Source of the DNA: Diacronema lutheri
Lineage: Eukaryota; Haptophyta; Pavlovophyceae; Pavlovales; Pavlovaceae
Length of the DNA: 64,000 nucleotides
Direction of reading: 5' to 3'
Assembly: GCA_019448385.1 (NCBI GenBank)
Contig: JAGTXO010000012.1
Location: forward strand, 124,001-188,000
In this document: positions 1-64,000 of the stretch, piece by piece
How the letters are laid out: every line of letters starts with the position of its first letter
How positions within the stretch are numbered: the first letter of the stretch is position 1
Translations under genes and position numbers: made by a program
Notes under the pieces: generated by a model
The model's database searches: none
What the model was told of the DNA's origin: nothing
The model's input: the letters and a program-made list of their open reading frames with translations, nothing else

Positions 1-237
1 GCCGTAATTTTCATTGTTGAAGGCGCTCTCCGCGTGCAGCTGTGTCACGAGCGCGTGCGCCTCACCCGCTGGCTGCGCGGGAGCGCGCACGAAGAAGGTA
101 AGCGTGTGCGGAGACGCGGGCAGCGGGTGATCGATGACGTGCGCGGGCTGGCCGGAGAAGCGCAGGTCGCACGCGATCGGGTAAACCATCGGCATCGAGC
201 TCTGTGCGAGGAGCGGCAGCAGCGCGACGAGCGGCAT
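1..237 (-). CDS. Partial hypothetical protein (N-terminal part, runs off the window)
   Basis: An open frame reads leftward from an ATG at 237 to the window edge with no stop, giving 79 residues that start MPLVALLPLLAQSSMPMVYP. The frame is also open a little upstream, so the start is not certain. Codons are G/C-rich at the third position like the neighbours. It is divergent from the CFAP157 gene at 374, with 136 bp between the two ATGs, which fits the bidirectional arrangement common in this window. The start is mildly hydrophobic but not a clear signal peptide. I do not recognise the family; the rest of the gene lies outside the window. Confidence 0.45.
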   Translation of the reverse strand, partial: MPLVALLPLLAQSSMPMVYPIACDLRFSGQPAHVIDHPLPASPHTLTFFVRAPAQPAGEAHALVTQLHAESAFNNENYG

Positions 238-373
238 CCTGGGCGGAGGTTGAGGAGGAGGTGGGCAACGAACTCACTAGCGCCCTCCCGCCGTACTTCC
301 TTCCCGCGACAGCTCGCCTTTTTTAAACGTCGTATAGCTGTGAGCGACAAGTTGTGTAACGGACGGTACGCCC

Positions 374-2300
374 ATGAGCAGGCCCATCGACGACTTCGTC
401 GGGGCGCTCCTCGAACGGCGGAAGGATGCGCCGACGTCGGAGGGCGACCGCGAGTTCTTTCTGACGGAGATCCGCGTGCTTAAGGAGAAACTGAACCTTG
501 CCGAGCTGCGCGTCGAGGAGCTCGTTGCGAAGAATGCCGAGCTCTCGTCGACGCTCGGCTCGCAAAAGATGGACCAGGCGGACATCTTCGAGTACCTCAA
601 CGGCGAGCTGGCGAAGAAGACGCAAGAAGTCGTCCGGCTCGAGGAGGGCATCCAAAGTTTCGAGGAGAACAACGCGCACCTCATCGCCGAGTACGAGACC
701 AAGCTGACAACGAGCGAGGACGCGCACTCAGCCGACCGCGAGCAGCTTGAGAAGCAGATTGGCGAGCTCACCGCCGCGCTCGAGGAGCTGAGCGACTTTC
801 GAGCGCGCAAAGACGAGCTCGAGCGCGATAGCGCGCAAGTCAAAGCGACACTTGACGACGAAAAACGCGAGCATCAGCGCCACGTCTCCGAGCTCGAGCG
901 CAAGCACGTGCAGGAGAAGGACCGCCTTAAGAAGGAGATGCTCGTCAAGCTGCGCGAGACCAAGGCGACGCTGCACAAGATGACGGCCAATCAGCTTGAC
1001 GCGACGACGAAGCGGACGATTGCAGAGAACGAGCAGATCTCCTCCGAGCTCGCATGGCAGTCCAAGGAGACAGACAAGCTGATTCGGCGCAACGAGAAGC
1101 TGACCGACGAGGCGAAAACGCTTCGGCGCGAGCTCGAGCTGCACAAGCAGACCGAGGAGGAGTTTGCACGAAAAGTGCATGTGTACCAGAAGACGATCAA
1201 GACGCTGCTTGCCAAGCTCAACTCGATGGACCTCGCCAAGCGCTCTGACACCGAGACGCTGCAGCACGTCGAGGAGGAGATTGAGCGCGCGCGCGCCCTC
1301 GCACACTCGCAGATCGAATCGCTCGAGGAGGAGGCGGCACGGCTGCGGATCGGCAAGGGCAGCGCTGAGTCGGAGGTGGAACAGCTGCGCGAGGAGATCG
1401 AGCGCGCACACGCCCTCGCCGAGCAGCGCGAGAGCATCGTCGACGATGGCGTCCGCTTCCTTCTCGAATGTCTGGATGACGCGCGCTCGGAGCTGCCGCG
1501 ACTGCGATCTGCCATCCCGATCGGCGCGGAGGCGAGCGGGACGGGCGGGGTCGCGAGTGCGAGCGTGCTCGGTGGTGGCGGCTCGCCGTCCACGCACCTC
1601 GAGGACGAGGACAGCGCGCTCGTCGAGTTTGACGGGGCGCAGCCCGACCTTTCGGCGCTCTCCGCCCAGCCATCGCAGCTTGCGGATCTGCGCGAGCCAG
1701 GCCAACGAGAGGCGGTGCTCGGCTCTATGCTCGAGCGGCTGCAGGCATACCAGAAGCAGCTGGCCGAGCTAGCGATGCATCGCGAGTGGCGCGCCATCCA
1801 GCGCCACGCGCTCGAGCAGCGGAGAGAAGGGCACGATGGCGTCGTGCCGCTCCCCCGTGCGCGCCGCACGCGTCGCGCGCGCTCACGCAGCGATTGCGCC
1901 GCGCGTGGTCCCGCCACCGCAGGCCGCATGACGCGCGCGCTTCGCCCACCATCCGCCCGCCCTGCACCCGTCCGCTCCGCGCGCAGCAATTGGAATGCCG
2001 CCGTCAGCGGTCGCGCACGGCGGCGCGCTGCCCGCGAGCGAGATCGCGCCCGGCGTGCCGATGCTCATGCCCGACCCGTTTGCCTTTGGACCCGGGCTCG
2101 CCGCCGTGCCGGGCAGGCCAGCGGGCGGTGCGAGAGCCAAAGCCGACGCCTTCAGCCTTCGCAGCTCGAGCGCACTCGAGTCTGGCGTGCACGGGCCGGT
2201 GCGGCCGTGGGGCAAGCGCTCTAAAGAGCTGCCGCTCAGCGCGCGTCACGGGCCCGGCACGCTGCCGAGGGCGTCGCTCGCGAGCAGCAGCGCTGTGTAG
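374..2300 (+). CDS. CFAP157: CFAP157-like cilia- and flagella-associated coiled-coil protein
   Basis: Two exons, 374-1856 and 1987-2300, join in frame to give 598 residues. The intron has the local signature GTGCGCGCC...GCGCGCAG. Residues about 20-300 are almost continuous heptad coiled coil. The order of features resembles the CFAP157 family: an early FFLTEIRVLKEKL segment, a DIFEYLN segment, then TTKRTIAENEQISSEL and HVYQKTIKTLLAKL. CFAP157 acts at the base of motile cilia during axoneme formation, so the product is inferred to be a basal body or axoneme protein. The C-terminal 200 residues are Ser/Ala/Pro-rich and probably disordered. It ends 51 bp from the convergent NEK stop codon. The family call rests on remembered similarity; related coiled-coil families such as BBOF1 are the main alternative. 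Confidence 0.7.
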
Positions 2301-2351
2301 GACGTCAAACGCGCGATTGCGTGTTTCAAGTTGAGAGGAGGAGTCCGGCGG

Positions 2352-4895
2352 TCAGCCTACGTTGCCTGCTGCAGAGCTCGCGAGCAGCTCCTGGAAGATG
2401 AGCTGGTCGACGCAGAAACACTCTGACAGGCGCTCGCGCCCGACGATCGCTACCAACGCCGGTCGCACATCCGAGCTGTCCTGTCGCTGTTGCGCGCGCA
2501 CGAGGGTGGCAGGGCGGCATCGAGGGCAGCGCGTGACCAGCCGTCGCGCGCCCGCTCCTGGCCAGTGGCACATCCATGCGCACGCCCGTGACTCCAAACG
2601 CGCGCGCCGGCGCGCAGCGCGACGGGGCTAAAGCACGTGTTCGCTCGTTGTGAACCATGGCTGAATCGGAAAAGGGCGCGACGCGCGGCGCTGCGACGCA
2701 CCTCATGCCGCGACCTGAGCAGCGTGTAGACGGGCGCAAAGGCCTCGCCCAGTGTCTTCTCGCACCGAGCGTGCAGCGCAACAGCTCGCTCAGCGGCAGA
2801 GTGGCGCGGCTCGAAGCCGTTGCGCGGCGGGAGCGGCGCATCGTCGGGCGGCAGCAGCGGCGTCTCGTCAATGCTCGCGCTCCGCGCCGGCTGCGCGCTC
2901 GTCTCGTCGGCTGCGGTGGCCGCACCAACGGCCACTGCGGGCTTGCGTTGTGGCGGCGGCGTGTGCAGCTGTGCGAGGCAAGGGGACAGGGGGGCAACAG
3001 CACAAGGGCGCGCGCGGGGCAGCGGGCGCGCGCGAGTCGGCGGCAGCCCGCACGTGCGCACCGCGCGCTGTGCGTCCCCGGCCGCTTCGTGCCGAGGGCG
3101 ACCGCGCGCACCTGAGCCGCTGCAAGCTGCGCGAGGCGCTCGGAGTCCTCGTCGGCGGCCGCCGCGTGCACGGCGACGCTGAGCCGAGCGACCGATCTGA
3201 CGCCGGCGCGCGAGCGTGCGTGGGCTCTGCTCGGCAATGGCCCCACCTCCGCCCCCGCCTCCGCCCCTGCCCGCGTGTCTCCCTTCGCCTTCGCCTCGGC
3301 GCCCAAGTCCTCCTGCGCGTGCGAGGCGTAGCCCAAGGAGGGGTGGCAAAAAGGGGCAGGCGAAAAGTCAATGGGGGCAGGCGAAAAGTCAACGGCGGTG
3401 CGCGGTGGGGCACGCGGAGCGCAGCAGCGGCTGCCGAGGCGTTGCATGCGTCACCTCAAAGTCGTCGCTATACTCCGAGGCGTTGCATGCGTCACCTCTC
3501 GATGGCGTGCACGCGTCGCGCGCTCGGCCGCCGAGCGGCTGCGGCGAGAGGGGCGACGATGGGCTCGAGCCGCCGCCCGTGGCCTCCGCGCCGCACACGG
3601 GCGTTTGCGCGCGCACCGCCTGCTGCAACGCCTGCACGTGCGGCAATTGCTGCAGATTGGCGCTCGCCCGTCGCGACGGGGCGCGCGCGGCCGCGCCGCT
3701 CGCAGCGCAGCTGCCGCCGCCTGCCAGAGCGGGCGCGTCGAGGGGCGTGTCGGCGCCTAGCGGCGCACCCGCGCCCGCGTGGCTCGCCTCATCGTGTGCC
3801 GCCGGCTGCTGCGTCTCGTGCGCGCGCGTGGCGAGCAGAGTCGCCTGCCGCTGCGACGAAGTTTCAAACTGCAGCCGGCCAAGCCGCGCGGCGGCGTCCG
3901 TCGACGCCCGCTGCTCGGCCGCGGCTGCAGCGAGCTGCGAAGCGGCCTCGTCCGCGACCGCGAGTTTGCGCGCGCGCATCCGCTGCGCCGGCGTGAGCGA
4001 CGCGACGTTCGCGCTGCGCGGCGTGTGCGCGAGCGAGATCGCGGTCGCGTCGTCGCCGTCTGCGGGCGAACGCGCCGACGAGTCGCGCGCCGAGCCGTCG
4101 GAGGTGGCGGTGCCGCAGCTCGCGCCCACAGCGTACGCGGCACAAGCGGACGCGGCGCGTGCGGGCTGCGGTGGTGGCGGCGGCGTACTGCCGACGAGCG
4201 GCGAGCCTGCCGCGCCGACCAGCGCGCCACGCGCTGCACCCCGTCCAAGCAGCGCCAGGCCGCCCGAGAGGGGTCGACGAACGCGCGCCAACCCAAGGAC
4301 GCGCGAGCTGCCCGCGCCGGGTGTGGCCGCCGACGTCAACGCCGACGCCGCGCTCGGTGTGGGCGAGGTCGCATCCGGCGATCCACCGCCCGGCCCACCG
4401 ACCAGCGCGCAGGCCGGGGGCAGCTGCGGTGGCGCCACCTGCGCGCGCGCGGGCTCGCGCACAGCGATCGCCTGGACCGCCTGCCGCACGATAGGCTCCT
4501 GCAAGATCTCGCCAACCGACGGCCTGTCGTCCGGGTCCTTTGCCAGCATGGCGGCGAGCAGCGCGCGCAATTCGGCCGAGTAGTGCGATGGCGGCGGCTC
4601 GTGCGTCTGCTGGACAATCTTGTAGACGAGACCGAGCAGGTTCGAGCCGTCCCACGCTTGCCTTGTCGAGGAGGCGTGGGGTTGGGATGGGATGGGATGG
4701 GATAGGATGGGATGGGATGGGATGGTGATGAGGCGAAGCAAACACCATGCACCCTAGCCAATCATCCAAAGCCCCGCCGGGAGTGGATGGGATGGGGGGG
4801 GGGGAGGGGAGTGGATGGGAGGAGGGGGAGGGGAGTGGATGGGAGGGGGGGGGGGGCGGAGGGGAGTGGATGCAGGCACCGGCGCCTGCCCACCT

Positions 4896-4928
<33 letters not shown>

Positions 4929-5456
4929 GGGGAGTGGATGGGAGGAGGGGGGGCGGAGGGGAGTGGATGCAGGCACCGGCGCCTGCCCACCTGAGGGGGG
5001 GGGGGGGGGGGGGGAGGGGAGTGGATGGGAGGGGGGGGGCGGAGGGGAGTGGATGCAGGCACCGGCGCCTGCCCACCTGAGGGGGGGGGGGGGGGGGGGG
5101 AGGGGAGTGGATGGGAGGAGGGGGAGGGGAGTGGATGGGATGGGGGGGGGGGGAGGGGAGTGGATGGGAGGGGGGGGGGGGGGGGGGGCGGAGGGGAGTG
5201 GATGCAGGCACCGGCGCCTGCCCACCTGAGGAGGGGGGGGGAGGCGGAGGGGAGTGGATGGGAGGAGGGGGGGCGGAGGGGAGTGGATGCAGGCACCGGC
5301 GCCTGCCCACCTGAGGGGGGGGGGGGAGGCGGAGGGGAGTGGATGGGAGGAGGGGGGGCGGAGGGGAGTGGATGCAGGCACCGGCGCCTGCCCACCTGAG
5401 GGGGGGGGGGGGGGGGGCGGAGGGGAGTGGATGCAGGCACCGGCGCCTGCCCACCT

Positions 5457-5495
<39 letters not shown>

Positions 5496-7895
5496 CGGAG
5501 GGGAGTGGATGGGAGGAGGGGGGGGGGGGGGGGAGTGGATGCAGGCACCGGCGCCTGCCCACCTGAGGGGGGGGGGAGGCGGAGGGGAGTGGATGGGAGG
5601 AGGGGGGGCGGAGGGGAGTGGATGCAGGCACCGGCGCCTGCCCACCTGAGGGGGGGGGGGGGGGGGGGCGGAGGGGAGTGGATGCAGGCACCGGCGCCTG
5701 CCCACCTGAGGGGGGGGGGGGGGGGGGGGGCGGAGGGGAGTGGATGGGAGGAGGGGGGGGGGGGGGGGGAGTGGATGCAGGCACCGGCGCCTGCCCACCT
5801 GAGGGGGGGGGAGGCGGAGGGGAGTGGATGGGAGGAGGGGGAGGGGAGTGGATGGGATGGGGGGGGGGGGAGGGGAGTGGATGGGAGGGGGGGGGGGGGG
5901 GGGGCGGAGGGGAGTGGATGCAGGCACCGGCGCCTGCCCACCTGAGGAGGGGGGGGGAGGCGGAGGGGAGTGGATGGGAGGAGGGGGGGCGGAGGGGAGT
6001 GGATGCAGGCACCGGCGCCTGCCCACCTGAGGGGGGGGGGGGAGGCGGAGGGGAGTGGATGGGAGGGGGGGGGGCGGAGGGGAGTGGATGCAGGCACCGG
6101 CGCCTGCCCACCTGAGGGGGGGGGGGGGGGGGGGGGGCGGAGGGGAGTGGATGCAGGCACCGGCGCCTGCCCACCTGAGGGGGGGGGGGGGGGGGGGGGG
6201 CGGAGGGGAGTGGATGGGAGGAGGGGGGGGGGGGGGGGGGAGTGGATGCAGGCACCGGCGCCTGCCCACCTGAGGGGGGGGGAGGCGGAGGGGAGTGGAT
6301 GGGAGGAGGGGGGGCGGAGGGGAGTGGATGCAGGCACCGGCGCCTGCCCACCTGAGGGGGGGGGGGGGGGAGGCGGAGGGGAGTGGAGGAGGGGGGGGGG
6401 GGAGTGGATGCAGGCACCGGCGCCTGCCCACCTGAGGGGGGAGGAGGGGGAGGGGAGTGGATGGGAGGAGGGGGGGCGGAGGGGAGTGGATGCAGGCACC
6501 GGCGCCTGCCCACCTGAGGGGGGAGGAGGGGAGGGGAGTGGATGGGAGGAGGGGGGGCGGAGGGGAGTGGATGCAGGCACCGGCGCCTGCCCACCTGAGG
6601 GGGGGGGGGGGGGGAGGGGAGTGGATGGGAGGAGGGGGGGCGGAGGGGAGTGGATGCAGGCACCGGCGCCTGCCCACCTGAGGGGGGGGGGGGGGGGGGG
6701 GGGAGGGGAGTGGATGGGAGGAGGGGGGGCGGAGGGGAGTGGATGCAGGCACCGGCGCCTGCCCACCTGAGGGGGGGGGGGGGGGGGGAGGGGAGTGGAT
6801 GGGAGGAGGGGGGGCGGAGGGGAGTGGATGCAGGCACCGGCGCCTGCCCACCTGAGGAGGGGGGGGCGGAGGGGAGTGGATGGGAGGAGGGGGAGGGGAG
6901 TGGATGCAGGCACCGGCGCCTGCCCACCTGAGGAGGGGGGGGGGGGGGGGGGGAGGGGAGTGGATGGGAGGAGGGGGAGGGGAGTGGATGCAGGCACCGG
7001 CGCCTGCCCACCTGAGGGGGGGGGGGGAGGGGAGTGGATGCAGGCACCGGCGCCTGCCCACCTGGGGGGGGGGGGGAGGCGGAGGGGAGTGGATGGGAGG
7101 AGGGGGGGGGGGGGAGTGGATGCAGGCACCGGCGCCTGCCCACCTGAGGGGGGGGGGGGAGGCGGAGGGGAGTGGATGGGAGGAGGGGGGGGGGGGGGGG
7201 GGAGTGGATGCAGGCACCGGCGCCTGCCCACCTGAGGGGGGGGGGGGGGGGGGGGGGGAGGGGAGTGGATGGGAGGAGGGGGAGGGGAGTGGATGGGAGG
7301 AGGGGGAGGGGAGTGGATGGGAGGAGGGGGGGGGGGAGGGGAGTGGATGCAGGCACCGGCGCCTGCCCACCTGAGGGGGGGGGGGGGGGAGTGGATGGGA
7401 GGAGGGGGAGGGGGAGGGGAGTGGATGCAGGCACCGGCGCCTGCCCACCTGAGGAGGGGGGGGCGGAGGGGAGTGGATGGGAGGAGGGGGAGGGGAGTGG
7501 ATGCAGGCACCGGCGTCTGCCCACCTGGGGGGGGGGGGGGGAGGGGAGTGGATGGGAGGGGGGGGGGGGGCGGAGGGGAGTGGATGCAGGCACCGGCGCC
7601 TGCCCACCTGAGCGCGAGCAACTCGTAGAGCACGCAGCCGAGCGCCCACACGTCCGACTTGTACGAATAGGGCCGGTTCTGGCACACCTCGGGCGACATG
7701 TAGAAAGGCGTGCCCACCACCGTCTGCGCCTGCTCGTGCGAGCCGTCGAGCAGCCGGGCGATGCCTGAGCGCGCACGGACCCGCGCCGCGCACGGACGCG
7801 CCAACCAAGGAGACGGCGGTCAGCCCCTTGACGCCGTGCGACACGCATTGCCGCGTCGTCGCGCGCTGCGCGACGTGCCACCCGTAGTCGCCCAG

Positions 7896-7987
<92 letters not shown>

Positions 7988-9049
7988 CGCGCGCGCGCAC
8001 CGTAGTCGCCCAGTTTGACGAGGTGCGCGCGCGTGAGGAAGACGTTCTGCGTCTTGAGGTCGCGGTGCAGGATGCGGCGCTCGTGCGTATGGCCGAGCGC
8101 GAGAGCGAGCTGCGCAAACCAGTCGAGCACCTGCGCCTCGGAGAAGTGCGTGCCAGACTCCTGCGCAAGCAGGCGCACAGGACGGGATGAAGAAACGACC
8201 AAGAGGAGAGAAACGCAGCCAAGGGCGGAGAGAAGCAGCCAGGGGGGAGGGGTGGGGGCAGGATGGCAGAATGGTAGCCATGAGGCCACAGCAGCTCGGT
8301 CGGTGGGTGAGGGCGGCAGGCGGCAGCGGCACACGCTCAGCGCTGCGAGCACGACACGCACGAATAGCCGGCGTTGATGTGCATTCGCGCGCGCGAGTTG
8401 CGCGCGCGCTGCCGAAGCGCAGCTCCGCGCGCAGGTGCGCGCGCGCTGCCGACGAGGCGCTCACCCTTTGCGCGCGAATCACAGACGCGAGGTCGCCACC
8501 CTCGCAAAAGGTCATGACGAGGCAGAGCGAGCCGTCCTTGTCAAGAAAATGCTCGCGGTACCTGCCGACGATCGAGCGACAAGGCGCGGCAGCGGTCGGA
8601 CCAATCGGTGCGAGTGGCGGGAGGAGAGCGGCCGTTGACTCGGGCGGCGCAGAGCTCAAAGCATGGCCTGGGCTGGCCACTGGCCGGGCTGGGCTGCTCG
8701 ACCTGTAGCCAGCTTGCCCCTGCTACGCGGGCCCCTGCGCGCGGCGCGCGTACCTGACAATGCACGGGTGGTCAAGTGAGCGCAACAGGGACACCTCGCC
8801 CGCCGCTTGCGCGCGCTCCGCCTCGTTGTACGCCTGCGTCGCACGGGCAGCGCGCGCGCGGCGTAAGGGCGCGGCCCAGCTCAGAGTGGCCGTGGTGAGA
8901 GCGCGCGCTGTGCGCTGTTGGTGAGCGCCCCGCACCACGCACGCGGCGCGGCGTTTCGGCGCGTGGCAGGGCGAGCGGCGGAGCCGTCAACCTGCAGGTT
9001 GATCGTCTTGAGGCAGTAGAGCCGCCCATCGCGCATGTCTCGCACCAGC
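2352..9049 (-). CDS. NEK-family protein kinase (5' end unresolved)
   Basis: Eight exons join in frame on the minus strand: 9049-8992, 8833-8754, 8561-8465, 8160-8001, 7764-7608, 4661-3455, 2968-2702 and 2486-2352. They give a kinase domain in order: CLKTINLQ (VAIK lysine equivalent), [17 protein letters not shown] (alpha-C Glu), [20 protein letters not shown] (catalytic loop), LGDYG in place of [29 protein letters not shown], then [10 protein letters not shown] and RPSVGEIL. This order matches NIMA-related kinases, which act in cilia and mitosis. A long Ala/Pro-rich tail ends in YSDDFE, and the last exon gives a [12 protein letters not shown] motif like other NEK C-termini. The exon holding the Gly-rich loop and start codon must lie upstream of 9049 and was not found with confidence. 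Two introns carry extreme C/G tracts. Confidence 0.8.
4662..7607 (-). other. 2,946-bp NEK intron filled by a tandem array
   Basis: The donor is CTCAG|GTGGGC at 7608/7607 and the acceptor CGACAAG|GC at 4662/4661. Joining them restores the kinase sequence from VLYELLAL through [10 protein letters not shown], with the split codon AG|G. Other introns with resolved ends in this window are about 70-490 bp, so this one is exceptional. Almost its whole length is the array described separately. If the intron were retained, the exon frame stays open to a stop at 4754 and would append a Pro/Ser-rich tail of roughly 950 residues. Confidence 0.85.
4684..4727. repeat. GGGAT pentanucleotide microsatellite
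   Basis: The + strand carries about nine GGGAT units with one GGATA interruption, close to the acceptor end of the large NEK intron. On the sense strand it is CCCAT-rich and extends the pyrimidine-rich tract before the acceptor. Confidence 0.85.
4780..7612. repeat. C/G-rich minisatellite, about 32 units, each carrying a copy of the intron donor
   Basis: Counting the core GGCGCCTGCCCACCTG by eye gives about 32 copies spaced roughly 45-155 bp. On the sense (minus) strand each unit reads CTCAG, GTGGGCAGGC, GCCGGTGCCTGC, ATCCACTCCCC, then variable C tracts and sometimes CCTCCTCCCATCCACTCCCC. The unit nearest the exon, at 7588-7612, contains the real exon-intron junction. Two copies (near 7050 and 7525) read CCCAG|GTGGGC, and the latter also has one core substitution. 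The core GCAGGC...GCCTGC is a near-perfect inverted repeat. Length variation lies mainly in the homopolymer tracts, as expected from replication slippage. Confidence 0.95.
7896..7986. repeat. Homopolymer run of 91 C (91 G on the sense strand)
   Basis: An uninterrupted run of C on the + strand lies inside the NEK intron at 8000-7765. On each side sits the same 14-bp piece, CCGTAGTCGCCCAG, at 7882-7895 and 8000-8013; the right copy is the end of the exon that encodes LGDY. The exact length may be affected by sequencing error in homopolymers. Confidence 0.9.
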
Positions 9050-9494
9050 CTGCGCCGTAAGATGCCGCATTGTGTGCGCGCGTGCGAGCGGGCATGGTGA
9101 GACTGCGCCGCGGCGCGGGCGACAAATGTCAAGCGCCGTTGCCCAGCTGTTGAGCGCATCGCAGATGCACGCTCGCACTGTGGCTGCGCGGTAAATGGCA
9201 GCCGCGCGCCGCAAAGGCGCCCCGTGTCCAATCAGCCGAGGGCGCAGCGCGTTGAGAGCGCGGACCAGACGGTGCCATGATGCCCCCGGCCAACACGCCG
9301 GAGGGTCTCATAGCTCTCCATGCCAGTGCGAGCCCAGCCGCGACCAGCCCACGCTGTCGCCGACCTTGCCGGCCTGCTGGCCTGCGGGTAAAAAGATTTT
9401 CAGAATCGATCGCGGTGCGGACAATATGGCGGCGCACTTCTTGGGTTTTTGAATTTCGCGGATCTTGGGCTTGGGCCTCGCATCGCTGCCCGTC
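9050..9494. other. NEK 5' region / ClpB 3' flank, no exon resolved
   Basis: This stretch lies between the first resolved NEK exon and the ClpB stop codon. It should contain the NEK promoter, start codon and the Gly-rich loop exon. A minus-strand run QQLGNGA near 9135-9155 resembles the start of a glycine loop, but I could not join it in frame to the next exon with standard splice sites. The part around 9390-9460 is less GC-rich than its surroundings. Confidence 0.4.
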
Positions 9495-12400
9495 TCACGC
9501 GACGGCGAGGTCCTCCGCACCGTCGCCCGGTGCTTTCGCGCCGGGCAGTCGGAAGCGCTCCTGGCGATCCAAGGTGAAGCGCAGCCCGGTCGAGTCAGGG
9601 TCGATGTCCGCGAGGATGACGTCGCCGTCTGCGAACTCGCGCCGGAGGAGGCAGCGCGCGAGCGGCGTCTCGAGCTCCTTCTGGATCGCGCGCTTGAGCG
9701 GGCGCGCGCCGTACTGCGGGTTGTAGCCGCGCTCGAGCAGCAGCCGCTCGGCGCCCTCCGTCAGGCGGAGGCCGATCTGCCGCTCCGAGAGGCGCGCGCC
9801 AACGCGGCTGACCTGCAGTCGCACAATCTGGCGGAGCTGGTCGGCGCCGAGCGGGTCGAAGATGACGTAGTCATCGATGCGGTTGAGGAACTCGGGCCGG
9901 TAGTTTGACTGCAGCTCGTCCATAAGCCGCAGGCGCAGCTCGTCCTTGCGGCTGGCGTCGCCCGCCAGGTCGAGGATAAGGTCTGAGCCCAGATTGCTCG
10001 TGAAGATGACGACGACGTTTTTGAACGAGACGGTACGCCCTTGCGAGTCGGTGAGGCGGCCGTCGTCGAGCAGCGAGAGCAATACATTGAACACATCCTT
10101 GTGCGCCTTGTCCATCTCGTCGAAAAGGAGCACACAGTAGGGCCGTCGACGCACCGCCTCGGTGAGCTGCCCGCCCTCGTCAAATCCAACATAGCCAGGC
10201 GGCGAGCCGATCAGCCGCGAGACGGAGTGCTTCTCCATGTACTCGGACATGTCCAGCCGCACGAGCGCGTCCTCCGACTCGAAAAGCGCCGCTGAGAGCG
10301 CCTTCGCGAGCTCCGACTTGCCGACGCCGCTCGGCCCGAGGAACATGACCGATGCAATCGGCCGGTTCGGGTCGGCCAGGCCGGCGCGCGAGCGCTGCAC
10401 GGCCTCGGCGAGTGTGCGCACAGCCTCCGGCTGCCCAACCACGCGCCGCTCGAGCTCCGACTGCAGGTTGAGCACCTTGTCCATCTCCGAGACGACCATC
10501 TTGCTCACGGGAATGCCCGTCCACTGCGAGACCACGTCCGCGATGTCGTCCTCGGTCACGCGCGAGCGGAGGAGCGCGCCGATCGTGCCGTCCGCGCCGC
10601 CCGCCGCCGGCTCGCGCCCCGCCGCTGCCTCCTCCGCCGCCTTGAGCTGCGCGAGCAGTTTGGGCCGCTCGGCGTATTTGAGCTCGGCGGCGCGACCGAG
10701 GTCGTATTCCTTCTCCGCGGCGGAGATCGCAAAGTCGATGCGCTCGAGCTGCTCGCGCAGCTCGGAGATGCGCGTGAGTGCGCCCTTCTCCTCGTCCCAT
10801 TGCCGCTGCAGCTTTGCGCGCCGCTCGGCGCACTCCGCCTCTTCGGCGCGCAGCCGCGCGACGCGCTCCTTGGCGCCCTTCGCGCCGCGTTCCGCCTCCT
10901 TGTCGAGAGAGAGGATCTCCATCTGCAGCTGCACGCCCTTGCGCACGGCCTCGTCGAGCGCGCGCGGGCGCGAGGTCGCGTCCATCTGCAGCTTGGCCGC
11001 CGCCTCGTCCATCAGGTCGATCGCCTTGTCTGCGCGCGCGCGGTGGTGAGGAGCAGGGGGGGGGGCGGGGCACGTCGCGACGTTGCAGGGCGGGCGGGCG
11101 GGCGGGTGGGCGGGCGGGCGGGCGGGAGGGAGGGCGGTCGGTCAGTTCGACTGGAGCGCGAGTGCGAGTGAGCGTGCGGGCTGAGAGCAGAAAAGCGCGC
11201 GATGTACCAGGCAAGAAACGGTCGGAGATGTACCGGTCGCTGAGCGTCGCCGCGGCGATCAGCGCTGCGTCCGAGATCGCAACGCCGTGGTGCAGCTCGT
11301 ACCGCTCGCGCAGCCCGCGCAGGATCGAGACGGTGTCCTCGACGGATGGCTGGTCGACGAGCACCTGCTGAAAGCGCCGCTCGAGAGCCGCGTCCTTCTC
11401 GATGTACTGCGCGCGGTAGGGGCACCGCAGGGGAGGAGGGGGGTTCAAAAAAGGCGGGCGGGGGACAGCGGGTGCACGCCGCGACGGGGCCGCCCGCGAG
11501 GCTGCGCGCAACGCGTGGCGCGCACCTTGCGGTACTCGTCCAGCGTCGTCGCGCCGATGCACCTGAGCTCGCCCCTGGCAAGGGCTGGCTTGAGAAGGTT
11601 TGACGCGTCCATCGAGCCGCCCGTCGCCCCAGCGCCGACCACGGTGTGCAGCTCGTCGACGAAGAGGACGATCTGGCCGTCGGCGGCCTGCACCTCCTCG
11701 AGCACGGCCTTGAGCCGCTCCTCAAACTCACCACGGTACTTTGCGCCCGCGATCAGCGCACCGAGGTCCAGCGAGACGAGCCGCCGACCCTGAAGCGACT
11801 CTGGCACGTCGCCCGCCGCGATCCGCTGCGCGAGGCCCTCGACGACGGCGGTCTTGCCCACGCCGGGCTCGCCGAGGAGGACCGGGTTGTTCTTGGAGCG
11901 GCGCGAGAGAATCGCGACCGTCCGCCGGATCTCGTCGTCGCGGCCGATGACTGGGTCGAGCTTGCCCGAGCGCGCGGCTGTGGTCAGGTCCCTTCCGTAC
12001 CGATTGAGCGCGTCAAACGTCTCGTCGGCCTCGCGCGAGGTGACGCGGCGGCCGGCGCGGACCGAGTCGGCCGCGGCTGCAATCGAGCGCTCCTCCACGT
12101 TGCCCGCGCCGCGCAGTGCCTGCCGCGCGAACCGCCCGTCCTTTGCAAGCGCGAGGACGAGGTGCGACGCGGAGACGAATTCGTCGTTCTGCGCGGACCG
12201 CAGCTCGTCGGCGGTCTGCAGGAGCGTCGCGGCCGAGCTGCCCAGCCGGAGGCTGTCACTGGCACCAGAAACGCGCGCATTCTTCTGCACGGCCGCTTCG
12301 GCCGCGCGCTCAAACGCACCGATCTCCACACCGGCCATCTCGAGGATGCGGCGCGCGATCGTCGACTTGGGTGCGCGCGCGAGCGCGAGCGCAATGTGCT

Positions 12401-12731
12401 CGCTCTCAACGGCCTGCTGCTCGTATTTTTTCATGAGCGCAGGGAGGCCAGCAATGATGCCCCACGCCTCGGTCGTGTACTTGCCCTCCTCGAGCTGCCC
12501 GCCGCCGCCCACCGGCGGCGCCGACGAGGCGAGCGTGCGCGCGCGCGTGAGCGAGACGGCGCCGCGCCATGACGCGCGCGCCGAGCCGCGGGCGGCGGCG
12601 CGCGGCGCGACGAAGCCAACGGTGGCGGGCAGATTGAGAGCCAGCGCGAGAAAGCCGAGCCCGAGCGCCGCGACGCTCGTCCGACGCAGACGCATGGAGC
12701 GTGTTCGCGTTGTTTGGCGGACGTCCGACAT
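9495..12731 (-). CDS. clpB: Plastid-targeted ClpB/Hsp100 disaggregase
   Basis: Three exons, 12731-11526, 11406-11208 and 11029-9495, join in frame to 979 residues. The N-terminus has basic residues, a hydrophobic core ([15 protein letters not shown]), then GFVAP and an Ala/Arg-rich stretch. This looks like a bipartite signal plus transit peptide with Phe at the cleavage point, as in algae with secondary red plastids. Next come a Clp N-domain, the first AAA+ module (Walker A GEPGVGKT, Walker B LFVDELH), the coiled-coil middle domain that distinguishes ClpB from ClpC, and the second AAA+ module ([17 protein letters not shown], sensor TSNLGS). ClpB hexamers thread and refold aggregated stromal proteins with Hsp70. 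Introns end in GCGCGCAG. Only 100 bp separate its ATG from that of the EF-hand gene. Confidence 0.93.
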
Positions 12732-12831
12732 CAGGAAGGTCGCAAGTCTGGACTGCCGCGGACCTTTTCAACGAGTCATCCGCGTTTGACAGAATGGCGG
12801 CAGGTCGCCGGTTGAACTAGTTCAGCGGGTG

Positions 12832-13524
12832 ATGCTCTCCGCGCTGGTCTCGAGCTCGGCGCCGCAGGTCGACGATGAGCTTTTGGAGGAGCTCAGCGTG
12901 ACAACGTACTTCACGCGCGATGAGATTCGCCGTCTTCATCGCCGCTTCGTCGCCCTTGACGCGGCCAACCGAGGCTCGCTGTCGGCCGCTCAGCTGTTCC
13001 AGCTGCCCGAGCTTGAGCACAACCAGATGCGCGCACGGCTGGAGGCTGTGTGGGCAACGGAGCTCGAGGCGGATGTAGACTTGCGCGCTTTCGTTCGCCT
13101 GCTCTCGCCTTTCGCCCCGAGCTGCCCGCGCGAGCAAAAGTTCCGATTCGCCTTTCGCGTTCACGACGCGGACGGCGACGGCAAGATCGGCGAATCCGAT
13201 GTGCGGGGGCTGATCTCTGCGCTGCTCGGTGACTACGCGAGCGGCACCGACGTCGAGGCGGCGGCGGCCGGCGGCACCGCCGCCCGGGCCGCACGAACTG
13301 CCACTGCAACCGTCGTGCCCGCCGGGCGTGCAAACATTCAGCGACGTTTCGCGTCGCGCGCCCTGGCCGACGCGGCAGAGCTGGACGGCGGTTTGATCGA
13401 CAAGATTGTTGACTATGTATTTCACGAGGTGGACTCGGACGACTCGCGCACGATCTCGTTTGAGGAGTGGGTCCGGCTTGTGGCCAACACGGACATCGTG
13501 AGCAAGCTCACGCTCCATCCGTGA
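12832..13524 (+). CDS. Calcineurin B/CHP-like EF-hand protein
   Basis: A single-exon frame of 230 residues from the ATG at 12832; the preceding in-frame GTG is not a likely start. It opens with DELLEELSVTTYFTRDEIRRLHRRFVALD, the layout of calcineurin B and CHP proteins. A good calcium loop, DADGDGKIGESD, follows near residue 118, and a weaker one, DSDDSRTISFEE, near residue 203. The first pair of EF-hands looks degenerate (AANRGSLSA lacks acidic ligands). An Ala-rich insertion of about 30 residues splits the second pair. Proteins of this type bind calcium and regulate a phosphatase, kinase or transporter partner. No N-myristoylation glycine is visible at position 2. Confidence 0.75.
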   Translation: MLSALVSSSAPQVDDELLEELSVTTYFTRDEIRRLHRRFVALDAANRGSLSAAQLFQLPELEHNQMRARLEAVWATELEADVDLRAFVRLLSPFAPSCPREQKFRFAFRVHDADGDGKIGESDVRGLISALLGDYASGTDVEAAAAGGTAARAARTATATVVPAGRANIQRRFASRALADAAELDGGLIDKIVDYVFHEVDSDDSRTISFEEWVRLVANTDIVSKLTLHP

Positions 13525-13691
13525 GGCTGTTTCGACATGAGGATGCATTGCATTCGCCATCCGGGCGGTGCGCGGCGCGCTCCGACGCAGGGCGTGCGTG
13601 CGTGCGGCGTGTCTCCAGCTTTCGGGCAATGTACAGAAGGCCCGCCACCGTGCGTGTGTGGACACGGACGGGGTTTGGTTGTGGAGTGGCG

Positions 13692-13825
13692 TTGGCCTTG
13701 GAGGACTGAGAGTCCTCTCAAAGGTGCAGGAGAGCACCTTTGGCGCCGGAGGGCGTCTTGGCCTTGGAGGACTGAGAGTCCTCTCAAAGGTGCAGGAGAG
13801 CACCTTTGGCGCCGGAGGGCGTCTT
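13692..13825. repeat. 66-bp tandem duplication with two hairpins per unit
   Basis: Two essentially identical 66-bp copies begin at 13692 and 13758. Each contains AGGACTgagAGTCCT and AAGGTGCaggagaGCACCTT, two short inverted repeats, followed by GGCGCCGGAGGGCGTC. They lie 170-300 bp downstream of the EF-hand stop codon, so may be in its 3' UTR, just before the transposon. No coding potential is convincing here. Confidence 0.85.
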
Positions 13826-13952
13826 CCGCGTTCGGGTGGGCGGGAGGTGCGAGGAAAAGTTGCAGAGCAGGGGGCTCGTCCTCGTGAGGCTCCTCGACTC
13901 TGGCAGATGTGCCGGTCTCCGGTTTCCTGCCTGTCCGGATAAAGCTCATTGT

Positions 13953-15694
13953 TATGGGGGGTTCGGCTAGTATTGGCCCACGATAACCGCCAAAACCAGT
14001 CGCAACGCCAACATGGCTGACGCCCGTCCGGCTGGGCGTGAGACCTCGCGCTTTCGGCAACGGCTTGGGCACGTCCGTCTCGCTAACTTTGCCACTGGCG
14101 AACTCGGCCACCGAGCTCACCTCGCGCCGCGACAGCGCGCCCAAACTGACCCAAAAAATTTCCTCTGGGCCAACACTGACCGGGCGCGCGCATGGCGCGC
14201 GCTGAGCGCGCTCCTCTTCCCAGCTTCATGCAGAGCGCTCAAGGGCGGCGACTCGACCACCAATGAACCGCTCGGAGGCCATGCAAGATGCGCCTGCCAC
14301 GCGCAGCCGCGCGCGCACCGTCGTGATGGTGGTCGAGCGTGGACACTGTCACGCGGCGCACGTGAAGTCGTGAATGCGCTGCTTGCGCGTGGCTCCTCGC
14401 CGAGTCCACACAGGGCGAACATAGAGTGCTTAAGGACCACGACTCGACCACCAATGAGCCGCTAGTATGCCGCGCAACCGCTCATGCGCAGCCGGCCGGC
14501 ACTCAGCGGCAGGCGGCTGGCGGCAGGTGCCCGTTGCCGCAGGCGCGGTCGCGGCCGCATGATGATGCAGCCAGAATCAGATTTTAGGCGCGGACTCATC
14601 GCCGCTGAGGGCCCCTCCGCACTCGTCGCACCAGATGTGGCCATTCTCGTCGGGCGCAGGCAGACCCGCGACAAGCATCATGTCGCACGACGGGCAGCAG
14701 CGCGCGACGACAGAGCTGTCCGTCACCTGCGTGTAAGGTAAGCCCGTCTTCTTGACGACGCACCCGAGCTCGATCGCGGTGCCGCGGACCAGCTCGACGA
14801 TCTCAACGTAGCGGTACGGGCAATGCATCAGCGCGCCATCGGCGATCGTGAGCATGAGCTTCTTCTCCACGGCGTCGCCAAGCACCAGGCCGCCGCCAGA
14901 CTTAGGCAGCGTCGTGCGCCTCTGCTCGTCGCGCCTCACGAGCCAGAGCGGCGCACCGTCGCGCTCGCGCTTCTTAAGCCAGCGCTCGAGCGTCTTGCGC
15001 GGCACCTTGTACGCGCCCGGGCTGCTCCTGATCTCCGCAAGTGTGAGCTCCCCGTTGGTGATCTGCGTGCACAGGTCGCAGACGTCCGCAAAGGTGTACT
15101 GGCAGTACGACGCCTTGGGCTTGATGAGCAGCTCCTGGCCGCGCGAGACTGACGCGAGCACCCGGCGCGCCTGCTTGTTGCGGCCGATGACGAGCGGCGC
15201 CGCCGACTGGACGCGCGCGGCTTGAACAGCCGTGGCTTGCGCGGCTGCAGAGCCCTGCCCGCGCGTGTGGCCGGCCGGCGCGGCCGACAGCGCTCTCCGC
15301 AAGCGCGCCGAGCGCGCCGCCTCCGCCGCCTTGAGCACGTCGAGCTCTGCCTTGACGCGGGCGAGCTCTGCCTCGAGCGCCGCCGCCTGCTGCCCGTCGG
15401 CGATCGCCCGCTGCATGAAGGCGAACGCGTCCGATGGTGTTAGCGCCGGGCCCGCCGCCGCCCGCGTCGACTCCGCCGACCCCGCCGAGCCCGTCGAGAG
15501 ACGCCCTCGCGGTGCTTGGACGACATCGACCCGCACGGCCTTGCTGGCGGCTGCCTTGTTGCGCGCGGCACTGCCGAGCTGGCCTCCGAGCCGCCCGCTC
15601 GAGCCGCCCATGGACTTGGGCGTCTCCCGCGCAAAAACACGAACGCGGGCCAACGCTTTAATTCGGCGGGCCAATACTAGCCGAACCCCCCATA
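13953..15694. mobile_element. DNA transposon with long inverted ends and TA target duplication
   Basis: The left end at 13953-13979 and the right end at 15668-15694 are perfect inverted copies over 27 bp, starting TATGGGGGGTTCGGCTAG. Taking the outer TA as target duplication leaves 25-bp inverted ends, the pattern of the Tc1/mariner/pogo group. The 1.74-kb element carries one minus-strand reading frame (14577-15611) and about 600 bp of non-coding DNA. That DNA has an internal repeat, CGACTCGACCACCAATG, near 14248 and 14437, and a related inverted copy near 14325. I see no DDE catalytic domain, so the element is probably non-autonomous or has an unusual protein. It ends 50 bp before the next gene's ATG. 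The perfectly matching ends suggest recent mobility. Confidence 0.85.
14577..15611 (-). CDS. Transposon-encoded protein with HTH-like region and zinc ribbon
   Basis: A 344-residue frame lies wholly inside the inverted ends. Residues about 1-90 are basic and Ala-rich with a short coiled coil (AALEAELARVKAELDVLKAAE). Residues about 170-290 contain YTFADVCDLC, VPRKTLERWLKK and a segment ending KLMLTIADGALMHCPYRYVEIVE. This layout recalls the paired helix-turn-helix region of pogo/psq-type transposases. The C-terminus has a CCPSC...CDECGG zinc ribbon. No DDE/D catalytic triad follows, so this is a DNA-binding protein rather than a complete transposase as far as the sequence shows. It could help mobilise the element with a catalytic subunit encoded elsewhere, or be a remnant. 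The ATG at 15611 is the first methionine inside the element. Confidence 0.6.
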   Translation of the reverse strand: MGGSSGRLGGQLGSAARNKAAASKAVRVDVVQAPRGRLSTGSAGSAESTRAAAGPALTPSDAFAFMQRAIADGQQAAALEAELARVKAELDVLKAAEAARSARLRRALSAAPAGHTRGQGSAAAQATAVQAARVQSAAPLVIGRNKQARRVLASVSRGQELLIKPKASYCQYTFADVCDLCTQITNGELTLAEIRSSPGAYKVPRKTLERWLKKRERDGAPLWLVRRDEQRRTTLPKSGGGLVLGDAVEKKLMLTIADGALMHCPYRYVEIVELVRGTAIELGCVVKKTGLPYTQVTDSSVVARCCPSCDMMLVAGLPAPDENGHIWCDECGGALSGDESAPKI

Positions 15695-15744
15695 CTGTGT
15701 AACAACCTGCATCACTGCGCGCGCAAACGTGAAACGGCAAGCCG

Positions 15745-17244
15745 ATGGAGAGCCTCACGCAAGCGCTCGAGAATTGCACGCTGCCGCTCGGCTCGTGCTC
15801 GCCCGCGCCGACCGTGCTGCTCGCTTCGCCCTACCCATCCGAGCGCTGTTCGCCCGTCTTGTGCGCGGCCACGCCACGCTCGCCGCTGCACGAGGTGCAC
15901 GCGCGCAACTGGTGCCCACGCAGCAGCCCCCGCTCGCGCGCATGCACGCGCTACTCCAACAGCAGCGATCTGGCCGACGTGCTCGTCGCTGCGACGCCAG
16001 AGTGTGCAAACTCATCCGTTGCATTTTGCTCACGCGGCGGCCACCGCGCACCGAGCAGCCACATCGCGTCGGTAGGACGCGCACGCGACGGCGCATCACC
16101 CCGCACAGCCGATGCGTGCGGGCGCCTGCTCTCGCCGACGATCGGCTCGCCCGCGGGCACAGCGCACTCCGCGCAGAAGAGCGTGGGATACGCGCGAGCG
16201 TTCGACGCGAACGCCTCGACTGCGACGACTGCGCGCGTGCTTGCGGCCAGCTGCGACGCGCCGCGAGAGCGTGAGGCGTGTCGCGACACGCGCCAACGGA
16301 TGGCGCGCTTCCGCCGCGTGCTCGACGCGCTCACGCCACCTGGCGCGTTTGGTTCCTCCTCTTTCAATGCTTACGCCACGTGCGGCCGCGGCGCGCGATG
16401 CTCTACCGCTCGCAGCCCGCCCGACCGTTCACCGACGCCCGCGCTCGACGCGCGCGATGCTCACTACGCAGACGTGGCGAGCGTAAGCGCCGCGCTGGGC
16501 GCGCGGAGCGGTTGGGATGATGACATCGAGGAGTACGACTCGTCGGACGAGGATGCCGACCGCGCCTGGGCCACGCCGGTCGACGAGCGCCTCGTCGAAC
16601 ATGTGGACTGGATGGACGGCGAGGAGCGGCGCGGAGCGCAAGGTGGCCTGGCGGCGGGTGGAGGGCTGCTCGTCGAGGGCGACTTTGGGCTTTCGACGGT
16701 TGACCTCGCGCGGTGCGTCCTGCAGCTCGTTGGCAGAGCATCGCCGCCGCGCGGCGGCGGCACGCTCGTGATCGTCGCTCCCGCGCGCCTCTCGTTCTGG
16801 GCGTCGGCGTGCGCGCGGCACGCTCCGCAGCTGCGCGTGATCACGCACCACGGCGCGGCGCGCGCGCGTAACCCGTGCGCGCTGCACGGAGCAGACGTTG
16901 TGCTCAGCACCTACAACCTGCTCGCCGCCACGGAGTATTCCGTGCGCGCGGCGGACGTGCTGTCTTTGGCGGCTGCGCCGAGCGGCACGGCCGTCTGGCG
17001 CCAGGCAGTTTCGAGCAGCTCGCGACTGGACGGCTCGGCTGTTGGCGCGTCGTCAATGCTGCACATGCACGCGTGGATGCGTGTCGTGTTCGATGAGGCC
17101 GACCGCCACCTTGCGCAGCCCACGACGAAGCGCAGCCGTGCGGCAGCCGCACTCATCGCGCCGCGCCGCTGGGCGCTCGCAGGGGCCGCGTCGTTCGGCC
17201 GTCGCGACATGAGCCGAACGCTGCTCAACAATGTACAAAATTAG
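15745..17244 (+). CDS. Degenerate SNF2-type helicase N-lobe protein (HLTF/RAD16-like)
   Basis: Single frame of 499 residues from the ATG at 15745. The first 250 residues are Ala/Arg/Ser-rich and unrecognised. From about residue 295 the order of SNF2 motifs can be followed: GGLLVEGDFGLSTVDLA at the Walker A position (usually ADDMGLGKT), GGTLVIVAPARLSFW (Ia), GADVVLSTYNLL, MRVVFDEADRHL (DExx box) and RRWALAGAAS (usually RWALTGTP). The Walker A lysine is missing and motif III is altered, and the second RecA lobe is absent. It is therefore unlikely to hydrolyse ATP. It may be a truncated paralogue, a pseudo-enzyme or a dying gene. The transposon ending at 15694 sits in its promoter. It ends 16 bp from the convergent WD-like gene. 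Confidence 0.6.
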   Translation: MESLTQALENCTLPLGSCSPAPTVLLASPYPSERCSPVLCAATPRSPLHEVHARNWCPRSSPRSRACTRYSNSSDLADVLVAATPECANSSVAFCSRGGHRAPSSHIASVGRARDGASPRTADACGRLLSPTIGSPAGTAHSAQKSVGYARAFDANASTATTARVLAASCDAPREREACRDTRQRMARFRRVLDALTPPGAFGSSSFNAYATCGRGARCSTARSPPDRSPTPALDARDAHYADVASVSAALGARSGWDDDIEEYDSSDEDADRAWATPVDERLVEHVDWMDGEERRGAQGGLAAGGGLLVEGDFGLSTVDLARCVLQLVGRASPPRGGGTLVIVAPARLSFWASACARHAPQLRVITHHGAARARNPCALHGADVVLSTYNLLAATEYSVRAADVLSLAAAPSGTAVWRQAVSSSSRLDGSAVGASSMLHMHAWMRVVFDEADRHLAQPTTKRSRAAAALIAPRRWALAGAASFGRRDMSRTLLNNVQN

Positions 17245-17260
17245 GCCTGCTGGGTGCCCG

Positions 17261-19036
17261 TCACGGCGGGCAGTCTTCGGCCTCGCCTGGCGAGCGCTTG
17301 CCGAGGCGCACGCGCACGGTCAGTTCGCCCTCGGCCTCGTCGACTGAAAGCAGCGGCGCCGCCGCCCAGTCGACGCTGTACGCGGCGACGACTGCGCACA
17401 GACGGCGTGTCAGCTCGCGCAGCGCCTCATCGCGCCGCGCATCGTCGCTGCGGGGCGCGCCCGCGCGTGCATCGGCGAGGACAGTGTGCTGCAATGCAAC
17501 GCCGGCCGGTGCGCGCGGCGTCATTCGTCGTGCGGCGATTTCTATGGGCGCGGCGTGCCCGGCGAGGCCAGCGCCATCGTCTGCGTGCGTGTCGCGCGGC
17601 TCGTCGTCGAGGCGCACGTAGTACACCTGGAGCTGCAGCGCGCGCTTGGCGTACTGCGCGCTGAAGAGCGCGCTTGGCGACACGCCGGGCCTCGAGCAGA
17701 GGACGAGCAGCTCGGCGCGGCAGAGCGAGAGGCCGTGACAGCTATGCCGCACGGGCAGCTCGACGACGGCCCGGCGCGACACGCACGCCGCCGCGCCCTC
17801 GCCCGAGCCAACCTCTACCCGCACGACGAGCAGCTCGATTGCACTGCGCACAGAACTGCCGATCGCCACCGTCCACCGCTTGCGCTGCGCTCGACCGCTC
17901 GTTGTCAGCTGCGCGCACGCGAGCATGTTGGGCGAGGCGAGCGCGGGCGAAAGCGGCACCACCGCCGTTGCCGCGCCGGGCGAGGCCGCGTCCACCAAGC
18001 AGAGCGCAGCGGTTGGTGCGCTGATCGCGTCGCCGGCACCGCCGAGCGCAGCAGACACCGCCGCTGCGGCATCAGCCGCGTCCGCTTCGCGGCCAGCGCG
18101 CTGCGCGTCGTGCGCGTGATGGATGTCGAAGAGCTCATGGCGCGCGCCCGTGCTGAGGGCATGCTCGCCAGCAGCCGCCGTCAACGCACGCACGCTCGTT
18201 AGGTCGATCACACCAGCCGCCGCCTCGATTGGCGCGGGCGCCGCCGGCGGGGCGGCCGCGGCGGCGGCGGCGGTGAGCGGCGGCGGCACCGCGCGCGCCG
18301 CTGGCGCGAGCGTCACGGCGAGCGTAGTCATGGCGAGGGCAAGCACGCTGCTGCCCGGCAGCGCGCACATCGAGCAGACGCGGCCCGCGCCCAGCGTAAT
18401 CGTGCGAACTGCTTCGGCTGCGAGTGGCGGCCACGTGTCCCCGTCCGCCGGTGGCATGCCGCGCGCGGGCGAAGCATAGAGCCGCACGGTGCACACGCCC
18501 AACGCGTCCTCAGTGTACGCGACTGCGAGCGCGCAGTCGTCCAGCCACGCGAGGGCGAGGGTGGGCGCGCGCGGCTCAAGCAGGAGATCCTCCGCTGCGC
18601 CGCGCGCGTGCCCGAGGAGTGCGCAGCCGCTCGACGTCGCGGCCGCGAGTAACGCGCCACGCCACGAGAGCGCTCGGCAGGCGCCCGGTAGGGCGCGCGC
18701 CTCGACGAGCACGCCGAGGCGCCAGATCTCGATGCGTGGCGCGCTCGCGCGCGCAAGCGCAACGCATGGCTGCCTTCCGTCGCCACGCGCGAGCGCGCAC
18801 ACCGCCGCGTCGCCCTCGCCCAATGCGCCGCGGCCGCCGGCGGCTACGTCCCGCGGTGCGGCGCCACCGTCCGCGCCTCGCCAGAGGCAGTAACCGCGCG
18901 CGCACGGGAGCAGCAGCTCGGCCTGCGCCATACTTTCGCGCGACAAAGCGTCGCGCGCCTGGTGCAAGCAGTTCGCCGCGCCGCTCCCCCTCAGCTCGGC
19001 GTCGGGCACGTCCGTCGCGAACACGAGCTCGGCCAT
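17261..19036 (-). CDS. WD/beta-propeller-like protein, family not identified
   Basis: Single exon of 591 residues starting at the ATG at 19036 (MAELVFATDVPDAELRGSG). The first half has repeated short hydrophobic blades with WD-like endings such as PRIEIWRL, ALSWRGALLAAATSSG, LALAWLDDCALAVAYTED and CTVRLYAS, which suggests a beta-propeller. A low-complexity Ala/Pro region follows, then a second half with AIGSSVRSAIELLVVRVEV and RALQLQVYYVRLDD. A decapping scaffold of the EDC4/Varicose type came to mind, but I cannot support it. The gene is divergent from EML with only 49 bp between start codons, so the two probably share a promoter. Confidence 0.55.
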   Translation of the reverse strand: MAELVFATDVPDAELRGSGAANCLHQARDALSRESMAQAELLLPCARGYCLWRGADGGAAPRDVAAGGRGALGEGDAAVCALARGDGRQPCVALARASAPRIEIWRLGVLVEARALPGACRALSWRGALLAAATSSGCALLGHARGAAEDLLLEPRAPTLALAWLDDCALAVAYTEDALGVCTVRLYASPARGMPPADGDTWPPLAAEAVRTITLGAGRVCSMCALPGSSVLALAMTTLAVTLAPAARAVPPPLTAAAAAAAPPAAPAPIEAAAGVIDLTSVRALTAAAGEHALSTGARHELFDIHHAHDAQRAGREADAADAAAAVSAALGGAGDAISAPTAALCLVDAASPGAATAVVPLSPALASPNMLACAQLTTSGRAQRKRWTVAIGSSVRSAIELLVVRVEVGSGEGAAACVSRRAVVELPVRHSCHGLSLCRAELLVLCSRPGVSPSALFSAQYAKRALQLQVYYVRLDDEPRDTHADDGAGLAGHAAPIEIAARRMTPRAPAGVALQHTVLADARAGAPRSDDARRDEALRELTRRLCAVVAAYSVDWAAAPLLSVDEAEGELTVRVRLGKRSPGEAEDCPP

Positions 19037-19085
19037 CCCTGTGGACGCTCTCCTCCAAAATTCGAAGCCTTTTAGTTTAACGGCC
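19037..19085. promoter_or_regulatory. 49-bp shared region between divergent WD-like and EML genes
   Basis: The whole space between the two ATGs is 49 bp. It includes a short AT-rich piece (TTTTAGTTTAA at 19070-19080) in otherwise GC-rich DNA. Promoter elements and both 5' UTRs must fit here or extend into the coding regions. Confidence 0.5.
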
Positions 19086-22000
19086 ATGGACGATGGCGAG
19101 CGGCACGCGAAGGAGCGGCCGGTCAAGATGGCCGAGCGTAAGGTGCCGGCCAAGCTGCGCGAGACGCGGCCGCCGCTGTGGTCGTCCAAGGTGCACGGCG
19201 TGCCGAACCGGTACACGCCGGCCATCACCCTCAAGCCCGCCGTCGACGACCGGCGGCTCGCCACGTACGGCGGCAAAGCGACGGCCGAGCCGGGCGGCCG
19301 CGCGCTCACCGCAGCGGGCGACCGGCGGGTTGGCCGGCCGCTAGTGCCGTCGCCGGCCGTGCTGCATGACAAGATTGCGCCCAAGGAGGTTGAGCTGCGC
19401 CGCAACCTGCGCGAGCTCGCCGCCATGTCGAAGCTGCACGAGACCGAGAAGTCAATCCTGCTGCGCACGTTCGAGTGCTTCGACTACGACCGGACTGGCA
19501 AGGTGAGCCAGGACGGCTGCCGCAAGGCGCTGCGCTCGCTTGGCGTGCAGATGGACGAATACGAGGTCGCTCTTCTCTTCGACAAGTACGGCCAGGACAT
19601 GCAGCGCATGATGCCGTACGACGTGTTCACCGCGCGCCTGTTCACCTCGCAGAACCGGATCCTTGCGTGGACCGAGCTGCGGCGCGAAGCGTTCAAGGGG
19701 GACGACACGGCGGACGACTTGGCGTTCAACGGCAAGATCATTTACCCGAAGGGCAAGTACGGCTCCGTATACACGCCCGCCAGCTGGGACCCGGCGCAGG
19801 CAGAGCGCTCGAAGCAGCCGCCCGACGGCTCACTCGAGCTCGAGTTCGTATACGGCTACCGCGCGGACGACGCGGTGCGTGCGCCCAACCTGTTTTACAC
19901 GGCGTCACATGAGGTCGTCTACTTCTCCGCCGCCGTCGGCGTCGTGTACAACAAGGAGGCGCAGGCGCAGCGCTTCTTCCTAGGCCATACGGACGACATC
20001 CTCTGCCTCGCGCTCGACCCGACACGCACCATCTGCGCGACGGGCCAGCGCAAGGCCAAGTACCCGCCGGGCTGCCGGCCGTACGCGTGCGTCTGGGACG
20101 TCACATCAATGCAGGAGCTCGTCCGCCTCGAGCACAGCGTCTTCGACGGCGACCCGGCCGTGCACGCGGCGACCTTCTCGCGCGACGGCACGCTGCTCGT
20201 GACGCTGCAGCAGAACATCGACCACCACATCTCGATCTGGGATTGGCGGACGGGCACGGTGCTGCTGTGCGAGAAGACGCTCAAGGGCCCCGCGCCAATG
20301 GGCGTGCCGATGATTTTCGGCATTGCGTGGAACATGCACGCGCGCAAGACGGCCGAGGAGGAGGCGAATGCGATCGACTTTTGCACGTACGGCGTCAAGG
20401 GGCTGCAGTTCTGGAAGCTGCCAAAGGCGGTGACGGATGGCGCGGTAAAGTACCAGCGCGCCAAGTTCTCCGCCAAGACCGTCGTGCCGATCAGCGGCAC
20501 GAACATGCCGTCGCTCTTCCCGCACAACTGCGCAGCATGGCTGCCGAGCGGCGAATGCGTGAGCGGCAACAAGGCGGGCGAGATTTGGCTCTGGCGCGGC
20601 ACCGAGTACTTCTGGCACAACCAGGCGCACAAGGGCGAGCTGACGGCGCTCACGCTGCGCACCGACGGCACGCGCCTCCTCTCCGCCTCGGCGAATGGCG
20701 CGATCATCGAGTGGAACGTCGAGGGCGCGACGCCCGTCCCGATCTCGCGCCGCACGATCGCGCCGCAGTTTGAGGGCGCCAAGCCGCCGGGTATCAAGGC
20801 GCTCGACTGCTACCCGGGCTCGGAGATCTACATGATGGGCTCGATGACCTCCGACGTGTACGAGGTCGATGCCGATCCCGAGCCCGTCGTCAAGGGGCAC
20901 AACGACCGGCTTGACGCCATCGCGCCCAACCCGGCTCGGCCAAACGAGTTTGCGTCCGCCTGCTTCTCCGGCCGCTGCTTCCTGTGGGACGCGGTGGCCA
21001 AGGAGCCGCTCTACGCGTTCAGCGCAAGCTCGCCGCACCACCTCGACCCGTGCATGTGCGTCGGCTACGCGCCGTCGGGCGACGAGCTGTGCGTCGGAAT
21101 CGCGTCGGGCTACTGGTTCGTCTATAACTCGGTGCACAAGACGCAGGCGGCGCTCGGCGTGCCGTCGCGCGAGTGCGGGCGCGACCGGTACACGGGCCGG
21201 CCGATCCTTGAGGAGCAGGGCGTCGCCGTGGTGAAGTACTGCCCCCACGGCCGCACCCTCGCCGTTGGCACTTTCGACCAGATTGTCTACCTGTACGACG
21301 TGAAGCCCGAGCTCGCCGGCTCCGAGTCGACGGTTGCGAGTGCGCGCCGCTACTCGAAGCTGGGAAAGTGCGTCGGGCACTCTTCGACCGTCGACCGTAT
21401 CGACTGGGACCTCGACGGCGTGCTCCTCCAGTCGTGCTCGCGCGCCAACGAGCTTCTCTACTGGTGGGGTCGCCCGGCCGAGCCGCCGAGCCGCGCGGAG
21501 ACGGACACAGCACGCACCGACTTTGAGCGGCACGCGGCGCGCAGCGCGCGCGAGGAGGCGGCGGAGCAGGCGCTTCGGCTGCGCGGGCTGTGGCCGGAGG
21601 AGCGCAAGGTTCTTCCCAAGTTTGGCGAGCAGGCGACCGAGATCCAAAGGGAGTACACACGCTGGGCGAGTTGGACGGCAATTATCGGCTTCCCCGTAAT
21701 GGGCGTGCTCCCGAGGGATTACAACCCGTCGCACATGAACGCGATCGCCGTCTCAGCGGGCACCGGCGGGAAGAGCGCGCCCGCCGAGCGCGGCAAGCTG
21801 CTCGTCGCCGCCACCGACCGCGGCGACGTGCGCGCGGCGCGCGCCCGCCGCTTCGCCGCGCGCACGACGCCGCGCGCGCGCCCCACAGAGCCGCGCTGCA
21901 GGCCGCGCCTCACGCGGCACGCGCCGCACCGTACGCGTTCGGCGCGCGCTGCAGGTACTCGTCTTCAACTACCCCGCGGTGATTGAGCACGGCCCCTACT

Positions 22001-22506
22001 ACTCGTTCAACGGCCACTCGTCACACGTCAAGAATGTGTGCTGGACGGCGGACGACGCGCGCGTCATCTCGGCGGGAAGCGGCGACCGCTCGATGTTGCA
22101 GTGGACGGTCAACTGGAGCACGCGCGCTGGTGCGTGCGCGCCGCGCTCGCCGCGTGCCGCGCCGCGCGGCCCGGCGCCGACATGCGCCCGCGCCCGCGCC
22201 CACGCCGGGTCCCCCCCCCACCCCCCCCCAGGCTACACGGGCTATCGCCCGCCCGACGCAGCCGCGGGCGACGACGCGCATGGCCCGCCGCCTCTTTTCG
22301 AGCCGGCCGCGGCCGCGCTCGACGAGCCCGCGCCGCCGCCGCCGCCGTTGCCCCCGCCGCCGGGTGGCGCCACAGACGCCGCAGCGGCCGAGCAGAGGCG
22401 ACGGGACGAGCAGGCGAAAGCCGTCGCGGCGCTTGAGCAGCAGATGCTCGCAATTGAGCAGCAGCAGCAGGCGCTGCGCGCGGAGCTCAGCCGGCTGAAG
22501 AGGTGA
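19086..22506 (+). CDS. EML-like microtubule-associated WD-repeat protein with N-terminal EF-hand-like region
   Basis: Three exons, 19086-21827, 21955-22129 and 22232-22506, join in frame to 1,063 residues. Residues about 130-200 form an EF-hand-like pair (CFDYDRTGKVSQDGCRKALRSLG). A tandem WD-repeat region follows, with recognisable pieces FFLGHTDDILCLALDP, ACVWDVTSMQELVRLEHSVF, SIWDWRTGTVL, TRLLSASANGAIIEWNVEG and VGHSSTVDRIDWDLDGVLLQS. The Tyr/Phe-rich entry VFNYPAVIEHGPYYSFNGHSSHVKNVCW closes the second propeller, as in EML proteins and their ciliary relatives. EML proteins bind tubulin and stabilise microtubules. The C-terminus has a Pro-rich stretch and a short coiled coil (EQQMLAIEQQQQALRAELSRL). 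The second intron is 102 bp, a multiple of three with no in-frame stop, so retention would only insert 34 residues. Confidence 0.85.
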
Positions 22507-22674
22507 GCCCAGCCGGCTAAAGATGCGCCAAGTGAGCCATGAATCTCTTTGAGAAAGCGGCCAAAACATCCCCAAAAGGAAGACGCTCGGGTGGTGCAGA
22601 AGGTGGATCCTCGGTGGTGCAGAAGTCGCCGTTCGTCGTAGTGACAGCCCGAGTGCCCACACGCGCGGCGGAGG

Positions 22675-23692
22675 ATGGAGCAGCTCTCGCCCGAGCTGAA
22701 CTCGCTTCACAACCGCCTGGTGGCCTCGCAGAAGGAGGGCGCACGCGTACGGCGGAGCATTCAGCAGCCGGCGCTGCGCGCGACGGGTGTGATGGCGCTC
22801 GGTGGCATTGCAGTGCTTGTCGGGTTCCTCGTGGCCGATTTGGCCTGCTACGCCGTCTTCGGCGTGCTGCTCCTCTTCCCGGCGGCGTTCGCCGCGATTT
22901 TAGCGCTGCTGCCCACCGACCAGGAGTTGATCCGGATCGGCACGCTCAATGGCGCGGCGACGAATGTGCTCCTCACGCTGGCCTTCGCACTGCTCGCCTG
23001 GCAGAATGCGCTTGTCGAGGCGCGCGCGGACGGCATGTGCTACCGGCGCAACGGCAGCTCGCAGCCGTGCGCCGTCAACAACGCCGAGGTCGCGTATACC
23101 GCGGCGTTTGCAGTGGTGTCGTTCGTGCAGGCGGTGCGCCAGCTGCGTGCGTACGCGATCGGCCTGCCGGCGCGTGCGATGCTCGATCTGCTCTGGCGCG
23201 TGGGTGGGGCGCACTCGATGCTGTTCGGCGTGTGCGCACTCGGCTACATCCTGGTCGCCGCCGCGCTCGATTCGTTCACGTTCAGTCGGCACGGTCCGCT
23301 GCTGATCGTGTCCGCGCAGATGATGCTGCTTGGGATGGCAGCTATGCGCCCAACGTTTCGTATGCGCACGCAAGCCTTGCCTTCCTCGCGTCGAGGGGCG
23401 GTGCGGTCGGCACCGCCGCGGGCATCGCGGCGCTCCTCGGTGGGCGCTCGCCCGACGAGGTCCAGAGCACGGCCTCGGCGCTGCTACGCGCGGTCCAAGC
23501 CGACCTCGTGCAGCGCGAAGGCCTGCGCGAGTCCACGCCCAACCCGCAGCTGTACAAGCTGTCGACGCCCGCGCTCGCGCACCAGGTCGACGCGTTCGTC
23601 TCGCACTCGTGGGCTGACGACGCGGAGCTCAAGTGGGTTGCGCTGCAGGCCTGGCGCGAGGCGTTCAAGGCAGATCACGGCCGCGGTGAGCT
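22675..23692 (+). pseudogene. 5' part of a broken membrane-protein gene with HSW-type domain
   Basis: From the ATG at 22675 the frame encodes about 220 residues with five or six hydrophobic segments (for example VMALGGIAVLVGFLVADLAC and SMLFGVCALGYILVAAALDS). Near 23335 the coding signal jumps to another frame (YAPNVSYAHASLAFL) with no plausible intron, so a 1-nt loss or an equivalent shift is likely. The new frame gives VDAFVSHSWADDAELKWVALQAWREAFKADHGR, the start of a TIR-like domain with the FVSHSW motif that is common in algal and oomycete membrane proteins. It stops at a donor-like GCG|GTGAGC at 23692. The rest of the domain is found 2.5 kb downstream. A sequencing error could explain the frameshift alone, but not the other lesions. 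Confidence 0.65.
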
Positions 23693-23809
23693 CGCGTGCA
23701 CGCGCACGCGCGCACATGCGAGGCGTGCGCAGCGCCTCGCGGTCGCGTCGCGCGCCGGCCCTCATCCGCGCCCGTCACGCGCGTCCCGCCGGGCCGCAGA
23801 GTCGGAGAA

Positions 23810-23895
23810 TGTTGGGATAAAGTAGCAGACTATACGAGTCAGCTACTCCGACGTCGGAGTAGCTGACTCGTATAGTCTGCTACTTTATCCCAACA
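23810..23895. repeat. 86-bp perfect palindrome
   Basis: Each arm is 43 bp with no spacer; the centre is GAC|GTC and the outer ends are TGTTGGGATAAAGTAGCAGA. Every base pairs. The arms contain none of the GC repeats typical of the surrounding DNA. It marks the left edge of a mosaic of transposon and gene fragments and may be two abutted inverted ends of a mobile element. Confidence 0.97.
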
Positions 23896-24139
23896 GAGAA
23901 CAATGCCCTTGCCGACGTTCGCGCCCTGGATCCATTCTCTGCCCTTGCTATTCTTGTCGAGCGCTGCGCGGAGAGGATGGCAACGCAGCAGCTTTGCGCC
24001 ATCGAGCACTCCCAGGCGCGCGACCAGGTGATGCCCGGGGTTCCGCCAGATGTGGTCAAGCGTTTGAAGGACACGCGCGCGCTCGCGACCAAGATGAGCA
24101 GTACGCGGGCGCGGGCTCTGGGTGACGGTGTTTGGTAGG
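23896..24139 (+). pseudogene. Coding-like fragment, unrecognised
   Basis: One + strand frame is open and protein-like from just after the palindrome to a stop near 24139, including DPFSALAILVERCAERMATQ and PPDVVKRLKDTRALATKM. There is no start codon context and no recognised family. It may be a piece of transposase or of a captured host gene. Confidence 0.35.
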
Positions 24140-24174
24140 TGGGCAGGCTGGGCCATTCGACGGAGACATGGAAG

Positions 24175-24500
24175 GTAAGCCTGGCCGACTACACCTGCTG
24201 CCCGGCTTTGCAGCTCTCGCGGTATCCGTGCGTTCACATTTGCCACGTGGCCTGTTCTCCGACGATTGCTCTGCTTGCGACGGCTGCGCCCTCGCGCTCT
24301 GGTGGCCGCGCTCCGCGCGCCCCGCCGCCCCTGCTCATCGACTGCGCCGGCACCACGAACAACGTACTTTTCGCCCCGGTCGGTGGGTTTGGGGGCGGCG
24401 AGGCGCGCGTGCGCGGCCACGCGGGCGGCATCGCGGCGCTTACCACGCTGGCGGCGGGCGGCGGTGCGCTTTGCAGCGGCGGCAGGGATGGGTCAGTACC
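24175..24500 (+). pseudogene. WD40-repeat gene fragment
   Basis: The frame reads LADYTCCPALQLSRYPCVHI, then LLATA, LLIDCAGTTNNVLFAPVGGF and GHAGGIAALTTL...LCSGGRDGSV. The last part is a textbook WD40 strand order (GH, then SGGRDGSV), as in EML-type propellers. Flanking repeats and the rest of the protein are missing, so this is a gene piece carried within the mosaic. Whether it derives from the EML gene at 19086 cannot be told by eye. Confidence 0.5.
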
Positions 24501-24551
24501 TGGTCTCTGCCAATCCAGCACGACAGCAGCAGAAGCAGCCGCCGGAGCCGA

Positions 24552-24790
24552 TCACTCGGCCTCTGCACTCGGACTCTCGGGCGGCGCATCAGCTGCGGGC
24601 ACATCGTCCTCGTCATCCGCCCACAGGTTCTCGATCTCCACGGCGCGCGCCCTGCGAGAGCGCGGGGATCTTCTTGCAGAGCTCGTCGTCCTTGGTGAAC
24701 TCGCGCAGGCGCTTCGCATAGAGCTCGTACAGCGGCCTGGCGTGGGCGCACGCGACGACGGACATGTGGACCGCGCGCCACTCCGGCGAC
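24552..24790 (-). pseudogene. Minus-strand coding-like fragment with acidic C-terminus
   Basis: The minus strand gives WRAVHMSVVACAHARPLYEL and LREFTKDDELCKKIPALSQ in one frame, then RAVEIENLWADDEDDVPAAD and a stop at 24552 in another. The shift between frames may be a small intron or a frameshift. The composition looks protein-coding, but I do not recognise it. It overlaps the opposite strand of the start of the hAT piece. Confidence 0.3.
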
Positions 24791-25198
24791 GCATACAGTT
24801 CGTTGGCGCTGCGCTTTGCCGATCCGCAGACTGGCGAGCTCGAGACGCTCAAGCTGGGTGTCGTCAAGTTTTTCGGCGCGCACACAGCTGTCGGGATCAA
24901 GGAGCACCTCGAGTCTCGCTTCCAAGAGTTTGGCCTCACTAACTCGGACATCGCGTCTATCGCGACCGACTCGGGCGCGAACGTGCGCAAGTGCTGCATC
25001 GACCTCGCCAAGGAGAAGGGCATCGATTGGGTGCCGTGCATCACCCATGGCCTGCACAACTCCTCAAGGTATGCCTTTGGCCTCGTCGACGAGGACATCG
25101 AGGTCAATGAGGAGGAGGACCCCATCTTCGACAATGGGTGCGACGAGTTCCAGCTTGATGAGGAGCCGGACGAGGAGGGAGCACCGGCGAGCGCGTGA
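24746..25198 (+). pseudogene. hAT-family transposase fragment (RNase H-like domain start)
   Basis: The frame reads HATTDMWTARHSGDAYSSLA, then GELETLKLGVVKFFGAHTAVGI, EHLESRFQEFGLTNSDIASIATDSGANV and WVPCITHGLHN, and stops at 25198. This order (TTDxW, first catalytic Asp; HTA; TDxxxN, second Asp; pCxxHxL) is that of hAT transposases. The protein then turns acidic and ends without the insertion domain, third acidic residue or hATC dimerisation domain. The open frame starts inside the domain with no N-terminal BED zinc finger, so this is a decayed or captured piece. hAT elements move by cut and paste and leave 8-bp target duplications. Confidence 0.75.
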
Positions 25199-25259
25199 GC
25201 AGCTTGAGGGCGCAGGTTGCCTGCGCGGACGCGCGCGCAGCCCGGCGCACCGCGCCCAC

Positions 25260-25763
25260 TCCCGGACTCTGGCCGGACTGCTGCACGGTCTCTTGTACGG
25301 ACCCGACCCGTGTACGGTACGGACTCGCGCCACGACAGCCGCTGTACGGACTCGGCTGTACGGACAGCCGGCGCCAGGGGGCTGTGTACTGTACGGACTC
25401 GAAAAGTGTAGCCACAGGAGGGTTTGCCAATCTTGCTCAACCAAGATTGAGTGGCCAATCTTGGCTGGCCGGACGGAACACGCATCCAAGATTGAGTGGC
25501 CGCCCGACTCTCGCTCGAACGACCAGCACGCCTCGGCTCCGGCCGAGACGGCGCCGCTCAAGATCCCTTCGACCTCTCCATTCGCCACGCTGCTGGTCCT
25601 CGCGTACAGTGTGGGCGCGTTCGCTCTCTGGTCCTTCTTCGCGTCGATCCTCCTCGCGTGCAAGGCCGCGCCCACACTGTGCGCGTGCAGATACCGCTGG
25701 CCCTTCTCCGGCGACATCCCGCCCACACTGTACGCGTGCAAGGCCGCGCTCTGCCTGCAGCAG
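25260..25763. repeat. Cluster of short direct and inverted repeats
   Basis: Three repeat types adjoin. TGTACGGACTCG-like motifs recur about five times between 25285 and 25405. CCAAGATTG and its inverse CAATCTTGG recur between 25425 and 25500, including one 24-bp inverted repeat at 25441-25464. CGCCCACACTGTACGCG and its inverse recur between 25605 and 25745 together with GTGCAAGGCCGCG. No gene is supported. The pattern is like subterminal repeats of DNA transposons. Confidence 0.7.
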
Positions 25764-26010
25764 CGCCAGCTTCGTCCGGCATCGGCGCTCAGATCGCGCG
25801 AGAGCTCGCGTGCCGCGGCTTCGACCTGATCCTCGTCGCGCGCCGCGGCGACAGGCTCGCGGCGCTGCAGCAGGAGCTGCAGGCCTTGTCGCTCGTCCAC
25901 GCCAAGCGCAAGGCGGACGTGCGCATGTTCCCGTACGACCTCTCCAAGCCCGACGACGTGGCGTCTCTCTGCTCTGAGCTCGCCAGCCTGCCCGTCGCCA
26001 TCCTCGTCGG
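25764..26010 (+). pseudogene. Short-chain dehydrogenase/reductase gene fragment
   Basis: The frame reads PASSGIGAQIARELACRGFD, LILVARRGDRLAALQQELQA, then ADVRMFPYDLSKPDDVASL and LPVAILV. This is the Rossmann start of a short-chain dehydrogenase (TGxSSGIG with the Thr-Gly lost at the left break, beta-2 LILVARR, and the D-L-S nucleotide contact), closest in feel to 17-beta-HSD/3-ketoacyl reductases. It breaks at a donor-like G|GTGACG or GC|GTGACG, so the source was genomic DNA with introns, not a cDNA. There is no catalytic Tyr-x-x-x-Lys part. Confidence 0.65.
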
Positions 26011-26079
26011 CGTGACGCGCGCGCTGCGCGCGCGCGGCCGGCGCTGGCGGACGCTGTCGCGCGACCCGACCTGAGCGCG

Positions 26080-26243
26080 ACGCCGCGCAGGCAAGAGCGC
26101 GAGGCCGACTCGATCTTCGAGCGTATCTACGGGCACCCGCATCCGAATAGCGCGTACACCGCCGGGCACAAGCCTGGGCCCAAGTGCGCGCTGCTGATGG
26201 CTTTCGATGAGCCGTCGTCGGATACGGGCAAACCGTATATACC
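26080..26243 (+). pseudogene. Unrecognised coding-like fragment at the right edge of the mosaic
   Basis: After an acceptor-like CCGCGCAG a frame reads EADSIFERIYGHPHPNSAYT, AGHKPGPKCALLMAFDEPSS, DTGKPYIPSI. Amino-acid usage looks real but I do not know the family. It abuts the resumed host gene at 26244, where the host codons for the expected LWLDKAC segment are missing. Confidence 0.35.
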
Positions 26244-27352
26244 ATCGATCAGGGTCAGATCGAGTCGTCGCTCATGTGCCTGCCCGTCTTTCTCGCCTCA
26301 TGTTGGCATTGTGTCTGTGCTGCATGTGTGAGTGTGACTGCATGTCCGTGTGACACGCATGGCGGATGTCCGTCGGCGGATCCCATTGGTGGCCGGCGAA
26401 ACGATTCGCCGGACTTACTTGAGGATTCGGTGTCTTAACGAAGACGGAAAGAGACGAAGACCGCGCTCGGCCAGGCCGAGCACTAGGTGGCGCTCGACTC
26501 GCCTGGTCCGCCCATCGGGGACAGGGAGTCGGAGTGAGCTACCGCGTCGACAAGTTGATCGGGATGTCTAGCACCTCATCCAATGAGCTGCTCATGCTCG
26601 TCGGGCGAAGTTACTTCACGCGGCTGTGGTGCGTCGTCGAGCTGTTCGCCTTCCTCGAGATGGGCGGGCACACGGACGCGGTCACGCTCGTCGACGTGCA
26701 CAACGTCGAACGAGTCAAAGGCAGCTCGGACAGCCAGCTGAGCATGCCGCACAGTCAGAGCACCGATGCGTCGCTCAGCTCGAGACGCAGCGCGCCGTCG
26801 GCGTCAGGCATGCGCCGGCCGCACACGGTGACGCGCACGGCGTCGGCCGAGCTCGAGGCGCGGATCCAATCTTTCGACGTGCGGCAGGCGACGTGCCAGA
26901 TCAACGAGGACCGCGAGCGGCTGCTCACGCTCGTCGAGGCCGGATTCGGCGAGCTCCAGGCTTTCAATGGAGCCATCGTCAAGATGCTCCGCGCGGTGCT
27001 CGAGCGGCAGGACTCGCCCGCGGCTGCCGGCCGCCTCGGCACGAGCGCGAGGCGCTTCAGCTCGCCAATGCTCGAGCGCATGCTCGCCGTGCCGATGGCC
27101 GCGCGCAGGGTGTCGACCGGCTTGCCGCCCAAGGGCTTGCCGCTGCACGTACTGGGTCTGGCCGGCGCGAGCCACCCGCTCGCCGTGCACTTCATGGGCG
27201 GGAGGTCTGCCGCCATCGTGCCAGCGGATTCCGCGGCGGTGCACGAGCGTTTGCCTGGCGTGCACAGCACCGGCGGCTCGCCAGCCGCGACCGGCGCGCC
27301 AGCCGCGACCGGCGCGCCGGCCGCGGAGTGCGGCTCTTCGGCACTGTACTAG
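26244..27352 (+). pseudogene. 3' part of the broken HSW-domain membrane-protein gene
   Basis: The domain begun before 23692 resumes as IDQGQIESSLMCLPVFLAS at 26244. It is interrupted at about 26301 and continues from 26580 as NELLMLVGRSYFTRLWCVVE, LFAFLEMGG. In intact relatives these pieces are contiguous (CIDQ...LPVFLAxCxxLLVLxGxxYxxRLWCVxELF). Downstream is a Ser-rich linker, a short helical segment (RQATCQINEDRERLLTLVEAG) and an Ala/Gly-rich tail with a TGAPAATGAPAA repeat, ending at 27352. Together with the frameshift near 23335 and the lost LWLDKAC codons, this gene is almost certainly not functional as a single protein. Confidence 0.7.
26302..26579. mobile_element. 278-bp insertion with 7/8-matching flanking duplication
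   Basis: CGCCTCAT at 26294-26301 and CACCTCAT at 26572-26579 flank 278 bp. Removing the stretch with one flank restores the expected frame and spacing (FLASSNELLMLVG). No GT-AG pair gives that join. An 8-bp duplication is typical of hAT elements, but I see no clear inverted ends. Confidence 0.55.
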
Positions 27353-27365
27353 TTGCAGGTTTGGA

Positions 27366-27821
27366 TCACGCCTTCCGGCGCTTCGCGGGGCGCGCAGGGC
27401 GCCCTCTGCCAGCGTGCGCGTCCTGAGCCGCGGGTGCGGTCAGTTCGATTATCTTGCGCAAGATGGCCGCTTCGTGCCCGATCTTGTCGAGCTGCTCGTC
27501 GTTGAGATCTTCGCCTTTGCGCTGGCGAAGCTTGAGTTGCTCAATCTGCCGCAATTTCTTCTGGAACGCGCGGATCGCCTTGTCGTCGTCAATCTGCGCT
27601 GGCTCCTTCACCTCGTCCTCGTCCTCGTCCTCGTCCGCGCCCGCGTCCGCTCCTCGGATCTTCGGCTGGTCGAGGATCGTGTCCGACCGGCGCCGTCCCT
27701 TGAAGCGCGGCGTGTTCGAACCGCCGCCCTTCTGGTTGGCGTACTTGGTGGTACGTGTCGCCTTTGCAACCTCGCGCTTGGCCTTGCGCTGCGTCAGACG
27801 TGATCCCGGTTTGCGCCCCAT
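27366..27821 (-). CDS. Small basic protein with PYM/eIF2A-type C-terminal helix pair
   Basis: Single exon of 151 residues starting at the ATG at 27821. The N-terminus is basic (MGRKPGSRLTQRKAKREVAK). An acidic DEDEDEDE patch follows near residue 54, then KAIRAFQKKLRQIEQLKLRQ, GEDLNDEQLDKIGHEAAILR. This matches the motif shared by PYM (exon-junction-complex disassembly factor) and the eIF2A C-terminus: KKLRQIEQL, a short spacer, QLxKI, helix. That element contacts the small ribosomal subunit in PYM. The PYM N-terminal Mago/Y14-binding motif is not visible, so ribosome or RNA binding is inferred and EJC function is not claimed. It ends in a basic tail (RPARPAKRRKA). It is divergent from 27873 with 51 bp between starts. 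Confidence 0.55.
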   Translation of the reverse strand: MGRKPGSRLTQRKAKREVAKATRTTKYANQKGGGSNTPRFKGRRRSDTILDQPKIRGADAGADEDEDEDEVKEPAQIDDDKAIRAFQKKLRQIEQLKLRQRKGEDLNDEQLDKIGHEAAILRKIIELTAPAAQDAHAGRGRPARPAKRRKA

Positions 27822-27872
27822 CCTGTCTCCGTGGTTTTTCCTCGTTTTCCGCCGTTGCGTGCGGGCCGGCGC

Positions 27873-28958
27873 ATGAACCGCTTCCAGTTCGTCGGCGCGC
27901 AGGACTTTATGGTCCCTTGCGACGCGAGCCTCGTGTTCGCGCTCGAGGGGCGGCGGGAGCTCGGCCGATGCGTGTTCGACGGAAGCGCGTGCTTTGTACT
28001 CCGCGCGGCGGCGCGCCGAGGTCAGCAAGTGGAGGTGATCTGCTTCTCGGCGGGCGAAGAGCTCACGCCCGAGCTGGGGTGCGACTCAAAGCCTGCGTCG
28101 CTCGACGTGGAGCTGGACTCGACGCAGTTCAAGTGCGAGCTCGCGAATCTCGCCACACCAGCCGGTCCGGCGCTGGTCTGCCTGCTCGATGGCTCCGCTG
28201 CATTCCAGATCGACCTCGGCCGCGTTACCGCGCTCCTCGACGGGGGCGACGTGAGCAGCGCGGAGGCGGAGGCGGCAGCGGATGCGCCGCCGCTGCCGCC
28301 CTTTGTGCAGCTCGAGTTTGGTCCCGTCGCTTTCAGACTCTACGCGTCATTGGCAACGCCAAGCAACGGCGAGGGGTCGCTCGCGCACATGCACGCGTGC
28401 GTCGTTGAGCTGCTTCGATTCGCGCGCTCGATGCGGCCGGCCGCGCAGCCCGGGCGCGACGCGACGAGCGGGCGCGACGCGGCGGATCTCGACGCGCTGC
28501 TTGACGAGCTCTCGCGCGCCGACGGGTACGATGCCTTTGTGCGCGCGGCGAGCCGCGTCGGCGCGACGTACGACCTGTGCGCTCTGCTCGCACAACTCGG
28601 CCATGCACACGTGGACGGCAAAAGGGCCGAGCGGCTGCTGCACGACGCGCTTTCTGATGCTGCCGCGGCGCACGCTGCGACTTTTGTGCCGGAGGAGACG
28701 CAGCTCGAGGCCGTCGCTGCCTTGTCGAGCGCCGTCAGCGACGTGGAGGCTGAGCTTGGCGCTCGCTGCCGTGCGCTCATGGGGCGCAACGCGGCCGACC
28801 TCGTGGGGGATGGGAGCCCTCCTGGCGCTCTGGAGAGCGAGCAGCGCTACGCCCTCCTGGCGGACTGCGCCCAGCACATTGCGCACTTCCAGCTGCACCC
28901 CACGCGAGCGTGCGCGTCTGTCAGTCTGTCGCTAAGGCTGGAGGCCAACGAGCTTTGA
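27873..28958 (+). CDS. Conserved-looking hypothetical protein
   Basis: Single exon of 361 residues from the ATG at 27873 (MNRFQFVGAQDFMVPCDASL). The first 150 residues look like a beta-rich domain with alternating hydrophobics (LVFALEGRRELGRCVFDGSA, VEVICFSAGEEL, LVCLLDGSAAFQIDLGRV), then FVQLEFGPVAFRLYASL. The rest is mostly helical and Ala-rich (DLDALLDELSRADGYDAFVR). There is no transmembrane segment or signal peptide. I do not recognise it. Its last 27 bp overlap the end of the POR coding sequence on the other strand. Confidence 0.6.
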   Translation: MNRFQFVGAQDFMVPCDASLVFALEGRRELGRCVFDGSACFVLRAAARRGQQVEVICFSAGEELTPELGCDSKPASLDVELDSTQFKCELANLATPAGPALVCLLDGSAAFQIDLGRVTALLDGGDVSSAEAEAAADAPPLPPFVQLEFGPVAFRLYASLATPSNGEGSLAHMHACVVELLRFARSMRPAAQPGRDATSGRDAADLDALLDELSRADGYDAFVRAASRVGATYDLCALLAQLGHAHVDGKRAERLLHDALSDAAAAHAATFVPEETQLEAVAALSSAVSDVEAELGARCRALMGRNAADLVGDGSPPGALESEQRYALLADCAQHIAHFQLHPTRACASVSLSLRLEANEL

Positions 28959-30481
28959 AGTGTACTCCCACATGAGCCTGCTCTTTTCGCGGTTGCGCAC
29001 CTCGTCCGACACCTGGTTTTCGAAGATTTCGCCGCCCGACCCGCCTGCCACGCGCAGCCGCGCACGCCAAGCGCGCAGCGCCGCGCCGTGAGCGCAGTGC
29101 GATATGCGCATGCCTGGGCGCCGACGACGCGCCGTGCGCGCGTGCACGGCGCATGCGCGCGCGCGGGGCGGGCGCACCGGCGCCCGACGGCGGATCCCAG
29201 AAATTCTTCTTCACGCCGACCTGCTGTGCGTTCCCGTTCCAGCTCCAATAAATGCCCGACTTTTTGCACGCTGGGTCGGTGACGCACTGCACGCCGCGAG
29301 AGGAGCGGACAGCGGCGGCGCACCGCGCGGCGCGCAGGTGAGGCGCGCGTGCGCACAACCCTCCGAGCGCATGGCTCGGGCCACGCCCGCCATGCTGCCG
29401 AAGCGCGCCCGCCCGTGTCTGCCGTAGCCGCGGCGTGGCGCCATGCGGCGCGCACCTGCGCGAGGCGCTCTCCAGCCTCCTCCTCGGAGACGTAGCCGCC
29501 GGTGACGTACTTCATAAAGAGCGGGAAGAGCGTGCGGAACCACTGCCGCTTCTCGCGGAAGAGCGGCGTGTCGGCAATGCAGCCGGGGTACATCGAGGCG
29601 AAGTTGATGCCCGTCGACGCATGATAGCGCGCGTGCAGCTCGTACATGGTCATCATGTTGCACACCTTGGAATCCTTATATGCCTTCGCGCCGAAGAAGC
29701 CCTTGCCGTCCGCCATCTCGACGTACTTCTGCCCCGCAGCCGCTGACCTGAGGCCCTCGAGGTCGCCGAGGTCGGCGCGTGGGTAGACCAGGCCGCCGCC
29801 GATCGTGTTGGTGTTGCCCGTGATCGAGCCGACGATGACGCAGCGTGGGTCGCTCGCCGCTTTTAGATCGTCGATCAGCAGCCGCGCGAGGAGGAAGTGG
29901 CCAACGTGATTGATGCCGAGCGACTGCTCGATGCCGTCGTCGGTGAAGCGTGCCTGCGGGTCCTTGGGCAGGTAGACGGCGGCGTTGCAGATGAGGTAGT
30001 CGAGCGGGCGCGTGAGCTTGAACGCGCGCAAGTTCTGCACAAAGTCGCGCACCGACTTGAGGTTGCCCAGCTCGAGCTTCATAATCGTAAGCGCGCCAGC
30101 GTCGAGGCCCTCCTCCTTGACGACGCGCTGCATCTTTGCAACGTCGCGCACGGCGCACACGACGAAGTAGCCCTTCTTCTTCTGCAACGCCTTGAGCGTC
30201 GAAAGCCCAAGGCCCGATGACGCGCCCGTGAGCACCACGAGCTTCCGCTGGCCGACCTTCAGGCCGCCCGCCACCTTTGGCGGCTCGGGGCTGCTGTACA
30301 GCCGCGCCTGCTGCGCGGGCTTGCCAACCACCACGGGCGCCATCGAGACCGCCACGCGCGGAGCACGCGCGGGAGCCGAGGCGCCATGCACTGCGTGCGC
30401 CGCGCGCGGGCGCGCCGCCACGGGCGCGCCCCAGCCTGCAACGGACTGCGCTGCGAGCAAGAGCAAGCACCAGACGAGCAT
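28932..30481 (-). CDS. por: Light-dependent protochlorophyllide reductase, plastid
   Basis: Exons 30481-29456, 29286-29178 and 29044-28932 join in frame to 415 residues. The start MLVWCLLLLAAQSVAGWGAP is a signal peptide followed by an Ala/Arg-rich transit-like region. The short-chain dehydrogenase core has TGASSGLG at residues 85-92 (NADPH site), LICNAAVY, and AYKDSKVCNM with the catalytic Tyr-x-x-x-Lys near residue 270; the last is diagnostic of POR. Cysteines expected near the substrate are present. The product reduces protochlorophyllide to chlorophyllide in light, the penultimate step of chlorophyll a synthesis, in the plastid. The C-terminus SRLMWEYTSKLVGL is typical. The third exon overlaps the convergent gene by 27 bp of coding sequence. 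Confidence 0.92.
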
Positions 30482-30569
30482 CCCGCACGTGCCCTGTCAA
30501 TTACTTGCGGGCGGACGCTGAGTGTCCATGTGACTGTGCACGCGACTGCCGGGTTGTTTGACGCGAGTG

Positions 30570-32697
30570 TCAGGCGACGCCGGGCGGAATCTCCATCGTG
30601 AGGAACGGGTGGAGCAGCGCCTCGCGCGCAGTGATCCGGTGCTCGGGCAAGTACTCGAGCAGCCGGTGCAATAGCGAGAGGAACTCGTCGTGTGCGCGCG
30701 TCCACGGGCGGTCGCGCGCGATCGTGTCCTTGAGCCGCGCGCTCTCGCGCACGTGCCGCTCTGACTTGCGGTCAGTCGCGATCTGCGGCCAGTGGAGCAC
30801 GCCTTGCACGAACCAGCGGCGCTGCGCGCGCTCAGACGCCGCGCGCGCCATCCTGCGCGGGATCGCGCCGAGGCAGCGCTCCATGAGCGCAAGGTGCTCC
30901 GCCTCGTCGTGCGTCGCGAAGAGCACGTGCCCGGTGTACAGCTCGGCGAGGATGCAGCCCGAGCTCCACAAATCGACCTCGCACCCCCAGCGCATGCCGA
31001 GTGTCACCTCGGGCGGACGATACTGCCGCGTGCACACAATTTCCGAGTGGTGCTCGTTCGCAAATGTCGCACCGCCAAAATCGATCAGCTTCACCGTAGG
31101 CGGCTGCTGCGGCTGCTGCTGCGGCTGCTCCGCGGCGCCAGGTCCGGGCGGGCGCGCGACGGCGGGCGGCGTGTCAGTCCTCGTGCGTGTGCTCGGCGTG
31201 GGGTGACGCGCGTCTTCGACGGCAGCGTGAGAGCCGGCAGACATGCGCATGCGGGCGAGCCCAGCGCGCGTCCGCCGCTGGGCGAAGGGATCGGCCGGCA
31301 TGTGCTGCCAAGCGCTCTCACGCGCACTGCGGCGGCCACGCGCCGTGCTGCTCTCCGAGAAGCGGACAGCGCGTGGCGGCTGCGCCATGCGTCGACAGTA
31401 TCGGTTCCGTAACTGTTCATCATTTCCCCCGCGCATCGCCGCTCAGGCGCACGCCGCACGCGCCGCGGCAAGCCTCGTGCCCCTCCCCGCGCCAAGGGGC
31501 GCGCACGTCGCTCGGTCGAGCAACGCGACGCGCCCGCCGCGTCCGCGTGCGACCGCGCAGCTGCGCGCACCGTGTCGCGCAGGCCGCCGGCAGCGCCGTG
31601 CGGCACCGCGTTGCCCGCGGCGAGCTGCTTGGCTGCCAGAGTGCCCGGCGCGTCGACGAACAGGATATTCTCCGGCTTGAGGTCGGTGTGTGAGAGTGAG
31701 AGGCCGTGCAAAAAGGCGAGCGCGTCGAAGAGGCTGCGAGCGACGGACTGCACGGTGCGCAGGCATAGATAGCTCGACGCGCCGTGCTCGTGCGGCGTGC
31801 GCGCAAGCTCGACCGCCTCGAGGAGCGTGTGACCGAGCCTCTCAAACACGAGGCACACGTGACCACGGTGCTCGAAACGGTCGAACAGCTCGACGATGGG
31901 TCTGCGCGCACGCACGGCACACGGGGCCGGGCGCACGTGCGTGCGCGCGCGCGCGCAGACGAAATCTGAGCGGCCGTGGCGCGCGCCGGCATTCGTGCAG
32001 CCCGCCGGTGTGGTAGAAACGGGCGTGCGCGCACATGCGCCGGCACTGCGCCCTCGCGCGCTCGAGCACGTCTGCGAGGATGCGCGCCTCGACGGTCGCC
32101 TCAGAGCTGTACTTGTAGATGGCGCGCACAACCTTGATCGCAACGTCGCGTTCGGAGCGCTCGTCGTGGCAGAGGATCACCTTGCCAAATGTGCCCGTGC
32201 CGAGCAGAGAGAGCGTCCGGTCTGTGCATGGGCGCGTGCGCGGCTCGCGTGCGTGAGTAGCCGCGCGACGTGAGAAAATTGCGATCGCGCGCGCGTTTGG
32301 GAAGCCGACAGAGCCTCTCGTCGGGCGGAGGTGTGCGCGCACATCGCGACTTGAGCAGCTCGCCGACGCGAAAGCTGTAGTGCATCGAGTCCCGCCCGTC
32401 ATCGTCATCGTCGCTCGAGCCTGACGCGACGTGCGAGCGGACGCGCGTGCTGGCGCGGTAGTGGTCGCGTTCCTGCGCGTGTCCGAGCGGGTGGACGGCC
32501 GAGGCGCGCGGGGCGGGAGAGCAGTACACCAATCTATGATGGCGATCACGCGAAGGGAGCGCGCATGGCCGCACGATGCGGCGCGCGCGACGCGCACCCC
32601 ATCCCGACTGGGGTCGCTCCTTCTCCGTTTGTGCCGCCCGCCCATCACAAAGGGAACGGCGTTTTGAAAAGAGCGCTGGGAAAAAATTGTCAGCCAT
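30570..32697 (-). CDS. LAMMER/CLK dual-specificity protein kinase
   Basis: Exons 32697-32343, 32221-32035 and 31901 onward join in frame. One further intron lies between about 31580 and 31150, with ends not resolved, and the last exon ends at 30570. Motifs in order: [32 protein letters not shown] (Gly loop), [34 protein letters not shown] (catalytic loop), [11 protein letters not shown] (DFG), [25 protein letters not shown] and [11 protein letters not shown], the last being the family's LAMMER signature. These kinases phosphorylate SR splicing factors in the nucleus. The N-terminal 118 residues are basic and end in an acidic DDDDD patch, as is common before CLK domains. It shares a 49-bp divergent promoter region with the S16 gene. 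Confidence 0.88.
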
Positions 32698-32746
32698 CGT
32701 GCTCTCGAGGCCGCGGCAGGGGCGCCGCGCAGCGAGAGGCATCGAG
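32698..32746. promoter_or_regulatory. 49-bp shared region between divergent LAMMER kinase and S16 genes
   Basis: Only 49 bp separate the two ATGs. The bases are GC-rich with no TATA-like element. Both transcripts probably start within or very near this stretch. Confidence 0.45.
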
Positions 32747-33061
32747 ATGGTGCTCCGCCTACGGCTGCAGCGGTGGGGCGCGATACACAAGCCCTTCTAT
32801 CGGGTTGTGGCTGCGGACAGCAGGGCGAGGCGAGACGGCAACTTCATCGAGCGCATCGGCACGTACGACCCGATGATTGATCACGACGGCCGGAAAAAGA
32901 TCACGTTCAACTTTGACCGCGCAAAGTACTGGCTGTCCGTCGGCGCGCAGCCGTCCGACACGGTCGCGCGGCTGCTCTATTTTGCGGGCCTGTACCCCAA
33001 GCCGCCCTTGCGCGACGTGACGATCAGCGCGCTGAAAAAGAAGCAGCCCGAGGCGAGCTGA
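32747..33061 (+). CDS. MRPS16: Ribosomal protein bS16, mitochondrial type
   Basis: Single exon of 104 residues. [64 protein letters not shown] is the full bS16 fold signature (RLxRxGxxxxPxYRxVxADsRxxRDGxxIExxGxYxP). The C-terminus is short and basic. Because it is nuclear-encoded and lacks a plastid signal peptide, a mitochondrial small-subunit protein is most likely. There is no separate cleavable presequence; the basic start may serve as the import signal, as in other S16 proteins. Confidence 0.9.
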
Positions 33062-33146
33062 ACGTTCGCGACGAACGCTCCCTACCGGGGAGCGCAGTCG
33101 ACGCACGCGGTGTGGAGCCTTTCCCAGAGCGTGGAACCTTTTCCAG

Positions 33147-33201
33147 AGCTGCGTCGACCGAGCCTCTACGCTGCGGTCGCGTGCGCGCGGTCGACGCAGC
33201 T
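33147..33201. terminator. 14-bp stem hairpin between convergent genes
   Basis: AGCTGCGTCGACCG at 33147-33160 and its exact inverse at 33188-33201 can form a 14-bp stem with a 27-nt loop. It lies midway between the S16 stop (33061) and the CSB stop (33226). Imperfect direct repeats (CCTTTCCCAGAGC, CCTTTTCCAGAGC) sit just before it. A role in 3' end formation of either transcript is only inferred. Confidence 0.5.
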
Positions 33202-33225
33202 CGTCACGCTGAAAACATGACACGG

Positions 33226-34703
33226 TCAGCCACGCTTAAGCCTCCACTCAGAGCCGTTCTGCTCGGCGACCTGCCGGAGGAGCTCGCGGAAGAGCACCTT
33301 TCCGATGTTGTTCGTCTCGCACTGCCGCTCAAAAGTGCCGATGATTTGTGCAGTCGAGCTCTTGCCGCCATTGCGCGTGAAGAAGTGGCGCAGCCGGCCG
33401 AGCATCTCGGCGGCCTTCTGGTCGGTCGACGCCTCTGCTCTGAGGACGCCGAGCGCGCCGACGTCCTCGGGCTGGCGCGTCAGCCCCGATGCCGCCTCCT
33501 CCACGTCGCGTTGGCGGCCGCGGATTCGAGCGAGCAGCTCGCTTGAGCTCAGCACGCCGCACGCCTGCACGCCGCCGAGCGCCGCGCCAGTGGGCGTGGG
33601 CGTGGCGAACGCCGGCGCCGGGCTCGCCGCGCGGCCGAAGCGGGGGACCGCGCTCGACCGTGGCCGCGGCACGAGCCCAGCGGCTACCGCCGGGTCGACG
33701 TCCACGCGCAGCTCGGCGCCGGACGCGCGCACGAGCGCAGCGGCGCGTTGCGCCACCTTGCTCGCCTCGTCGCGTGTCAGGCGCGCGAGCACCTCGTCGC
33801 CGATGACGTGGTCGTGGTTGATGGACGAGTTGACGGCGTTGCCCTCAAGCAGCGACTTAAGAAGGCTCGTTTCGCCGCGCGCGCGACCGTCCGGGCCGGC
33901 GGCGCTGTCGCCGGCCGCCGCGGCGCTGCTGCCTGCACGCCGCTCGTCGTCGCGCGCGGTGCCTTCTGCGTCCGCGGCGCTGACCGCCACCTCGCGCGTC
34001 GTATACGGGTCGTCAAAACTGAGCCCGCCACCGCCGTTGCGCCTGCTTGTGGCATCGACGGACGCCTCTGCCGCGGCGGCGGTCTCGGTCGCCGAACGCG
34101 CCAGGGTGGGCGTTGCGCGCGCGTGCGCGCCGGGCGGGCGTGCGAAGAGGTCCTTGAGGTCACGCTGGCGGAAGAGGCGGCGCTGCTTCGGATCCTTGAG
34201 GATCTTGTTGGAGAGCAGCTGCTTGAAGACCTGCCGGTGAAACACCTTCTCCTCGACCGTGCCGACCGAGACGAGACGGAAGACGGTCACCGAGCGCAGC
34301 TGGCCGATCCGCCACGCGCGCTCGCGCGCCTGCGCGTCGTTGGCCGGGTTCCAATCGGGGTCGTAGAGCACGACGCGGTCGGCGCCGGTGAGATTGATCC
34401 CGAGCCCGCCCGCCCGCGTCGTGAGCAGCATGAGGAAGATGCTCGAGTCGCGGTTGAACTCATCAATGAGCCCCAGTCTCGAGCCAACCGCCGTCGCGCC
34501 GTCAAGTCGTCGGTGGTTGTACCCGGCGTTGCGCGCAAAGATCTGGAGCACGTCGAGCATCTGCCGCGTCTGCGCGAAGAGCAGCACGCGATGCCCTTCC
34601 GCCTGCCATGCGTGCAGCACCTGCTGCAGCACGCGCAGCTTGCCCGCCAGCGCGGGGTCGCCGTAGTCGTCGCGCGACCCTTCCGCGCCGTCGGCTGCAC
34701 CGT

Positions 34704-34734
<31 letters not shown>

Positions 34735-35766
34735 GGCGCGCGCGCTCGAAGCGGCGCGTGGCGCCCACTCGAAAAGATGCGGGTGGTTGCAAATCTTCTG
34801 CAGCGCCGTGAGCGCGGCGAAGGCGCTCGTGCGGCCGGCGAGCGTCGCGCCGACGACCTCGGACGACAGAAAGCGATCGTACAGGTCAGTCTGAAAGGGC
34901 GTGAGCGAGCAGAAGAGGACGTGCTCCGATTTGGGCGGGAGAGCGCGGCCGGCTGCAACCTCCGACTTGAGCCGCCGGAGGAGGTGGGGCGCGATCAGGT
35001 CGCGCAGCACGAGAGAACACTGGTACGCGGCCTGGATGTCGAACGGGCTCGCAGACGTGTAGCTGCCGCGTGAGATGGGCACGGCGAACTGCGTCGTGAA
35101 GACGGGCAGCGAGCCGAGCTTGCCCGGGAAGACGAAGTCGAGCAGCGACCACAGCTCAGTCAGGTTGTTCTGAATGGGCGATCCCGACAGGATCAGCCGA
35201 TGAGTCGTCTCAAACGCCTTGCACGCAAGCGTCACCTCCGCCTGCGGGTTGCGGATCTTGTGCCCCTCGTCCAGGATCACATATTGCCACGGCACGCCGC
35301 GCAGCGTCTCGATGTGGACGCGCACCGCCTCGTACGTCGTCACGACGACGCACACGTCGCCGCGCTCGCGCACGGTCGTGCCCGCGCGCAGCCTCTGCTT
35401 GAGCGTGCGGTCCCGGCCGCCGGACGACGACTCGTGCAGGATTGATGCGCGGATCGGCGGGAACCATCGGTGCAGCTCGCGCACCCACTGGCGGAGGATT
35501 GTTGCGGGGCATGCGACGAGCACGGGCCCGCCTGCGCGCGAGTGGTGCAGCGCGGCGAGGAGCGAGACCGTCTGCAGCGTCTTGCCGAGACCCATGTCAT
35601 CGCCAACGATCCCGCCCACCCCCTGCTCGTGGAGCGTTGCCAGCCATTGGAGGCCCTCGCGCTGGTGTTCAAACATCCTCGCCCACAATGCTCCCGGGAT
35701 GCGCAGTGTGCGGCTCACCTGCTCGTCGGGCAACTCCTCGTCGTCATCGGCGCGGTCAGACGCCCA

Positions 35767-35799
<33 letters not shown>

Positions 35800-37179
35800 C
35801 TCGCCCTCGCCCTCGCCCTCGTCCTCGCTGCCATTCATCGCCGAGCGAGCGTGCCGTGCGCTCGCGTCCGCCCCGCGCGCTCGGAGCGCAGCTGCTTGGC
35901 CCCGCTGCCGCCGGTCGTGCCGAAGCACGTTGTCGTCGTCCTCGTCGTCCTCCTCCTCCTCGTAGCCGCCCTCGCCGCCTGAAGACTCCGACGACGAGCT
36001 GTCCGCGCCGCTGCCCGGCGCCCGACCCTCGTCAGCACCATCGCTCTGACTGTCGCGTTCGGCGCCGCGCGCGCGCGTGTCGCGCCGCGCGGGGCGCGCC
36101 CGTTCCTCGCGCGCGAGACGGCGCGCCAGCTGCTCATCCGCACGCAGCTGGTCAGCTTGCATACCGTCGGCGGGCTGCTCGGGCGCGCGCTCGCCGCCGC
36201 GCGCTCCCTCACCTCGTTCTCCGCCTCTGGCGTTCGGGCGGTTGCGAGGTGCGCGCAGCAGCGCGTGCGCCATCGCCGCCGCCTCCTCCTCCTCCTCGCG
36301 CTCGTCAACGTCGTCGTCGCTGCGCTCGAGCGCCTCCGCCGCCGCGGCCGCCACCGCGGCCGCCGCCGCGGCCGCCGCATCCTGCGTCCGCCGCGTCCGC
36401 TTCAGCGGCCGCGAGAGGCGCCGCGCAAAGGCAAGGTCGTCAGCATCATCAACGTCGTCTGCCATCGGCGGCGGCCGGCGACGGCGCGGCGGGGGCGGAG
36501 CGAGCGCGCTTGTCGCAGGTTGGGCGCATGCGGCGCCCGTGCGCGCGCTGCCCGTCATGTTGGCCGTGGTGACCGCCGCTGGCGCTGCGGGCTGAGCACC
36601 CGCGGCCGGTGCGAGCGCCGACTCGCGCAGCGCCGCGTGGCGTGCGTTGGTCACGGCGGCCGAGGTGGTGCTCAGCCGGCCGCGGCCGACGTCCGCGCCA
36701 TGGTCAATCGTGACGAATGAACCGACGGCGCGGAGCGCCGCCTCCTCCTCCTCGAACGCGCGCAGGATCCGCTCCTTGCCGCTTGTGCGCTCCACGGCCT
36801 GCGCAAGGCTCACCGACGCCGCTCGCGCCGCGTCTGCGTCGTGCTTCGCGCGAAGCGCGAGCACGACCGTCCGCTCGCTCAGCAGCTCAGACAGACGATG
36901 CTGCTGCATGCCCTGCTCGCGCACCTGCCGCGCGTCGAGCGTGCGCGCGGCGGCGGCCCTGCTGAGCGCCGCCTGCACCGACGCGATCTGCCGGTCCACC
37001 TTGCCCAACCGTGCCGCGAGCCTCTGCGCGGTCTCTGACATCTCGGCTTGCGCAATCACACGCTCGGCGACGACCTGCTCCACGTCCTCCGTCGCTGCCA
37101 CGTGCACGCCGAGCGACGCGAGGCGCGCAGACATGTCGGCGCTCGGCCCGGCCGAGCCGTCGCCCATCGTTGAGCACAT
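33226..37179 (-). CDS. ERCC6: CSB/ERCC6-like SNF2 ATPase of transcription-coupled repair
   Basis: Single exon, 1,317 residues. The N-terminal 480 residues are charged and low-complexity, with an early coiled coil. The SNF2 core starts LWARMFEHQREGLQWLATLH and has GDDMGLGKTLQTVSLL (Walker A), CPATILRQWVREL, ILDEGHKIRNPQ (DEGH box), LSGSPIQNNLTELWSL, then in lobe 2 LLFAQTRQMLD, TTRAGGLGINLTGADRV and ARERAWRIGQLRSVTVFRL. The order, the FEHQREGLQWL entry and the KIRNP after the DEGH box fit the CSB/Rad26 branch. These proteins remodel stalled RNA polymerase II to start transcription-coupled nucleotide excision repair. The C-terminus carries a helical segment (SSELLARIRGRQRDVEEA) and FERQCETNNIGKVLFRELLR, reminiscent of the CSB winged-helix end. 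Confidence 0.85.
35773..35820. repeat. GCCCTC hexanucleotide run, 8 perfect copies
   Basis: The run lies in frame inside the CSB coding sequence and encodes a Glu-Gly dipeptide repeat in the acidic N-terminal region. A change in copy number would keep the reading frame. Confidence 0.9.
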
Positions 37180-37379
37180 GGAATCCGCGTCGTCCGCGCC
37201 AAGCCGGTGACTGCTTTTAAATTTGAATGCCCTCTGGCTTTTACGTCGGCGTGAGGTCTGCGTCCCTGGGCCTTGACAGGGTGCGCAACGGAATTGTCTG
37301 CTGCAGACAGAGTCAAGAGCCGAGTCGCACCTTGTCTCCTCACTTTTCGCGCGCCTGCCGCTCAGGCCTCAGCACTTGC
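37180..37379. other. Spacer between CSB start and L25 end
   Basis: 200 bp without a gene. It is less GC-rich than the coding DNA and should contain the CSB promoter and the L25 3' UTR. No specific element is recognised. Confidence 0.4.
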
Positions 37380-38036
37380 TCAGCCGGGCTTGATCACTTT
37401 GATCAGCGTTGGGTTCGATAGCTTGCCCCGCGCAATCGGCACGATGCCCTCCGGCAGCGCGACGTCGCTCAGCTTGATGCCCTGATCGAGCGCGAGCGAG
37501 CCCGCATCGAGGATGATCGCCGTCGGGATGGGCTCCCTGTACACCTTGAAGCGCCAGGTCTTGAAGATGCGGAACAAGTAATTGCCAGCCTTAACGCCCG
37601 GGCTCAGCTCCTCGTTGATGATCTCGACGGGAATGGGCACCATCTGCGGATGCTTCTCCAGGTCTGCCGGCCACCGCAGGAAAGTGACGTACGACGGCGT
37701 GCGCAATGGGAAGGCGGAATCGAGCTGGCGGGGAACGGCGCGGCAAACGCCAGCGCCGTCGGGAAGCTCAAGCTCGAAAATGCGGTTGAAGAAGTCGCTG
37801 CGCCGCGCGTGCGGCCTCAGGTCGTCCTGTCCCACGCTCACCGGCAGGTTTGGCACGTGGCCGCCGTAGAGCAGGCCGGGCACTCGTCCGTCCTTGCGAT
37901 CACGGCTCGCAGAGCGCTTCGTGCGCGGGCGCGACAGCAGCTTGAGCGTCTCAGTGGCCACCGCCTTGCACAGGCCGCGCGCTCCGGTGGGCCCAAGCGC
38001 ACCCCGTCCTTTGCTCGCGCGCAACACGAGAGCCAT
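37380..38036 (-). CDS. MRPL25: Ribosomal protein bL25, mitochondrial
   Basis: Single exon of 218 residues. The first 30 residues (MALVLRASKGRGALGPTGAR, GLCKAVATE) are Arg/Ala-rich and lack acidic residues before a Glu, like a mitochondrial presequence. RKDGRVPGLLYGG is the bL25 signature. FLRWPADLEKHPQMVPIPVEI and ELSPGVKAGNYLFRIF follow, as in long mitochondrial L25/Ctc-type proteins. L25 binds 5S rRNA or its structural substitute in the large subunit. The 111-bp region to the PDE6D start is a probable bidirectional promoter. Confidence 0.82.
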   Translation of the reverse strand: MALVLRASKGRGALGPTGARGLCKAVATETLKLLSRPRTKRSASRDRKDGRVPGLLYGGHVPNLPVSVGQDDLRPHARRSDFFNRIFELELPDGAGVCRAVPRQLDSAFPLRTPSYVTFLRWPADLEKHPQMVPIPVEIINEELSPGVKAGNYLFRIFKTWRFKVYREPIPTAIILDAGSLALDQGIKLSDVALPEGIVPIARGKLSNPTLIKVIKPG

Positions 38037-38086
38037 GCGCTACCCCGTGCGCTGCAAAAGGATTGCTCACTGCTCAGTAGTAATAG

Positions 38087-38731
<645 letters not shown>

Positions 38732-39129
38732 TCCGGCATGACTGCTTCGGGGTCAAAATGCTCGGTATCGCGCGCGTCAACGCTCAAAGTCAGCGCCACA
38801 CGTGTCACACGCCAGGTGAAGCGAACGGCGGACCGTGTCACACGTTCTCGTGACTCTGTCGCCGGGTGGCAGAAAAGCAGAAGGGGCCACGAATCGGCAG
38901 GCACGTGCGAGCAATGAGCCAACAACGGCGCCGTCACAACGGTTGACTGGGTCACGACCCGTCCACGGCCGGACGCCGTGGCGAGTTCCCTGCGAGGACG
39001 TCGCGCTGCTCGCTGCCCGCCGCGGCCACGCGCGCCCCCCTTGTCACCCAGGGCATTCGCAGCTTGCCTCACTCCGTCGATGGCTCCTGCGCACGGCGGA
39101 CGCAGCTGCGGCGGAACGCGGGTCCCCGG
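38732..39129. other. Gene-free spacer
   Basis: About 400 bp between convergent 3' ends. It contains GTGTCACACG twice (near 38803 and 38837) and an otherwise unremarkable GC-rich sequence. A long minus-strand open frame crossing it is antisense to PDE6D and shows no domain. Confidence 0.5.
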
Positions 39130-39621
39130 CTACTTGTATTGCAACCGACCGCGTTTCGCTGTCGCGGGCGGCGCGAGCGGCTGCGGCCCGTCGACGTCCG
39201 CCCAACCTGAAAATTTTTGCTTTCGGCTGCACGCGCCCAGGTTCTCCGCGGAAGCCGCGTCGGCGAGCCGTCCTCTCGCCACGTGCGCGCACTTGAGGCG
39301 CTTTGTGAAGTGGTGCACGATGTCGACTGTGCTCAGCCCTTGTTCGCGCAGGCCGGAGATCTCCTGCCACAAGAGCAGCGTGCGCGTCGCCTCGTCCACA
39401 GAGAAGCCCGTGCACTCCATCACGCCGCCGAGGCGCTCCGCGTCCTTCGCTAGCTCCGCTCGCTTCGGGTCCGTCGTGAGGAGCCGCTCGATGAGCGAGA
39501 CGGACGCGGCGCGCGTGTCGTAGCCGTCGGCTTTGAGCAGCTTGTGCTCTTCCTGTCCGGTGCGGCTAAAGGCGTCCTGCGCACTCTTCAGCGACGCGTC
39601 GTGCTCGCCCTCCTCGTCCAT
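39130..39621 (-). CDS. Hypothetical 163-residue protein
   Basis: Single frame from the ATG at 39621 (MDEEGEHDASLKSAQDAFSR). The middle, SLIERLLTTDPKRAELAKDA, ERLGGVMECTGFSVDEATRT, LLLWQEISGLREQGLSTVDI, is well-formed amphipathic helix, possibly two small helical bundles. The C-terminus is Ala/Pro-rich. No signal peptide, membrane segment or known motif is seen. It lies between PDE6D and CCDC180, both ciliary, but I infer nothing from that. A Cys-containing stretch (AENLGACSRKQKFSG) may be past the real 3' splice point if there is an intron. Confidence 0.5.
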   Translation of the reverse strand: MDEEGEHDASLKSAQDAFSRTGQEEHKLLKADGYDTRAASVSLIERLLTTDPKRAELAKDAERLGGVMECTGFSVDEATRTLLLWQEISGLREQGLSTVDIVHHFTKRLKCAHVARGRLADAASAENLGACSRKQKFSGWADVDGPQPLAPPATAKRGRLQYK

Positions 39622-39833
39622 CCCGCGGCAGCCCGCACCACGCGCCAGGCGCTTCGACCGCTTCGTCCAGGCACAGGAGTTGTGAGATGGCGCCCTCGAG
39701 CACTTTTGGCTTTTGCGCGCCCAAAGAACACACTGTCCCTACTGCGGCCCTTTTTAAAAAAATATGCAGTGACGTCTTCCACACCGCGGGGCAACGAACG
39801 TAGCGACTAGCGAGCGAAAGAGGCAAAGAGCCC
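39622..39833. other. Spacer upstream of the hypothetical gene
   Basis: 212 bp between the CCDC180 stop and the ATG at 39621. It has an AT-rich piece with TTTTTAAAAAAATATGCA at 39751-39768, possibly a promoter element for the minus-strand gene. Confidence 0.4.
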
Positions 39834-42800
39834 TCACTTCTTGAGCATCGCTGTCATCTTGGCCCAATTGCGCGTCCACGCGTCCTCCTCGCGCAGCAGC
39901 GCCTGGCACTCGTGCACCATGTGCCGCGCAGTCTCGTGGTAGCGCGTGCGCAACATCGCGTACACGCGGTCGCGGCTCGCAAAGACCGCGCGGTGGGCCG
40001 GCGTGACGAACGACTGCGGCGCGAGCGTGGGCGCGCCGGCTGCGGGCGCGCCGGCAACTGGTGCGGCGGGCAAATAGGCGGCCGACGCGCCGCCGAGCGC
40101 GCCCGCCACGCCTGCCGCCTCGGGCGTGAGCTCGTCCGACGGAATCGCGCTCCACGCCCTGAGCGGAAACTTGCGGCCGGGCAACGGCGCGGGCATGTCT
40201 GCGCTCGTCTGCTCGATGAGCTCGTCGACAAGCTTGGCGCGCAGCGCTTTGCGCTTCGCGGCTGGCGGTTCCTCGGGCGGGATGAGGTCGACGGGGTACA
40301 CAAAATGGTCGAAAACGGTCGTGAGGACGGCAACCGTGCGCGAGAGGCGCACGAGCAGCTTGCCCGCACGCGCCGTCTCGGCGCCGATGAGCTGCTGCTG
40401 CAGCTCGGTTGCCGCAGCTCTGGCCACGTCAAGCCGATGCTCCTCCGCGCTCTCGAGCGCGTCCAGCTCAGCGCGCCGATTGGGGTTCGAAAGCGACGGC
40501 TTGAGCGAAGCCTCGTGCACGCGACGCCTTTTCTCCAGGTCGGCGCGCCGGCGCGCGTACGCCGCGCGAAGGCGCGCGGCCTCTGCCTCGGCGTGCGCGC
40601 AGGCAATCGTGCGCGTGGCGTCCAGCGCGGTCGCCGCGACGGTGGGCAGAAGTGCCTCCAGCTCGAAGAGTTGAAGGCGGAAGGCGCGGTTCTTTGCGCG
40701 CCTGCGCGTGCGCGCCCGTGCGCGCGCGTGCGTCGGCGTGCGCACGCGCGGTGCGCCACGGGCGGGCACGAGCGACTGCACTTCGCTGCGCTGCGCTGTG
40801 CTGCCCTGCGCACGAGCGGGCGTGCGCGCGCGCACCTGTGCTCTGTCACCTTGTCGGTGAAGTGCGCGAGCAGCACGGCCACGCGCCGGCCAGCCTCTTC
40901 GCGATCCGCAGCGAGCTCGGCCGGGCGCGTGGGCGCGCGCTCGCCCTTGTCCGCATAGTAGGGCCCGTAGAGCTCCTATTGGCCGCGGCGGTGGCGGGAA
41001 GGGTCGACGAATCGAGCGGGTAGCGCGCGCATCGCACGCGTGAGCCCGCGCCGCGCCGCGCCGCGCGTGTGGGATTCAAGCGGCGCGCGTGCGGGGAGCG
41101 CGTGCGACGCGCGCCATACGGCGCACGGCCGCGCTCAGCTCGGCGGGTGCGCACACACCAGGAGCTGCGTCTCCGTCTTGGCCCTCGCGCGCTCAACGCG
41201 CGCTACGAGCGCATCCGGATCCGAGCCGGGCGGCAGCGTCGCCGCCACGGCCTCCGCGCCGCCCGCTTTGCTCGCCGCTGGCTTGGCGGCCACGCCACCG
41301 CCCTTCGCGCCGTCAGCCGCGCCCTTCTTGCCCACAGCCTTCGGGTCGGCAGGCGCCGCAGCTGGCTGGCTCGCGACGAGCGGCTCGTCGCTGTCGATCG
41401 CGGTGGAAAGCTCGGCGGCGGGCACCTTGGAGTCGAGCACTTCGAGGTGCTTTGCGCGCAGCAGGCACAGTCGGCGCACCTCGTCGAGCGTGCGCAGCAT
41501 CTCGCGCAGCGCCGCTTCGCATGCGTCGGCGTCGGCGACGCTGGCGGCGGGCGCGGCCGCGCCACGCTGCGCGGCGACGAGCGCGCGCATCAGCTCGCCG
41601 ATCCGCTCCTCCGCCATCTCGGACGAGGTGAACTCAGAACGCATCACCGCCGCGCCTGCCGCGTGCGCCGCCTTCGCCCTGCCGATCAACTCGACGTCAA
41701 TACGGTTTTCGCGCAGCGCGGCGCCGAACGCCTCGTCGGCCTGGTCCGCGCCGCGAAGCAGCTCGGCCGCGACCGCTTCAATCATTGTCTGCTCCTCGCC
41801 GTGCAGCCGCTCGGCTTCGGCATCCATCGCTGCGAGCCGTTGGCTGAACATGCCGATCTCGTCGTCGTGGTACGCGCCGCCGTCCGCCCACGGCACGAGC
41901 GTAGCGCGGAACGAGCCGTTCGCCGCGCGCAGCTGCTCGAGCGCGCCGCCCGAGAGCGCGCGCAGCGCACCCATCTGCTCATCCTGCACGTGCCGTCGGA
42001 ACGCGCCGCTCGCCGCAGCCGCGTCACGGCTGAGCCGATCGATCGTCGCAACGTGCGTGTTCTTTGGGTGGCGGAGCTCGCGCGCGCGCGCGCTCATCTC
42101 AGCGAGGAAGACGTCAAGCGCCGCACGCACGTCGCGCACTGCGCCGGCAAAGTCGTCGCGCAGCGCAGCGGAGCGGCGCGAGACGTGGCGCGCGTGCCGG
42201 CCAAAGCGCTCGCGATGCTGCTGGATCTCGTCAAGCCGTTGGTCGCGCACATCCAGCTCGAGGCGGCCCGCGCGCGGCCTGTGCGCGAGCAGCCGCTCGT
42301 CGAGCTCGAGACGCACCGATCTGCGCAGCGCGTCCGCGTCCGCGCGCGCGCGCGAGACGAGCTGGGCGGTGCGGCTCTCAACGTGCGACGCGACGGTCGC
42401 GGCGAGCGAGAGGCGCAGATCGTGCAGCAGCTCAGGCTCGACCACCTCGAAGGCGATGCATTGCATGCCGTCGCTGTCGAGCGGCGCTGTAAGGCCGACG
42501 AGCTCCGCCGGCAGGTGCGCGATCGATGCCTCCTCCGCGTCGGCGTCCGCTGAGCTCACGCGCGAGAAGTGGCGAAGCGCGGCGGTCGCGGCCTCGAGCG
42601 CCTGCGCGGGCGTGAGCTCCGCGCCCTCCGCCGCGCCCTCCGCCGCGGCAGGCGCGCCCGCCGCCGCCGCGCGCGCGGCCGCTTCGTCGCGGGCCGCCGC
42701 CTCACAGTCGCGCCTGTAAAGTGGCGCCTCGTCAGGCCGGAGCAGCCGAAACCAGCGCCCGCCGGCCTGGAAGCGCAGGCGTGCGGTGAAATCATCTCGC

Positions 42801-45005
42801 TCGCGGTAATCCTCGCCGCGCGCCTCCGCATCGAGAATCCTCTCAGCGCGCCAATCCTCGGGGAACGTGGCGCCCCAAGACGCGTCGGTGCCCGGCTCGG
42901 CCACGCCGCCCGTGGCGTTTGCGGCGTCAACGTCGTCATCGTCGTCGTCGGCATCTTCGTCGTCGCGATCCGTCCCGCGCTCTGCCTCGTGCTCGTGGTC
43001 GGACAGCGCGGTCGTGGCGCGCTCGGACGCCATCTCCGCCTTGCTGCTGCTGCTGCTCTTGGCGTCCATGGCCGCACCACTCTTGCCGCCCTTGCCGCCC
43101 TTGCCGCCCTTGCCGCCCTTTTCGCCTGGCGCGGCGGCCGCCGCCGCCGCCGCGATCGTCGCCGCGTCGTAGGCCGCGGCGGCCACGCGCGCCGCGGCCT
43201 CGGTCGCGACGAGCCGCGCGCGTCGCGCGCGCAGCCACTCGTGGTAATCGGCCTCAGCCATCATGTCGATCTCTTCGCAGACTGCACGGCTGAATCGCGC
43301 CATCTCAGCTCCCACCTCCGTAGGGTGCGTGTCGAGCGTGTCGAGCGTGCCCTCGCCAAACCGGCGGTAGCCATCCTCAATCTTGCGCAGCAGCTCAAGC
43401 GCGCGCGCAAGCGCATTGGCCGAGCCCGCCTCGGTTGCGTCCTGGCGCATCTCGACGACCGTCGCATCAAGCTCCGCCTCGAGCTCGCGGTCGGTACGCT
43501 CGTGCAGCCGCCGCTTGTCGTGCAGCCGCTCCTTGAAGGCGGCAAAGAGCGCGTCCGTTCGCGCCGAGTTCTCGTCTAGATGGCGGCCCGCCTCGCGGAA
43601 GAGCGCGATTGCCTGCAGCGCGCGCTCGTGCAGCCTGCGGAGCTGCGCACCGAGCGCACCGCCAATCCGACCGATGAGCGCAGCCGCCTCGCGCCGCCGC
43701 TCGGCCGCGAGCGGCTCCGCCTCGCGCGCGACGATGCGCGCGATCTCGGCCGTGCCCGCGTGCGAGACATGCTCGAGCCGCGCGCGCAGCATGTCGAGCG
43801 CATGGCCGACGGCCGCTTCCGTCTGCGCCTCGGCCTCGCGCAGCCGCTCGAGGAACGCCGTGTGCATCGCGCGCTCGCGCTCGGCAAGCTCCGCCGCCTC
43901 CACGGCCTTGGCCGCGCCTGCCGCGCGCGTCAGCTGCTCCTTGCGCAGCTCGGCAAGGGACCGAAGCAAAGCGACGCGCTCGGCGCCAAACCGCGACTGC
44001 TCAGCGCGCAGCTCAGTGAGGGTGGCTTTACGCTTCTCGGGCGCAATGATGGCTGCCGACGCGACGTGCTCCTTGAAGAGCGAAAGGGCGCGCGAGTGGC
44101 ACGCGGCGCGCCACGCGGCGAGGCGAAGGCGAAAGCGCTGCTCATGCTCGCGCTGCCTGCGCACCTCAGCAACGCGCAGCTTGGCGATCAGCTCGGCGTG
44201 CACCGCTCGGTTGGAGATGATGAGCATGTTGACCTCGGATGTCATCTTCTCGAGCGCGCGCTCCAGCTCATTGGGCAGCATGTGTGCAATCTCGACGCAC
44301 GCGTCCATGAGCTGGCAAAGCTCGACGTGCGTCGCCTGCCTCCGCTCGCCCTCCATATCGTCCAGCTCGGTTTCAAACTCGGCGATCCATGTCGCGCGGC
44401 GCGGGCCCTGCGCGTCAATTGCGGAGCCGATCGTCTGAACATCCGACAGCTCAAGCCGCGTGAGGAACGCGTCGTTCAGCTCCTCGAAGAAGGCCTCGAT
44501 CTCTGCGCGCGCGTGGCGGCGTACGCGCGGTCGCAGACGCGCAGGGACACGGACTCAGGCGACGGCGGCGATCCATGAGCGCGGCCAAATCGGCGCGCGC
44601 GCAGGCGGCGCGCGCAGGCGGGCGCAGCATGCGCGCACACCCGAATCATTGAGCTCGAGCAGCTGCTTGAACGAGCGCGCCGCGTGGCCCGTGCGCAGCT
44701 CGATCTCAACGTTGAGGTAGCCCCTGCGCTTGGTGTACGCCTCCATCGCCTGCTCCTGCCGCTCCTTGCGCGCGAGCTTCATCTCCTCGATGCCCACGCC
44801 GCCAGTCGAGCTGATGCCCGGCTTCGGGAATGTGGCAAGCGACTGCACCTCTCCCACCGCCACGTCGTTCTCCGACGGCTGCCGCGGCGCGGGCTTGAGG
44901 CTGCCGCGTGCGCACGCCGGTCGCGATTGGCGCGCGCGCGCGCAGAGGGCGGGCGCTCATGAGATGCGCGAGCGCGCGCGGGAAGGGGGGGGGGAGGGGG
45001 GAAGC

Positions 45006-45044
<39 letters not shown>

Positions 45045-45387
45045 CGGATGACACTGCGAGCAGCGCGCACTCGCGCAGCAGCTCGGGGCGCGTCGGCGGC
45101 GCCATGTCGTGTTTGGTTTCGGCGCGACCGCTCACTCGCTCGCGCCGGAGCGAGCGCAGCAGGCCCGACTCTGCGTTGAAGACGTTGGCGAGCGACTGCT
45201 TGGCCAGCGGCGCCTGCGAGCTGCCAAATTCGAGCGTCGCTGCCAGCCCCTCGAGCGTGCTCCCCAGGCCGTCATCCGGAGGCGTAGCCTCGAGCGTGCT
45301 CAGGGCGACCAACGCCCCCCGCTCGCGCGTTGCGGCTGCCATCGCCGTGTAACGGAAAGGCGTCCGAAAGGCGTCCAGCGCGCCCAT
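39834..45387 (-). CDS. CCDC180: CCDC180-like large coiled-coil ciliary protein
   Basis: Five exons, 45387-45053, 44900-44641, 44502-41159, 40975-40850 and 40691-39834, join in frame to 1,640 residues. After SFKQLLELNDSEIEAFFEEL, NDAFLTRLE, several hundred residues are helical and coiled coil (ELERALEKMTSEVNMLIISN, LRRLHERALQAIALFREAGR), resembling the DUF4455 region of CCDC180. A low-complexity Gly-Lys and Asp/Ala linker follows, then a second helical domain containing FRLLRPDEAPLYRRDCEAAA, NRIDVELIGRAKAAHAAGAA, LYGPYYADKGERAPTRPAEL and FPLRAWSAIPSDELTPEAAG, like DUF4456. CCDC180 localises to ciliated cells in animals; an axonemal role is inferred. Intron 1 contains a 37-nt G/C homopolymer. 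Its ATG overlaps that of the divergent TatD frame. Confidence 0.7.
45008..45044. repeat. 37-nt G homopolymer in CCDC180 intron 1
   Basis: An uninterrupted run of G on the + strand (C on the sense strand) begins 8 nt inside the intron from the donor at 45053/45052. Shorter G runs continue to 44980. Confidence 0.9.
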
Positions 45388-46561
45388 GCTGACGTCGGTG
45401 GGCGTGCTCGACGCGCTGATCGTGGCCGCGACGCAGGGTCGCGTGTCGCGAGCACTGCCGACTGACGCCCGTGGCGCGGTCGCATGTTCGCTACGCGCCG
45501 CGGGCGCGCCCGTGAGGGGCAGCCTACCGGCCGTGCGCGCGCCCGCACGCACCGCGCCGCAGGTGGGCGACGGCGCACGGCCAATGGCTGGCGGACGCGA
45601 GCCCGCGAGCTCCGCGCTGCCCACCGCGGTGCTGCCGCTCTTCGACATTGGCGCCAACCTGCTCGACCCGATGTTCGGCGGGGTGTACAACGGCAAGCAG
45701 GCGCATGAGCCCGACCTCGATCGCGTGCTCGGCAGGGCTGCAGCCGCTGGCGTGCGCGACTTGGTCGTGACAGCAGGCAGCCTGGTGGACAGCCGACGCG
45801 CGCTCGCGCTCGTGCGCGCGCTGCGTGGCTCAAGCCCGGTGAGGCTCTCTTGCACCGTCGGCGTCCACCCGACGCGCTGCACCGAGTTTGAGGATGGCAA
45901 CGCGCCGACGACCGTCGCACAGCTGCTCGAGCTCGCGCGCGACGGGATGGCCGACGGCTCGGTCGTTGCAATTGGCGAGATCGGGCTTGACTTTGACCGG
46001 CTACACTTCTGCCCGCGCGACGTGCAGCAGCGCCATTTCGACGCGCAGCTCGAGCTCGCCCATCAGACTGGCCTGCCCCTCTTTCTGCACAATCGCAACA
46101 CATCCGGTGTCTTCACTGCAGCGGTGCGCGCGCGCCGATCGCTCATCCGCGCGGGCGGCGTCGTGCACTCCTTCGATGGCGGGCTCGCCGAGCTGCATGA
46201 GCTGCTCGAGCTCGGCTTCTCGATCGGCATTAACGGCTGCTCGCTCCGCACCGACGAGAACCTGCGCGTCGCCGCACACGTGCCGCTCGACCGCCTTATG
46301 CTCGAGACGGACGCGCCGTGGTGCCAAGTGCGGCAGACGCACGCGGGAGCCAAGCACCTGATGACCAAGTTTGGCGAGGTCAAAAAGGAAAGCTGGAACG
46401 CGAACGCGTGCGTGAAATCGCGCAACGAGCCGTGCCACTGTCGGCAGGTCCTCGAGGTTGTCGCGGCTGTCCGAGGTCAACCGGCGGGAGAGGTGGCGGC
46501 CGCCGCGCGCGCGAACGCGCGCGCGCTCTTTTACGGCGAGCCCCCCGGCGCGCGGTGCTAG
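45386..46561 (+). CDS. TatD-family 3'-5' DNase (TATDN1-like)
   Basis: Frame of 391 residues if started at 45386. The next in-frame ATG at 45584 (MAGGREPASSALPTAVLPLFDIGANL) gives a more typical length of about 325. The fold starts LFDIGANLLDPMF (the first metal ligands differ slightly from the bacterial D-x-H-x-H form, as in TATDN1), then CTVGVHPTRCTEFED, IGEIGLDFDRLHFCPRDVQQ, LPLFLHNRNTSGVF, VVHSFDGGLAEL and LMLETDAPWCQVR (final metal Asp). TatD enzymes are metal-dependent exonucleases with roles in DNA repair and apoptosis-like DNA breakdown. The optional 66-residue extension is Ala/Arg-rich and could be an organelle-targeting leader. Confidence 0.85.
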   Translation: MLTSVGVLDALIVAATQGRVSRALPTDARGAVACSLRAAGAPVRGSLPAVRAPARTAPQVGDGARPMAGGREPASSALPTAVLPLFDIGANLLDPMFGGVYNGKQAHEPDLDRVLGRAAAAGVRDLVVTAGSLVDSRRALALVRALRGSSPVRLSCTVGVHPTRCTEFEDGNAPTTVAQLLELARDGMADGSVVAIGEIGLDFDRLHFCPRDVQQRHFDAQLELAHQTGLPLFLHNRNTSGVFTAAVRARRSLIRAGGVVHSFDGGLAELHELLELGFSIGINGCSLRTDENLRVAAHVPLDRLMLETDAPWCQVRQTHAGAKHLMTKFGEVKKESWNANACVKSRNEPCHCRQVLEVVAAVRGQPAGEVAAAARANARALFYGEPPGARC

Positions 46562-46573
46562 GACAGCGCGCTG

Positions 46574-47392
46574 TCAGTCGTCGGCGAGGCCGCGCCGCGC
46601 GAGTTGGAAGACGCCGAGGCCGACGCCGAGCACGCCGAGCGCGAGGGACACGATCAGCAGCCCGCCGCCCGTCAGACGCGCGTGCCGAATTATAAGGCGC
46701 GCGTAGCGCAGCAGCAAGCCCGGGAAGTTGTTTGCGAACGAGATCCGTCCAAACGAGTCCTCGGCGTCGTCCTGGATGCCCTCGTTTACAAGCGACATCA
46801 TGAAGAGCACGGCTGAAACGGTGAGCGTGGCGGGCACGGTGGCCCAAGAAACGCCCATCGCCAAGACGGCGCGCAGGCCAATCATCGCGGCGGCGCCGAG
46901 CAGGCCGATGATGAACTGCACATTTGTCCCAAGCCATGCGAGCTCGTAGTCGCGCTGCAGCAGCGCGAGCACACTCTCGCTCGGGAGCGCGCCCGCCTCG
47001 GTCAGCTTGTTCACGGCGACCGTCGCGTGCACAACCGCGACGATCTCGGCGAACAAAGATATGACGCCGACGAGCACGTTGGCGTGCTTGAGCGTGGAGT
47101 CGAGCTTCGACGAGTTTGTCGACGGTAGCGAAAATCCAAACGTGAGCGGCATCAGCGCGCCCGCAAAGAAGGACGCGGGCAGCCGCACGTTGGCAAAGAG
47201 CGCGGCGGCCTTCGCGGAATGGTCGGCGAGCGCAAGCACGCTGAGGTGCGCAAGGCCACGCGGCGCGCAGGCCACCATCCGGCGCGCGCCGGCCAGCGGC
47301 TGGGAGATGGTCCGCGCGCGAAGCGCGGCGTGCCCGTAAACGTGCTCGACGCCGGTTAGCGCGGCAAGAAACGAGAGCGTCACTCTGGACAT
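46574..47392 (-). CDS. Polytopic membrane protein, unrecognised
   Basis: Single exon of 272 residues from the ATG at 47392 (the upstream in-frame codon is GTG). Hydrophobic segments: HANVLVGVISLFAEIVAVVH, WLGTNVQFIIGLLGAAAMIG, ATVPATLTVSAVLFMMSLVN and GGGLLIVSLALGVLGVGLGV, with a possible one near LPASFFAGALMPLTFGFSL. A soluble acidic loop, EGIQDDAEDSFGRISFANNF, lies before the last segment. The N-terminus (MSRVTLSFLAALTGVEHVYG) might be an organelle leader. It is similar in feel to small algal plastid membrane proteins, but I cannot name a family. It ends 12 bp from the TatD stop codon. Confidence 0.6.
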   Translation of the reverse strand: MSRVTLSFLAALTGVEHVYGHAALRARTISQPLAGARRMVACAPRGLAHLSVLALADHSAKAAALFANVRLPASFFAGALMPLTFGFSLPSTNSSKLDSTLKHANVLVGVISLFAEIVAVVHATVAVNKLTEAGALPSESVLALLQRDYELAWLGTNVQFIIGLLGAAAMIGLRAVLAMGVSWATVPATLTVSAVLFMMSLVNEGIQDDAEDSFGRISFANNFPGLLLRYARLIIRHARLTGGGLLIVSLALGVLGVGLGVFQLARRGLADD

Positions 47393-47453
47393 GCCGTCCC
47401 CGCTGCCGGCGTGCACAGGGTCGTCGGACCGCTGCGTGGCCCTTCGTCTTATT

Positions 47454-47485
47454 TTATGGGGGTGTTATGGGGGTATTATGGGGGT
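47454..47485. repeat. Three 11-bp TTATGGGGGTG/A repeats
   Basis: TTATGGGGGT occurs at 47454, 47465 and 47476 with an exact 11-bp period, in the 211-bp space between two divergent genes. It resembles the outer bases (TTATGGGGGG) of the transposon end at 13952. Confidence 0.8.
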
Positions 47486-47603
47486 ATTCCCACAATCATT
47501 ATCATGGGCCATGGGGGGTGAAACTTGAAATCTAATCTTTTGTGCGCATTTTGTATTGTACTGTAGGGAGGGCCGTTGAGCTCAGCGGCACGGCTGCAGC
47601 GAC

Positions 47604-48611
47604 ATGGGCGCCGCGCACCGCACGACGATGCACGGGGCGCGGTGCGTCGTGCTCGTGCTCGTGCTCGTGCTCGCTTTGCCGGTTGCGCTGAAAGACACAG
47701 GAGCGCCCGTCGCATCGCTGGTGCCACCCGTGCCGGGCGTGCCGCGTCCCGTGGTCGTGATGGTCCTCAACAGCGCATACACGAGGGTGTTCGAGAACTT
47801 CATACGCGCGCCTGGCGCGCACCACCTGGCAGCGTGGGAGACGCACATCATCTGCACGGACAGAGCGACGGCTGTATCACTCGCCAAGCTGGGCTGGAGA
47901 TGTCAGGACACGGTGAAGACCGGCCGAAGCGCCGCGCAGGTGTACACGCGGCGGATCCCGTACGTCGCCCACCTCGTCCACCTGGGTCGGGACGTGCTCA
48001 TCACGGACGTTGATGCCATCTGGCTGGGAGATCCGCTGCCTGACATCATGGCCACGCAAGCGGGCATCATCGGCAGCCGCGGCAGGTCGCCACACCTCGA
48101 CTGGGGCGCGTCCTTGTGCATGGGCTTCATCTTCTTCCGCGGCTCCGACCCGCTCGTGCGCGCGGCGATGCCCGTGCTCACCGAGCCGATGAGGGAAGAC
48201 CAGACGGATTTCAACCACAACATGCAGCGCGAGCGGCTTGTGTGGGACGAGGGGCGCGTGCGCTTTGTCGACTCGATCGACACGAGCTTCGGCACGCTGC
48301 GCCCGAAGAATGCGAATGCGGGCCATGCCGGCCTGCGCGTCGCGATGCTTCCGCACAAGAGCTACGTGCGCATATGCGAGGACAAGGTGGATTATTCGAC
48401 GGTCATCATCGCGCATTGTCATAGCCGCGGCAAGCGGGCGCATCTCAAGGTCCAAAGTCTCGGCGCGAAGAACCTGTGGTACATCCCGGAGAAAGGCCGA
48501 CCGGACATCGACCCGCATCCGCCCATGCCGCAACCGGGTACGGCGCGGTGGAGCGCCTTCGTTGCGCAACAGCGCGCGCCGGCGTCCAACGCTAGCGCGC
48601 CATCTCCCTAA
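47604..48611 (+). CDS. GT77-like nucleotide-diphospho-sugar transferase
   Basis: Single exon of 335 residues. A signal anchor near the start (RCVVLVLVLVLALPVALKD) predicts a type II Golgi protein. VVVMVLNSAYTRVFENFI opens the catalytic domain. The DxD-type metal site is LITDVDAIWLGDPL; WGASLCMGFIFFRGSD, REDQTDFNHNMQ and IIAHCHSRGKRAHLK follow, the order of the nucleotide-diphospho-sugar transferase domain (GT77, relatives of plant RGXT/RRA). Such enzymes add xylose, galactose or arabinose to glycans. The last 24 residues are encoded by the first unit of a 79-bp tandem repeat that continues past the stop codon. Confidence 0.75.
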   Translation: MGAAHRTTMHGARCVVLVLVLVLALPVALKDTGAPVASLVPPVPGVPRPVVVMVLNSAYTRVFENFIRAPGAHHLAAWETHIICTDRATAVSLAKLGWRCQDTVKTGRSAAQVYTRRIPYVAHLVHLGRDVLITDVDAIWLGDPLPDIMATQAGIIGSRGRSPHLDWGASLCMGFIFFRGSDPLVRAAMPVLTEPMREDQTDFNHNMQRERLVWDEGRVRFVDSIDTSFGTLRPKNANAGHAGLRVAMLPHKSYVRICEDKVDYSTVIIAHCHSRGKRAHLKVQSLGAKNLWYIPEKGRPDIDPHPPMPQPGTARWSAFVAQQRAPASNASAPSP

Positions 48612-48767
48612 CCCGGGTACGGCGCGGTGAAGCGCCTTCGTTGCGCAACAGCGCGCGCCGGCGTCCAACGCTAGCGCGCCATCTCCCTAACCCGGGTACG
48701 GCGCGGTGAAGCGCTTTCGTTGCGCAACAGCGCGCGCCGGCGTCCAACGCTAGCGCACCATCTCAAG
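48534..48767. repeat. 79-bp tandem repeat, three units, starting inside the GT77 gene
   Basis: Units start at 48534, 48613 and 48692 and differ at only a few positions. The first is coding and includes the stop codon, the other two are in the 3' flank. After the third unit the sequence CTCAAGGTCCAAA repeats a piece from inside the gene (near 48444), suggesting an unequal exchange junction. A run of 14 A follows at about 48773. Confidence 0.9.
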
Positions 48768-48817
48768 GTCCAAAAAAAAAAAAGAGACAGCCACGAAAAT
48801 TGAGAGCGCGCGCGCGG

Positions 48818-49639
48818 TCATGCAGGCAGCTCGGCGGTTGGCGCGAAAGTCTCTGCGAACGCGCTGCTCGGCGTGCCGTGGTTCGCGCCGTCGTGCGCCC
48901 TCGGCGCGGTGCCCTCGCCTTGCTCGGGCGCAGGCGCGCCGGTGAAGCGCAGCTGGTAGGTGGGCGAAGCGCGGCTTTCGCGATCGACCTGTGCGCGCTC
49001 TGCGCGTTGCAGGACGCAGAGGTACAGGCAGACCGATACCACCGCGTAGACGCAAAGCGCTACCATTGCCATGCGGTAACCGGCGTCGTCGAGGCCGCGG
49101 CTTACCTGCATCTGGAAGCAGAGCGTGGCGAGGCCCCCACCAAATGCGACCCAGGCGACCCAAAACGCCGCGTGCTTGAGCTTGACGAGCACGGGGGTGC
49201 GCTGCGCGGGGGCGGGCGGCACGTTTGTCACCTCGTACGGCAGCCGGTAGGTCTGCGCGCAGATCAAGCACACGAGCCGCTTGTCGATGTCTGACTGCGC
49301 GTGGGCGGCGCGGAAATTGATCCACCGCTCGAGGCAGGGGCCGTGCACTGCGAGCGAGCGGCAGCCGCACGCCTGGCCGACGATGAGCGGCGCAGCCGCG
49401 TCATCCTCCGCGCAGATGAAGCACGCGGTGTCGCCATCCACTTCGCCGTGGACCGGCGGGTGCGCGCACAGCGGCGGGCTCTCCGGACGCACAGCGCGGC
49501 GCGCGGCTGGCGAGGGTGGCCGGCCGGGGGGCGGCGCCGCGCGCGTCGAGGACGTGCCCGCAGATTGCGGCACGTCGCTAGGGATCTCGATCCGGAGTTC
49601 GTGGAGGCCGGCGCTCGTCCTATTCTGCTCGCTTGTCAT
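48818..49639 (-). CDS. RING-CH (MARCH-type) membrane E3 ubiquitin ligase
   Basis: Single exon of 273 residues from the ATG at 49639; an in-frame ATG at 49696 is possible. The RING-CH finger is ACFICAEDDAAAPLIVGQAC, GCRSLAVHGPCLERWINFRA, then LVCLICAQTY: Cys/Cys, Cys/Cys, His/Cys, Cys/Cys in the RINGv spacing. LPYEV follows the finger as in MARCH proteins. Two transmembrane segments follow (FWVAWVAFGGGLATLCF, MAMVALCVYAVVSVCLYLCV). The product should ubiquitinate membrane proteins in the endomembrane system. N- and C-terminal tails are Pro/Ala-rich and probably disordered. Confidence 0.82.
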   Translation of the reverse strand: MTSEQNRTSAGLHELRIEIPSDVPQSAGTSSTRAAPPPGRPPSPAARRAVRPESPPLCAHPPVHGEVDGDTACFICAEDDAAAPLIVGQACGCRSLAVHGPCLERWINFRAAHAQSDIDKRLVCLICAQTYRLPYEVTNVPPAPAQRTPVLVKLKHAAFWVAWVAFGGGLATLCFQMQVSRGLDDAGYRMAMVALCVYAVVSVCLYLCVLQRAERAQVDRESRASPTYQLRFTGAPAPEQGEGTAPRAHDGANHGTPSSAFAETFAPTAELPA

Positions 49640-49844
49640 CGCCGTCCGCCCGTCGTCAGTTCCTCCTGAATCGGCGATCGCCCTCAATCCATTCATCCTT
49701 GGACGGAGCCAACGTCGGGAGCTGCAGCTGGAAAATTGCCGACGGACAGTTTTTTCAACTTTTTCTCGAATCGACGGACAGCAGCTGTTGGAAAAAATCG
49801 AAAAAGGAAAACTCAAAACATCAGTGCTCGGCGTTTACGAAAGG

Positions 49845-49901
49845 CGTTCATGAACGATGAACGTGAACAGATGAACGTTCATGAACAGGCGTTCATGAAC
49901 G
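49845..49901. repeat. Cluster of GTTCATGAAC palindromes
   Basis: GTTCATGAAC occurs at 49846, 49877 and 49891, with half sites between (GATGAACGTGAACAGATG). The flanking DNA to 49960 is unusually AT-rich for this window. It lies in the space between the RING-CH 5' end and the myosin 3' end. Confidence 0.85.
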
Positions 49902-49960
49902 CTCATTTAGATCGCGCGCTCGTTCGGACCTGAGGTGCGTAACCGTTCATGTTCACATAA

Positions 49961-49998
49961 ATCCTGGAGAGTGGAGACCCCTCAGCTTTTTAAAAAAA
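49961..49998. repeat. Dispersed repeat, copy 1
   Basis: The minus strand reads TTTTAAAAAGCTGAGGGGTC followed by TCCA; the same 24 bp occur on the + strand at 60670-60693. Copy 1 then has an extra CTCTCCA before the shared GGAT. It is 23-60 bp past the myosin stop codon. Confidence 0.7.
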
Positions 49999-50020
49999 GC
50001 TCCTGCTGGAGGCGAGTCCT

Positions 50021-52505
50021 TCAGCGCGCTGCACGTCGGCCGAACGAGAGTTTCGGAAGGCCGAGGCGCAGGAAAGAGCGCTTGCGCTCCATGGCGGGGT
50101 CGGTCGACGGCGGTTGAGCCGCGCTATGCGCGCGCGTCTCGCCGCGTGCGCCGCTCGCTGGCCGCGCGGCGGCGGTGGACACGGGCCGCGCCTGGGGTGC
50201 GGCTGTGCGCGCGCGCTCCGCGCGCGCGCTCGACGAGCGCGCCGCTACGTCGGCTGCGTCCTGCTGCGCGCCGCCGCCGCTCAATCCTCGCTCCGCCGCG
50301 CCGCCACCGCGCCGCGAGAAGGAGGCGGTGTGCCGCGCGCCGCCCTCGCGCGCGCCAGCCTCCGCCGACGCCGAACCGGACGGCGGTGCGGGCGCGGTCG
50401 GCGGCCGCTGCGGCTTGCCACCAGCTGGCCTCGCCGCGCTGAGCTCCTTGCTAGGCGCAGGCTGCCTGCGCGAGGGCGCGGCTGGGTTAAATTGCGGCGG
50501 CACGTCCGAGCCGGGCAGCGGGATCTTGCCGCCCGCCAGCGCGGCGCGCTGCTCATGCGAAGCGTCTGGGTGCGCCGCGGGCGCGGGCGAGGCGGGCGGC
50601 GTCTCGCGCTCGGCGGCAGGCAGATCGTCCTCACCCTCACCGCCCGTCTCGACGCCGGGCGCGCGCGCGAGCAGCGTTGTCGCAGTCGCGCGAAAATCCG
50701 CGCCAAGCGGCGGCGGATTGGGCGGGCGATCGGTCGCGGCCGCCGCTTCGGCCGTGTCCCGCTGCGGGCGTGGCAGTGGCGCGCGCGGCGTGAAGTAGGC
50801 ATGCACCGCCTCGATGCGCCCAAACGCAGCGAGGTCAACATTGCCCGTCTGCTCGCGGCGCAGCGTCGAGGCGGGCACGGCCAAGCGGTGAGCGGGCGCA
50901 CGTGCGAAAACGAGAGGCCTCCCGTGCCGCTTCATTCCGCGCAGGCGCGCCGCTGCCGCGCGCGCCGGGCGCGCGGCCGCGCTGCGCGCCGTGCACGTAC
51001 GCGCACGCGCGCACGTACGCGCACGCGTGCACCCACGCACCTGCTCCGGATCGGCGAGCGTGAGGAGGGCGCGCTGCCTCGCCTCCTTAATCGGCTCGGC
51101 GCGCAGCTCCTCGTGGCAGCGCGCGAGCAGCCAGCGCAGCGTGTCCTCGTCCACGATGCCGCTCCCGCCCGGCTCGTCCTCGCGGTAGTACGACAGCAGC
51201 AGCTCGCCAAACGCGGGCGGCGCACGCGCGTCGGGCGCGCCGTCGCGTGGCACGGACGCCCGGCGCGAGGCGGCGATGCTGGGCTTGCGCGAGCCGCGGC
51301 GGCCACCGAGGCTGCTCGAACGGCGCGAGCTGCTGCTGCTCTTCCTGCCCGTCGGGATGTGGTCGGCGGACTCGCCACGCTGCCTCGTCGCGCGGCGCGC
51401 CTGCATGACGAGGAACTCCTCAAAGTTGATCTGCCCGTCGCCATCAATGTCGGCGATGTGGAACATGGCCTCAACCTTGCGCGGCTGCGTGCGCTTGCCC
51501 TGCCGCGCGCCCACCTCCTGCATCACACACAGGAACTCGGAAAGCAGCACGACGCCGTCCTTCGCGCGCCGCCGTCCCCGAGCCGCGCCGCGCGCGCGTG
51601 AGCCGCTCGCGCGCCGCGCCGCGGCGGCTGCAGGGCGCGCGCGGTGCTCTCGCGCGCGCGCACGCCACGCATGCGCGCGCGCGTGGCGCGCACCCGATCG
51701 ACGTCCCACTTGTCGAAGATGGCCCTTGCGCGCGCGATCTGCTGCGCGCTGAGGACCTTGCGGAAGAGGGGGAGGGCCTGCCCCTCCTCAACGATGACGA
51801 GCTCGCGCGCGCCGTCCGTGCCGCCGGCCTGCGCGCCCGCAGCGCCGTGCGCCGCGCGCGTCGGTCGGAGGATGGCGCGCTTGACCGGCTCGTCGTCCGA
51901 CTCATTCGCCTCCTCGTCGCTGTCGCCGTCGCCGCCGTTGTCGGGCTCGGACTCGCGCGGCGGCTGGTGCGACGCGCGACTCGAGCGACCGCCCGTCAAC
52001 TTTGCGATGAGTGCAGTTGCGCCGAGCATACCGCCGATGGTGCGACCGCTCGTCGCGTGCTGCCGCCACGGCGCCGCACCGCCCGCGCCACCCGCGCCGC
52101 CCGAGCTTGCGCGGAATGCGTTGCTCGCGCGCCGGCTGCCGCCCGAGCTCGCCATGCTCGCGCGCCGCGCGTCGGACGCAGAGCGGCGCAGCTCGCGCGC
52201 GGACGTGCGCAGCTTCTGCGACTGCATGTGCTCGCGCATCTCGGTGAGGAGCTGTGCCTCCTTGAGCGCGGCCTCCGCGCGCATCTTCGAGATGAGCGAG
52301 CGCATCTCCTGCTCCATCATGGTGTAGTCCTTGCCCGCGAGCGCGCGCTGCACAGCGCGCTGTGCCGGGAGGGAGAGGGGCGGCAGCAGCGGCATCGGCC
52401 GTGCGCACGCAGAAGACGCGCCGACGCCGGCGCCCGCCGCGCCCGCGCCATCGACGGCAAGGCCGTGCTCAACGCCGCCGCCGCTGCCGCGCGCCACGCC
52501 GCCGC

Positions 52506-52539
<34 letters not shown>

Positions 52540-55303
52540 ATCGACTTCCGTGAGGCGCGGCCCGTTGGCAATCGTCGCCTCCATCTCTGATCGCTCGGTG
52601 AAGTGCGAATTGACCGACGAGTCGGAGAGCTCAGAATCGCGCTGCTCGTCGCGCCGGAGCTCGATCGGCCCCGGGTCCGTCTCGGCCGATGCGTTGGACG
52701 CGTTGGACGCGGCGCGCGCGAGGCGCGGCGGCGCGGCGCCTGCGGGCAGCACGAGCGACGTGCCGCCGCGCGCGCCGTTGGCGAAGAGCTGCGAGCTGCG
52801 GTGCTGCGAGCGGCGCATCGCGCGCCGCTCCTCGCGCTGCTTTGCGCGCTCGGCAGCCGCGTGCAGCATCCGGATGTGCGCCTGCTGCCGTGCGGCGCCG
52901 CCGCGGTAACGCGCCTGCACGCGAATCGCCGCCTTGCGCCAGCGCACATACCGGCAGCGATAGGCCCACATGACGAGCCACGGGCGGAGGCGGTCGATGG
53001 CGGCGGCCTTGGCCTCCCACTCAACCATCTTCGCCTTGAGCACGGGCAGCACCTCCGCCGGCTCCTTGTCGCGCAGCTCGTCGAAGGCGGCGCCCGCGTC
53101 GCCGCGCAAGAAAATGCGCGTTGTGCCGCACACAAAGTCGCGCGGCGCGACGCCGACAACCGCGGCGATGAGCTCGCAGAACTGCGCGGGCGTGAGCGTG
53201 CGGACGGCGGGCACGTCGTGCGCGAGCAGTGGCAGGTAGCGCGAGTGAAGCAGCTCGAAGGGCACGCGGATCGGAAAGCCGTGCCGCATGAGCCGCACGG
53301 CCTCGAGCGTCCCGTTCGCATGCAGCTGGCGCAGCAGCACGTCGGGCTCGACGAGGCGCTGCTTGAAGGCCGTGTTGGGCTTCATGCAGCGCACAAAGTG
53401 CGCGCCGCTCGTGCCGAGCAGCGCGAGCAGCGCCGCCATCTCCGAGAGGAAGCGCTTGCCCACAGAGTTGAACGCCGCGCCGCCCGCGCCCTTGCGCCGC
53501 GCGCCGCGCGCGCCGCCGGCGCCGTGCGCGCCGCCGTCGGCGAGGGCAAGGAGCTCGAGCAGCAGCGGCACGCTTGACTCGCCCATCGCCTCGCGGAAGT
53601 GCGGGTCGAGCGCGTCGTTGTTCTTCTGCAAGAAGCCGCTCGCCGTGTACGCCACCTCGCCCGCGTAGTGGCGCACGACGAAGACGAGCGACGGCTCGGG
53701 CCGGCGCATGTCGGCGGTGCGCGCGGGCGCGAGGAAGGGCGAGCGCGCGTGCTCGGCGTTCACGTGCGCGCAGAACTTGGCGTCGCTCGCCTGCGGTGTG
53801 ATGCACTGCGAGTCGAGGAGGCGGAGGATCCCCGAGGGCGGCCGCTCGAGAAGATCGATGCACGGCTGGTTATCCACATAGGCAATGTGTGCGGCGGGCA
53901 CGCACTCCTCCTCGTACAGCGCGGCCTCCATCTTGAAGACGTAGGCGAGGAAGAACTGGTGCAGCTTCTCGTTCGCGCAGTTGATGCACAGCTGCTCGAA
54001 GGAGTTGGTCGCGAACACCTCGAAGCCGTAGACGTCAAGCAGGCCGACGAACGGCGCCTCGAGGTCTGCCTGCTCGACCGACTCGACGAGCACGATGTTG
54101 ATGGCGTGGGTGAGCCAGCGGAAGAGCAGATCGTAAAAGGCGCGCGCGAAGGCGTCGCGCGCGCCCGCCGACTGGTGCGCCGTCAGCTGCAGCGTGAACT
54201 CGGCGCCGGGCACGCGCATCCGCCTGTGCAGCAGCAGCGGCGACATGTCCGCCACGCCGAGCAGCGCGTTCACCGGCTCGAGCGCGGCGCGGTCGCGCAC
54301 GGCGGACACGTCGTCGTCGTCGCCGTGCGCAAACTCGACCGAGCCAAGGTGCAGCAGCGCGCCGACGAGCCCGACCACCTGCCGCTGCACGTGTGGCGCG
54401 ATCTGCACGTGGTCCATCGCCGTGCGCGTCGCGGCGTACTCGCTCGCGTCGTCCATGCCCGGCACGGCGAGCACGCGGCCCTGTCGCAGGTAGTGGAAGG
54501 CGGCGGGCGAGTTGGCGCCAAGCGAGAGCCGCGCGCGCTCCGCCGCGTCCGCGCCCGCGAGCAGCTGGTAGAAGATGTGGTAGGACCGCTCGCCGTCGCC
54601 GTGCAGCGCGACGCGCGTCTTCTCGAGGAGGTACGTCTGGATAGCTGCCCCCTCCACGCCGCCAGACGCGGAGACGTGCAGCTTGACAAACTTGCCAAAG
54701 CGGGAGGAGTTGTGATTACGCCCTGTCTTCGCGTTCCCAAACGCCTCGAGGATCGGGTTGGACTGCAGGATTGCGTCCGCGAGGCCGTCGCTGGAACCCG
54801 CCGAGCGCGAGCGCCACATCAGATAGCGCATCAAGTACTTGTTGCTCTCCGTCTTGCCTGCGCCCGACTCGCCAGAGACGACGATCGTCTGCGGAGCGCC
54901 TTCCTTGCGCAGCCTCCGGTACGCCTGCGCCGCGCGTGCGCGCGCGCGGCGCCACCGCGCGTCGTGGCGGGCGGCCGCGCCGCTGCAACGTTCGCGCGCG
55001 CATCGCGCCGCGCCGCGCGCGCACCTCCTCGGCGATGGCGTAGACGTGCGGGGGCGCACGATTGATCCGGCCACCCTTGAAGAGTTCCATGCATGGCGTG
55101 TCATAGATCGGTAGCCGCGTGTACGGGTTGAGCACGAGAAGGATGTTGCCCGTGAACGTGTGGATCTCGTCGTGCTCGAAGCGCTCGCGCAGGTTGCCGA
55201 TGACGGTTGCCTCACTGAGGTGAGTGAGCTGCGTCACGTCCGGCACGCCCCGCATATCACCCACCGCCTCGGCCGCACCCTCGCGCGTCGCCGCTGCCGC
55301 CAT
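50021..55303 (-). CDS. Unconventional myosin with C-terminal EF-hands
   Basis: Exons 55303-55025, 54924-51694, 51559-51041 and 50848-50021 join in frame to 1,618 residues. The motor has TFTGNILLVLNPYTRLPIYD, GESGAGKTES (P-loop, residues 111-120), RNHNSSRFGKF (switch I), LLDVYGFEVF (switch II) and HFVRCMKPN. After the converter comes an IQ-like helix (KAAIRVQARYRGGAARQQAH) and about 330 residues of disordered Ser/Arg and acidic sequence. A pair of EF-hands then follows: DVDRDGVVLLSE, whose loop is split by intron 2, and DIDGDGQINFEE. The rest is Pro/Ala-rich and ends in a basic RSFLRLGLPKLSFGRR. There is no coiled-coil dimerisation domain or known cargo domain. An alternative ATG at 55399 would add 32 residues. 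Confidence 0.88.
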
Positions 55304-55444
55304 CCCGCGCGCGCCTGACGCGGTTCGGGGGGAAGGTCCGAGCCGTTTAACTCCGCGGGGCCATTCGCGAAACTTTCGCAGAATGATGTTTTGGGGCATT
55401 GCTTAAATAGGGATAGGTAGTTATGATATGCTCCAACAACTACG
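55304..55444. promoter_or_regulatory. Divergent promoter region, myosin and ERMARD
   Basis: 141 bp between start codons, with an AT-rich core at 55377-55430 (ATGATGTTTTGGGGCATTGC and GCTTAAATAGGGATAGGTAG). If the myosin starts at 55399 only 45 bp remain. Confidence 0.45.
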
Positions 55445-58111
55445 ATGGTGGACGCGGACCCAGAGCCGACGCCGTTCCTCTCGGCGGGCGTGCGCGCGCT
55501 CTTTTGCGGCACTGCGCACGAGCCGGGCGAGGCGCCCGCAGCGCCGCTGATTGGTCCGGACGGGTGCATTGACTGGGAGGCCGGACCCCTCGCCGCGCAC
55601 CGCATCTTGGCCGCCGAGCTCGCGCCAGGCACAGCGCCGCACGTGCTGACGCCGGAGCAAGTAGCGCGGTGCGCGCGTCGGCTGCGCGGGCTCGCAGCGC
55701 GGGCGCCTGCCGCGCTTGAGCAGCTTGTCCCTACCGAGCTGCCGCCGCGCCTCGCGCGCGCGCACGAGCTGCTTGTGAGTGCGCGCGCCGACGGTGGCGC
55801 GCGGGCGGGCACGACGGCCGGGTGCAGCGCGGGGCTCGGCGCCCTGCAGCTCGTGCTTGCGGAACTCGAATGCCGCGTGAATGCGCTTTTCGACGCGGGC
55901 GGTGCGGGCGCGGCTGCGGGGCCGCCCTCAGCGCAGTCACCATCGCACGCCAAGCTCAAGGAGGTGCTGCGCGCAGCGCACGTGACGGCTGTGCTGCCGC
56001 CGGCTGTGTCGCTCGCGCTGCACGTGCTCGTCGGGCCGCTGCACGGCGTGTGCCTGCGCAATCTGGCGTGGCACGGCTTTTTGTGCCCAGCCGACCTGCC
56101 AGGCTGCGCACCCTGGCCGAGCCTGCTCCTTCTGCTCGTCGCTCTCGGCCTGCCGCCCGCGCCGCGCGCCGCCCGCGCGCCGCTCGCCGCGCCACGCGCG
56201 CCCGACGCGGTCGCGACCGCTTCGCTCGTCGAGCTGGAGGAGGCGCTGCCCGCGACTGCCGTGCTGTGCGCGCCCGTGTTGCACGCGCACATGGTGCCCG
56301 CGCTCCTCGACGCCGTGCGCCTCGCGCGCGCGGGCGAGCGCGTGCTCGCGCTCGGCCTCGTGTACGCCGTGATCGAGGTGACGCTGCGCGCAGCCTTTAT
56401 GGCGGCCAACGGGCTCGAGGCGGAAAGCGGGTGCGCGCAGCTCTTCGTGCGACACACCCTTCTCGAGCACGTGCTCTCGCACGCACCGCCGCCGCCGCAC
56501 CTGCTCCCGCGCCGGACGGCACAGCACGCCCTCGCCGGCGAGACGACGCGCTCTGAGCACCAGCGCGAGGCGGACGCTGCCGACGAGCGATCGGCGGCCT
56601 CGCCAGCGCAGCAGCGCGGCGTGAGCGCCGCAACCCGTCGCGGCGCGACCAACCGGCTGCTCGCCTCGCTCGGCGAGGGTGCGCTTTCCGCCATCTACGA
56701 CGAGTTCATCTGGCTCACCCCTCCCCCTTCTCCGTCCCCTCCCACTCACGGGCCGCATCTGCTGCTGCGAAATCTGCTCGTGCACGGCGAGCTGTGCGAC
56801 GAAGATGTGCCCACCGAGATGCCGGCGCGCATCTGCAGGCTTGCCGTCGGGCTCGCCGTGCAACTCTCGCGGGCGGGTGGTGTGGGCGCGTGCGCGGCGG
56901 ACACGCGTTTCCCGCCGGTCGCCGCCGAGTGCGCCGCGCAGCTCGCGGCGCACACGCCCACGCGCCACGCGCTGCAGCGCGTGTGGCAGCACGCGCGCGC
57001 GCTCCTCGCACCCGTTCAGCCTGACGATCGCGCGCCCGACGCGCAGCCCGCGCCGGTCGTGCGTGTGCGTCTCTCGCCGTCCTGCCTCGGCACCGTCGAA
57101 TACTGCGCGGCGTGCGGCATGCCGCCCGAGCTCTGCGAATATGGGCCCGCGCCGAATGCATGCGTTGCGCGCGCGCTCGGCCTCGGGCAAGGCGCGAGCT
57201 CGCTCGCGCAGCTCGCCGCCGCCGCGCGCGCTGTGCGCTGCGCGGCGCTTCATGACATGTCGCTCGTGTCCGCCGACGGACGCGCCGCGCGTGCTGGCGC
57301 GCTCGACGGCGCGAAGCGGCCGGCACAGCCGCAGCCGCGCGAGGCGGCACCGCCGACGGCGGACACGGAGCTACGTTTCGCGCTGGAGGCGGTTGCGGCC
57401 CGCCTGCGCACGCTCACGCGAGAGCGAGCGCACGCCGCGGCGGCGCCGGCCGCCGCACCGCGGCGTTGGTGCGACGCGGTCGAGCTGGGCAAGCTGGCGA
57501 TCGTGGGCAACACGCTCGGCGCCATGTCACGCGTCGAGCAGCTCGCGCGCGTGCGGCTGTGCGCGCTCGCCGTCCAGCTTCACACCGAGCCGGCGGCACG
57601 CAAGCTCGTTGCGGCGGCCGAAGCTGTTGGGCTCGTCGAGCTCACGCTGCTTGGCGCGGAGGTGGGCACCCTTGCGCTTGACGAGCGCGCGAGTAGCACG
57701 GATGCATCGCAGGCGGTTGCGACGCATCTGCAGCAACTGCTCGGCGCGCTTGGCGGCGCGGTCGAGCGGGGCGAGTGGAAGGCTGTACCGCCACTTGCTG
57801 CCGCGCTGGTGGGCGGGAGGGCGGGCGAAACAGAGCCGGAGTGGCGCGTCATGCTGCTCGACAAGCTGCCACCGCGCGACCGTGACAAGTTTTCTTTTTC
57901 TATGGGTTCCTACCTCGACGCTCTCGCTCACAACGAGCCGCCAGATGCGCGACTGCTCTCGCGCTCGCCGCTCGTGTGCAATATTGTGCATGCCGAGGAA
58001 GCGCATGCACACGCCTACGACGTCGGCAGCAGGTACCGCCTGCAGCGTGAGAAGCTGCGCGAGAGGCGGCGGCTATCGATTCAAGTATTCAAGCGGCCGG
58101 CTGCGTGCTGA
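55445..58111 (+). CDS. ERMARD: ERMARD-like protein (DUF4209 family)
   Basis: Single exon of 888 residues. The family landmarks are clear: [37 protein letters not shown] (animal LNLRNVLWHGF), [20 protein letters not shown] (animal QLETGLRNVF position), and [12 protein letters not shown], then [20 protein letters not shown] (animal RIRDHLSHGE). The conserved RN...HG and R-N-L-L-x-H-G motifs are the HEPN-like signature expected of RNA-cleaving or RNA-binding helices. In animals ERMARD is described as ER-membrane-associated with a role in RNA degradation; here no clear membrane segment is visible apart from the hydrophobic [14 protein letters not shown]. The last 23 bp overlap the end of the IMP cyclohydrolase gene. 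Confidence 0.75.
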
Positions 58112-59291
58112 ACCAGTTGTCGATAATTGCGTCGTAGCCAGCCGTGTGCGCGAACGCCTTGTTGGCCAGCTTGGCGCGCGCGCCGGCATCCGGCCCGGCG
58201 GGGAGCGACGCGACGACGGCAGCGTAGTCCGCCGGGTCGGTGACGATGCTCACGCGCTGGTGGTTCTTGGCCGACGCGCGCACCATGCACGGGCCGCCAA
58301 TGTCAATGTTCTCAACGCACGTCGCATAATCGGCGCCCTTGGCAACCGTCGCCTCGAACGGGTACAGGTTGACGACGACGAGGTCGATCGGGTGGCCGCC
58401 GATCTCCTCGAGCTGCTTCAGGTCGGCCGCAAGCGGGCGCATCAGGATGCCGCCGTGGATGCGAGGGTGGAGCGTCTTGACGCGCCCGTCCATCACCTCG
58501 GGCGAGCCCGTGTACTCGGACACGTCCGTCACGGGCACGCCGGCGTCGCGCAGCGCCTTCGCCGAGCCACCAGTCGAGAGGATCTTGACGCCGTGCTGCG
58601 CGAGTGCCTGCGCCAGCTCGACGAGGCCGGCCTTGTCTGAGACGGAGAGCAGCGCGCAACGCATCTTACCTGGCGTGATCGGCGTGATCGGCAGCTCGTC
58701 GTATTGGCGGCTGCCGACCTGCCCGCTCAGCCAGTTGTCGATCATTGCGTCGTAGCCAGCCGTGTGCGCGAACGCCTTGTTGGCCAGCTTTGTGCGCGCG
58801 GCGAGGTCGGGCCCGGCGGGGAGCGACGCGACGACGGCAGCGTAGTCCGCCGGGTCGGTGACGATGCTCACGCGCTGGTGGTTCTTGGCCGACGCGCGCA
58901 CCATGCACGGGCCGCCAATGTCAATGTTCTCAACGCACGTCGCATAATCGGCGCCCTTGGCAACCGTCGCCTCGAACGGGTACAGGTTGACGACGACGAG
59001 GTCGATCGGGTGGCCGCCGATCTCCTCGAGCTGCTTCAGGTCGGCCGCAAGCGGGCGCATCAGGATGCCGCCGTGGATGCGAGGGTGGAGCGTCTTGACG
59101 CGCCCGTCCATCACCTCGGGCGAGCCCGTGTACTCGGACACGTCCGTCACGGGCACGCCGGCGTCGCGCAGCGCCTTCGCCGAGCCACCAGTCGAGAGGA
59201 TCTTGACGCCGTGCTGCGCGAGTGCCTGCGCCAGCTCGACGAGGCCGGCCTTGTCTGAGACGGAGAGCAGCGCGCACGTGATCTTCGCCAT
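58089..59291 (-). CDS. Tandemly doubled IMP cyclohydrolase domain (PurH N-terminal part only)
   Basis: Single exon of 400 residues from the ATG at 59291. It consists of two nearly identical copies of a ~200-residue domain, period 618 bp (206 codons). Each copy has [93 protein letters not shown] and SIVTDPADY: the complete MGS-fold IMP cyclohydrolase of PurH/ATIC, which closes FAICAR to IMP in the last step of purine synthesis. The AICAR transformylase domain that normally follows is absent; copy 2 ends shortly after [18 protein letters not shown], just where the transformylase would begin. An intervening linker, [18 protein letters not shown], joins the copies. The transformylase must be encoded elsewhere if present. 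Confidence 0.92.
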
Positions 59292-59817
59292 GTTCGTCAG
59301 TTCGCGTCGCGGAGGTATGGAGTTGTATCCCATAATACTAACGGCGCTTACGTCAGGACAGCGGGGTCAGCACCAGCTGCGGGGGAATCGAGTAGCCACC
59401 AATGTCGTCGATTCCCGCGCATCCCGGTCTAAGGGTGTGCTGCCCTGGGGCTGGAGACCCCGCCGGGGGGCGGGGGGCCGTTTTTCCTTAATGCCGGACT
59501 AAAGAATGCACGGAGTCGAGGCTTGTGAGTGACCGAGGCTTGAAGGCCTGCCGGCCGGGTTTGAGGCTGCGACACGTTTGGCCGTCTCGGCGTGTGGCAG
59601 TGACGACGGCCGGCGGCCAGTGGAGGACCACGTCGAAGTGGCGGACCGGGTGTGAGGCGAGGGCGGGCGGTTGGTGCAGGGGAAGGCGCGTGGAGGCGGA
59701 TATGCGTAGCGTCGAGGCAGTGGCGGTGTGAGGGGCGGCGCGCGCATGGCGGCCGCGCCGCGGTCGGTTCGACGGCGCGAGCTGCGGCGTGATCCGGACG
59801 GTGGTGGCGCGCATCGG
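59292..59817. other. Gene-free spacer
   Basis: No convincing frame. The GC-rich part at 59440-59490 has a C/G-rich stretch (GCCGGGGGGCGGGGGGCC), then moderately GC-rich DNA with short repeats (GTCGAGGCTTGTGAGTGACC, GAGGCTTGAAGGCC). It should hold the cyclohydrolase promoter. Confidence 0.4.
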
Positions 59818-60432
59818 CTAGCATCCCTCGGGCAGCGCGAGTTGGCCGGCAAGCGGGCCGGCGGCGGCGGCGGCGTTCGCGACGTTGGCGGCGACGGGCT
59901 CGTCGTGGCCGAGGACGCGATACACGCGCTTGGAGTTGTTGAAGTAAGCGAGGGCCTGGTCGCCGTTAATGTAGCTCCAGCGCTTAAGAACGGGGATCCA
60001 GCGTGGGTTGCACGTTGCGGCGAGGTCGATCTTGGCCTTCTGCAGCGCGTGGTAGACGCCGACGGAGCTCACCTCAATGCGGTTGTCGGAGTATTTGGTG
60101 TACGTGAGTGTGCAGAAGTGCGTCTGCGTAGCGGCGACGAAGGCGTCGGCGAGGCCGGCGATATCAGTGGCGCCGGCGCATGACGGGTTGGAAAGGTCGG
60201 CGTTGCCACTGACCATCTGGTAAAAGGCGCGCGTGAGCATGATGGCCTCGAGGGGGATGCGCGGCACGGAGAAGAAGATGGTGACGCCATTGGCGTTGCG
60301 CAAATGCTTCGCGTGCCATCTCGGAAGAGCGCGGCCGCCCAGCGGGCTAAGGAAGAGAGGCTCCCACCCGCGTGCTGAGGAGGAGAGGCTCTCGCTTGGT
60401 TGAGGCTGGTCATCTACCAAAAAGTGCGCCAT
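59818..60432 (-). CDS. Hypothetical 204-residue protein
   Basis: Single frame from the ATG at 60432 (MAHFLVDDQPQPSESLSSSA). Distinct, non-low-complexity parts are NANGVTIFFSVPRIPLEAIM, LTRAFYQMVSGNADLSNPSC, FVAATQTHFCTLTYTKYSDN, RIEVSSVGVYHALQKAKIDL and NPRWIPVLKRWSYINGDQAL. The composition is richer in aromatic and polar residues than most proteins here, and the upstream DNA is AT-rich and repetitive, which could mean a mobile-element or otherwise acquired gene. No catalytic motif is recognised, and I will not assign a function. Confidence 0.5.
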   Translation of the reverse strand: MAHFLVDDQPQPSESLSSSARGWEPLFLSPLGGRALPRWHAKHLRNANGVTIFFSVPRIPLEAIMLTRAFYQMVSGNADLSNPSCAGATDIAGLADAFVAATQTHFCTLTYTKYSDNRIEVSSVGVYHALQKAKIDLAATCNPRWIPVLKRWSYINGDQALAYFNNSKRVYRVLGHDEPVAANVANAAAAAGPLAGQLALPEGC

Positions 60433-60761
60433 CTCCGACTGTTTTTCTGTTGGCCGGTTCAAAATGACAAACGCGTGGGACAAAAGTTTCGATTGGCCAA
60501 TTCAATTCGATTGGCGAATTCAACACTGACAAATCCGTCGGCAAAACCTCCGATTGGCCAGACTAATTCGATTGGCTGGTCATATACCAAAATGACGAAC
60601 CCGTCTAAGCAAAATCGTTCTGGATTATAGCATCAGTATTCTCAGGGCTCGGTGTCCACCTCAGCCCTGTTTTAAAAAGCTGAGGGGTCTCCAGGATATT
60701 GGGCTCATACCCCCATACTGGTAGGAAGTGGTGCCCCATAGATAGGAGGAAAGGCGCTGCG
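60433..60761. repeat. AT-richer spacer with direct repeats and dispersed repeat copy 2
   Basis: GGCTGGTCATCTACCAAAA at 60403 recurs as GGCTGGTCATATACCAAAA at 60574. CGATTGGCCA or ATTCGATTGG motifs occur about four times between 60490 and 60575. The 24-bp dispersed repeat lies at 60670-60693. The ATG of COG3 follows at 60762. Confidence 0.7.
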
Positions 60762-63592
60762 ATGGCCGCGTTGGCGCAGTGGGACGATGTCGCGCCGATC
60801 TCGGCTGGCGCGCAGCAGCTGTGCCGGCAGATGGCGGCGTGGGCCGCGGCGGAGCGGATGCCGGCGTGCATACCCAGTTCTAGCCGCGACGTGCGCGCGC
60901 TTGCGCCGCGCGCCGCACGTGCAGCGCTCTGGCGCGCGCACGCGGCGCTTGCCGCCGAAGCGGACGCCGAGCGCACGGAAGGCGCGCTCGACGCGCTCGG
61001 CTCGCTCGGCTCGCTGCGCGAGCTGGATGGGCTGTGCGCCGACGCGCTCATTTGCGTGCAGCGCGCCTCGAGCTGTCTGGAGCTCGTCGCACAACGCCAC
61101 GCCAGCCTGGAGACGCAGTCGGCCGCGCTTCAGCAGCAGACGCGCGCGCACTCGGATGCGCTTGCGGGGCTGCATTCGCTCGCCGACGCGCTCGAGGGCC
61201 GCCTCGGGCCGTTCCGCGCGCTCGCGACGCATCGGCGGCTGCTCGAGATCCCTGGCCTGTCGGCCACGCATCCGGACCTCCTCCCCGCGCTCGAGGCGCT
61301 CGACCGCGCGATCGCCGACTTGTCGACGTCCGCGTCGGCCGCGCGCGACTCGGCCGCGCTGCTCGCCGAGCTGCGCGGACTGCAGGCGAGCGGGCTGCGC
61401 GCAATCGCCGCGCACGTCTCGTCAGGCGTACACGCCGCCGCGACGGCCGCCACCGTCGCGCTTCGCGAATGGGCCGCCGAGCCGCCGCCGCCGCTGCTGC
61501 CGGGCGGCGAGCCGCAGCCGCACGCGCCGCTTCTCACGCCGTCTGACGGTGCATTCGCGCAGGCGGCGCACGTGCGCTTCCACGCGGCCGCGGCGGCGCT
61601 GCGCCCGTGGCTCGAGCAGCTCGAGCGGCGCGCGCCGCTCCACCGCGAGGCCGCCGCCGTGCTCGTCGACGTGCACAACGCCTACCTCGCCGCACGCGCG
61701 CCACTCGCCCGCGCGGCACTCGGCGCCATGCTTAGCCGACTTTCAGCCAGCCTATCCGCATCGGCAACGGCCGGCGCGGGCGGCGAGGGCGTGGCGACGG
61801 CCGCCGTCGATGCCGCCGGCGCGCCCGCGCCGGGGCCGGCCGTCACCGAGGGCGCCGCGTCGGCCGCGGCGCTCACGCGCGCGGCTGCTCGCCTCTCCGC
61901 CGAGCACCTCGCCGACGCCGCGCGCCGTGCAATTGGCTGGTTTGCGCGTGTGGCCGCGCTCGAGCGCGAGCTGCACGCCTCCTTCTTTCGCGTGGGCGGC
62001 GCGCTCGTGCGCGGCGGCGGCGCGCACGCCGCTGTCGTCCCCGCCGCCGCCGCCGCCGCAGCGCACGGGCTCGCTGGTGCGCTCGACGCCGCGCTCGAGC
62101 ACTCGTTGACTGGCGTCTGCGCCGTCTTCTCCGAGTGGCTGCGACCGGCGGTGCTCGGCGCGGACTCGGTCTCGGGGCTCGCCGACCTCGCGCTCGCGCT
62201 GCGCGAGGAGGCGGCGGGCGCGGGCGCGCTTGGCGAGCCGGACGCCTCGCCCGCCACGCCGGACGCGCCGCTGCATGGCGCGGCCGCGCCGCCCGCCGCC
62301 GGCTCGCTTGCGCTCGCGATCGTGCGCACGCTCGGCGACGTGCAGGGCCGGCTCGCCTTCCGCGCGCAATTGGACGTGCGCGACCGCGTGCGCACCTTCC
62401 GGCCAAGCGCGGCTGACCTCGACTACCCTGAGATGCTCGTCCGCGCGCGCGACGCGGCGGGTGCAAAGGCGCGCGCGGGGGCGGGTGCGGACGGCGCGGG
62501 GGCGGGCGCGGCGGGCGCGGGCGCGGCGCGCGCGGCGCAGTATGAGGTGCCATGGTACCCGCCCGTGGAGGTCGCGCTGCGCTGCCTCGCCGTGCTGTAC
62601 CGCGCCGTCGACCGCCTCACCTTCTCGTCGATCGCGGCCGAGGCCGTCGCCGAGGCGACGGCGACGCTGCTCGACGGTGCGCGGCGCATCGGAGCGCTCT
62701 CGGGCGAGCTGCACGGCCGTCTCTTCCTCGTCAAGCAGCTGCTCACGTTGCGCGAGCAGCTCGCACCCTTCGACGCGGACTGGGAGGTGGTCGAGAAGAC
62801 GCTCGACCTCTCGTCGACAAAGGGCTGGCTGCTCGCCGAGATCCGCTCGCGCCGCGCGCTCGCGCGCCCGCTCGCCTTCGTGCGCGCCCTGCTCACCTCC
62901 AACAGGCCCGCAGTCGTCGAGAGCCACAAGGCGCGAAGCACGCGCGCGCGCGTGCGCGTTCGTTCGCGTGCCTGCCGGCTGGCGCTGCGGCGGCGAGCGC
63001 CGCCTCTCACGCGCGCAAGCCGACGCGCGCGCGCGCCGCGCGCGCGCAGGACGCGAAAGCGTGCCTCGAGGCCGAGTTGAAGAACGCCTGTGAGGGGTTG
63101 ATCGGTTTCGTCTCCGCCGAGCTCACGCAGCCGCTCCTCCCGTTCCTCTCGAGCCATGCGGCCGCAGCGGCGGGCGACGGAGGAACGGACGCGCCGGGCG
63201 GCGCCGCGCCGGGCGGGCCCGCGACGTCCCTGCCGTCGGCGCAGGAGTGCGCCGACGTGCTCGCGGAGACGGTCAGGTGAGGCGGCGCAGCGCGCGCGCG
63301 TTGTCGGGCCGCGCAGCCGTTCACGCGCCCCGCCGCGCCGAGCCACCTGCGCCCCGCCGCCCGTAGCTGCGTCGAGTCGCGGCTGCCCGCGCTGCACGGC
63401 GCGCTCGCGCTCTACCTGAATAACGCGCTCACGCTCGCCATCCTCTTCCGGCCGGTGAAGGCGGCCGTGCTCGACGCGCTGCAGCAATACGCGGTGGTCG
63501 CGCAGCGCGCTATGCCCGACGCGCAGCGCGACGAGAACGACCTGCCTGGGCAGCTCGACCGCGTGCGCGCCGCGCTTGACGCGATTGGCTGA
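60762..63592 (+). CDS. COG3: Conserved oligomeric Golgi complex subunit 3
   Basis: Exons 60762-62930, 63050-63276 and 63367-63592 join in frame to 873 residues. The N-terminal half is helical with the Sec34/COG3 landmark LEGRLGPFRALATHRRLLEI, PGLSATHPDLLPALEALDRA, IADL. Later landmarks are FRAQLDVRDRVRTFRPSAAD, LDYPEML, WYPPVEVALRCLAVLYRAVD, and LHGRLFLVKQLLTLREQLAP, FDADW. The final exons give CLEAELKNACEGLIGFVSAE and LNNALTLAILFRPVKAAVLD. COG3 is a core lobe-A subunit of the tether for retrograde vesicles at the Golgi. Intron 1 must start GC (AAG|GCGCGAAGC) to keep frame and homology, a GC-AG intron. Low-complexity Ala/Gly insertions occur near residues 355 and 570. Confidence 0.85.
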
Positions 63593-63864
63593 GGCCCGTT
63601 CCCTGGAGACAAAAATTTCTGCAGACAAAAATCGTGACGCTCTTCGGGCCCCTGTTCGATTTTGCGCCGCCATGGATTTTCGGTATCGTCACATATGCCG
63701 AAACCCAAAATTTCGTAAACTTGACGCCAAAAAGTTTACAGGGAACGGGCCTGAGAGCCGTTTAAATCTGGACAGGCGAGACCCTGAATTAGGTCGCAGC
63801 ATTAAATTAAATTTGCTTTCCCTCAGAGTCGCACGTCATGAGTGCATAGGGAAGAAATCAAGGA
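63593..63864. other. AT-richer spacer with small repeats
   Basis: AGACAAAAAT occurs twice (63607, 63624). GTAAACTT and its inverse AAGTTTAC (63715-63739) form an 8-bp stem. No gene seen. Confidence 0.55.
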
Positions 63865-64000
63865 ATGCTCGCCTTCGACGTCGACGAGCGGCGCGCGCTC
63901 GACTCGGCCGGCCTTCATTTTCTCGTCGATAAGGTGGACGCGGAGCTGGGCGCGTTGCGCGATGCGGTCGACTTAATTTGGGTTCTTCACTCGGCGAGCT
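63865..64000 (+). CDS. Partial hypothetical protein, start of a gene
   Basis: From the ATG at 63865 a frame is open to the window end: MLAFDVDERRALDSAGLHFL, VDKVDAELGALRDAVDLIWV, LHSAS. Codon usage is like the neighbours. Only 45 residues are visible and the family is unknown. The real first exon could begin differently. Confidence 0.4.
   Translation, partial: MLAFDVDERRALDSAGLHFLVDKVDAELGALRDAVDLIWVLHSAS

Follow-up and report, generated by a model that had tools for sequence, protein, structure and literature searches.

Intron 6 of a NEK1-like kinase gene of the haptophyte Diacronema lutheri contains a tandem array in which an apparent 3' splice site is joined directly to a 5' splice site at each of 31 internal positions. 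We consider the array probably to be a mirage-type minisatellite in an old intron of the kinase gene, inflated by tandem duplication starting at or next to the exon–intron junction, with growth that was splice-neutral. Judging from its sequence, the intron might in principle be taken out through a long series of small steps with the message unchanged, and recursive use of the internal sites is plausible. The window referred to below is the whole stretch of DNA that was analysed, 64,000 nucleotides long.

The kinase gene and the array in intron 6

The gene, its inferred exons and the parts of intron 6 are as follows.

3389..9321, minus strand: NEK1-like kinase gene of seven inferred exons and 626 aa, drawn from the reading frame and stop, the start ATG being assumed
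9321-9266, minus strand: inferred exon 1
9049-8992, minus strand: inferred exon 2
8833-8754, minus strand: inferred exon 3
8561-8465, minus strand: inferred exon 4
8160-8001, minus strand: inferred exon 5
7764-7608, minus strand: inferred exon 6
4661-3389, minus strand: inferred exon 7
4662..7607, minus strand: intron 6, 2946 nt, phase 2, CTCAG/GTGGGC ... GACAAG/GCAAG
4779..7612, minus strand: tandem array in intron 6, 32 cores, with 31 full units and a last partial unit (4893-4779)
4893..7525, minus strand: 31 internal composite AG/GT sites, each a C tract plus CTCAG (29) or CCCAG (2), abutting GTGGGC
4662..4778, minus strand: tail of intron 6 outside the array, with CCATC repeats, a TAG at about 4756 in the read-through frame and the terminal acceptor GACAAG/G

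The first 296 aa of the protein match the Pfam Pkinase profile (4.7e-63), and NEK1 (4apc) is the best solved structure for the kinase (1.4e-82). Joining the donor of exon 6 at 7607 to the acceptor at 4662 gives a phase-2 join and leaves the kinase domain uninterrupted, which bears out the original prediction of a kinase gene with exon 7764-7608 and these two splice sites. The remaining five inferred introns of the gene are 158–304 nt long, with a mean of 221 nt. The terminal acceptor of intron 6 is AAG, while the gene's other five inferred acceptors are CAG.

The array takes in the five exon bases CTCAG at 7612-7608 and holds 32 copies of the 30-nt core GTGGGCAGNCGCCGGTGCCTGCATCCACTC on the minus strand, in agreement with the earlier estimate of about 32. 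Each core starts with GTGGGC, and the donors run from 7607 to 4893. Position N of GTGGGCAGNCGCCGGTGCCTGCATCCACTC is G in 31 of the 32 copies and A in one (7524). The first copy begins at donor 7607 and is the real exon–intron junction of exon 6, just as had been proposed. CTCAG, first thought to be present in every unit, precedes 30 of the 32 cores (the exon end and 29 internal copies), while CCCAG is found at the copies 7524 and 7061. Successive donors delimit 31 units of 50–149 nt, with a median of 84 nt. Within the window the sequence CTCAGGTGGGC has 30 copies on the minus strand and none on the plus strand, against an expectation of about 0.1 for both strands with independent bases. In the whole assembly, the 20-nt junction sequence CTCAGGTGGGCAGGCGCCGG gives at least 30 exact matches, all within the kinase array, and its mirror control gives 0. 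Unit types along the array show the ordered repeats LMN and MNL, as do 34 of 2000 shuffles, a modest signal that blocks of units may have been duplicated.

Nothing in this anatomy is less certain than the lengths of the C runs, which are taken from the assembly. C runs and repeats are difficult to assemble and the run lengths differ among units, which would fit an assembly artefact that gave a false copy number or a false array. This is nevertheless very improbable, because the units carry differing non-homopolymer variants and the published assembly is reported to be built from PacBio reads no shorter than 3 kb, to a theoretical x368, and to have been polished with Illumina data (PMC8379373). 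We reject, as having next to no chance, the reading of the array as coding sequence without an intron. The array is stop-free in all three frames and the length of intron 6 is divisible by 3, but read-through would end at the TAG, some 32 codons short of exon 7, 7 of the 31 units have a length divisible by 3, a paralog (C71, described below) has an intron at this site, and kinase relatives continue without the insert.

Composite splice sites and their possible use

At all 31 internal sites an acceptor is juxtaposed to a donor inside the intron (CAG/GTGGGC), so the fused layout with no exon between, as originally described, is indeed present. Drosophila ratchet points are likewise reported to consist of an acceptor directly joined to a donor within an intron (PMC8605326). 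Because the C tract and CAG at the end of one unit directly precede the donor GTGGGC at the start of the next, an internal site could act as an acceptor and then as a donor. As claimed from the start, every internal splice carried to completion would recreate the same join, and each complete use of the internal sites would yield an identical mRNA. Since the cores are alike, a recursive intermediate would match unspliced RNA over the first 30 intron bases and would escape short reads.

The internal donors match the real donor closely; 29 of the 31 are identical to it over positions -5 to +30, and 30 of the 31 over the 30-nt core. Over positions -24 to -4, the 31 internal acceptors have a pyrimidine fraction of 0.95–1.00 and the gene's six inferred acceptors one of 0.48–0.71, although pyrimidine content alone is a crude gauge of acceptor quality. 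An A is present 22–52 nt upstream of every internal acceptor (31/31, median 30), and the A in ATCCACT is a possible branch point. AG/GT is no more conserved than the remainder of the 30-nt core. We expect stepwise removal of intron 6 to take place at least occasionally, since the internal acceptors look better by sequence than the terminal GACAAG.

A true ratchet would go further, with intron 6 mainly removed by many recursive steps of 50–149 nt and the internal acceptors transcribed before the weaker-looking terminal one. The pyrimidine-rich internal acceptors, the AAG of the terminal acceptor, the close match of the internal donors and the juxtaposition known from Drosophila all speak for it. 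We still regard it as unlikely, as most units fall below the length of the gene's other introns and might not be long enough to be removed, and a ratchet would need a spliceosome that accepts pure C tracts. In addition, the many AG/GT signals of the amphioxus mirages reportedly leave regular splicing undisturbed, RT-PCR suggesting that it is normal (PMC3087553). Should intron 6 in fact work as a multi-step ratchet, as many as 32 small reactions, in any one of very many orders, would lead to one mRNA, the length of the array would set the speed or reliability of transcript maturation, and splice neutrality would let such arrays grow at junctions in this GC-rich genome; we consider this extension improbable.

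At the other extreme, the array may be an inert minisatellite, with the internal sites never used and the spliceosome pairing 7607 with 4662 only. The cores would be uniform if the array had expanded recently or been homogenised, with no selection acting on splice sites, and the even conservation of AG/GT and the rest of the core agrees with this. We consider this possible yet doubtful, as the 29 internal donors identical to the real one should pass any rule by which that donor is accepted. Donor slippage, in which internal donors function but their acceptors do not, would place whole units in the mRNA and a proline-rich insert in the kinase. The open frames of the array would allow this, used alone 12 of the 31 internal donors would keep the reading frame, and minisatellite units of IFI6 are reported to serve as donors (PMC4526556). 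However, the other 19 would shift the frame and the insert would fall within the conserved kinase domain, and we give this outcome little chance.

Masking of the donors by hairpins was considered and set aside. A 45-base unit pairs the donor (-17.5 kcal/mol), but the z-score is -1.06 and 33 of 200 shuffles fold equally; the idea is further weakened by the gene's six inferred donors, which span -10.6 to -19.7 kcal/mol.

Age of the intron and growth of the array

Among the matches listed, the paralog closest by identity (C71:1116707) has an intron of 365 nt that shares the position and phase of intron 6 and contains neither CAGGT nor an array. For kinase relatives, 150 of 179 candidates were scored and 121 matches listed; the 14 non-self rows ranked above this paralog span the intron site in one open stretch, and among the lower-ranked rows introns were checked at C71 only. 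A single 10-mer, GCGCCGGTGC, is common to the array core and the C71 paralog intron. As the paralog has a plain intron at the same position and phase, intron 6 appears to be a pre-existing intron that was inflated, about eightfold over the paralog (2946 versus 365 nt). A de novo intron formed by repeat expansion is rejected, since the paralog has an intron there without the array. Introners are mobile intron families with related copies at many unlinked loci. An introner is rejected as well, the exact matches of CTCAGGTGGGCAGGCGCCGG being confined to the kinase array.

For the mirage-type minisatellite, we propose that tandem duplication would have begun at or beside the exon–intron junction of the existing intron, and that expansion would have continued through unequal exchange or slippage in the C-rich repeat. 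Such growth is probably nearly neutral for the protein, and this would explain how a conserved kinase domain can accommodate 32 units. AG/GT signals are found in the units, with 31 internal AGGT sites, and the repeat spans the exon–intron boundary, though weakly; five exon bases are included here and 39 at C31, a second composite array of four units in which the exon end and donor are repeated. Against the proposal, five exon bases are common to the units and CAG among them is expected at many splice sites. Because just these five are shared, an origin at the junction is less plain here than at C31. The predicted growth by duplication of exon end plus intron start is likely correct for the outset, with the five exon bases (CTCAG) in the units, while later growth resembles minisatellite turnover of internal blocks.

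Three pyrimidine-preceded CAGGT sites spaced 60–90 nt apart have 17 matches in the genome (15 in the kinase array and 2 in C31) and 0 in the mirror control. In genome scans, a second composite pattern gave 2 matches (both C36) and 14 in the control, and a third gave 1 and 2. Composite arrays are not frequent in the genome, since neither further pattern is in excess over control.

A PhyH-like gene (L018) carries an 11-bp donor-like minisatellite. Among 13 loci with CAGGTG arrays, chosen from the matches, a clear coding–array–coding order is seen at L018 only, by a crude coding score and, for the other 12 loci, a verdict by eye. Totals for the CAGGTG patterns are 83 and 97, with 48 and 25 in the control; they are overlapping matches of a few arrays and carry no test.

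A junction duplication is also found in intron 5 of the kinase gene.

7882..8013, minus strand: junction duplication in intron 5, CTGGGCGACTACGG at 8013-8000 and 7895-7882

The copy at 8013-8000 comprises 13 exon bases and the first intron base, and a G91 run (7986-7896) separates the two copies. At loci chosen for arrays (L009-L021, L041, L042), 13 of 62 G/C runs of at least 15 are spanned by a direct repeat 12 nt or more in length, against 0.81 with mixed flanks; four of the 13 lie in L042, three of those inside the C31 array. In a less selected set (the window, L022-L024 and L027-L040) the count is 1 of 7 against 0.0, the one case being kinase intron 5. The runs of the kinase array were omitted from the count, and duplication across G/C runs is suggestive only.

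Comparison with known systems

The original remark that no described case was known does not hold for arrays of this general kind, as amphioxus mirages (PMC3087553, PMC3902484), UBC (PMC10809524) and IFI6 (PMC4526556) are reported precedents. In the literature searched, which covered few subscription papers, no zero-exon composite array was found in a haptophyte. Amphioxus mirage minisatellites are reported in Adh3, globins and TnC, with similar repeats in PGBD5 (PMC3087553, PMC3902484). Like the kinase array, they are described as minisatellite-like duplications of an exon–intron boundary with AG/GT signals in many units. Their units are given as 10–72 bp in Adh3 and 150–160 bp in globins, with 3–6 units in BflGb6, and they contain exon sequence, whereas the kinase array has 32 copies, five exon bases and an acceptor abutting a donor. 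Length instability is reported for the mirages; the kinase array is known from one assembly.

Human UBC and other repeat genes also have AGGT repeated in tandem, reported to be usable as both 5' and 3' site, and the authors argue that tolerance of the repeats comes from the ability of splicing to remove expansions (PMC10809524). There the dual use is demonstrated, each unit is a coding monomer of 228 nt and a change in copy number alters the product, while the kinase units are non-coding and uneven and their complete use would leave the mRNA unchanged. In the IFI6 (6-16) minisatellite, repeat units act as alternative donors (Turri 1995, as cited in PMC4526556); that account describes donors only, whose alternative use alters the mRNA, and the PhyH-like 11-bp array is closer to IFI6 than the kinase array is. 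The [D] stwintrons of Lipomyces, proposed to arise by donor duplication in an existing intron and removed in one step or consecutively (PMC7138796), are reported as few nested introns verified by RT-PCR, in contrast to the many near-identical units seen here in sequence. Drosophila ratchet introns are reported to be long, with kuz at ~50 kb with two ratchet points and Ubx at ~73 kb (PMC8605326), whereas the kinase intron is 2.9 kb with 31 candidate sites 50–149 nt apart.

The kinase array differs from these systems in having as many as 31 internal sites, an exon of zero length and a strong pyrimidine tract leading into every internal CAG. It extends junction-spanning minisatellites, described in chordates, to a haptophyte, and suggests one route to roughly eightfold intron growth that probably costs the protein little. 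Should the internal sites be in use, the array offers a natural test of how a spliceosome picks from tens of nearly equal donors and acceptors when its choice leaves the mRNA unchanged; if they are unused, the question becomes how such good-looking sites are ignored.

The array and its host gene

The NEK1-like kinase gene has seven exons, assigned by homology and reading frame and not from RNA, that would encode a 626-aa protein with a kinase domain; its nearest solved structure is NEK1. Intron 6 (7607–4662, minus strand) is 2946 nt long, and the other five introns measure 216, 158, 192, 304 and 236 nt. At the start of the preceding intron, a 14-nt stretch made up of the exon end and the first intron base is duplicated on either side of a G91 run (window 7882–8013).

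Within intron 6, a 30-nt core starting with GTGGGC occurs 32 times between 7607 and 4893 (minus strand). Thirty-one cores are identical and the remaining one carries a single change. The first core is the intron start itself, directly following the exon end CTCAG, while each of the other 31 is preceded by a C-rich tract and then CTCAG (29) or CCCAG (2). The original prediction of tandem acceptor–donor copies in this intron is therefore borne out, with 32 cores and 31 composite sites, in which an acceptor is joined directly to a donor. These composite sites account for 31 of the 65 AGs in the intron; 32 others lie one per core, and the last two are one TAG and the terminal AAG. The array is not a product of chance: one strand of the window holds CTCAGGTGGGC 30 times and the other lacks it, with about 0.1 occurrences expected.

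Predicted behavior of the internal sites

The internal donors equal the real donor from −5 to +30 in 29 of 31 cases. The pyrimidine fraction is 0.95–1.00 at the 31 internal acceptors versus 0.48–0.71 at the six inferred gene acceptors, and none of the 61 other AGs of the gene upstream of the array reaches 0.8. The nearest A lies 22–52 nt 5′ of the internal acceptors (median 30). The terminal acceptor of intron 6 is AAG; the five other acceptors are CAG. Folding of the unit gave no evidence that the donors are masked. By this crude pyrimidine-based measure, which is not a trained species splice model, the internal sites would be competitive, provided that the spliceosome of the species accepts pure C tracts.

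The array had been read as a series of recursive splice sites. That interpretation is partly supported: the first core is the real junction, and it follows from the sequence that complete use of the composite sites, in whatever order, would give one mRNA. An internal donor used without its acceptor would retain units, preserving the frame for 12 of the 31 donors and meeting no stop within the units for any of the 31; an internal acceptor used without a later donor would read into exon 7 in 0 of 31. Stepwise removal through the internal sites as the main route seems unlikely to us, and inert internal sites are less likely than not. We consider it probable that the array is a minisatellite of the amphioxus mirage type, located at an exon–intron boundary, whose growth is splice-neutral regardless of internal-site use. 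These readings overlap and their probabilities do not sum to one, as stepwise removal or inert sites would sit within or beside the mirage-type reading.

Age, growth and related arrays in the genome

In the genome search with the kinase, the 14 non-self matches that rank above C71:1116707 cross the intron position uninterrupted. Among the matches listed, the paralog of highest identity (C71:1116707–1117398; 63% for the exon preceding the site and 43% beyond it) carries a 365-nt intron that agrees in position and phase with intron 6 (LSLR/HAFD versus LALR/QAWD) and contains no CAGGT. This shared position and phase argues that intron 6 is old and that the array enlarged a pre-existing intron; creation of the intron by the repeat is ruled out on the same ground.

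When C runs are collapsed, 20 types can be told apart among the 32 units, one of which is partial and 31 full. The series L, M, N appears more than once, and this longest repeated run of three is matched by 34 of 2000 shuffles, so that support for block duplication of units is modest. Of 31 unit lengths, 7 are divisible by 3, so the lengths do not point to a coding frame.

The assembly scanned, in which the window is C6:124001–188000, comprises 43,492,796 bases in 103 contigs; the published description of the PacBio assembly of D. lutheri NIVA-4/92 gives 43,502,671 bp, 103 contigs and 73.25% GC (PMC8379373). Three pyrimidine-preceded CAGGT sites spaced 60–90 nt apart match 17 times, 15 in the kinase array and 2 on contig C31, versus 0 for the mirror control. 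Two loci were characterized as follows.

Arrays at two further loci
C31:80300–84300, minus strand: L042, composite array; exon end, donor GTGAGG and G run, four times (donors 82391, 82314, 82229, 82151)
C8:48551–48375, minus strand: L018, minisatellite; 11-bp unit CAGGTGCA.. with CAGGTG, 17 times, between two reading frames

In the C31 array, copies one to three share 39 identical bases 5′ of the donor, and the fourth copy shares 12. Peptides of this locus match a 2OG-Fe(II) oxygenase domain (1.3e-11) and ShK (1.7e-08, for an upstream ShK that is not the one at the junction), which we infer to belong to one gene. The kinase array has its left edge at the exon–intron junction and five exon bases in common with its units; it likely began as a junction duplication, as originally proposed, less plainly so than at C31. 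The C8 array looks like a donor minisatellite, its downstream frame matching PhyH (6.8e-12) and its upstream frame having no Pfam match.

Junction arrays as a general rule are counted against by the CAGGTG arrays inspected, of which 1 of 13 is clearly at a junction, and by two further composite patterns (2 genome matches versus 14 in the control, and 1 versus 2). Direct repeats of at least 12 nt span 13 of 62 long G or C runs at selected loci (0.81 expected), occurring in L009, L011, L013, L014, L018, L020 and L042, a small and mostly selected sample; such duplications may be a common seed of tandem duplication in this genome. Other repeats include a long minisatellite (L010; C47, about 190784–194420, plus strand), whose spacing is 36 bp and which holds 63 CAGGTG sites, and, in the window, tandem repeats at 13692–13825 (66 bp × 2.0, units 100% alike) and 48534–48764 (79 bp × 2.9, 98% alike).

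Comparison with known junction repeats

Amphioxus mirages are described as exon–intron boundaries duplicated in tandem, with AG/GT in many units, and regular splicing is apparently undisturbed according to Adh3 data and globin RT-PCR (PMC3087553, PMC3902484). Tandem dual-specific AGGT sites are described by Duan et al. 2024, who argue that AGGT-bearing repeats are less harmful as they are removable by splicing (PMC10809524). IFI6 and stwintrons are further relatives. An array of the kinase form, with acceptor abutting donor in tens of copies, was not found in the literature searched. The kinase array is a variant of these known junction-repeat kinds, from which it differs in that the acceptor adjoins the donor, in its 31 internal copies, in being non-coding and in its haptophyte host.
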